Positions 1-33,538 of a stretch of 33,538 nt of DNA are shown in pieces. The notes beneath the pieces are model-generated. The model was not told the origin of the DNA. It saw only the letters and a program-made list of their open reading frames with translations, and did not search any database. The position numbers and the translations under genes are program-made. Location: assembly GCA_030602185.1 (NCBI GenBank), contig JAUWAE010000009.1, positions 1 through 33,538 of the forward strand. The letters are read 5' to 3'. The stretch comes from Comamonadaceae bacterium (GTDB lineage Bacteria; Pseudomonadota; Gammaproteobacteria; Burkholderiales; Burkholderiaceae_C). The first letter of the stretch is position 1; each line of letters starts with the position of its first letter.

Positions 1-123
1 CTGACCGACCTTGACATGGTCAAGGGCATCTCCGAGTTCCAGACCCAGCAGCTCGGCCTGCAAGCCGCGCTGCAGTCGTACGCCCAGGTGCAGAAACTCT
101 CGTTGTTCCAGTACATTGCATGA
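1..123 (+). CDS. flgL: FlgL, flagellar hook-associated protein 3 (C-terminal end only)
   Basis: The window opens inside a reading frame whose last 40 codons encode a helix rich in Gln, Ala and Leu and end in SLFQYIA before TGA. This matches the C-terminal D0 helix of flagellin-like junction proteins; FlgL typically ends in a motif like LSLFNYL. FlgL forms the junction between the flagellar hook and the filament and is secreted through the flagellar type III apparatus. Only the C-terminal end is visible, so flagellin itself cannot be fully excluded, but the SLFQYI ending favours FlgL. The start lies outside the window. Confidence 0.75.
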   Translation: MTDLDMVKGISEFQTQQLGLQAALQSYAQVQKLSLFQYIA

Positions 124-126
124 CGT

Positions 127-1338
127 ATGTCACTCAATTTGCTGGAGCATGTGGCCTTCGCCTACCAGCCCATCTGGGGGGTGGGTCGCCAACTCATGGG
201 TGTGCGCCTGCGCGTGCGGGCCTTGCACACCGACTCGGTCGATGCCGCTCACCTGCTGACCCTGCTGGCCAACGAATGGTCTGACCAGTCGCCCACCCTG
301 GTGGTGTCCTTTGCCGATCAGGCCCTGCTGCGCCAAGCCCTGATCGTTCCCCCGCCCAACGGTTTCTGGCTCGAAATCCCCGATTTCGGCGAGCTCGAGC
401 CCCCCGGTCTGGTTGAGCTGCTGGCGCGGGCGCACCGCCTCGGGCATCGCCTGTTGCAGGACGCGCCCCTGGCGCGGGCCCGCCCGTGGCCGGCCACGGG
501 CCAGAGCGAGCACCGCTACCTTTTGCACCTGTGGCCCGAGCAGGTGGTGCAAACACAGCAGGCCATTGCCCGCCAGGGACAGGGCAGCCCGGTGCTGGCT
601 GGGCAGCTCTACCGCGACCTGGGCACGCGCGCCCTGGTGCAGCATTGCCTGGACAACCGGCAGGCCTGGGGCGTGTGCGGCTGGCCCGAAGACGATGTGC
701 TGCGCGACCACCACCGCTACGGTGTGCCGGTGGACAAGCGCACCCTGGTGCGGGTGCAGCAGGCGCTGATGCGCGAAGCGTCGATGGATGTGATCGAGGG
801 CCTGATCCACCAGGATGCGGTGCTGACCTACCGGGTGCTGCGGCTGGTGAACTCACCCGTGTTCGGGGCCACGCGCCAAGTGACCACCGTGCGACAGGCT
901 CTGATGCTGCTGGGGCAGCGCCGCTTGAGCGATTGGCTGCTGGAGCTGATGCCGGGTTCGTCGGCCGACCGCGAACTGCTGCCGGTGCGCCTGGCGCTGG
1001 TGTTGCGGGGACGGGTGATGCAAGCGCTGATGGACGCGGGCGTGCAGCACGACCTGGCCACCGAAATCTACCTCACGGGCCTGTTTTCGCGGCTGGACGT
1101 GTTGACGCAGGAGCCCTTGGCTGCGGCCTTGAAGCGGGTGCCGCTGTCGGAGCCGGTGGCCGAAGCGCTGTTGCGCCAGTCCGGGCCGTATGCGCATTAC
1201 CTGGACATCGCCTGCCGGCTCGAGTCGTTCGACCAGGTCCAGCGACTGCCCGCGGTGTGCGAGACCGCCGGGTTCCCGCTGGACCAGGTCAACGGCGGCC
1301 TGCTGCGCACCCTGGCGCAGTGGCGCAACAGCCTCTAG
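127..1338 (+). CDS. HDOD-domain signalling protein with degenerate EAL-like N-terminus
   Basis: A 403-residue protein starting 3 bases after the flgL stop. The first roughly 190 residues look like a degenerate EAL domain of the YuxH/CdgJ type (LLEHVAFAYQPIWGV opening) but I see no intact EAL signature or catalytic acidic cluster, so c-di-GMP hydrolysis is unlikely. From about residue 200 to 400 is an HDOD domain, seen in phrases such as VDKRTLVRVQQAL, TYRVLRLVNSPVFG and ATEIYLTGLFSRLDVL. The family acts in signalling, motility and biofilm control; the position directly after flagellar genes fits a motility role, which is inference. No strong ribosome binding site is visible, so translation may depend on flgL. 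Its stop codon shares CTAG with the stop of the opposite-strand cytochrome gene. Confidence 0.8.
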   Translation: MSLNLLEHVAFAYQPIWGVGRQLMGVRLRVRALHTDSVDAAHLLTLLANEWSDQSPTLVVSFADQALLRQALIVPPPNGFWLEIPDFGELEPPGLVELLARAHRLGHRLLQDAPLARARPWPATGQSEHRYLLHLWPEQVVQTQQAIARQGQGSPVLAGQLYRDLGTRALVQHCLDNRQAWGVCGWPEDDVLRDHHRYGVPVDKRTLVRVQQALMREASMDVIEGLIHQDAVLTYRVLRLVNSPVFGATRQVTTVRQALMLLGQRRLSDWLLELMPGSSADRELLPVRLALVLRGRVMQALMDAGVQHDLATEIYLTGLFSRLDVLTQEPLAAALKRVPLSEPVAEALLRQSGPYAHYLDIACRLESFDQVQRLPAVCETAGFPLDQVNGGLLRTLAQWRNSL

Positions 1339-2657
1339 GGCCGTCGGCCATCGGTCAGCCGGTGCAGGTCGAGCGGCGTGACCGCGCCGGCCCGGTGGCC
1401 CCAGCTTTGACGCAGGTGCGTGAGCACCGCGGCCATCGAGGGGTCGTCCAGCGTCATCTGGAACGGTGGCATGCCAAAGGGCAGCGGCTCGTCGGGTGTG
1501 GCCAAGGCATAGCCGCCGTGGCGCACCGTCTGCAGCAGGTTGGCCGCCGAGGCCAGCAGCACGGTGCGGTTGCCGGCCAGCGCAGGGTAGGCGACCCGAC
1601 CGTTGGCGAGGCGATAACCCTGGCCCTGTTCGCCGTGACAGCTGGCGCAGTGGGTGGTGTACAGCGCGGCGCCGCGGGCGGCGTCCACCGAGCCCGAGGC
1701 GGACGGTGCTGCGCGCCGTGCTGGCGTCACCGGCAGTTGCTGCAGGTGGCGAGCCACCGCACGCAGGTCGTCGGCCTTCCAGTGCCGCAGGCTGCCCGCC
1801 ACCACCTCGGCCATGGGGCCGGTGGCCCGGTGCGGCCCGCTGCGGCCCATGCCCAGCAGGGCCACCACCTCGTCTTCGGTCCAGCCTTGCACGCCCGCCT
1901 CGGCCGGGTCGAGGAGTGAGGGCGCTTCCCAACCCGAGGGCAGCCGGCCCCCCGCCAGCGACAGCAGATCGCCCGCGCCACCCCAGCGGTTGCGTGGCGC
2001 GTGGCAGGCGCTGCAGTGGCCCAGGCCTTCGACCAGGTAGCGGCCTTGGGCCAGCACGTCGCCCGGGGTGCTGGGCGCCGCGGTGTCGGCTGGCCGGAAA
2101 TAGAGCGCTCGCCAGACCTTGAGTGCCGCCTGGGTGTTGTACGGCCAGCGCAGTCCGTTGGGGCGGCTGGGCGTGTCGTCTGGCGGCAGGCTGCGCAGGT
2201 AGGCATAGAGGGCGTCACTGTCCTCACGCCGTATCTGGGTGGTGTTGGGGTAGGGGAAGGCCGGGTTCAGCCAGCGCCCATCGGGGCGTTGACCAAAGTG
2301 CATCGCCCGCCAGAAGTCGTCGGCACTCCAGTCACCCAGTCCCTGGGCACTGGGCGTGAGGTTGGGGCCGTAGACCTGGCCAAAGGGCGTGGCAATTGGC
2401 GTGCCGCCCGCGTAGGCGGGTCGGCCGGGCAGGCTGTGGCAGCCCTGGCAGTTGCCCAGGGTGGCCAGGTAGCGGCCCCGTTCGATCAGCTCGCCGCCCG
2501 CGGTGGGTGCGGCCTGGGGGCTCACTGGGATGGGGCCGGTGGGCCACACGGCCCACAGGGCCAGCACCAGGGGCAGGCAGGCGAGGACCAGCAGACGGGC
2601 CAGCCAGCGTGTGCGGCGGTGGCCGGGGTGTGGGGGGATGGAGGGCGAGACGGGCAT
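1335..2657 (-). CDS. Tri-haem c-type cytochrome, alcohol/gluconate dehydrogenase subunit type
   Basis: With the ATG at 2657 the protein has 440 residues: a hydrophobic segment at about 18-38 (uncleaved anchor or signal), then three class I cytochrome c domains with haem-binding motifs CQGCH (70-74), CSACH (215-219) and CASCH (337-341). The first domain contains GGTPIATPFGQVYGPNLTP and the last FGMPPFQMTLDD, close to the cytochrome subunits of membrane-bound alcohol, aldehyde or gluconate dehydrogenases, which pass electrons from a periplasmic dehydrogenase to ubiquinone or an oxidase. No flavoprotein or quinoprotein partner lies beside it. A TTG at 2684 would add 9 residues; neither start has a clear Shine-Dalgarno. 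It follows the di-haem cytochrome gene by about 30 bases and is probably cotranscribed with it. The substrate is unknown. Confidence 0.85.
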   Translation of the reverse strand: MPVSPSIPPHPGHRRTRWLARLLVLACLPLVLALWAVWPTGPIPVSPQAAPTAGGELIERGRYLATLGNCQGCHSLPGRPAYAGGTPIATPFGQVYGPNLTPSAQGLGDWSADDFWRAMHFGQRPDGRWLNPAFPYPNTTQIRREDSDALYAYLRSLPPDDTPSRPNGLRWPYNTQAALKVWRALYFRPADTAAPSTPGDVLAQGRYLVEGLGHCSACHAPRNRWGGAGDLLSLAGGRLPSGWEAPSLLDPAEAGVQGWTEDEVVALLGMGRSGPHRATGPMAEVVAGSLRHWKADDLRAVARHLQQLPVTPARRAAPSASGSVDAARGAALYTTHCASCHGEQGQGYRLANGRVAYPALAGNRTVLLASAANLLQTVRHGGYALATPDEPLPFGMPPFQMTLDDPSMAAVLTHLRQSWGHRAGAVTPLDLHRLTDGRRP

Positions 2658-2687
2658 GCGTATGGGGGGCGCGTGAGAAGGCAAGGC

Positions 2688-3398
2688 TCAGGGGGCGGCC
2701 CGGCCGCACGCCATGGGAGGCGGCGTGGTGGCCGCACGGGGCTCGGCGTTGGGGACCGGCTGCGACGCCAGCCAGGCGCTGACCGAGGCGATGTCGTCCT
2801 GGTCGAGCCGGCGGGCAATGTCGCCCATGCAGTCGGGCGAGTGCGCCTGGCGCACACCGTTGCGCCAGGCGCCCAGCTGGGCGTTGAGGTAGTCGCGCGG
2901 CAGGCCGAGCAGGCCCGGGGTGGCGGGTAACTGGCCCATGAGGGCGCTGCCATGGCAGGCGGTGCAAGCCGGCACCTGCCGCTGCGGGTCACCCTGGCGG
3001 ACGAGCTGCTCGGCCCGGCGCGCCTGGGCGGCTGGCAACGGCGCCGCCACCGGGGCGGGGTAGGGCACTTTCTGGGCCGCAAAGTGCTCGGCCATGCGCC
3101 GCAGGTGCACGGGTTCCAGGTGCTGCAGCAGGTGCGTCATGGGCTGGTACTGGCGCCGGCCCTGCTGGAAGTTGAGCAGCTGGTGGTAGAGGTAGTCGGC
3201 CGGCTTGCCTGCCAGTCTCGGGTAGTAGCCGTCGGGGCCAGCGCGGCCTTGGTCGCCATGGCAAAAGGCACAGGCCATCAGGCGTTCGGCCAGGGTGTCC
3301 TGTGGTTGGCGCACTTCGGCAGCGCCCGCACTGAAGCAGGCACCGAGGAGCGCCAGGCCGCAGGCCAGCACGGTGTCGCGCAAACGGGGCATAGGCAT
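2688..3398 (-). CDS. Di-haem c-type cytochrome, c4-like
   Basis: Taking the ATG at 3398 (an ATG at 3392 is equally possible) gives 236 residues. Residues 8-27 form a hydrophobic export signal; LGAC at 18-21 could be a lipobox, making a lipoprotein possible. Two haem motifs follow, CAFCH (43-47) and CTACH (145-149), in two similar domains, each with the PxLxGxPxxYLxxQL pattern typical of cytochrome c4 and related two-domain electron carriers. Upstream in-frame codons would place charged and polar residues before the signal, so the longer frame is rejected. First gene of a minus-strand pair with the tri-haem cytochrome; together they look like a periplasmic electron wire. The region upstream of 3398 is shared with the ars operon promoter. 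Confidence 0.85.
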   Translation of the reverse strand: MPMPRLRDTVLACGLALLGACFSAGAAEVRQPQDTLAERLMACAFCHGDQGRAGPDGYYPRLAGKPADYLYHQLLNFQQGRRQYQPMTHLLQHLEPVHLRRMAEHFAAQKVPYPAPVAAPLPAAQARRAEQLVRQGDPQRQVPACTACHGSALMGQLPATPGLLGLPRDYLNAQLGAWRNGVRQAHSPDCMGDIARRLDQDDIASVSAWLASQPVPNAEPRAATTPPPMACGRAAP

Positions 3399-3509
3399 CG
3401 GTGTGTGGTGGCTCACTCGTGGAAACCGGGTCGATGCTAACCGAAGCACGCCGCAGGCGCCCGGGCCGTCCTGGTGGGTGGGCTGACACAGCGCTGTCAT
3501 AATTCCGTT

Positions 3510-3537
3510 CAATACTTCAACACTTGTTCAAGTATTG
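3510..3537. promoter_or_regulatory. Candidate ArsR operator (inverted repeat) before the ars operon
   Basis: An 8-bp perfect inverted repeat, CAATACTT at 3510-3517 and AAGTATTG at 3530-3537, with a 12-base spacer, lies in an AT-rich patch 23 bases before the first gene of the ars operon. The rich TTCAA content resembles known ArsR boxes. An adjoining 10-bp palindrome ACAGCGCTGT lies at 3488-3497. I could not place convincing -35 and -10 boxes. Confidence 0.6.
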
Positions 3538-3559
3538 TTGTATTCAAAGGAGTCTGACG

Positions 3560-4603
3560 ATGAAAGTAGGCATCAATGGGATGGGGCGAATCGGGCGGCT
3601 GGCCCTGCGTGCCGCCATGGGCGCGGCCGAGCGCCCTTCTGACGACCCGCGAGCGGGCAATCGCCTGGACGTGGTGGCGGTGAACGAACTCAAAGGCGGC
3701 GCGGCGGCCACCGCCCACCTGCTGGCCTTTGACTCGGTGCAAGGCAAGTGGCGCGAGCACATCCGCGCCGAGGGCGATGGCGCGATTCTGATTGGCGACA
3801 AGAACATCGCCTTCAGCAGCCATGCGCAAGCGGCCGACATCCCCTGGGGTGACCTGGGCGTGGACGTGGTGCTGGAGTGCACGGGCAAGTTCCTCACGCC
3901 CGAAACCCTGCAGGGCCACCTGGACCGGGGGGCCAAGCGCGTCATCGTGGCCGCACCGGTCAAGACCGGCGGCGTGCTCAACGTCGTGGTCGGCGTTAAC
4001 GAACACCGGTACGAGCCGGCCAAAGACCGCATCGTGACCGCCGCCAGCTGCACCACCAACTGCCTGGCCCCGGTGGTGAAGGTGGTGCACGAGGCGCTGG
4101 GCATCAAGCACGGGCAGATCACCACCATCCACGACCCCACCAACACCAACCTGGTGGTGGACGCCCCGCACAAAGACCTGCGCCGTGCCCGCAGCGCCAT
4201 GATGAGCCTGGCCCCCACCACCACCGGCAGTGCCACGGCCATCGCACTCATCTACCCCGAGCTGAAGGGCAAGCTCAACGGCCACGCCGTGCGCGCCCCG
4301 GTGCTCAACGCCTCGTTGACGGACTGTGTGTTCGAGCTGCAGCGCGCCACCACTGCCGAAGAAGTGAATGCGCTGTTCAAGGCCGCGGCCGAAGGCGCCT
4401 TGCGAGGCATTCTGGGCTACGAAGAGCGCCCGCTGGTGAGCGTGGACTATGCGCGGGATACACGTTCCTCCATCGTCGATGCACTCTCCACCCTGGTGAC
4501 CGACGGCACCTTGCTGAAGGTGTACGCCTGGTACGACAACGAGATGGGCTACGCCTGCCGCATGGTGGACCTGGCCAACTACATGGAAGCCCAGGGCCTC
4601 TGA
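3560..4603 (+). CDS. gap: ArsJ-associated glyceraldehyde-3-phosphate dehydrogenase
   Basis: 347 residues. The ATG at 3560 is chosen because AAAGGAGT sits 6 bases upstream and the protein then begins at the NAD-binding motif ([11 protein letters not shown]). The catalytic cysteine is C164 in ASCTTNC; the partner histidine is probably H191 in [10 protein letters not shown]. In ars operons this enzyme is known to use arsenate in place of phosphate, making 1-arseno-3-phosphoglycerate, which ArsJ then exports. The gene starts the operon directly after the ArsR-type operator and ends 2 bases before arsJ, so coupling is tight. A glycolytic role cannot be excluded from sequence, but the context strongly favours arsenate detoxification. 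Confidence 0.93.
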
Positions 4604-4605
4604 CG

Positions 4606-5847
4606 ATGCAACACGCTGCGCGCAACTACGCCATCGTCACGGCGTCGTACTGGGGGTTCACCCTCACCGACGGCGCCCTGCGCATGCTGGTGCTGCTGCA
4701 CTTCTACCAGCTGGGCTATTCGCCGTTCACCCTGGCGTTCCTGTTCCTGCTGTACGAGGCGGCCGGCATTCTGGCCAACTTGATCGGGGGCTGGCTGGCC
4801 ACGCGCTACGGCATCACGCGCATGCTCACGGTGGGGTTGCTGACCCAGATCACCGGCTTCACCCTGCTGTCGCTGCTGAACCCCGAATGGACGGCCGCGA
4901 TGTCGGTGGCCTGGGTGGTGGTGGCGCAAGGCATCTGCGGCGTGGCCAAGGACCTGACCAAGACGGCCAGCAAGTCGGCCATCAAGGTGACGCAGGCGGC
5001 GGCCAAGGAACAGGACAACGGCCAGTTGTTCAAGTGGGTGGCCTGGTTCACCGGCAGCAAGAACGCCATGAAAGGCTTGGGCTTCTTCCTGGGTGGTGTG
5101 CTGCTGCAGACGCTGGGCTTCCAGGGGTCGCTGTGGCTGATGGCCGGTCTGCTGGCCGTGGTGCTGCTGGGCGTGGTCACCTCGCTGCCGCAGATGATGG
5201 GCAAGAGCAAAGCCTCCAAAAGCGCCAAGGAGCTGTTTGCGAAGAACGCCGGCATCAACGCGCTGGCCGCTGCCCGCGTGGCGCTGTTCGGCGCGCGCGA
5301 CGTGTGGTTTGTGGTGGGCGTGCCGGTGTTTCTGTACTCGGTGGGCTGGACCTTCACCATGGTGGGCACCTTCCTGGCGGCCTGGACCATCGGCTACGGC
5401 CTGGTGCAGGCGCTAGCCCCGAACATCGTCAAACGCAGTGCCGACGGCCTGAGCCGCGAGGTGCCGGCCGCGCGCCTGTGGTCGGCCCTGCTGGCCCTGG
5501 TGCCGGTGGCGCTGGCTGCCGTGGTGGTGCTGGACGTGCCCCACCTGGAATGGGTGGTGGTGGCCGGACTGGGCGTGTTCGGCTTTGCCTTTGCGGTCAA
5601 CTCGTCGGTGCACTCCTACCTGGTGCTGGCCTACGCGGGCAGCGAGAAGGCCGCCGAAGACGTGGGCTTTTACTACGCCGCCAACGCGCTGGGCCGCTTC
5701 CTAGGCACGCTGTTGTCGGGCCTGCTGTACCAGTGGGGTGGGTTGCTGTATGCGCTCGTGGGCTCGGCGGTCATGCTGGGTACTTGCTGGTTGTTGACCC
5801 TGGGTCTGCCCACCCGCGCGCAGCGCGCGGCACCGCAGACGAACTGA
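4606..5847 (+). CDS. arsJ: ArsJ, organoarsenical (1-arseno-3-phosphoglycerate) efflux permease
   Basis: A 413-residue major facilitator superfamily protein with about 12 predicted hydrophobic helices and a central basic loop (MMGKSKASKSAKELF, around residue 200). The stretch CGVAKDLTKTASKSAIK after helix 4 is characteristic of ArsJ. The family exports 1-arseno-3-phosphoglycerate made by the preceding dehydrogenase; the product is unstable and releases arsenate outside, so the pair acts as an arsenate efflux route. It starts 2 bases after the gap stop codon and is probably translationally coupled. Length and pairing with gap are as usual for the family. Confidence 0.93.
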   Translation: MQHAARNYAIVTASYWGFTLTDGALRMLVLLHFYQLGYSPFTLAFLFLLYEAAGILANLIGGWLATRYGITRMLTVGLLTQITGFTLLSLLNPEWTAAMSVAWVVVAQGICGVAKDLTKTASKSAIKVTQAAAKEQDNGQLFKWVAWFTGSKNAMKGLGFFLGGVLLQTLGFQGSLWLMAGLLAVVLLGVVTSLPQMMGKSKASKSAKELFAKNAGINALAAARVALFGARDVWFVVGVPVFLYSVGWTFTMVGTFLAAWTIGYGLVQALAPNIVKRSADGLSREVPAARLWSALLALVPVALAAVVVLDVPHLEWVVVAGLGVFGFAFAVNSSVHSYLVLAYAGSEKAAEDVGFYYAANALGRFLGTLLSGLLYQWGGLLYALVGSAVMLGTCWLLTLGLPTRAQRAAPQTN

Positions 5848-5857
5848 GGACGACGCC

Positions 5858-6184
5858 ATGACAGAACCTGAAGTGGTCAAGGCGCTGGCGGCGCTGGCGC
5901 AGGAAACGCGGCTCAAACTGTTTCGCCTGCTGGTCGTTGCCGGGCCCCATGGCCTGACGCCGGGCCACATGGCCGAGCGGTTGGAGGTTGCGCCCACCGC
6001 CCTGTCGTTTCACCTCAAAGAGCTGCTGAACGCCGGGCTGGTGCACAGCGAGCGCGACGGCCGCCACCTCATCTACCGGGCGACCCTGCCGGCCATGAAC
6101 GCGCTCCTCGCGTTCCTCACGGCCGAATGCTGCCAGGGGCAGCCGTGCCTGACCCAACCCCTGCCGGCGTGCACCGGCTGTTGA
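5858..6184 (+). CDS. arsR: ArsR, arsenite-responsive ArsR/SmtB repressor
   Basis: A 108-residue winged-helix protein (LAALAQETRLKLFRLLV, then recognition helix LEVAPTALSFHLKELLNAGLV). It lacks the ELCVCDL metal site in the DNA-binding helix seen in plasmid R773 ArsR. Instead cysteines cluster at the C-terminus: C91, C92, C97, C105 and C108. This resembles Acidithiobacillus ferrooxidans ArsR, which binds As(III) with C95, C96 and C102, so an analogous C91/C92/C97 site is likely (inference). TGAGGA at 5845-5850 is the ribosome binding site and overlaps the arsJ stop. As third gene of the operon it would autoregulate via the inverted repeat at 3510-3537. Confidence 0.93.
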   Translation: MTEPEVVKALAALAQETRLKLFRLLVVAGPHGLTPGHMAERLEVAPTALSFHLKELLNAGLVHSERDGRHLIYRATLPAMNALLAFLTAECCQGQPCLTQPLPACTGC

Positions 6185-6253
6185 AGGGGTTGACCGTTGT
6201 TTTTTGGGCCGGGCCTGGGGGCTGGGCCGGGTTCACTGGAAAATGGGGGCACT

Positions 6254-7282
6254 ATGGGCTTGTTCGAACGATTTCTGACCCTCTGGGTGGCGCTGGGCAT
6301 AGGCGCCGGGGTGCTGCTGGGGCTGTGGCTGCCAGGCGTTTTTGAGGCTGTGGCGGCGCTGGAATACGCCCAGGTCAACCTGGTGGTGGCGGTGTTCATC
6401 TGGGTGATGATCTACCCCATGATGATCCAGATCGACTGGTACGCGGTCAAGGACGTTGGCAAGCGGCCGCAAGGGCTGCTGCTGACGCTGGTGGTCAACT
6501 GGTTGATCAAGCCCTTCACCATGGCAGCGCTGGGCGTGCTGTTTTTCCAGCACCTGTTCGCCCCCTGGGTGGACCCGCAATCGGCCAGCGAATACATTGC
6601 CGGCATGATCCTGCTGGGCGTGGCCCCGTGCACCGCCATGGTGTTTGTCTGGAGCCAGCTGGTCAAGGGCGACGCCAATTACACGCTGGTGCAGGTGTCG
6701 GTGAACGACATCATCATGGTGTTTGCCTTCGCGCCGATTGCCGCCTTTTTGCTGGGCGTGACCAACGTGACCGTGCCGTGGGAAACGCTGGTGCTGTCCA
6801 CCGTGCTGTACGTCGTGCTGCCGCTGGCCGCCGGCATGCTGACGCGCCACCTGCTGCTCAAGCGCTCGCAGCGGGCGCTGCCTGCGTACGTGGCGGCGCT
6901 CAAGCCCTGGTCCATCGTGGGCCTGATCGCCACCGTGGTGCTGCTGTTCGGTTTCCAGGCCACCACCATCGTGGCGCAGCCCGGCGTGATCGCGTTGATC
7001 GCTGTGCCCCTGGTGCTGCAAACCTACGGCATCTTTTTCATTGGCTGGTGGGGCGCCCGGCTGCTGAAGCTGCCGCACGACGTGGCCGGTCCGGCCTGCC
7101 TGATCGGGACCTCCAACTTCTTCGAACTCGCGGTGGCCGTGGCCATTTCGCTGTTTGGCCTGAACTCCGGGGCGGCGCTGGCCACCGTGGTGGGTGTCCT
7201 GGTGGAGGTGCCGGTGATGCTGTCCCTGGTGGCCATCGTCAACGCCAGAAAGCCCCGTGTCCCTGTGGGAGTCTCTGCATGA
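6254..7282 (+). CDS. acr3: ACR3-family arsenite efflux transporter
   Basis: 342 residues and ten hydrophobic segments, typical of ACR3, the BART-superfamily arsenite/proton antiporter. The conserved cysteine is C126 in [13 protein letters not shown] and the conserved glutamate is E291 in [15 protein letters not shown]; both residue types are essential in characterised ACR3 proteins. The ATG at 6254 is preferred over an upstream TTG at 6197, since the extra 19 residues are Gly/Pro-rich and not family-like. It follows arsR after 69 bases and overlaps arsC by ATGA. It removes the arsenite produced by ArsC. Confidence 0.94.
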
Positions 7283-7704
7283 GCGACGTCACGATTTACC
7301 ACAACCCCAAGTGCGGCACGTCGCGCAACGTGCTGGCGCTGATCCGCAACAGTGGTGTCGAGCCCACGGTGGTCGAGTACCTGAAGACCCCGCCCAGCCG
7401 CGACGAACTCCAAGCCCTGCTGGGCCGCATGGGCGCCAGTGTGCGTGAGGTGTTGCGCCAGAAGGGCACGCCGTACGACGAGCTGGACCTGGGCCACCCG
7501 AAGTGGAGCGACGAGCAGTTGCTGGACTTCATCGGCCAGCATCCCATTTTGCTCAACCGCCCCATCGTGGTCACGTCGCTGGGAGCGCGGCTGTGCCGGC
7601 CGTCTGAGACGGTGCTGGACATCCTGCCCAACCCCCAGCGAGGGGCCTTCAGCAAGGAAGACGGCGAACCGGTGGTGGATGCGCAGGGCCGGCGCGTGCG
7701 CTGA
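7279..7704 (+). CDS. arsC: ArsC, glutaredoxin-dependent arsenate reductase
   Basis: 141 residues, the length of plasmid R773 ArsC. The catalytic cysteine is C12 in HNPKCGTSR and the three arginines known to position arsenate in R773 ArsC are present at the same numbers, R60, R94 and R107. The enzyme reduces arsenate to arsenite with glutathione and glutaredoxin in the cytoplasm, and the arsenite is exported by ACR3. The start codon overlaps the acr3 stop (ATGA at 7279-7282), showing translational coupling. Last gene of the operon; convergent with chrA, 20 bases away. Confidence 0.95.
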
Positions 7705-7728
7705 CGGGGCCTCTGCCCCCCGGGTCAG
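7701..7728. terminator. Possible bidirectional terminator between arsC and chrA
   Basis: GGGGC-CTCT-GCCCC (7706-7719) forms a GC-rich hairpin flanked by CTGAC (7701-7705) and GTCAG (7724-7728), lying between convergent stop codons. There is no U-tract, so activity is uncertain. Confidence 0.3.
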
Positions 7729-8954
7729 CCCAGCAGCCAGCCGGCCGCAGCCCCCAGCGCGACCACAAGCACCGGCGACACGCGGGCATAGACCAGCAGC
7801 CCGAAGGCGGCCAGTGCGAGGCCGAAATCGGTGCGGCCCTGGATGGCGTGCGTCCATACCGGGTCGTACAGTGCCGACAGCAGCAAGCCCACCACCCCGG
7901 CATTGACGCCCGCCATCGCCGGCCGCACACCCGCGTGGCGGCGCAGGCTGTCCCAGAACGGCAGTGCACCCAACACCAGCAGCGCTGCGGGCACAAAAAT
8001 CACGGCCAGGAACACCAGGCCGCCCTGCCAGCCCGTGATCGGGCCGTCCATCACGGCCCCGAGGTAGGCCGCGAACGCGAACAACGGCCCCGGCATGGCC
8101 TGCACCGCTCCGTAGCCAGCCAGGAACTCGGTCTGGCCGACCACGCCCGCCGGCACCACGCTGGCCTGCAACAGGGGCAGCACCACGTGCCCGCCCCCAA
8201 ACACCAGGGCCCCGGCCCGGTAGAAACCATCTATCAGCGCCCACAGCCCCGAACCCGACGCCGCGGCCACGAGCGGCAGGCCGACCAGCAGCCCAGCAAA
8301 CAGCAGCAAGGCACCGGCGCCCACGGCGCGCGACACGCCGTAGCCGATGTGGGGCACCGCCGCTTGCGGTGGCAGCTTCAGCAGCAGCGCCCCCGCGAGG
8401 CCGCTGGCCACGATCGCCCCCACCTGCCCCACGGCCGACGGCAGCCACAGCGTGAGCAGGGCCGAGAACACCGCGATGCCGGCCCGCAGGCCGTCGGGGC
8501 ACAAGCTTTTGGCCATGCCCCACACGGCCTGTGCCACCACCGCCACCGCCACCACCTTGAGCCCGTGTACCGCCCCCGAGGCGGCGAGCCCGGCGTGCTG
8601 GGTCAGGCCGTAGGCCAGCGCGATCAGCAGCAGGGCCGACGGCAGGGTGAAGCCGATCCAGGCCATCAGCGCCCCCCAGCCACCCGCACGTTGCAGGCCC
8701 AGCGCCATGCCCACCTGGCTGCTGGCCGGGCCGGGCAGGAACTGGCACAAGGCCACCAGGTCGGCGTAGCTCTGCTCGTCGATCCAGCGCCGGCGCTCCA
8801 CGAACTCGGTGCGGAAGTGGGCCAGGTGAGCGACCGGCCCGCCGAAGGAGGTCAGGCCGAGCCGGAGGAACGCGCCCAGCACCTCGCCCGCGTTGCCGGG
8901 GCGGCGTGGGCCACCCTGTGTGGCTGCTTCGGTCGGAGGGGGCGTGGGAGGCAT
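7725..8954 (-). CDS. chrA: ChrA, chromate efflux transporter (two-domain)
   Basis: With the ATG at 8954 the protein has 409 residues, the usual size of long-chain ChrA. Two homologous CHR domains are visible: the first opens with LGLTSFGGPVAHLAHF and contains QFLPGPASSQV, the second contains ALVFGGGHVVLPLL and AMPGPLFAF. These GGP/GGGH and PGP motifs are the family signature. CHR transporters export chromate, entering by sulfate-like routes, from the cytoplasm. A longer open frame extends upstream to 9167 but is Pro/Arg-rich with no membrane character, so the internal ATG is preferred. Placed tail to tail with the ars operon, it makes a small metal oxyanion resistance cluster. Confidence 0.9.
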   Translation of the reverse strand: MPPTPPPTEAATQGGPRRPGNAGEVLGAFLRLGLTSFGGPVAHLAHFRTEFVERRRWIDEQSYADLVALCQFLPGPASSQVGMALGLQRAGGWGALMAWIGFTLPSALLLIALAYGLTQHAGLAASGAVHGLKVVAVAVVAQAVWGMAKSLCPDGLRAGIAVFSALLTLWLPSAVGQVGAIVASGLAGALLLKLPPQAAVPHIGYGVSRAVGAGALLLFAGLLVGLPLVAAASGSGLWALIDGFYRAGALVFGGGHVVLPLLQASVVPAGVVGQTEFLAGYGAVQAMPGPLFAFAAYLGAVMDGPITGWQGGLVFLAVIFVPAALLVLGALPFWDSLRRHAGVRPAMAGVNAGVVGLLLSALYDPVWTHAIQGRTDFGLALAAFGLLVYARVSPVLVVALGAAAGWLLG

Positions 8955-9152
8955 TGGGGGCAACTGGCGCGGGATGGTGTCGATGTTACTGGCTGGCAGC
9001 GATTGTGCAGTTTGAATGACGTCTGGGTCGGTTGGGTGGCAGGCCGTCGCGGCCGAGGGGGCACGGAATGGGGCGTTGACGCACCTTGTCGAGGCATGCG
9101 GTAATGCGGTGCCTGATCGTGGTGCCGATGGCGTGTCGTGGTACGGGCGAAG

Positions 9153-9169
9153 TTGTGCAATTTGCACAA
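9153..9169. promoter_or_regulatory. 17-bp perfect palindrome, candidate operator
   Basis: TTGTGCAATTTGCACAA is two 8-bp arms around a single central base, centred at 9161, about 70 bases upstream of the sigma-54-type promoter and 112 bases before the codB start. Its AT-rich core stands out from GC-rich surroundings. The likely binder is the PucR-type regulator encoded in the same operon, or a nitrogen regulator; this is inference. Confidence 0.55.
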
Positions 9170-9222
9170 TTGCGGTCGTGAGGGGTGAACAGTTGGCCGC
9201 GATGGGCGGGGGCTGGCTGGCC

Positions 9223-9237
9223 TGGCACAGGGCTTGC
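9223..9237 (+). promoter_or_regulatory. Sigma-54 (-24/-12) promoter for codB-pucR-codA
   Basis: TGGCACAGGGCTTGC has the invariant GG (9224-9225) and GC (9236-9237) separated by exactly 10 bases and matches the consensus TGGCAC-N5-TTGC. A start of transcription near 9249 would leave a leader of about 24 bases containing GGAG. RpoN promoters need an AAA activator; none is encoded nearby, so NtrC is the likely candidate. Confidence 0.65.
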
Positions 9238-9272
9238 GGAAGGGCCGGTGTTCAACCAACGGAGTGACTGCG

Positions 9273-10553
9273 ATGTCCCAAGCCCCCGACCTTGACCACG
9301 ATTACCCCCTGAGCGAAGTGCCACCCGGCGCCCGCAAGGGTCTGCTGTCCACGTCCATCCTGCTGTTCGGCTTCACCTTCTTCACGGCCACCATGTTTGC
9401 CGGCGGCAAGATGGGCATGGCCTTCGATTTCAAGACCCTGATCTGGGCTTGCATAGCCGGTAACCTGTTGCTGGGGCTGTATGCCGCGGTGTTGGGGCAC
9501 ATCGCCTGCCAGAGCGGCTTGAATTCGGTGCTGATGGGCCGGTTCTGCTTTGGCGAGTCGGGCAGCAAGCTGTCGGACTTTCTGCTGGGTTTCACCCAGA
9601 TCGGCTGGTACGCGTGGGGCACCGCCACCATCGCCCTGGTGCTGGTGAAAATGTTGGGCCTGCCCGAGGGTTGGACCGTCGGGCTGATGGTGCTGTTCGG
9701 CTTCGGCTTCAGCCTCACGGCGTTCGTGGGTTACCAGGGCATGGACATCCTGTCGCGCGTGGCCGTGCCTGCCATGCTCGCCCTGATGGGGTGGTCGCTC
9801 TGGATCGCCACCCGCGACGCCGGTGGCCTGAGCGGTCTGCTGGCCATCCAGCCCAAGGAGAGCATGAGCTGGCACATGGCCATCACCCTGGTGTTCGGCA
9901 CTTTCGTCAGCGGTGCCACGCAGGCCACCAACTGGACCCGCTTTGCCCGCAACAGCAAGACGGCGGTACTGTCCAGCCTGGTGGGGTTTTTCATTGGCAA
10001 TGGCCTGATGATTCTGGTGGGCGCCTACGGGGCCATGGTCTACCAGCAGCCCGACATCGTGGAAGTGATGGTGCTGCAGGGCCTGTCGATCGCGGCGGTG
10101 GTGATGCTGTTCCTCAACATCTGGACGACCCAGGACAACACGATCTACAACTTTGCTGCCGCCGGCTGCAACCTGGTGCGCAAAGACCGCCGCGGCACCA
10201 TCACTCTGATGGGCGCGGGTGTGGGGACGGTGCTGGCCATCGGTGGCATGTACGACCTGCTGATCCCCTTCCTCATCCTGCTGGGCTCCGTCATCCCGCC
10301 CATCGGCGGGGTCATCATGGCCGACTTTTTCTACGCCCACAAAGGCCGTTACCCCAAGCTGGCGCAAACCCGCCTGCCCCGCTTCAACTGGGTGGGCCTG
10401 GGGGCCTACGCGGCCGGTGCCCTGTGCGCTTATGCCTCGCCGTGGGTGGCGCCGCTGGTCGGCATCGGTGTGGCTGCGGTGGCATACGTGGCCCTGTGTG
10501 AACTGCAGCGGGTGCGCGTGGCGCGCCAGGCCCTGTCGGCGCTCGACACATGA
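9273..10553 (+). CDS. codB: CodB-like cytosine/base permease (NCS1 family)
   Basis: 426 residues, about 12 hydrophobic helices, close in length to E. coli CodB (419). Recognisable NCS1 features include ARKGLLSTSILLFGFTFFTATMF near the start, FSLTAFVGYQGMDILS in the middle, LNIWTTQDNTIYN around residue 290, and VIPPIGGVIMADFF near the end. The ATG at 9273 is chosen for GGAG at 9261-9264 and agreement with family N-termini. It imports a pyrimidine-type base for the deaminase two genes downstream. It overlaps the regulator gene by ATGA (10550-10553). The exact substrate is inferred from the CodA-like neighbour. Confidence 0.85.
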   Translation: MSQAPDLDHDYPLSEVPPGARKGLLSTSILLFGFTFFTATMFAGGKMGMAFDFKTLIWACIAGNLLLGLYAAVLGHIACQSGLNSVLMGRFCFGESGSKLSDFLLGFTQIGWYAWGTATIALVLVKMLGLPEGWTVGLMVLFGFGFSLTAFVGYQGMDILSRVAVPAMLALMGWSLWIATRDAGGLSGLLAIQPKESMSWHMAITLVFGTFVSGATQATNWTRFARNSKTAVLSSLVGFFIGNGLMILVGAYGAMVYQQPDIVEVMVLQGLSIAAVVMLFLNIWTTQDNTIYNFAAAGCNLVRKDRRGTITLMGAGVGTVLAIGGMYDLLIPFLILLGSVIPPIGGVIMADFFYAHKGRYPKLAQTRLPRFNWVGLGAYAAGALCAYASPWVAPLVGIGVAAVAYVALCELQRVRVARQALSALDT

Positions 10554-11794
10554 GCCTCAGTGTCCACGACGTCCTGCTCTTGCCCGGTCTGCAGGCGATG
10601 CGCCTGCGGGCTGGGCGGGCGGGCGAGCACCACACCGTGCGCTGGCCCTATGTGGCCGAAAACGCGTCGATCACCGAATGGGTGAGAGGCGGTGAGCTGG
10701 TGTTTGTCACCGGCATCAACCAGCCCCGCGATGAGGCCAACCTGCGGCAACTGGTGCAGGAGGCCCACGCGCGCGGGTGTGCCGGCCTGGTGGTGCTGAC
10801 CGGCCCCTTGTTCATCCACGGCATTCCCGACAGTGTGCTGGCCGAAGCCGATCGGCTGGCGGTGCCGTTGATCGAGCAACCTTACGACCTGCCGATGGTG
10901 GTGGTGACCGAGGCGATCGGCTCCGCCCTGGTGCAGGCCCAGTGGCTGGGCAGCTCGCGCCAGCAACTGATCGAACAGCTGCTGGACGCCAGCCTGGTGG
11001 ATGCCACCGTGCTGGCCCACCGGGCCGAGCGGCTCAGCATCGATCTGCATCGGCCGCGCCAAGTGCTGGTGCTTCAGCTCGACGGCACGGCCGCGCTGTT
11101 CCATGCCCAGGCCCCCGACGCCGCCGAGGCCCGCTTGCAGGCGTTTCGCCAAACCGTGCTCCATGAACTCCAGCAGCGCTTGCAGGCCCTGGGCCACGCG
11201 TTGCCGGTCGTCACGCAGGGCGACCAATGGGTGGCCCTGCTGCCCCTGTCGGCCCAAGGTACCCCCGACCGCCACCGCGGCGAGGTCGAGCAGGCGCTGC
11301 TCATGCTCAACGCTGGCGACGGGCCCTTGCGGGTGTACGCCGGATTGAGCGCCGTGTGCCCTGGGGCTGCCGACCTGTCGCGTGGCCTGGGTCAGGCCCG
11401 CCAGGCGCTGGTGGCGGCCCGCTCGTTCCCGGAACGGCTGGGCCTGTGCTGCTTCGAGGAACTGGGCGTGCTGGAGCTGCTGGTCGCCATCCGCGACCGC
11501 AGCCTGCTCGACCGCTTCCTGCAGGCCACCCTCGGCCCGTTGCTGCACCACGAGGCCGGGGGGGCACCGGTGCTGGTCCAGACGCTGGAGGCCTGGATGC
11601 AGACCAACGGCCACCTCGTGGCGGCCGCCCAGCGCCTGGGGGTGCACCGCAACACCCTCAACTACCGCATGCAGCAGATCGAGTCCCTGACCGGGCTGGA
11701 CCTCGACCATGCCCCCCACCGTCTGAACATCGCCGTCGCGCTGATGATCTGGCGGTTGTCTTCTCACCCTTCTTCGCAACCGCAAACTGTATGA
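10550..11794 (+). CDS. PucR-family transcriptional regulator
   Basis: A 414-residue protein with an N-terminal PucR-like domain (about residues 5-125: VHDVLLLPGLQAMRLRAG, then RWPYVAENASITEWVRGGELVFVTG), a variable middle region (about 140-330) and a C-terminal helix-turn-helix of the HTH_30 type (QTNGHLVAAAQRLGVHRNTLNYRMQQIESLTGLDL). PucR-type proteins control purine or other nitrogen-compound catabolism. It sits between permease and deaminase with 4-base overlaps on both sides, so all three are made together and the regulator probably senses the imported base or a product. It has no AAA domain, so it cannot itself activate the sigma-54 promoter. A role at the palindrome 9153-9169 is inference. 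Confidence 0.87.
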   Translation: MSLSVHDVLLLPGLQAMRLRAGRAGEHHTVRWPYVAENASITEWVRGGELVFVTGINQPRDEANLRQLVQEAHARGCAGLVVLTGPLFIHGIPDSVLAEADRLAVPLIEQPYDLPMVVVTEAIGSALVQAQWLGSSRQQLIEQLLDASLVDATVLAHRAERLSIDLHRPRQVLVLQLDGTAALFHAQAPDAAEARLQAFRQTVLHELQQRLQALGHALPVVTQGDQWVALLPLSAQGTPDRHRGEVEQALLMLNAGDGPLRVYAGLSAVCPGAADLSRGLGQARQALVAARSFPERLGLCCFEELGVLELLVAIRDRSLLDRFLQATLGPLLHHEAGGAPVLVQTLEAWMQTNGHLVAAAQRLGVHRNTLNYRMQQIESLTGLDLDHAPHRLNIAVALMIWRLSSHPSSQPQTV

Positions 11795-13038
11795 ACCGCA
11801 TCCTCAACGCCCGCCTGCGTGGCCGCCCCGGTCTGTTTTCGATTGCCTGGGCCGACGGCCGCATCACCGCGGTCCAGCCCCAGGCCGACACCCTGCCGCT
11901 GCCCCCCGGCGCGGACGACGTGCTCGACGCCGGCGGCCACCTGGTGATCCCGCCCTTTGTGGAGCCCCACATCCACCTTGACGCCGCGCTGACCGCGGGC
12001 GAGCCCAACTGGAACCTCAGCGGCACCCTGTTCGAAGGCATTGAGCGCTGGGCCGAACGCAAGGCGCTCGTCACGCCCGCCGACACCAAGGACCGCGCCC
12101 ACCGCTCCATCCGCATGCTGGCCGAACACGGCATCCAGCACGTGCGCAGCCACGTCGACGTCACCGAGCCAGGTCTGGGCACGCTGCAGGCGATGCTCGA
12201 AGTGCGCGAGGAGGCGCGTGACCTGGTGGACCTGCAGATCGTGGCCTTCCCTCAGGAGGGCATCGAATCGTTTGCCAATGGCCGTGCGCTGATGAGCGAA
12301 GCCGTGGCCATGGGGGCCGACGTGGTCGGTGGCATCCCGCATTTCGAGAACACGCGCGACCAGGGCGTGTCGTCGTTGCACTTTCTGATGGACCTGGCCG
12401 AGCGCCACGGCCGCCTGGTGGACGTGCACTGCGACGAAACCGACGACCCGAACTCCCGCTTTCTGGAGGTGCTGGCCGAGATCGCCCGCGTCAAGGGCAT
12501 GGGGGCCCAGGTCACTGCGAGCCACACGACGGCCATGGGCTCGTACGACAACGCCTACTGCTTCAAGCTGTTCCGTCTGCTCAAACAGGCCGGGCTGAAC
12601 TTCATCAGCTGCCCGACAGAAAGCATTCACCTGCAAGGGCGTTTCGACAGCTACCCCAAGCGCCGCGGTCTGACCCGGGTGCCCGAACTCGACCGTGCCG
12701 GCCTCAACGTGTGCTTTGCCCAGGACTCGATCGTCGACCCCTGGTACCCACTGGGCAACGGCAACATCCTGCGGATACTGGACGCGGGTCTGCACATCTG
12801 CCACATGTTGGGCTACGACGACCTGCAGCGTGCGCTGGACTTCGTGACCGACCACGGTGCCCGCGCGCTGGCGCTGGGCGAACGCTACGGCATCGAGGTG
12901 GGCCGACCGGCCAACCTGCTGCTGTTGTCGGCCGACAGCGATTACGACCTGCTGCGCACCCAGGGCCAGGCGCTGGTGTCGGTGCGGCATGGCCGGGTCA
13001 TCATGCGCCGGCGGGTCGGTGACGTGTTGTGGGGCTGA
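11791..13038 (+). CDS. codA: CodA-like cytosine deaminase (amidohydrolase)
   Basis: 415 residues, similar along its length to E. coli CodA (427). Metal and catalytic residues are conserved one position earlier than in E. coli: H60 and H62 (EPHIHLD), Q155 (FPQEG), H213 and E216 (DVHCDE), H245 (ASHTTAM) and D312. The next residue is S313, where E. coli CodA has D314, a position known to affect substrate choice. The enzyme would release ammonia from cytosine, giving uracil; isoguanine or another base is possible. The ATG at 11791 overlaps the pucR-type stop (ATGA), so the longer upstream frame is rejected. The protein probably supplies nitrogen, in line with the sigma-54 promoter. Confidence 0.85.
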   Translation: MNRILNARLRGRPGLFSIAWADGRITAVQPQADTLPLPPGADDVLDAGGHLVIPPFVEPHIHLDAALTAGEPNWNLSGTLFEGIERWAERKALVTPADTKDRAHRSIRMLAEHGIQHVRSHVDVTEPGLGTLQAMLEVREEARDLVDLQIVAFPQEGIESFANGRALMSEAVAMGADVVGGIPHFENTRDQGVSSLHFLMDLAERHGRLVDVHCDETDDPNSRFLEVLAEIARVKGMGAQVTASHTTAMGSYDNAYCFKLFRLLKQAGLNFISCPTESIHLQGRFDSYPKRRGLTRVPELDRAGLNVCFAQDSIVDPWYPLGNGNILRILDAGLHICHMLGYDDLQRALDFVTDHGARALALGERYGIEVGRPANLLLLSADSDYDLLRTQGQALVSVRHGRVIMRRRVGDVLWG

Positions 13039-13104
13039 CCCTGGGGTGGCGCCGGCCTACACTGTGAAGACGCCGGTTTTGCCTCACCAGATGGATTGCT
13101 GCCC

Positions 13105-14589
13105 ATGGAACGCCACGACACCCACATTTCCACCGTGCTGCTGGCCGGCGACTGGGCCTACAAGCTCAAGAAGCCGGTGGTGTTGCCGTTCCTGAACTTC
13201 TCCTCGGTGGCGGCACGCCGGCATTTCTGCGAGGAAGAGCTGCGGTTGAACCGCCGTACCGCGCCCGACCTCTATGTGGATGTCCGGCCCTTGAGCCGAC
13301 CGCTGGACGAATTCCTGCGCGACCCGCCCGCTGCCCTGGCCGCCAGCCAGGCAGCCGCCGCCACCGACTGGGTGCTGCGCATGCGCCGCTTCCCGCCCGG
13401 GGCCTTGTGGGCCGAGCGGGCGCAGGCAGGGCGCCTCACGCCCGCCGATGCCGATGCCCTGGCGGCCCACCTGGCGGCCTTTCATGCCGGCCTGCCACCG
13501 TGCACCACCGCCCCAGCGCACGGCCTGGCCCACTGGGTGACCGCGAGCCTGGAGGCGATCGCCCACCACCCCGACCGCCCCGTCTGGCTGGACGACCGCC
13601 GGTTTGCCGCCGTGGCCGAGGCCCTGCACGGCCTGCTGCAGGCCCTGGGGCCATGGCTGGACGCCCGGCGTGCCGACGGCCATGTGCGGGAAGGCCACGG
13701 CGACCTGCACCTGGCCAACATCGTGCAGTGGCAGGGTCGGCCGGTGGCGTTTGACGCCATCGAGTTCGATGCCGACTTGCGCTGCATCGACACCATGAAC
13801 GACGCGGCCTTTGCCGCCATGGACCTGCTGGCGCACGGCCTGCCCACGCTCGCCTGGCGTTTTCTGGGGGCTTATGCCGAAGCGCTGGGCGACCAGGCGG
13901 GCCTGGTCGGCTGGCGCTTGTGGGTGGCCTACCGGGCGCTGGTGCGGGCGCAGGTGGCGCTGCTCAGCTCGGCCGCTCCCGAGGTGCTGGTGCGCTACTG
14001 GCGTTGCGCCGAAGCGGTGCTGGCGCCGCCTGTGCCTCGGCTGGTGTTGACGCAGGGGCCCAGCGGATCGGGCAAGTCCACCGTGGCGGCGTTGGCGCGG
14101 GACGCGCTGGCGGCTCAGGGCCACGGTGTGGTGCGCCTGCGCTCCGACGTCGAACGCAAGCGCCTGCACGGCCTGGCGCCCACCGACCGTGGCGGCGCGG
14201 CGCTCTACACGCCCGAGGCCACGCGGCGCACTTACGACCACCTGCAGGCGTTGGCGGGAACTTTGCTGCGGGCCGGTCTGTCGGTGGTGGTGGACGCGGC
14301 CTTTTTGCGCCAGGCCGAGCGCGATGCCATGCACCGCCTCGCCGGCGAGGTGGGGGCGCGTTTCGATGTGCTGGTCTGCGAGGCCGACCCGGCCCGCATG
14401 GCCGAGCGCCTGCGCACGCGCCAAGCCGAGGGGCATGACCCATCCGATGCCACGCCGCAGGTGCTGGCGCACCAGCTCGACACTGCCGAGCCCCTGCCGA
14501 CCGAGTGGGCGGGCTGCTGCCACCCCCTGCGCAACGACGGTTCGCTGGACGCCCTGCAGGCGCAGGTTCAGGCGCAGCTGGCGGTGTGA
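13105..14589 (+). CDS. Fused phosphotransferase-like and AAA/P-loop kinase protein
   Basis: 494 residues. The N-terminal half (about 1-300) belongs to the aminoglycoside-phosphotransferase-like fold: Brenner-type motif GHGDLHLAN at 197-205 with D200 and N205, followed by FDAIEFD (D217/D222). The C-terminal part (about 310-494) is a P-loop kinase with Walker A GPSGSGKST at 318-326 and VVDAAFL further on. This COG2187-COG0645 fusion is widespread in proteobacteria but its substrate is not known. It should not be read as antibiotic resistance. The ATG at 13105 is chosen; a TTG at 13096 would add three residues. The last 22 bases overlap the end of phhA on the opposite strand. Confidence 0.8.
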   Translation: MERHDTHISTVLLAGDWAYKLKKPVVLPFLNFSSVAARRHFCEEELRLNRRTAPDLYVDVRPLSRPLDEFLRDPPAALAASQAAAATDWVLRMRRFPPGALWAERAQAGRLTPADADALAAHLAAFHAGLPPCTTAPAHGLAHWVTASLEAIAHHPDRPVWLDDRRFAAVAEALHGLLQALGPWLDARRADGHVREGHGDLHLANIVQWQGRPVAFDAIEFDADLRCIDTMNDAAFAAMDLLAHGLPTLAWRFLGAYAEALGDQAGLVGWRLWVAYRALVRAQVALLSSAAPEVLVRYWRCAEAVLAPPVPRLVLTQGPSGSGKSTVAALARDALAAQGHGVVRLRSDVERKRLHGLAPTDRGGAALYTPEATRRTYDHLQALAGTLLRAGLSVVVDAAFLRQAERDAMHRLAGEVGARFDVLVCEADPARMAERLRTRQAEGHDPSDATPQVLAHQLDTAEPLPTEWAGCCHPLRNDGSLDALQAQVQAQLAV

Positions 14590-15461
14590 GGGCGCCGCGC
14601 CGCGTGGTAGGCGCCGCTGCCGCGGTGCAGCACCTGGTCGGTTGGCAGCACATCGCCCGGCTCCAGCGTGGGCCGCGCGGCCGTGGCCTCGTACAGCGGG
14701 GCAAAGTCCACCTGGGCCAGCCGCAACAGGTCGTCCAGGTGGTCGAGCACGAAGTAAACCTCCTGAAAGTCGTCAATCCGGTAGCGGGTGCGCATCACGC
14801 GCGCCAGCTCGAAGCCGATGCGGTGCGGCGAGGGCGAGTCCAGGCAGAACACGCTTTCTGTGTACGACGAGGCGATGCCGGCACCGTACAGCCGCAGGCC
14901 ACCGGCCTCGCGCACCAGCCCAAACTCCACCGTGTACCAGTACACCCGGGCCAGCATGTCGAGGTGGCCCAGACGCTGCGCCCGCAGGCCGCCTTCACCG
15001 TAGGCCTGGATGAAATCGGCCATCACCGGGTTCATCAGCATGGGCACATGGCCGAACACGTCGTGGAAGACGTCGGGCTCTTCCAGGTAGTCGAGCTGGT
15101 CGGCCCGGCGGATGAACTGCCCGGCGGGGAAACGGCGGTTCGCCAGGTGGTCGAAGAACACGTCGTCGGGCACCAGCCCGGGCACCGCCACAACCTGCCA
15201 GCCGGTGTGCTTCATCAGCACCTCGCTCAGCCGGTAAAAGTCCGGAATCTGGTCGGCGCCCATGGGCAGCGCGCGCATGCCTTGCACGAACGCCTCGCAC
15301 GCGCGCCCGGGAAGCAGCGCCATCTGCCGCTCGTACAGGGTGCGCCAGATGGCGTGTTCTTCGGCGGTGTAGTGCTCCCAGCCCTGCGGGATGGTCCAGT
15401 CGGGGCTGTCGGGGCGGCCGGCTTCGCCGGCGGCGAGGCCGTGCTTGGCGGAGGTGTCCAT
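14568..15461 (-). CDS. phhA: PhhA, phenylalanine 4-monooxygenase
   Basis: 297 residues from the ATG at 15461, in the size range of bacterial phenylalanine hydroxylases. The iron ligands are H133 and H138 in FHDVFGHVPML and E179 in YWYTVEFGL. It hydroxylates phenylalanine to tyrosine using molecular oxygen and tetrahydropterin. It lacks the N-terminal regulatory ACT domain of the animal enzyme, as expected. A longer start at 15506 would overlap phhB by 29 bases and is less likely; with 15461 the gap to phhB is 16 bases. Third gene of a minus-strand operon with phhB and hpd, so phenylalanine is routed to tyrosine and homogentisate. Confidence 0.95.
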   Translation of the reverse strand: MDTSAKHGLAAGEAGRPDSPDWTIPQGWEHYTAEEHAIWRTLYERQMALLPGRACEAFVQGMRALPMGADQIPDFYRLSEVLMKHTGWQVVAVPGLVPDDVFFDHLANRRFPAGQFIRRADQLDYLEEPDVFHDVFGHVPMLMNPVMADFIQAYGEGGLRAQRLGHLDMLARVYWYTVEFGLVREAGGLRLYGAGIASSYTESVFCLDSPSPHRIGFELARVMRTRYRIDDFQEVYFVLDHLDDLLRLAQVDFAPLYEATAARPTLEPGDVLPTDQVLHRGSGAYHAARRPHTASCA

Positions 15462-15477
15462 GGCGTCGGTGGGGCGT

Positions 15478-15777
15478 TCAGGTGCCGGCGTCGCCAGCCA
15501 CGTCATCGACCCACAGGGCGAAGTCGATGTCGCGCTCGGTCAGGCCGCCCGCGTCGTGGGTGGTGAAGGTGATGTCCACCCGGTTGTAGACGTTGAACCA
15601 CTCCGGGTGGTGGTTGCGCTGCTCGGCCGCCAGGGCGACACGCGTCATGAAGGCGAAGGCCTCGTTGAAGTCCTTGAAGACGAAGCGGCGCTCGATGCAC
15701 AGGGCGTCTTCGTCGAAACGCCAGCCGGGCACGCGGGCGAGCTGTTGTTGCAGGGAGGGGCCTTCGAGTTTTTGCAT
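15478..15777 (-). CDS. phhB: PhhB, pterin-4a-carbinolamine dehydratase
   Basis: 99 residues, the standard length. The active-site pattern [18 protein letters not shown], followed by a distal T-T-H and D, is the family signature; the paired histidines bind the pterin. The enzyme dehydrates 4a-hydroxytetrahydrobiopterin made by PhhA, regenerating the cofactor. It lies 24 bases downstream of hpd and 16 upstream of phhA on the same strand, so the enzyme pair is coexpressed. Confidence 0.95.
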
Positions 15778-15801
15778 GGTGTCGTGGGTGGGGTGGAGGG
15801 G

Positions 15802-16899
15802 TCAGGCCGCGGCGTCGACCTTGAGCGCCCCGCGGCGGATCTGGTCGCGCTCCAGGCTTTCGAACAGTGCCTTGAAGTTGCCTTCGCCAAAGCCTTCGTC
15901 GGCCTTGCGCTGGATGAATTCGAAGAACACCGGGCCCAACAGCGTCTGGCTGAAGATCTGCAGCAGCAGGCGCTTGTCGCCATTGGCGGTGGAGCCGTCG
16001 AGCAGGATGCCACGGGCCTGCAATTCTGCCGTGGGTTCGCCGTGGCCGGGCAGGCGTTCTTGCAGCATTTCGTAATAAATGTCGTTGGGCGCGGTCATCA
16101 GTGGAATGCCCGCCATCTGCAGCGCGTCCACGCTGGCGATGATGTCGTCGGTGAGCAGCGCGATGTGCTGGATGCCCTCGCCGTTGAACTGCATCAGGAA
16201 CTCCTCGATCTGCCCCGTGCCCTTGCCGCTTTCCTCGTTCAGCGGGATACGGATCATGCCGTCTGGGGCGGTCATGGCGCGGCTGGTCAGGCCGGTGTAT
16301 TCGCCCTGGATGTCGAAGTAGCGGATCTCGCGGAAGTTGAACAGCTTCTCGTAGAAACCACCCCAGTAAGCCATGCGCCCACGGTACACGTTGTGGGTGA
16401 GGTGGTCGATGACCTTGAAGCCATGCCCCACCGGGTGGCGGTGGGCCGGGTCTTCGAACTCGGGCAGGAACTCGAAGTCGATGTCGTAGATGCTCTTGCC
16501 GTCCTCGAAGCGGTCGATCAGGTACAGCGGTGCGCCCCCAATGCCCTTGATGGCCGGCAGGCGCAGCTCCATCGGGCCAGTGGCGATCTCGATCGGCTGG
16601 GCGCCCAGTTCGAGGGCGCGGGCGTAGGCCTTGTGCGAATCCTTCACGCGGAAGGCCAGCCCGCAGGCGCTGGGGCCGTGCTCGGCGGCAAAGTAGCCCG
16701 CTTCGCTCTTGGCCTCGCGGTTGACGATGAAGTTGATGCCGCCCTGGCGGTAGAGCACCACGTCCTTGGAGCGGTGCTTGGCCACCAGGGTGAAGCCCAT
16801 CTTCTCGAACAGGGGTTCCAGCACACCGGCGGTGGGCGAGGCGAACTCGACGAACTCGAACCCGCACAGGCCCATGGGGTTGTCAAACAGATCGGCCAT
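15802..16899 (-). CDS. hpd: Hpd, 4-hydroxyphenylpyruvate dioxygenase
   Basis: 365 residues from the ATG at 16899, supported by AAGGAG (plus positions 16908-16913) 8 bases before it; an ATG at 16917 would put that site inside the gene. Two vicinal-oxygen-chelate domains are visible. The iron ligands are H166 (VIDHLTHN), H245 ([10 protein letters not shown]) and E327 (VFFEFIQRK). The enzyme converts 4-hydroxyphenylpyruvate to homogentisate with oxygen, releasing CO2, the central step of tyrosine catabolism. It is the first gene of hpd-phhB-phhA and is divergent from an Lrp/AsnC gene. The tyrosine aminotransferase and homogentisate dioxygenase are not in the window. Confidence 0.95.
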
Positions 16900-17033
16900 G
16901 GCAGCAGCTCCTTGCATTGAATTGAAGCCGAAACTTTATGCCACTGTCAACGCAATGGGTTTGCATTGTTGGGGCGTGTTTGCCATGATGTGTGCAACAA
17001 AATCAAGATGAATTTGTTTTTGGAGAGATAACA
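16900..17033. promoter_or_regulatory. Divergent control region of hpd operon and Lrp/AsnC gene
   Basis: An AT-richer 134-base stretch. On the minus strand TTGACA (plus 16945-16950) is a good -35 for hpd, with a weak TTCAAT (plus 16921-16926) 18 bases on. TTGCATTG occurs at 16912-16919 and again at 16961-16968, and CAATG/CATTG (16953-16957, 16964-16968) form an inverted repeat around 6 bases. These are candidate Lrp-type binding sites. Confidence 0.5.
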
Positions 17034-17504
17034 TTGCAAGCGATTAATCTGGATCAAACGGATCGGCGCATCCTGGCCCATTTGCAGGCTCACGGGCGCG
17101 CCACCAACTTGGAGCTGGCCGAGGCGGTCCACCTGTCGCCCGCGCAGTGCAACCGGCGCCACCGCCGGCTGGAAGACCGCGGGGTGGTCAAGCGCTACGA
17201 AGCGCGGCTGGACGCCACCCAGGTGGGCCTGGGGGTGCTGGCCTTTGTGCACGTGACGATGGAGCGCGGCCACATCCGCGAGGTGGTGAAGTTCCGCGAC
17301 GTCGTCAGCAGCCTGGCGCAGGTGCAGGAATGCTACGCCGTGACCGGCGATTTCGACTACGTGCTCAAGGTGGTGGCGCGCGACCTGAAGGCGCTGTCGG
17401 ACTTTCTGCTCGGCACGCTGGCGCAGTTGCCGGGCGTCAACGGGGTGCGTTCCAGCGTCTGCCTGGACGAGGTGAAGTGCACCAGCGCCCTGCCGCTGGA
17501 TTGA
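17034..17504 (+). CDS. Lrp/AsnC-family regulator, divergent from hpd
   Basis: 156 residues: an N-terminal helix-turn-helix (LDQTDRRILAHLQAHGRATNLELAEAVHLSPAQCNRRHRRLEDRG, about residues 6-50) and a C-terminal ligand-binding/oligomerisation RAM domain ending around LDEVKCTSALPLD. The start is taken as TTG at 17034, because GGAGAG at 17022-17027 lies 6 bases upstream and the protein then begins where family members do; no suitable ATG exists in frame. Divergence from hpd-phhB-phhA suggests it controls that operon in response to an aromatic amino acid; this is inference from position. Converges with the DMT transporter gene 4 bases on. Confidence 0.87.
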   Translation: MQAINLDQTDRRILAHLQAHGRATNLELAEAVHLSPAQCNRRHRRLEDRGVVKRYEARLDATQVGLGVLAFVHVTMERGHIREVVKFRDVVSSLAQVQECYAVTGDFDYVLKVVARDLKALSDFLLGTLAQLPGVNGVRSSVCLDEVKCTSALPLD

Positions 17505-17508
17505 GGGG

Positions 17509-18414
17509 CTAGCGCTTGCGCAGGCCCAGCCACATCACCGTGCCCACCACCATCAGGCCGCCGGCCACTTGAATGGGAGCCACCGCCTGCCCCAGGATGG
17601 CCCACGCCAGCACCAGCGCAAAAATGGGTTCGACGTTCATGATCGCCGAATTCCCCACCACCCCCAGGCGTGGCAGCACCGTGAACATCAGCGTGAAGGC
17701 GGTGCCGTAGAGCGCGGTCAGGCCCATCAGCCCCCACCAGCCGGCGGGGGCGCTGGGCAGGTGCAACCCGCCCTGGGTGGCGGTACCCGCCAGGGCCAGC
17801 ACGCCCACCAGTGCCATGGTGCTGAAGGTGCGCACCCGGCCGTCGAGGGCACCGGCCTCGTGCTGCGTGAGCACCAGCGCCAGCCCGAAGGTGGCCGCGG
17901 CCGCCATGGCAAACGCCACCCCGGCGCCGATGGCGCTCCAGTGTGCCCCGGCCCCCAGCCCTGAAGCGGCCCCCAGCACATCCAGGGCCAGCCCCAGCCC
18001 GAGCAGCATCACCGGCATGGCGCGCAGCACGGCCGCATCTGGCCGGTGTCGGTACAGCACGCGGGCCCAGAACGCCGTCCACAGCGGGTAGGTGTTGAAC
18101 GCCAGCAACGCCAGCGCCACCGGCAACCGCGCCACGGCCGAATACAGGCACAGGCTCTGCACCGCCACCAGCACGCCAATCAATGGCAGCGCCTTGCGGT
18201 GGCGTGCGGTCAGCCGCACCGGCACCCGGTAGGCCAGCAACAACCCACCCACCACCAGCGCCGTCACGCCACTGCGGAAGGTCACCGCGGTGGCCACGTC
18301 CACCCCGTGGTCGAAGGCGATGCGTGCCGCTACGTGGTTGGCGCCCATCATGCAGGCAATGAGCAACAGCGTGGCAAAAGCCGCAGTGGACAGTTGGGGC
18401 GTGGTGGTGGACAT
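17509..18414 (-). CDS. DMT-superfamily (EamA) transporter
   Basis: 301 residues, about ten hydrophobic segments in two EamA repeats. The second repeat ends in NSAIMNVEPIFALVLAWAILGQAVAPIQVAGGLMVVGTV, the usual EamA closing pattern. The family exports amino acids or other small metabolites; the substrate cannot be told from sequence. The ATG at 18414 is chosen because the reading frame upstream is Pro/Ser-rich and runs into the divergent flavoprotein gene. Only 31 bases separate the two divergent start codons. Confidence 0.87.
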   Translation of the reverse strand: MSTTTPQLSTAAFATLLLIACMMGANHVAARIAFDHGVDVATAVTFRSGVTALVVGGLLLAYRVPVRLTARHRKALPLIGVLVAVQSLCLYSAVARLPVALALLAFNTYPLWTAFWARVLYRHRPDAAVLRAMPVMLLGLGLALDVLGAASGLGAGAHWSAIGAGVAFAMAAAATFGLALVLTQHEAGALDGRVRTFSTMALVGVLALAGTATQGGLHLPSAPAGWWGLMGLTALYGTAFTLMFTVLPRLGVVGNSAIMNVEPIFALVLAWAILGQAVAPIQVAGGLMVVGTVMWLGLRKR

Positions 18415-18445
18415 GGGGCGGGTAGGATGCGGGCTTGTTCCAAGC

Positions 18446-19738
18446 GTGAAAGACCCCGATTTGACTGCAAATCTGTCCTGTACGGTGGCGGTGGTGGGCG
18501 GCGGGCCCGCCGGCCTGATGGCGGCCGAGGTGCTGAGTGCCGCTGGCGTGCCGGTGCACCTGTTCGATGCCATGCCCACCGTGGGCCGCAAGTTCCTGCT
18601 CGCCGGCATAGGCGGGCTGAACCTGACCCATGCCGAACCGCTGGCGGCCTTTCGCACCCGCTACGGCGCGCGGGCCGACGCGTGCGGCCGCTGGCTCGAC
18701 GCCCTGTCGCCCGAGGCCGTGCGCGACTGGGCCCGTGGGCTGGGCATCGACACCTTCGTGGGGACTTCGCAGCGTGTGTTCCCCACCGACATGAAGGCGG
18801 CCCCGCTGCTGCGGGCCTGGCTGCACCGCCTGCGTCACCCCGAGGGTGGGCTGCCCGTGCGTTTCCACATGCGCCACCGCTGGACCGGGGCCTGGCAGCC
18901 GCAGGGCGGCGGTCACCGGCTCACTTTCATGGCGCCCGACGGCGAGGTGGTGGTGCAGGCCGAGGCGGTGGTGCTGGCCCTGGGGGGCGGCAGTTGGGCC
19001 CGTTTGGGGTCCGACGGGGCCTGGCTGCCCTGGCTGGCGGCCCGGGGCGTGCCCACAGCACCGTTGCAGCCGGCCAACTGCGGCTTCGACGTGGGGGTGG
19101 CCGGGCGGCGCGGCTGGTCCGACTTTCTCGCCACGCGCCACGCCGGGCAACCGCTCAAGGGGGTGGTGCTGACGTTTGAGGACGCGACCGGCCAGCGCTT
19201 CGAGCGCAAGGGCGAGTGCGTGGTGACGGCCACTGGGCTGGAAGGCAGCCTGGTCTACGCCGCGTCGGCCACACTGCGCGACACGATCGCTGCGCGCGGC
19301 GAGGTGGCCGTCTCGCTCAACCTCAAGCCCGACCGCACCGTGGCGCAACTGCACGAGGCGCTGGCGCGCCCGCGTGGCGGCAAGACTTTGGGTTCGGTGC
19401 TCAAGGGCCGGCTGGGGCTGACGCCGCTGGCCGTGGCCCTGCTGCACGAAACCCTGCCTCCCGAGGCGCTGCGCGACCCGTTGCGGCTGGCCCAGGCGCT
19501 GCACGCGCTGCCCCTGACCCTGGTGGCCCCGCGCCCGCTCGACGAAGCGATCAGCACCGCCGGTGGCGTGGCCCTCGAAGGCCTGACCGACGACCTCATG
19601 CTGCGCGACCACCCCGGCGTGTTCTGCGCCGGCGAGATGCTGGACTGGGAAGCCCCGACCGGCGGCTACCTGTTGACGGCCTGCCTGGCCAGCGGTCGCG
19701 TGGCCGGCGACGGGGTCCGCCGCTGGCTCGCCCGCTGA
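18446..19738 (+). CDS. HI0933/TIGR03862-type NAD(P)/FAD-dependent flavoprotein
   Basis: About 430 residues from GTG at 18446; a TTG at 18461 is an alternative and no in-frame ATG fits. An FAD-binding Rossmann motif (TVAVVGGGPAGLMAAE) opens the protein, GRKFLLAGIGGLNLTHAE follows, and VFCAGEMLDWEAPTGGYLLTACLASGRVAG near the end is the conserved C-terminal FAD contact. These features define the HI0933-like (YhiN-related) flavoproteins, a family without a settled biochemical function. It is divergent from the DMT transporter and convergent with the SDR gene. The start is the least certain part. Confidence 0.82.
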   Translation: MKDPDLTANLSCTVAVVGGGPAGLMAAEVLSAAGVPVHLFDAMPTVGRKFLLAGIGGLNLTHAEPLAAFRTRYGARADACGRWLDALSPEAVRDWARGLGIDTFVGTSQRVFPTDMKAAPLLRAWLHRLRHPEGGLPVRFHMRHRWTGAWQPQGGGHRLTFMAPDGEVVVQAEAVVLALGGGSWARLGSDGAWLPWLAARGVPTAPLQPANCGFDVGVAGRRGWSDFLATRHAGQPLKGVVLTFEDATGQRFERKGECVVTATGLEGSLVYAASATLRDTIAARGEVAVSLNLKPDRTVAQLHEALARPRGGKTLGSVLKGRLGLTPLAVALLHETLPPEALRDPLRLAQALHALPLTLVAPRPLDEAISTAGGVALEGLTDDLMLRDHPGVFCAGEMLDWEAPTGGYLLTACLASGRVAGDGVRRWLAR

Positions 19739-19764
19739 CGCTGCACCTGGCAGGCGGTACCGCG

Positions 19765-20514
19765 TCAGCCGCGGCCCACGAAGGGCATCTTGGTGGCCAT
19801 CACGGTGGTGAACAGCACGTTGGCCGTCAGCGGCAACCGCGCCATCGCCATGAAGGTCTGCACCACGGAGTCCATGTCCATGCGCGCTTCGGGGCGCACG
19901 CTGCCGTCGGCCTGCAGCACGCCAGCGGCCATTTTCTCGGTCATGTCGCTGGCCACGTTGCCAATGTCGATCTGCCCCACCGCGATGTCGAAGGCCCGGC
20001 CGTCGAGCGCCGCGGCCTTGGTCAAGCCGGTGATCGCGTGCTTGGTGGCGGTGTAGCCGATGCTGCCTGGCCGCGGCGTGTGGGCCGAAATCGAACCGTT
20101 GTTGATGATGCGGCCGCCCTGGGGCGACTGTTCGCGCATCAGCCGGAAGGCGTGCGACAGGCAGTAGAACGCGCCGTTGAGGTTGACGTCCACCGAGCGG
20201 CGCCAGTCCTCGAAGGGCATGGCGTCGGGCGTGCGCGACGGGGTGAAGATGCCGGCGTTGTTGAACAGCAGGTCGAGCCGGCCACAGCGTTCGCGAATGG
20301 CCGCGAACACCTGCGCCACCGCCTCTTCACGGCTCACGTCGGCCGGCACGGTGTGGGCCTGCCCGGGGAGGCCAGCGCCGGCCTCCGCCACCGCGCGCAG
20401 CGCGTCCTCGCGCCGCCCGACCAGAAATACCTGCCAGCCGTCGGCCAGCAGTGCCAGTGCGCACGCCTTGCCGATGCCGCTGCCGGCACCGGTCACCATT
20501 GCCACCTTGCTCAT
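19765..20514 (-). CDS. SDR-family NAD(P)-dependent oxidoreductase
   Basis: 249 residues from the ATG at 20514, preceded by CAGGAGA. Classical short-chain dehydrogenase: cofactor motif TGAGSGIG near residue 10, NNAG near 85, catalytic Ser in NNGSISAH and Tyr/Lys in GYTATKHA. The substrate is not predictable. It lies 52 bases downstream of putA on the same strand, so cotranscription with proline catabolism is likely, though a functional link is not shown. Confidence 0.88.
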   Translation of the reverse strand: MSKVAMVTGAGSGIGKACALALLADGWQVFLVGRREDALRAVAEAGAGLPGQAHTVPADVSREEAVAQVFAAIRERCGRLDLLFNNAGIFTPSRTPDAMPFEDWRRSVDVNLNGAFYCLSHAFRLMREQSPQGGRIINNGSISAHTPRPGSIGYTATKHAITGLTKAAALDGRAFDIAVGQIDIGNVASDMTEKMAAGVLQADGSVRPEARMDMDSVVQTFMAMARLPLTANVLFTTVMATKMPFVGRG

Positions 20515-20566
20515 GGGGGTGTGTCTCCTGCGGATGGGTAAAACCGCCATTGTGGCCGGATTGCGC

Positions 20567-23500
20567 TCAGGTCGGCCCGAGCGCCGTCAGACTGGCGTTG
20601 CCGCCTGCCGCCGCGGTGTTGATGCTCAGCGACCGCTCGACCCACACGGCCTCGGCTGGCAATGGCGCCTGCGGGTCATCGACCACGAACACGTTCACGA
20701 TGGGGCCAGGGCGTTGCGCGAGCTGGTCCAGCACGGTGAGTAGCGAAGCCGGGCTGCCTTCGAACAGCACGGTGTCCAGCGGCTGTGCCAGCTGTGCCGA
20801 TGTCAGTGGACCCGACACCCGCGTGATGTGTCGCGGCAGCAGGCGGTAAAGATTGCGCTCGCCGGTGGGGCCGGGTAGTCGCACCTCCTTGGCCGGCTCA
20901 TGGGGGGCCGGTGCACCCACGAAGCGGAGGGCGCGGGCCAGTGCATCGGGGGGGCGCCGGGCCAGCAGCCGGTAGAGGTAAAGGGGGCCCCCGGCCTTCG
21001 GGCCGGTCCCCGACAAGCCTTCCCCTCCGAAGGGCTGAACCCCCACCACGGCACCCACCATGTTGCGGTTCACATACTGGTTGCCGGCGCGTGCGCGGGC
21101 CGTGACCTGGGCAATCGCTTCGTCGATGCGGCTGTGCAGACCCAGCGTCAGGCCGTAGCCGGTGGCGTTGATCCGATCGAGCAGTGTGTCAAGCGCATCG
21201 CGCCGGTAACGCACCACGTGCAGCACCGGCCCGAACACTTCCCGCTGGAGCCGGTCCAGCCGGTCTATGGTCACCAGGGTGGGGGGGACGAAGGTGCCAT
21301 GCGCGGTGGCCGCAGGATCGGTCTGGGGCTGGAATACCTCGCAGCCTTGCTCGCGCAGCTGGGCGATGTGGCGCTCGATGGCGTCGCGGGCTTCGGTGTC
21401 GATGACCGGACCGACGTCGGTGTCCAGCCGCGCTGGCGGTCCCACGCGCAACTCGCTCATCGCGCCCTTGAGCATCGCGATCAGGCGGTCGGCCACGTCG
21501 TCTTGCACGCACAGCAGGCGCAGGGCGGAGCAGCGCTGACCGGCGCTGTCGAAGGCGGACGCGACGATGTCCTGCACGGCTTGCTCGGCCAGTGCGGAGG
21601 AGTCCACCAGCATGGCGTTTTGACCACCGGTTTCTGCGATGAGAGGTACCGGCTGGCCGTGGGCGCCCAGGCGCCGGGCGAGGCTGCGTTGCAGCAGGCG
21701 GGCCACCTCGGTGGAGCCGGTGAAGACCACGCCCTGCACCCGCGGGTCGTCCACCAGGGCGGCTCCTACCGTCTCACCCCGTCCCGGCAGCAACTGCAAG
21801 GCGGCACGGGGCACGCCCGCAGCCCACAAGAGGCGCACGGCCTCGGTGGCCACCAGCGGCGTCTGCTCGGCCGGTTTGGCCAGCACGGGGTTGCCCGCGG
21901 CCAGTGCGGCCGCCACTTGCCCGGTGAAGATGGCCAGCGGGAAGTTCCATGGGCTGATGCACACCACCGGACCCAGGGGAACGTGGGTGGCGTTGTCGAA
22001 ATCCTGCCGCGCCTGGGCGGCGTAGTAGCGCAGGAAGTCGATGGCCTCACGCACCTCGGCCACGGCATTCGGCCAGGTCTTGCCGGCTTCGCGCACCAGC
22101 AGGCTGCAAAATGCCGGCAGGCGGGCCTGCATGGCGTCGGCGGCGCGCAGCAAGGCCGCGGCACGATCGCTTGGTGAGGTGGCGGCCCATTGCGGTGCGA
22201 AGTGGGCGGCGTCGCTCAGGGCCTGTTTCACCTCGGTCGGGTCGGCTTCTCGCACCCGGCCCACGGTGTCACGCCAGTCAGCGGGGTGCTGGATGGGCTG
22301 GGCCGGCGCCGGGTTGTGGCCTGCGGGCCAAGCACGCGCGAGCAGCGGTTGGGCGAGCCAGTGCTCGCGGCGGCTGTGCCGCAGGCTGTCGAACAAGGCG
22401 CCCAGGTGGTCGTCGCTGGCCAGATCGACCCCGAGCGAATTGGCCCGTGCCACCCCGTACAAGGCTGTGGGCAGCGGAACGGCCGGGTGCGGCAGGCCCA
22501 GCGCGCCATCGCGGGCGGCCAGTTGCTCCACGGCATCCACCGGGTCCTGCACCAGTTCGGCGAGTGGTACCGTGGGGTCGGCCAGGCGGTGCACGAAGGA
22601 CGAGTTGGCGCCGTTTTCCAGCAGTCGCCGCACCAGGTAGGCCAGCAGGGTGTCGTGCGTGCCAACCGGGGCGTAGATGCGGCAGGGGCGGTCCAGCCCT
22701 TCGGGGCCCACCACCTGCCGGTACAGCGGTTCCCCCATGCCATGCAGGCACTGGAATTCGTACTGGCCGGGCCAGTATTGGGCAGGGTCGGCCAGGTGGT
22801 AGATCGCGGCCAGGGTGTGGGCGTTGTGGGTGGCAAACTGGGGATAGACCGCGTCAGGGGCGGCCAGCAGCTGGCGGGCGCAGGCGAGGTAGGCCACGTC
22901 GGTGTAGGCCTTGCGGGTGTACACGGGGTAACCGGCCAGCCCGTCGAGCTGGGCCCGCTTGATCTCGCTGTCCCAATAGGCGCCCTTGACCAGTCGCACC
23001 ATCAGGCGGTGGCCGCTGCGGCGCGCCAGGCCGATCAGGTGGTCGATGACCGCCGGGCAGCGCTTCTGGTAGGCCTGCACCACGAAGCCGATGCCGTCGA
23101 ACCCGGCCAGCCCGGGCTCCTCGCACAACCGCTCCAGCAGGTCGAGCGACAGGTCAAGCCTTTCGGACTCCTCGGCATCGATGTTCAGGCCGATGCCGTG
23201 GTCGCGGGCCAACTCGGCCAGGTGCCGCAGCACCGGGTAGAGCTCGTCCATGACGCGGGCGTACTGGGCACGGCTGTAGCGCGGGTGCAGGGCCGACAAC
23301 TTGATGGAGATGCCTGGGCCCCGATGGGGGCCCACCTTGGCCGCAGCCCGGCCGATGGCTTGGATGGCGTCTTCGTAGGCCTGGCGGTAGCGCGCCGCGT
23401 CTTGGGCCGTGAGGGCGGCTTCGCCCAGCATGTCGTAGGAGTGGCGGAAGCCTTCGGCTTCGCGGGCGCGTGCGGCGGCCAGTGCAGCGGCGATGGTTTC

Positions 23501-24082
23501 ACCGGCCACGAACTGCTCGCCCATCAGGCGCATGGCGCGGTCCACCGCCTGCCGCACCAGCGGCTCCCCGCCCTGGCGCAACAGGCGGGTCAGCGCCGTC
23601 GACAGCCCGCCGGCGCTGTGGGTGGCCACCAGTTTGCCGGTCAGCACCAGCCCCCAGGTCGCGGCGTTGACAAACAGCGACGGGCTCTGGCCCAGGTGGC
23701 TGGCCCAGTCGCCGTGGGCGAGCTTGTCGCGGATGAGCGCGTCGCGCGTGGCCGCGTCGGGAATGCGCAACAGCGCCTCGGCAAGGCACATCAGGGCCAC
23801 GCCTTCTTGCGACGACAGGGCGTACTCCTGCAGAAGGCCTTGCACCAGGCCGCTGCGGCCCAGGGCGGGCCGGCCTTGTCGCAGCGGCTCGACCAGCCGC
23901 GTGGCAAGTGCCTGCACGGCCTGCCGTTGTGTGGGGCTGAGGCGGGCACACGCCAGCAGGCCGGGCAGCAGTTCCGGCTCGGGCGCACGCAAGGCCGCGG
24001 CGATGGCGGCACGGCTGGCCGGGCGGGGCAGCGGGCCGAGCGCCGGATCCGGGGGGGCGGGGTGGGGCAGCGGGGCGTTCAT
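20567..24082 (-). CDS. putA: PutA, bifunctional proline dehydrogenase / P5C dehydrogenase (no ribbon-helix-helix domain)
   Basis: 1171 residues. The N-terminal helical part is followed by a proline dehydrogenase barrel (about 230-500; RLVKGAYWDSEIK near residue 364 contacts FAD and substrate) and a glutamate semialdehyde dehydrogenase domain (about 560-1020; AETGGQNAM near 815 and catalytic Cys in DSAGQRCSALR near 850). The C-terminal domain ends with the conserved NTAAAGGNASLTALG motif. There is no ribbon-helix-helix DNA-binding domain like that of E. coli PutA (1320 residues), so this is a PutA that does not repress its own gene (type B-like). It oxidises proline to glutamate at the inner membrane, feeding electrons to quinone. 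Regulation is probably by the divergent Lrp-type gene. Confidence 0.95.
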   Translation of the reverse strand: MNAPLPHPAPPDPALGPLPRPASRAAIAAALRAPEPELLPGLLACARLSPTQRQAVQALATRLVEPLRQGRPALGRSGLVQGLLQEYALSSQEGVALMCLAEALLRIPDAATRDALIRDKLAHGDWASHLGQSPSLFVNAATWGLVLTGKLVATHSAGGLSTALTRLLRQGGEPLVRQAVDRAMRLMGEQFVAGETIAAALAAARAREAEGFRHSYDMLGEAALTAQDAARYRQAYEDAIQAIGRAAAKVGPHRGPGISIKLSALHPRYSRAQYARVMDELYPVLRHLAELARDHGIGLNIDAEESERLDLSLDLLERLCEEPGLAGFDGIGFVVQAYQKRCPAVIDHLIGLARRSGHRLMVRLVKGAYWDSEIKRAQLDGLAGYPVYTRKAYTDVAYLACARQLLAAPDAVYPQFATHNAHTLAAIYHLADPAQYWPGQYEFQCLHGMGEPLYRQVVGPEGLDRPCRIYAPVGTHDTLLAYLVRRLLENGANSSFVHRLADPTVPLAELVQDPVDAVEQLAARDGALGLPHPAVPLPTALYGVARANSLGVDLASDDHLGALFDSLRHSRREHWLAQPLLARAWPAGHNPAPAQPIQHPADWRDTVGRVREADPTEVKQALSDAAHFAPQWAATSPSDRAAALLRAADAMQARLPAFCSLLVREAGKTWPNAVAEVREAIDFLRYYAAQARQDFDNATHVPLGPVVCISPWNFPLAIFTGQVAAALAAGNPVLAKPAEQTPLVATEAVRLLWAAGVPRAALQLLPGRGETVGAALVDDPRVQGVVFTGSTEVARLLQRSLARRLGAHGQPVPLIAETGGQNAMLVDSSALAEQAVQDIVASAFDSAGQRCSALRLLCVQDDVADRLIAMLKGAMSELRVGPPARLDTDVGPVIDTEARDAIERHIAQLREQGCEVFQPQTDPAATAHGTFVPPTLVTIDRLDRLQREVFGPVLHVVRYRRDALDTLLDRINATGYGLTLGLHSRIDEAIAQVTARARAGNQYVNRNMVGAVVGVQPFGGEGLSGTGPKAGGPLYLYRLLARRPPDALARALRFVGAPAPHEPAKEVRLPGPTGERNLYRLLPRHITRVSGPLTSAQLAQPLDTVLFEGSPASLLTVLDQLAQRPGPIVNVFVVDDPQAPLPAEAVWVERSLSINTAAAGGNASLTALGPT

Positions 24083-24192
24083 GGGGCGTCCTGGTTGTGA
24101 TGGCTGCCAGTGTGAAGCGTTGCGTATTGAATTAAATTCTGTTTTTATTGGGTTTATTAGAGAATTGTTCTTTTGCTTGCCGTGAGGCCACG
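24083..24192. promoter_or_regulatory. AT-rich divergent control region of putA and Lrp/AsnC gene
   Basis: Bases 24120-24175 are strikingly AT-rich. They contain ATTGAATTAAA (24126-24136), nearly the same as ATTGAATTGAA before hpd, and AGAA-TTG-TTCT (24161-24171), a short inverted repeat. Both are candidate sites for the Lrp-type regulator. Exact -35/-10 boxes could not be fixed. Confidence 0.5.
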
Positions 24193-24663
24193 ATGGACGG
24201 ACTGGACCGTATCGACCTGCGCATCCTGGAGGCGCTGCAGCGCGATGGACGCATCAGCAACTTGAAGCTGGCCGAACAGGTGGCGCTGTCGCCCACCGCG
24301 GTGCTGGCGCGGGTGCAACGGCTCACCCGGGAGGGCTACATCCTGGGCTACGAGGCGCGGCTCAACCCGGTGAAGCTGGGCGCGGGTCTCCTGGTGTTCG
24401 TGGAGGTGTTGCTCGACCGCACCACGCCCAACGTGTTCGATGCATTCCAGGCCGCGGTGCAGGTGCGGCCCGAAATCCTCGAGTGCCACATGGTGGCTGG
24501 GGGCTTCGACTACCTGCTCAAGACCCGTGCGGCCGACATGGACGCCTACCGTCGCTTTGCCGGCGACGTGCTGTGGCGCCTGCCCGGTGTGCGCGAAACC
24601 CGCACCTACGCGGTGATGGAGGAGGTCAAGCACTCCGGCTGCCTGCACCTGGGCGTTTCCTGA
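24193..24663 (+). CDS. Lrp/AsnC-family regulator, probable proline-utilisation activator (PutR-like)
   Basis: 156 residues: helix-turn-helix (LDRIDLRILEALQRDGRISNLKLAEQVALSPTAVLARVQRLTREGYI) and a RAM domain containing ECHMVAGGFDYLLKTRA. The ATG at 24193 has GTGAGG at 24182-24187 as ribosome binding site; a longer frame from 24148 is rejected. In alphaproteobacteria a divergent Lrp-type PutR activates putA in response to proline; the same arrangement, together with a PutA lacking its DNA-binding domain, supports that role here. It shares length and layout with the regulator at 17034-17504. Confidence 0.9.
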   Translation: MDGLDRIDLRILEALQRDGRISNLKLAEQVALSPTAVLARVQRLTREGYILGYEARLNPVKLGAGLLVFVEVLLDRTTPNVFDAFQAAVQVRPEILECHMVAGGFDYLLKTRAADMDAYRRFAGDVLWRLPGVRETRTYAVMEEVKHSGCLHLGVS

Positions 24664-24714
24664 ACCCGGACGCAGGGGGTATGCTTGCACCCGTTGCCTG
24701 AAGTGAGCCCGCGC

Positions 24715-26649
24715 ATGACCGAACCACCCCTCACCGGCCAGGCCGATTCGCCGGCCACCCACTACCCCGAGCCCCGCAACGCGCACGAGCTGTGGGCATT
24801 GCTGCAGAACCCGCAGTCGCAGGCCCACGGGGCGCGGCACCTGGGCGAAGCGCTGGTGCAAAGCGGCGTGATCAGCGAGCAGCAGCTGCGCGACTCGCTC
24901 AAGACGCAGTTCGAGGAACGCAAGTTGGGGATCCACCGCCAGCTCGGCCAACAGATGGTGGACAAGGGCATCCTGACCGAGCAGCAGTTGCGCCACGTGA
25001 TCGCCGGTTGGCTGGGCAACCGGGTGCTGGACCCGCGGCTCTACGCCTTCGAGGCCGATGCCGTGGCCATGGTGCCGCAGGTGGTGGCACAACGCGAGGC
25101 GGTGCTGCCGCTGATGCAGCACGAAGACCTGCTGGTGGTGCTGATGGCCGACCCGCTCGACCAGCGCCTGCTCGACGAGCTGCGCTTCATGACGCAGCGG
25201 CGCATCGTGCCGGTGCTGGCGGCCCCGGGCAGCCTGCCGGCCGCCATTGCCCGGGCCTACGAGCGCCAGGCCACCGTGGTCGCCAAACGCCAGGCCCCGT
25301 CCAACAACCACGCCGCTGCCCGCGACCTGGCGCTCGACCTGCAGACCGCCATGGACGTCAGCAACGAGCCCGAGGCCGACGTCGTCAGCGAGTCCGACAA
25401 CACCCTGGTGCGGCTCATCAACTCGCTGATCGAGGAAGCCATTGCCCAGAAGGCGTCCGACATCCACATCGAGACCGAGCCGGCGCCCAAGCCGGTCAAG
25501 ATCCGCTTCCGGCTCGACGGCGAGCTGGTGCGCTACCTGGAGGTGGAGTCGCGCTTTCGCTACGCACTGGTCGCACGCATCAAGATCATGGCGGGCATGG
25601 ACATTTCCGAGCACCGCAAGCCGCAGGACGGCAAGATTGACTTCGCCCGTTTTGGGGGCACGAAGACCGAGTTGCGCGTCGTCACCGTGCCCACCACCGG
25701 CGGTCTGGAAGACGTGGTGCTGCGCCTGCTGGCCGGCTCCAAACCCATGCCGATGGACGCCATCGGCCTGAGTCCGCAAAACCTCAAGGACCTGCGCCGC
25801 ATGGCGCTCAAGCCCTACGGCCTGGTGCTGGTGTGTGGCCCCACCGGCAGCGGCAAGACCACCACGCTGCACTCGCTCATCTCTGACATCAACACCGACA
25901 GCCGCAAGATCTGGACCGCCGAAGACCCGATCGAGATCACCCAGGCCGGCCTGCGCCAGGTGCAGATGAACCCGCGCATCGGCTGGACCTTTGCCGCGGC
26001 CATGCGCACCTTCCTGCGCGCCGACCCCGACGTGATCATGATCGGCGAGATGCGCGACGAGGAAACCGCCCGCATCGCGGTGGAGGCCTCGCTCACCGGC
26101 CACCTGGTGCTGTCCACGCTGCACACCAACAGCGCGCCCGAAAGCATCACGCGGCTGCTCGAAATTGGCATCGACCCGTTCAACTTTTCCGACTCGCTGC
26201 TGGCCATCCTGGCGCAGCGCCTGGTGCGGCGGCTGTGCCAGAAGTGCGTGCAGAGCCGCCCCGCCACCGACGACGAACTGCAGGCCCTGGCCACCCAGTA
26301 CCTCGACGGCGTGCAGCACACCGACGAGCGCGACATCGCTACCCAGATCGAGCGCTGGAAGACCGACCACGGGGTGGACGATGGCCAGGGCGGGCGCTAC
26401 CTGCGCACCTTCATCAAAAAAGGGTGCCAGGTGTGCGAAGGCCGGGGCCTCAAGGGCCGGCTCGGCATCTACGAGCTCATGCTCAACGACGAGGAGATCC
26501 GGCACCACATCCGCCACCGCTCGTCGGCCGGAGACATCCGCGCCAGCGCCCTGAGGGCCGGCATGAAGACGCTGCGGCAGGACGGCATCGACAAGGTGGT
26601 GCAGGGGTTGACCGATATCAGCGAGGTGATTGCGGCCACGAACCTGTGA
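24715..26649 (+). CDS. GspE/PilB-family secretion or pilus ATPase, solitary
   Basis: 644 residues. The N-terminal region (about 40-190) looks like the MshEN/GspE-N type, with LGEALVQSGVISEQQLRDSL repeated in altered form as LGQQMVDKGILTEQQLRHVI. The ATPase core follows: Walker A GPTGSGKT at 375-382, Asp box WTAEDPIEI, Walker B VIMIGEMRDEETA and the His box LVLSTLHTN. Four zinc-ligand cysteines are present, C508, C511, C571 and C574. Such hexameric ATPases drive type IV pilus or type II secretion assembly. No pilus or secretion gene is adjacent, so the partner system is unknown. An acidic insert of about 30 residues lies between the cysteine pairs. The ATG at 24715 is chosen over 24685. Confidence 0.87.
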   Translation: MTEPPLTGQADSPATHYPEPRNAHELWALLQNPQSQAHGARHLGEALVQSGVISEQQLRDSLKTQFEERKLGIHRQLGQQMVDKGILTEQQLRHVIAGWLGNRVLDPRLYAFEADAVAMVPQVVAQREAVLPLMQHEDLLVVLMADPLDQRLLDELRFMTQRRIVPVLAAPGSLPAAIARAYERQATVVAKRQAPSNNHAAARDLALDLQTAMDVSNEPEADVVSESDNTLVRLINSLIEEAIAQKASDIHIETEPAPKPVKIRFRLDGELVRYLEVESRFRYALVARIKIMAGMDISEHRKPQDGKIDFARFGGTKTELRVVTVPTTGGLEDVVLRLLAGSKPMPMDAIGLSPQNLKDLRRMALKPYGLVLVCGPTGSGKTTTLHSLISDINTDSRKIWTAEDPIEITQAGLRQVQMNPRIGWTFAAAMRTFLRADPDVIMIGEMRDEETARIAVEASLTGHLVLSTLHTNSAPESITRLLEIGIDPFNFSDSLLAILAQRLVRRLCQKCVQSRPATDDELQALATQYLDGVQHTDERDIATQIERWKTDHGVDDGQGGRYLRTFIKKGCQVCEGRGLKGRLGIYELMLNDEEIRHHIRHRSSAGDIRASALRAGMKTLRQDGIDKVVQGLTDISEVIAATNL

Positions 26650-26671
26650 GCGGCTGCCTACAATCCTGGCC

Positions 26672-27313
26672 ATGCTGCAATACCTCACCATCCCCGTCAC
26701 GCCGTTCCAGCAGAACTGTTCCCTCGTCTGGTGCGACGAGACCATGGACGCCGCTGTCATCGACCCCGGTGGTGACCTCGACGCGGTGCTGGCCGAGGCG
26801 CAGCGCCTGGGCCTGAAGCTGACGCAGATCCTGCTGACGCACGCCCACATCGACCACGCCGGCGGCACCGCCACCCTGGCCGAGCGGTTGCAGCTGCCCA
26901 TCGTGGGCCCGCACCCGGGCGACCAGTTCTGGATCGACGGCTTGCCGCACCAGAGCGTGATGTTCGGCTTTCCGCCCGCGGGGCATTTCACGCCCACGCG
27001 CTGGCTGGCCGATGGCGACACGGTGCAGGTCGGCCACAGCACGTTGAACGTTCGCCACTGCCCGGGTCACACCCCTGGTCATGTGGTGTTCCACTCGCCC
27101 GAGGCGAAGCGCGCCTTCGTGGGCGACGTGCTGTTCGCCGGCAGCATCGGCCGCACCGACTTTCCGCAGGGCGACCACGAGCAGCTGATCAGCAGCATCC
27201 GCCAGCGCCTGTGGCCCATGGGCGACGACACGGTGTTCATCCCCGGCCACGGCCCGGAAAGCACCTTCGGCCGGGAGCGCCGCAGCAACCCCTTCGTGCG
27301 CGACGGGATCTGA
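26672..27313 (+). CDS. MBL-fold metallo-hydrolase (YcbL/glyoxalase II-like)
   Basis: 213 residues from the ATG at 26672. The metal-binding motif THAHIDHAGG gives H57, H59, D61 and H62; further ligands are in CPGHTPGHVVF, VGDVLF and IPGHGPES. Length and the ending FGRERRSNPFV match YcbL-type proteins, which hydrolyse S-lactoylglutathione-like thioesters in the cytoplasm. It starts 22 bases after the GspE-type gene and may be cotranscribed with it. The exact substrate is not established. Confidence 0.9.
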   Translation: MLQYLTIPVTPFQQNCSLVWCDETMDAAVIDPGGDLDAVLAEAQRLGLKLTQILLTHAHIDHAGGTATLAERLQLPIVGPHPGDQFWIDGLPHQSVMFGFPPAGHFTPTRWLADGDTVQVGHSTLNVRHCPGHTPGHVVFHSPEAKRAFVGDVLFAGSIGRTDFPQGDHEQLISSIRQRLWPMGDDTVFIPGHGPESTFGRERRSNPFVRDGI

Positions 27314-27327
27314 GGGCTTCGGGGCCG

Positions 27328-28224
27328 TCAGCCGCCGCGCCGTGCCTGCTCGTACAGGCCCTGCACCTTGGGCACGTTGGATTGCAGTTCGCGGATGCGG
27401 TTGGGCCCGCTCGGGTGCGTGGACAGGAAGCCCGGCCCGTTGCCGCCGCCCTGGGCGGCCATCTTTTCCCACAGCGTGACGCTGGCCTGCGGCCGGTAGG
27501 CGCCACGCGCGGCCAGCTCCAGCCCGACCAGGTCGGCTTCGGTCTCGTCGTCGCGGCTGTACTTCAGGCTCAGCAACTGGGTGCCCAGGTTGGCCGCCAG
27601 GTTGCCCAGGTCGCCCAGGCCCAGCAGTTGCGCCCCCAGCGACAGGCCAATGCCGGTGGCCTGCGTCTTGGCCAGCCGGGCGCGGGCGTGCTCGCGCAGG
27701 GCGTGGGCCATTTCGTGCCCCATGATCATGGCCTGCTCGTCGTCGTTGAGCTGCAGCTTGTCGAGGATGCCGGTGTAGAACGCGATCTTGCCGCCCGGCA
27801 TGCAGAAGGCGTTGATCTGGCTGCTGCCGATCAGGTTGACCTCCCACTGCCAGCCACGGGAGCGGTCGTTCCAGGGCGTGGTGTGGGGGATCAGCTGGCG
27901 CGCGATGGCGCGCAACTTGACCAGTTGGGGGTGGTGGTCCGGCGCCAGGGCATTCTTGGCCCGGGCTTCGGCCAGCATCTGGCCGTACTGCTGCGTGGCG
28001 GCGTTTTCCCGCTGCTGCGCCGGCACCAGGCCGCGCATCGCCGAGGCCCGACCGACGTCCACCTGGGCGTCGGCCGCCGAGGGAGCCAGGCCAGCGGCCG
28101 TGACCGCGCCGGCGCCTGCCGCCAGCAGAAACCCACGCCGCGACGACCAGCGGTGGCCGTCGGCCGCCGCATCACCCTGGGCCGCCACCTGGGCGGTTCT
28201 TTTTGCGTCACATAGCCAGCACAT
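27328..28224 (-). CDS. Tat-exported M48-family zinc metallopeptidase
   Basis: 298 residues from the ATG at 28224. A twin-arginine signal (SSRRGFLLAAGAGAVTAAGLAPSAADA, about 27-53) directs folded export; 28 residues precede it, beginning MCWLCD with a CxxC pair. The zinc site is HEMAH at 170-174 with the third ligand in ETEADLVG. M48 peptidases of this type (BepA/LoiP-like) act in periplasmic protein quality control. Convergent with the MBL gene; its start lies 26 bases from the divergent ampG start. TATCAT (plus 28231-28236) lies just 6 bases before the ATG, so a leaderless transcript is possible. Confidence 0.88.
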   Translation of the reverse strand: MCWLCDAKRTAQVAAQGDAAADGHRWSSRRGFLLAAGAGAVTAAGLAPSAADAQVDVGRASAMRGLVPAQQRENAATQQYGQMLAEARAKNALAPDHHPQLVKLRAIARQLIPHTTPWNDRSRGWQWEVNLIGSSQINAFCMPGGKIAFYTGILDKLQLNDDEQAMIMGHEMAHALREHARARLAKTQATGIGLSLGAQLLGLGDLGNLAANLGTQLLSLKYSRDDETEADLVGLELAARGAYRPQASVTLWEKMAAQGGGNGPGFLSTHPSGPNRIRELQSNVPKVQGLYEQARRGG

Positions 28225-28250
28225 GTGCCAATGATAGGCAAAATCAGGCC

Positions 28251-29819
28251 ATGGCACCCCCACCCGTTGCAATTGCTCACGACCCGGTTTCTGGCCCTTC
28301 CTGGCGCGACACGCTGGCGGCGCTGTGGGACTGGCGGGTGCTGAGCCTGGCGCTGCTGGGGTTCTCGGCCGGGTTGCCGCTGCTGTTGATTTTTTCCTCG
28401 CTGTCGCTCTGGCTGGGCGAGGCCGGTGTGGAGCGCAAGGCCGTCACCTTCTTCAGCTGGGCGGCGCTCGGCTACTCGTTCAAGTTCGTCTGGGCGCCGC
28501 TGGTCGACCGCCTGCCGCTCCCTGTGCTTACTGCCCGGCTGGGCCGGCGCCGCGCCTACCTGCTGCTGGCGCAGTGCGGCGTGGTGGCGGCCATCGTGGG
28601 CATGGCGCTCACCGATCCGGCCGGCGGCCCGCAGGCGCTCACCGCGATGGCGCTGTTCGCGGTGATGCTGGGCTTCATGTCGGCCACGCAGGACATCGTG
28701 ATCGACGCCTACCGCATCGAAATCGCGCGGCCCGAGCAGCAGGGCCTGCTGTCGTCGGCCTACATCGCGGGCTACCGGGTGGGCATGATCGTGGCCGGTG
28801 CCGGGGCGCTGTTCCTGGCGGCCCACTGGGGCTCGGTGAAGGGCGGCTACCAGTACCAGGCCTGGCAGTGGACCTACCTGGTCATGGCCGCCACCATGGG
28901 CGTGGGCCTGTTGACGACGCTGTGCACACCGGAGCCGGCGGTGTCGGCCCGGGTGGAGCGGCAGCCGTCGGCGGCGCACGCGCGGTTGCTGGCGGTGTTC
29001 CTGGCGGCGGTGCTGGCGTTCGTGGCCGTGTTTTATCTGCTGGGGCAGGGCGTGGCACGCTGGGCCCCGGCCGCCGGGCCGCTGGCCACGCTGGGGCTGG
29101 AGGCGGTGCGCATGGCCGCCGGCCTGGCCGCGGCCTTTGCCGTGGGCGGGGGCCTGGTGCGCCTGGGCCTGGCCAGTCGCGAGCAGGCCCGCACCACCTG
29201 GGTCGAGCCGGTGTTGGACTTTTTTCAGCGCTACGGCGCGCGCACCGCCTGGTTGCTGCTGGCGCTGGTGGGGCTGTACCGCATTTCCGACATCGTGCTC
29301 GGCGTCATCTCCAACGTCTTCTACCAGGACATGGGGTTTTCCAAGCCCGAGATCGCCTACGCCGTCAAGACCTTCGGCGTGGTGGTCAGCATCGCGGGCG
29401 GTTTCCTGGGCGGCATCCTCGCCACCCGGCTGGGCGTGATGCGCTCGCTGATGTGGGGCGCGCTGCTGGCTGCCGGCACCAACCTGGGTTTCGTGGCGCT
29501 GGCCCATGCTGGGCACGACCTGCCGCTGATGTACGCGGTGGTGGCCGCCGACAACCTGGCCGCCGGATTCTCCAGCGCGGCCTTCGTGGCCTTCCTGTCC
29601 AGCCTCACCAACGTGTCCTTCACCGCAGTGCAGTACGCCATCTTCAGCTCGCTCATGACGCTGCTGCCCAAAACGCTGGGCGGCTACTCGGGCGGCATGG
29701 TCGACGCCATGGGCTATCCCGGCTTCTTCCTGTTCACCACCGCCATTGGCCTGCCGGTGATGGTGCTGGTGGCCCTGGCGCGCCGTCACCTGGAGGTGGC
29801 CCCCCGCGCACCGGGCTGA
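28251..29819 (+). CDS. ampG: AmpG-family muropeptide MFS transporter
   Basis: 522 residues, slightly longer than E. coli AmpG (491), with 12 or more hydrophobic helices. Typical AmpG phrases are LGFSAGLPLLLIFSSLSLWL near the start, YSFKFVWAPLVDRLPLP, GFMSATQDIVIDAYRIE and the late FSSLMTLLPKTLGGYSGGMVD. It imports anhydro-muropeptides from the periplasm for cell-wall recycling, and in many bacteria influences beta-lactamase induction; no ampD, ampR or beta-lactamase gene is near. The ATG at 28251 is the only reasonable start and leaves a 26-base divergent gap with the M48 gene. Confidence 0.92.
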   Translation: MAPPPVAIAHDPVSGPSWRDTLAALWDWRVLSLALLGFSAGLPLLLIFSSLSLWLGEAGVERKAVTFFSWAALGYSFKFVWAPLVDRLPLPVLTARLGRRRAYLLLAQCGVVAAIVGMALTDPAGGPQALTAMALFAVMLGFMSATQDIVIDAYRIEIARPEQQGLLSSAYIAGYRVGMIVAGAGALFLAAHWGSVKGGYQYQAWQWTYLVMAATMGVGLLTTLCTPEPAVSARVERQPSAAHARLLAVFLAAVLAFVAVFYLLGQGVARWAPAAGPLATLGLEAVRMAAGLAAAFAVGGGLVRLGLASREQARTTWVEPVLDFFQRYGARTAWLLLALVGLYRISDIVLGVISNVFYQDMGFSKPEIAYAVKTFGVVVSIAGGFLGGILATRLGVMRSLMWGALLAAGTNLGFVALAHAGHDLPLMYAVVAADNLAAGFSSAAFVAFLSSLTNVSFTAVQYAIFSSLMTLLPKTLGGYSGGMVDAMGYPGFFLFTTAIGLPVMVLVALARRHLEVAPRAPG

Positions 29820-29888
29820 CCTGGTCGGCTTCACCCAACTTTACCGGCCATGCGGCCGGCCTTGACGCGGCCATGGCAAGATGCCGCC

Positions 29889-30617
29889 ATGACGGTGAAC
29901 ACCCCTGACCACCTGTTGATGATCGAGGACGACGCCCGGCTGGCGGGCATGGTGGCCGAGTACCTGGGCCGTTCGGGTTACGCGGTGACCCACGCGGCCG
30001 ACGCCATGGCCGGCCTGGCCGCGGTGCAGCAGCGCTTGCCCGACTTGGTCATTCTCGACCTGATGCTGCCCGACCTGGACGGCCTGGAGGTGTGCCGCCG
30101 CCTGCGCGCCCTGCCGGGCGAGGCGTCCCAGGTGCCGGTCATCATGCTCACGGCCAAAGGCGATCCGATGGACCGCATCGTCGGCCTGGAGATGGGGGCC
30201 GACGATTACCTGCCCAAGCCCTTTGAGCCGCGCGAATTGCTCGCGCGCATCCGTGCGGTGCTGCGCCGCCGCCACGGGCCGCCCGCCGTGTCGGCCGAAG
30301 GCGCCCGCCCGCCCTTGTGTTTCGGCTCGCTCGAAATCGACCGGGAGGCGCGCCGCGTGACCGTGGCCGGCCAGCCGTGCGAACTCACCGCCTACCAATT
30401 CGACCTGCTGGTGGCGCTGGCCGAGCGCGCCGGGCGTGTGCTCACGCGCGACCAGATCATGGAGGCCGTGCGCGGGCGCGAGCTCGAGGCGTTCGACCGC
30501 TCCATCGACGTGCACATGGGCCGCATCCGCCAGGCCATCGAGACCGACCCGAAACAGCCTCGCCGCATCCTCACGGTGCGCGGCGTGGGTTATGTGTTTG
30601 CCAAGCAACAGGACTGA
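29889..30617 (+). CDS. OmpR-family response regulator
   Basis: 242 residues: receiver domain (about 7-125) with acidic pocket E13-D14-D15, phosphoacceptor D57 (VILDLMLPD) and the TAK motif, followed by a winged-helix DNA-binding domain (about 140-240; ELTAYQFDLLVALAERAGRVLTRDQIME, DRSIDVHMGRIRQAIE). The ATG at 29889 is chosen from alignment to the family. The kinase gene follows after 4 bases. The signal is not known; the EnvZ/OmpR or CpxRA/RstBA style suggests envelope or osmotic sensing, a weak inference. A hairpin CCGGCC-ATGC-GGCCGG at 29844-29859 precedes it without a U-tract. Confidence 0.92.
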   Translation: MTVNTPDHLLMIEDDARLAGMVAEYLGRSGYAVTHAADAMAGLAAVQQRLPDLVILDLMLPDLDGLEVCRRLRALPGEASQVPVIMLTAKGDPMDRIVGLEMGADDYLPKPFEPRELLARIRAVLRRRHGPPAVSAEGARPPLCFGSLEIDREARRVTVAGQPCELTAYQFDLLVALAERAGRVLTRDQIMEAVRGRELEAFDRSIDVHMGRIRQAIETDPKQPRRILTVRGVGYVFAKQQD

Positions 30618-30621
30618 CGCC

Positions 30622-31869
30622 ATGGCCGCGATCCCCCGCCTGCACCGCCAGCTCGCCCTGCGCCTGTGGCTGGCGGTGGTGGCCGCGGTCACCGTGACCA
30701 CGCTGCTGCTCGGCTGGATGTGGCGCCTGCAATGGGAGCATGAACGCGCCCAGCGCCCCGGCCGCGAGGTGGTGGTGCGCAATGCCGCCGGCGAGGTGCT
30801 GGGTCAGGCGCCGGCGCAGCGCATGCGCGGCACCCAGGGCCCCGAGTTCGTGGTGCCGCTCAACAGCGGCGAGGTCCTGACCATCCAGTTGCCGCGCCCG
30901 CCCCGCACCCCCGGCACCCGGTCCGATCCGTTCGGGCCGATGCAGTCGCTCGGCGGCTTTGTGGCCCTGCTGGTCGCGCTGGCGGTCGCGGTGGCGCTGG
31001 GCGCCTACCCCATCGTGCGGCGCCTGACGCAGCGGCTCGAAGCGCTGCAACGGGGCGTGGAGCGCTGGGGTGCGGGCGACCTGTCGGCGCGGCTGCCAGT
31101 GCAGGGCCGCGACGAGGTGGCCTTCCTGGCCAGGCGGTTCAACGCGGCGGCCGACCGGGTGCAGTCGCTGCTGGTGGCCCACAAGACGCTGCTGGCCAAT
31201 GCGTCGCACGAGCTGCGCTCCCCGCTGGCCCGCATCCGCATGGGGCTGGCGCTGCTGGACGGCGCGGCCGATCCGGCGGCGCAGCGGCGCGAGATCGAGC
31301 GCAACATCACCGAGCTCGACGAGCTGGTGGACGAAATCCTGCTGGCCAGCCGGCTCGACCTGGCCGACCCCACCGATGCCGCCGCCCTGGGGCCGCGCGA
31401 AGAGGTGGACCTGCTGGGCCTGGTGGCCGAAGAGTGCGCCCGCACCGGTGCCACCCTGGCGGTGGCCGATGGCTTGCCGCCGGCTGTGCTGCCGGGCCAC
31501 CCGCGCCTGTTGCGCCGGCTGGTACGCAACCTGCTGGAAAACGCCCGCCGCCACGGCCTGCGCGACGGCGACCCTGCCAGCGTGACCGTCGCCCTTGAGC
31601 CCCAGCCTGCCGGTGGGCCTCTGACGGCCTGGGTGCTGTCGGTCAGCGACCATGGGCCGGGCGTGCCCGAGGCCCTGCGCGAACGCATATTCGAGCCCTT
31701 CTTCCGCCTGCCCGGTGCCAGCGAGCGCGAAGGAGGTGTGGGCCTGGGCCTGTCGCTGGTGCGGACCATCGCCCGCCGCCACGGCGGTGACGCCTGTTGT
31801 GAGGTTTCTCCTGCGGGTGGGGCCAGGTTTGTCGTCAGGTTGCCAGTTTTCGCACACCGCCTCCCCTAA
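30622..31869 (+). CDS. Sensor histidine kinase
   Basis: 415 residues. Transmembrane helices at about 15-33 and 111-129 flank a short periplasmic segment of roughly 78 residues; a HAMP domain follows (RRLTQRLEALQRGVERWGAGDLSARLP), then the phosphoacceptor helix with H196 in NASHELRSPLARIRMG, and the ATPase domain with N-box RNLLENARRHG, DHGPGVP and GVGLGLSLV. It phosphorylates the response regulator encoded 4 bases upstream. The small periplasmic domain resembles RstB/CpxA-type kinases in size only. A TCCCC/GGGGA hairpin (31862-31877) spans the stop codon. Confidence 0.92.
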   Translation: MAAIPRLHRQLALRLWLAVVAAVTVTTLLLGWMWRLQWEHERAQRPGREVVVRNAAGEVLGQAPAQRMRGTQGPEFVVPLNSGEVLTIQLPRPPRTPGTRSDPFGPMQSLGGFVALLVALAVAVALGAYPIVRRLTQRLEALQRGVERWGAGDLSARLPVQGRDEVAFLARRFNAAADRVQSLLVAHKTLLANASHELRSPLARIRMGLALLDGAADPAAQRREIERNITELDELVDEILLASRLDLADPTDAAALGPREEVDLLGLVAEECARTGATLAVADGLPPAVLPGHPRLLRRLVRNLLENARRHGLRDGDPASVTVALEPQPAGGPLTAWVLSVSDHGPGVPEALRERIFEPFFRLPGASEREGGVGLGLSLVRTIARRHGGDACCEVSPAGGARFVVRLPVFAHRLP

Positions 31870-31947
31870 ACAGGGGATGTGCAAGTCCGTGCTGCAGGTG
31901 CACAATTGACTCCATAAGCTGTCAGCACGAAGCGTTATACGCAAAAC

Positions 31948-32053
31948 ATGAGTCAAGGGAGTTGCTGGCCTTACAACAAGAGGATGCCAGCAACTGCAAG
32001 GTTCCCAACGACGTCCTGATGGACTTGATGCCACCCTAGGGTGGCATTTTTTT
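31948..32053 (+). ncRNA. Structured RNA candidate with intrinsic terminator (sRNA or leader)
   Basis: Between the kinase gene and the ttuC-like gene, without a convincing protein frame. A 9-bp perfect stem, GTTGCTGGC (31961-31969) with GCCAGCAAC (31986-31994), encloses a 16-base loop; a small GTCC-TGAT-GGAC hairpin lies at 32013-32024; then a strong terminator at 32028-32053. Further upstream TTGACTC (31906-31912) pairs with GAGTCAA (31950-31956), so the 5' end may be earlier. It could be an independent small RNA or a terminated leader of the downstream gene. The promoter is not resolved. Confidence 0.5.
32028..32053 (+). terminator. Rho-independent terminator
   Basis: A 20-base perfect palindrome ATGCCACCCTAGGGTGGCAT (effectively an 8-bp stem with a CTAG loop) runs straight into seven Ts at 32047-32053. 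It ends the structured RNA candidate and possibly read-through from the kinase operon. Confidence 0.88.
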
Positions 32054-32133
32054 GTGCTTTTGTGTGGATTCTGCGCAGACGCCCGGGTGCGGCCAGCCAC
32101 TACCATGTGCGGCTGTTCCACAGGAGAATCCGC

Positions 32134-33213
32134 ATGAGCAAGACGTACCGCATCGCTGTCATCCCGGGCGATGGCATTGGCAAGGAAGTGATGCCCGAAG
32201 GCCTGCGCGTGGTGCAGGCGGCGGCGCAGCGCTTCGGCCTGTCGCTGGAGTACACCCACATCGACTGGGCCAGCTGTGACCACTACCTGCAACACGGCGA
32301 CATGATGCCGCCCGACTGGAAGCAGCAGTTGCAGGGCATGGACGCGATCTATTTCGGCGCGGTGGGCTGGCCGGCCACGGTGCCCGACAACGTCTCGCTC
32401 TGGGGCAGCCTGCTCAAATTCCGCCGCGAGTTCGACCAGTACATCAACCTGCGCCCGGTGCGCCTGTTCGATGGCGTGCCCTGCCCGCTGGCCGGTCGCC
32501 GGCCGGGCGACATCGACTTCCTCATCGTGCGCGAGAACACCGAGGGTGAGTACACCAACCTGGGCGGGGTGATGTTTGCCGGCACCGAGCGCGAGATCGT
32601 GGTGCAGGAGTCGGTGTTCAGCCGCTACGGCACCGACCGCGTGCTCAAGTTTGCCTTCGAGCAGGCGGCCGCTCGGCCGCGCCGCCACCTCACCGTGGCC
32701 ACCAAGAGCAACGGCGTGGCCATCAGCATGCCCTGGTGGGACGGCCGGGCCGAAGCCATGGCCGCCGCGTACCCGCAGGTGCAGGTGGACAAGCAGCACA
32801 TCGACATCCTGACCGCACGCTTCGTGCTGCAGCCGCAGCGCTTTGACGTGGTGGTGGCCAGCAACCTGTTCGGTGACATCCTGTCGGACCTCGGGCCCGC
32901 GTGCACCGGCACCATCGGCCTGGCACCATCGGCCAACCTGAACCCGGAGCGGCGCTTCCCCTCGCTGTTCGAGCCGGTGCATGGCTCGGCCCCCGACATC
33001 TACGGGCAGAACATCGCCAACCCGGTGGCCATGATCTGGTCGGGTGCGCTGATGCTGGATTTTCTGACCGGTGGCCAGGGCGCCGGCCGGCAGGCGCACG
33101 ACGCGGTCGTGGCCGCGATCGAGGCCGTGTTGCGAGAAGGCCCGCGCACCCGTGACCTGGGTGGCCAGGCCAGCACGACCGAGATGGGCCAGGCCATTGC
33201 GGCCCGCTTGTGA
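32134..33213 (+). CDS. ttuC: Tartrate/D-malate dehydrogenase (TtuC/DmlA-like beta-decarboxylating dehydrogenase)
   Basis: 359 residues from the ATG at 32134, with CAGGAGA at 32121-32127 as ribosome binding site. It belongs to the isocitrate/3-isopropylmalate dehydrogenase family: IAVIPGDGIGKEV at the start, substrate-binding FRREFDQYINLRPVRLF and VRENTEGEYTN, catalytic DKQHIDILTARFV and metal-binding NLFGDILSDLGPA, then EPVHGSAPDIYGQNIANP. LRPVRLFDGVPCPLAGR and the NTEGEYTNLGG segment fit the tartrate dehydrogenase/decarboxylase (D-malate dehydrogenase) branch rather than LeuB, but this is recognition by eye. It uses NAD and Mn/Mg to oxidise and decarboxylate tartrate or D-malate. It stands alone; the terminated RNA candidate precedes it by 80 bases. 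Confidence 0.85.
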   Translation: MSKTYRIAVIPGDGIGKEVMPEGLRVVQAAAQRFGLSLEYTHIDWASCDHYLQHGDMMPPDWKQQLQGMDAIYFGAVGWPATVPDNVSLWGSLLKFRREFDQYINLRPVRLFDGVPCPLAGRRPGDIDFLIVRENTEGEYTNLGGVMFAGTEREIVVQESVFSRYGTDRVLKFAFEQAAARPRRHLTVATKSNGVAISMPWWDGRAEAMAAAYPQVQVDKQHIDILTARFVLQPQRFDVVVASNLFGDILSDLGPACTGTIGLAPSANLNPERRFPSLFEPVHGSAPDIYGQNIANPVAMIWSGALMLDFLTGGQGAGRQAHDAVVAAIEAVLREGPRTRDLGGQASTTEMGQAIAARL

Positions 33214-33243
33214 GCCCCCGCGCCGCGAAGAACCCCAAAAACC

Positions 33244-33274
33244 AAAAAAAAGCCCGGTCGCGGTGACCGGGCTT
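33244..33274 (-). terminator. Rho-independent terminator on the minus strand
   Basis: A 10-bp stem AAGCCCGGTC/GACCGGGCTT (33250-33259 and 33265-33274) with a GCGGT loop is followed on the minus strand by eight Us (As at 33244-33251). There is no T-run on the plus side, so it serves minus-strand transcription only, although no minus-strand protein gene ends here. Confidence 0.85.
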
Positions 33275-33353
33275 GAACCACCCATAGAGGGCAGAGGAGA
33301 CAACTGAAAGCGGGGGCTGGCCCCGGGCGATGCAACCAGCGATTGCATACAAT
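33244..33353 (-). ncRNA. Candidate small RNA with exposed anti-Shine-Dalgarno motif
   Basis: On the minus strand a promoter (33360-33388) and an intrinsic terminator (33244-33274) delimit about 110 bases that hold no convincing protein-coding frame. From 5' to 3': hairpin ATGCAA/TTGCAT with 7-base loop (plus 33330-33348), hairpin CGGGG/CCCCG with 5-base loop (33311-33325), an unpaired linker containing TTGTCTCCTCTGCCCTCT (33286-33303), and the terminator hairpin. CUCCUCU can pair with Shine-Dalgarno sequences. The layout resembles CCUCCUCCC-bearing small RNAs of other proteobacteria in concept; homology is not claimed. Confidence 0.6.
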
Positions 33354-33359
33354 GGGGTT

Positions 33360-33388
33360 AGTATAAACCCGATATTGTTGCGTTGCAA
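33360..33388 (-). promoter_or_regulatory. Sigma-70-type promoter for the minus-strand RNA
   Basis: Reading the minus strand, TTGCAA (33383-33388) and TATACT (33360-33365) are separated by 17 bases. TATACT matches TATAAT at five of six positions. Transcription would start near 33353. Confidence 0.6.
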
Positions 33389-33391
33389 CAA
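33375..33391. promoter_or_regulatory. Inverted repeat overlapping the -35 of the minus-strand RNA promoter
   Basis: TTGTTGC (33375-33381) and GCAACAA (33385-33391) are 7-bp perfect arms around GTT. It covers the -35 box of the small RNA promoter and lies 40 bases before the OsmC-family start, so a regulator here could control both. Confidence 0.45.
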
Positions 33392-33430
33392 GTCTCGAAA
33401 ATCTGCTGTTGTTTTTTGGAGAGTGTTCCC

Positions 33431-33538
33431 ATGGAATGCACCGTCACCTGGACCGGCGTCGCCGGTACCCGCTCTAACATGGGCTTTGTCGCCGAAACCG
33501 GCAGCGGCCATGTGCTGGCCATGGACGGCGCGCCCGAC
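33431..33538 (+). CDS. OsmC-family protein (N-terminal part only)
   Basis: The last 108 bases encode 36 residues that begin MECTVTWTGVAG and contain GHVLAMDGAPD, matching the start of OsmC/YhfA-type proteins, thiol peroxidases or related redox proteins. The ATG at 33431 has GGAGAG at 33418-33423, 7 bases before it. The redox cysteines would lie beyond the window end. Which OsmC subgroup it belongs to cannot be judged. Confidence 0.75.
   Translation, partial: MECTVTWTGVAGTRSNMGFVAETGSGHVLAMDGAPD

Follow-up and report, generated by a model that had tools for sequence, protein, structure and literature searches.

The minus strand at positions 33244–33391 of the window (the whole 33,538-nucleotide stretch that was analysed) looks like a genuine small RNA (sRNA) gene, kin of a known family of mRNA-silencing RNAs. 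What is new here is that the inverted repeat over the sRNA −35 box fits the published palindrome of PhaR, the polyhydroxybutyrate regulator that senses stored polyester granules. The best explanation, which we regard as probable, is that an S17-type sRNA stands under a PhaR operator, is derepressed by granules and blocks starts of the AGGAGACA type. The gene anatomy, its conservation, the operator match, the fixed register of that match, the motif common to phasin genes and the complementarity to 29 sites before ATG codons are all observed directly in the sequence.

The original prediction placed a minus-strand promoter and a U8 terminator around this gene, and both were borne out. TTGCAA-17-TATACT, with the −35 box at 33383–33388 and the −10 box at 33360–33365 separated by a 17-nt spacer, is the only sigma70-like site in 32500–33538, compared with a mean of 0.0 in 50 shuffles. 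The sigma70-like and sigma54-like sequences named here are judged against the customary consensus sequences. The intrinsic terminator (33244–33274, minus strand) has a 10-bp stem (33274–33250) followed by a run of eight T down to 33244, and its stem is the longest among three terminator-like sites in 32500–33538, where 1.0 (sd 1.1) would be expected. Since the T run lies on the minus strand only, the terminator is not that of the plus-strand ttuC-like gene, and that assignment was rejected. Folding and an alignment of nine orthologs agree with the predicted product of about 110 bases (33244–33353), whose start is placed 7 nt after the −10 box, and with its two leader hairpins, I (33327–33350; the loop is very variable in length among relatives) and II (33311–33325). 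The predicted order along the RNA is hairpin I, hairpin II, an open UUGUCUCCU, hairpin III (33278–33294, the equivalent of the first hairpin of RF02278) and the terminator, and in the predicted fold only UUGUCUCCU and the loop UCUAU are unpaired. Of the two pieces of linker proposed to be open, UUGUCUCCU is so, whereas CCCUCU belongs to hairpin III, where it forms the 5′ arm and runs into the loop. The conserved core TTGTCTCCTC (33294–33303, minus strand) is mostly single-stranded according to its unpaired probabilities and is the complement of AGGAGACA-type start sites; by analogy with S17S, a short form produced by processing may begin here. The interval 33244–33391 as a whole folds with z = −3.71, and 0 of 200 shuffles were equally stable.

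A check across relatives found the stems, the core and the terminator kept in orthologs, in line with the original prediction. With blastn at E ≤ 0.01, 42 of 200 same-family genomes (the own genome included) match the window sRNA. Near-full-query matches occur at seven other loci (L002–L007 and L010), L008 matches in the 3′ part and has a leader that can be aligned, and nine orthologs can be aligned from the transcript start to the T run. Among these nine full-length orthologs, two-sided changes that preserve pairing affect 12 of the 30 predicted pairs, although gaps in the loop of hairpin I make the pair-change counts there uncertain. Hairpin II shows such changes in 4 of its 5 pairs, each of the five being broken in one to three of the nine orthologs. 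In 43 short forms, two-sided changes are found in 6 of 11 pairs, and the core TTGTCTCCTC is identical in 43 of 43 sequences, these having been selected for that core. Conservation is strongest in the core and the terminator, and the leader hairpins carry two-sided changes. Both features speak against the reading that the conserved signals are just a terminator and a leader, or a small mRNA translated from an ATG in the leader. Such an ATG does stand at the leader start in 9 of 9 orthologs, and the long form of Bordetella S17, S17L, holds a 32-residue frame (PMC11722255), but the frames behind the ATG diverge among the nine orthologs and have different ends. A small protein from this ATG was therefore rejected, no minus-strand protein gene is supported, in line with the original prediction, and we consider this reading highly improbable.

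Rfam at its curated thresholds gave no match for the window gene. The best permissive match is to RF02278 (Betaproteobacteria_toxic_sRNA), with 45.0 bits over the full model (1–64; E 6.9e-8) against a gathering score of 50 bits. The gene shares the RF02278 layout of UGUCUCCUC, a hairpin and an intrinsic terminator, in that order, and has UGCCC where the model has cACCU. Score and layout place it among the relatives of the double-hairpin (‘toxic’) sRNAs of betaproteobacteria, on a divergent branch under the Rfam threshold. RF02278 matches at E ≤ 0.001 occur in 170 of 200 same-family genomes (the own genome included), 141 of them over the cut-off, and in 0 of 14 control genomes; a search of 120 genomes of the order at E ≤ 1e-5 gave matches in 63, of which 48 exceed the cut-off. 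One genome from another family of the order (G206, contig C1) contains RF02278 matches at nine places, and three of these fall within 1642577–1646602. In the own genome, a further match at C8:6766 (26.5 bits) looks spurious. Anti-hemB, mmgR, SorX and ncS54 were rejected as identities, every score being under its cut-off. Anti-hemB (RF02837, Burkholderia) does share hairpins, CU-rich parts and a terminator with the window gene, and scores 36.7 bits, below its cut-off of 49.5. The RNAs ncS03, ncS05, ncS27 and ncS62 of Burkholderia cenocepacia belong to RF02278 and likewise consist of UGUCUCCUC, a hairpin and a terminator, and their CU-rich open part is predicted to pair with ribosome binding sites. 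The Burkholderia double-hairpin RNAs differ from the window gene in the latter's two leader hairpins and in copy number, three to five against one strong copy in the own genome.

Within this family the window gene is likely the positional counterpart of S17 from Bordetella, a reading based on the coq7 gene order in relatives and on an S17-like promoter layout. S17 adjoins coq7, and its mapped promoter consists of TTGCAT, a 17-bp spacer and TACTAT (PMC11722255); the window gene has a sigma70 promoter with a −35 box of the form TTGCAN and the same 17-bp spacer. Like the window gene, S17 and its short form S17S in Bordetella pertussis show an open CU-rich part, then a hairpin and a terminator, with a leader upstream of the short form and coq7 nearby (PMC11722255). 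S17 is 190 nt long, compared with about 110 nt predicted here, and is cleaved by RNase E to a 67-nt form (PMC11722255). The two RNAs were compared by means of the statements made on S17, which include two mismatches to an RF02278 member (PMC11722255). The coq7 gene lies upstream in 6 of 8 related loci read further out (L002, L097, L104, L109, L135 and L224) and was not seen at L112 and L221 among those eight. Five of the six show the order coq7–osmC–sRNA, L224 being without osmC; COQ7 is recognized by Pfam at L002 and L097, and in the four others by resemblance. The own coq7 is out of view because the contig ends inside osmC, at window position 33538. This divergent OsmC-family gene, of which the window has the truncated start (33432–33538, plus strand), was part of the original prediction and holds up: the encoded 35-residue piece shares its beginning with the complete OsmC protein of L003 (PF02566), while a Pfam scan of the piece alone gave no match. 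Among own-family loci, osmC lies divergently upstream of the sRNA in 104 of 119, and an ilvA-like gene lies downstream in 72 of 121 loci; that gene is presumably ilvA, the profile evidence being just a PALP match.

The predicted inverted repeat over the −35 box is present at 33375–33391 (minus strand). Its sequence, TTGTTGCAACGCAACAA, agrees at 17 of 17 positions with YTKNTGCRNYGCANMAR, the palindrome deduced for PhaR of Ralstonia eutropha (PMC12849132), and contains the motif TG[N]TGC[N]3GCAA of Herbaspirillum PhbF, which has been footprinted at the phbF promoter. The consensus of PhaR/PhbF sites is backed by gel shifts and footprints (PMC12849132 for the PhaR palindrome). The own genome also encodes PhaR, so that a YTKNTGCRNYGCANMAR palindrome at the promoter and a PhaR gene occur together, the combination looked for in a member of the PhaR regulon. 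PF07879 (PhaR) is encoded in 195 of 200 family genomes, the own included; of the five without it, four are 55–87% complete and one 96%. With PhaR this widespread, comparing its presence with that of the palindrome is uninformative. Exact YTKNTGCRNYGCANMAR sites number six in the 2.8-Mb own genome, with none for the reversed pattern: they lie in the sRNA promoter, at the genome's two phasin genes, upstream of an aceA-like and of a ppa-like gene, and once inside a coding frame. These matches suggest that the palindrome is a PhaR operator in the sRNA promoter.

The motif recurs at related sRNA genes. With at most one mismatch it is found within 130 nt upstream of 46 of 77 named sRNA loci (among the matches listed) and in 7 of 3542 control windows; when two mismatches are allowed, the figures are 65 of 77 (again among the matches listed) and 122 of 3542. 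The named loci are the 77 that passed a filter (core, T run and 130 nt of upstream sequence) among the 80 listed of at least 120 stretches. Loci of family genomes gave 26 of 48 against 8 of 1906 control windows (at most one mismatch, 130 nt), and for other families of the order, where 200 nt upstream were searched, the values were 6 of 26 against 0 of 1036 (at most one mismatch) and 16 of 26 against 38 of 1036 (at most two); 26 of 29 such loci were used, three with a different core being left out. Because the sRNA loci are akin, these counts cannot be treated as independent, a dependence for which the control windows make no correction. When 68 related promoters with a good palindrome were aligned at it, 66 had their best −10-like hexamer 24–27 nt from the palindrome start, and this fixed register implies that the palindrome includes the −35 box.

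This register bears on the stress control that the original prediction derived from the repeat and the neighbouring gene, that is, on the reading in which the palindrome serves the divergent osmC as its operator, the sRNA being expressed constitutively or just affected along with it. The palindrome indeed follows osmC: among own-family loci, 94 of the 104 that have osmC carry it with at most two mismatches, as do 4 of the 15 that lack osmC (L161, without osmC, has too short an upstream sequence for scoring), and in other families at 11 of 12 loci with osmC and 4 of 12 without. Because it follows osmC synteny in this way, the palindrome may have a role at osmC too. However, its spacing from the putative osmC ATG, taken by a loose pattern at 64 loci, is variable (sd 34 nt), whereas that from the sRNA −10 box is fixed, and the motif recurs at phasin promoters. 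An osmC operator as the sole meaning of the palindrome was therefore rejected, control by stress through OsmC was not supported given the fit to a PhaR operator, and we regard this reading as very unlikely.

A more serious alternative, though still an unlikely one, is that the gene is an S17-type sRNA with some other regulator on the palindrome, or merely with a symmetric −35 region, so that storage status would be irrelevant. It draws on exceptions to the palindrome. The close ortholog L007 (genome G166) keeps the −10 region and the core and has no palindrome, with PhaR present in that genome. Eight loci without osmC and palindrome (L029, L096, L113, L114, L141, L162, L167 and L173; four from Paucibacter, three from MAGs labelled Burkholderiales or Rubrivivax, and one from a further genome) carry a sigma54-like TGGCAC[GA]-N-[CT]TGC just upstream. 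This pattern was drawn up after viewing those sequences and its count is descriptive; it is a possible sign of a switch of regulator at the palindrome-free copies. In addition, the S17 paper links its RNA to the Bvg mode, and PhaR, OsmC and PHB are absent from its main text (PMC11722255). Against this reading stand the gel shifts and footprints behind the PhaR/PhbF consensus, the rarity of the exact palindrome (six sites in 2.8 Mb, including two at phasin genes) and the occurrence of the motif before nearly all phasin genes sampled.

The phasin genes served as a check that the palindrome means PhaR in these genomes. Of 32 phasin genes (30 loci among the matches listed from 100 genomes searched, plus the two own genes), 31 have the PhaR motif with at most one mismatch in the 250 nt upstream, compared with 8 of 1112 windows. 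The same genes often carry, behind the stop codon, an element resembling the window sRNA. Among the 32, 23 have TGTCTCC no more than 220 nt behind the stop, compared with 12 of 1112 control windows that hold this heptamer, and in 23 of 23 cases it reads [AG]TTGTCTCCT with a T run behind it (by a loose test). These TTGTCTCCT elements with their terminators lie at C70:818–887 of the own genome (L033, L216) and at 22 of the loci L249–L278. C70:818–887, just behind a phasin stop, is also a weak RF02278 match of 26.3 bits, a score which alone proves nothing because 11 of 14 control genomes give matches at the same lax threshold. When 20 of the 23 elements were aligned, two-sided changes were seen in 8 of 9 pairs of the terminator stem, and RNAalifold recovered this stem only and not a GGNNCC stem seen by eye. 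The element is absent from 9 of the 32 phasin genes, and the own phasin gene of C53 has the operator and lacks the 3′ element. From the 23 phasin elements and the sRNA gene it follows that both carriers of the core sit behind PhaR-type operators. A processed phasin 3′ end at UUGUCUCC would support a candidate 3′UTR-derived sRNA.

The open stretch of the window RNA contains UGUCUCCU, the exact complement of AGGAGACA. In the own genome AGGAGACA-N1-9-ATG occurs at 29 sites and its reversed control at none; the more general AGGAGNNA-N1-9-ATG occurs at 104 sites against 23 in the reversed control. As AGGAGNNA sites are enriched before ATG generally, the zero control for AGGAGACA partly reflects Shine–Dalgarno use. 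AC accounts for 29 of the 104 AGGAGNNA pairs and the next, CA, for 13 among 100 listed (counted by hand); AGGAGACA before ATG is thus about twice as common in the own genome as the next AGGAGNNA type. Some of the 29 ATGs may start no gene, because L291 shows the frame of a neighbour and four frames are short (50–70 residues). The proteins behind 10 of the 29 were scanned and comprise PhaC (PhaC_N), TctC, DctP, DctM and NMT1-like transport proteins, a RuBisCO small subunit, transketolase-like (pyruvate dehydrogenase E1-like) and transhydrogenase-like proteins, an acyl-CoA dehydrogenase and an AMP-binding CoA ligase. This range fits what has been reported or predicted as targets of S17 (PMC11722255) and NcS27, namely transporter and catabolic genes. 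Repression by S17 is thought to act through pairing at ribosome binding sites, with reporter evidence for BP2158 (PMC11722255), and overexpression of NcS27 attenuates growth and the use of several carbon sources; S17S impairs E. coli only modestly, on entry into stationary phase (PMC11722255). The duplex of the core with the phaC start region has an energy of −12.8 kcal/mol, and one of 300 shuffled start regions was as good. Of 20 regions fetched from relatives, two held phaC (59.8 and 62.3% identity), and in both AGGAGACA was not found before this gene, the start codons there being uncertain. Kinship with S17 and NcS27, published or predicted to act in this manner, and the 29 complementary sites give good support to a trans-acting RNA that masks ribosome binding sites. 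Of the first reading as a whole this part is well supported, and the stress control is not.

For the preferred reading, an S17-type sRNA under PhaR, we infer expression, PhaR binding, the direction of control, processing, involvement of Hfq and the actual targets as follows. A sigma70 promoter with its −35 box inside the PhaR operator would drive the sRNA, and PhaR on the operator would block this promoter while storage granules are absent. PhaR is reported to leave DNA for nascent granules, so a promoter whose −35 box it covers is expected to open as polymer accumulates: polyhydroxybutyrate granules would bind PhaR, and the sRNA promoter would open together with the phasin promoters. Cleavage ahead of UUGUCUCCUC would probably shorten the transcript of about 110 nt, and the resulting short RNA, probably together with Hfq, would pair with ribosome binding sites of the AGGAGACA type. 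Translation of genes for carbon uptake and metabolism would then fall, perhaps including that of the PHA synthase gene phaC. The closest precedent for a PhaR-repressed sRNA is MmgR (alpha-r8, RF00519) of Sinorhizobium meliloti, which PhaR/AniA represses via a promoter dyad and which is tied to phasins and granules. The likeness would lie in control, and we do not claim descent from a common ancestor: the RF00519 match of the window gene is weak (26.1 bits; gathering score 41), and the RF00519 model has the order hairpin, CU-rich linker, terminator, in contrast to CU-rich part, hairpin, terminator in the window.

We compared these results with PMC4603805, PMC5688073, PMC11722255, PMC10987360, PMC12849132, PMC3206438, PMC12542648, PMC8401924 and PMC7011215. 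Among the matches listed in open-licence PMC, no paper joins PhaR with double-hairpin sRNAs, or phasin 3′ ends with small RNAs. In B. cenocepacia, ncS03, ncS05 and ncS27 rise 8.0-, 6.9- and 4.3-fold in glucose medium, the regulator of sRNA accumulation is stated to be unknown, and three double-hairpin RNAs share an upstream motif (PMC5688073, Figure S3). A 2021 review calls the riboregulation of PHB in Cupriavidus necator undeciphered (PMC8401924), and the S17 promoter is postulated to be derepressed in vivo by an unnamed factor (PMC11722255). For sRNAs of the RF02278 kind, found in 170 of 200 family genomes and undescribed as to their control in B. cenocepacia, a PhaR operator makes the question testable. 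We give an even chance to a wider, Burkholderiales-wide arrangement with two arms, in which PhaR would drive a dedicated S17-type sRNA and a 3′UTR-derived twin from the phasin mRNA, both blocking AGGAGACA by means of UUGUCUCCU, so that filling the store would stop further carbon uptake and perhaps the store's own polymer synthase. If true, the two-armed reading names PhaR as the unnamed repressor postulated for S17, and a phasin mRNA with the same element at its end would give a storage-granule gene an additional, unexpected way of acting on other genes. In these bacteria the carbon reserve may thus be coupled to a brake on protein synthesis.

Further PhaR-type palindromes lie near other genes of the own genome, namely an isocitrate lyase-like gene (C201:11617–11633, L218) and an inorganic pyrophosphatase-like gene (C134:3061–3077, L217), and an imperfect one lies near a succinate dehydrogenase-like gene (C280:5855–5865, L035); we take these genes to be aceA, ppa and sdhC, respectively. 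Their palindromes suggest a wider PhaR regulon.
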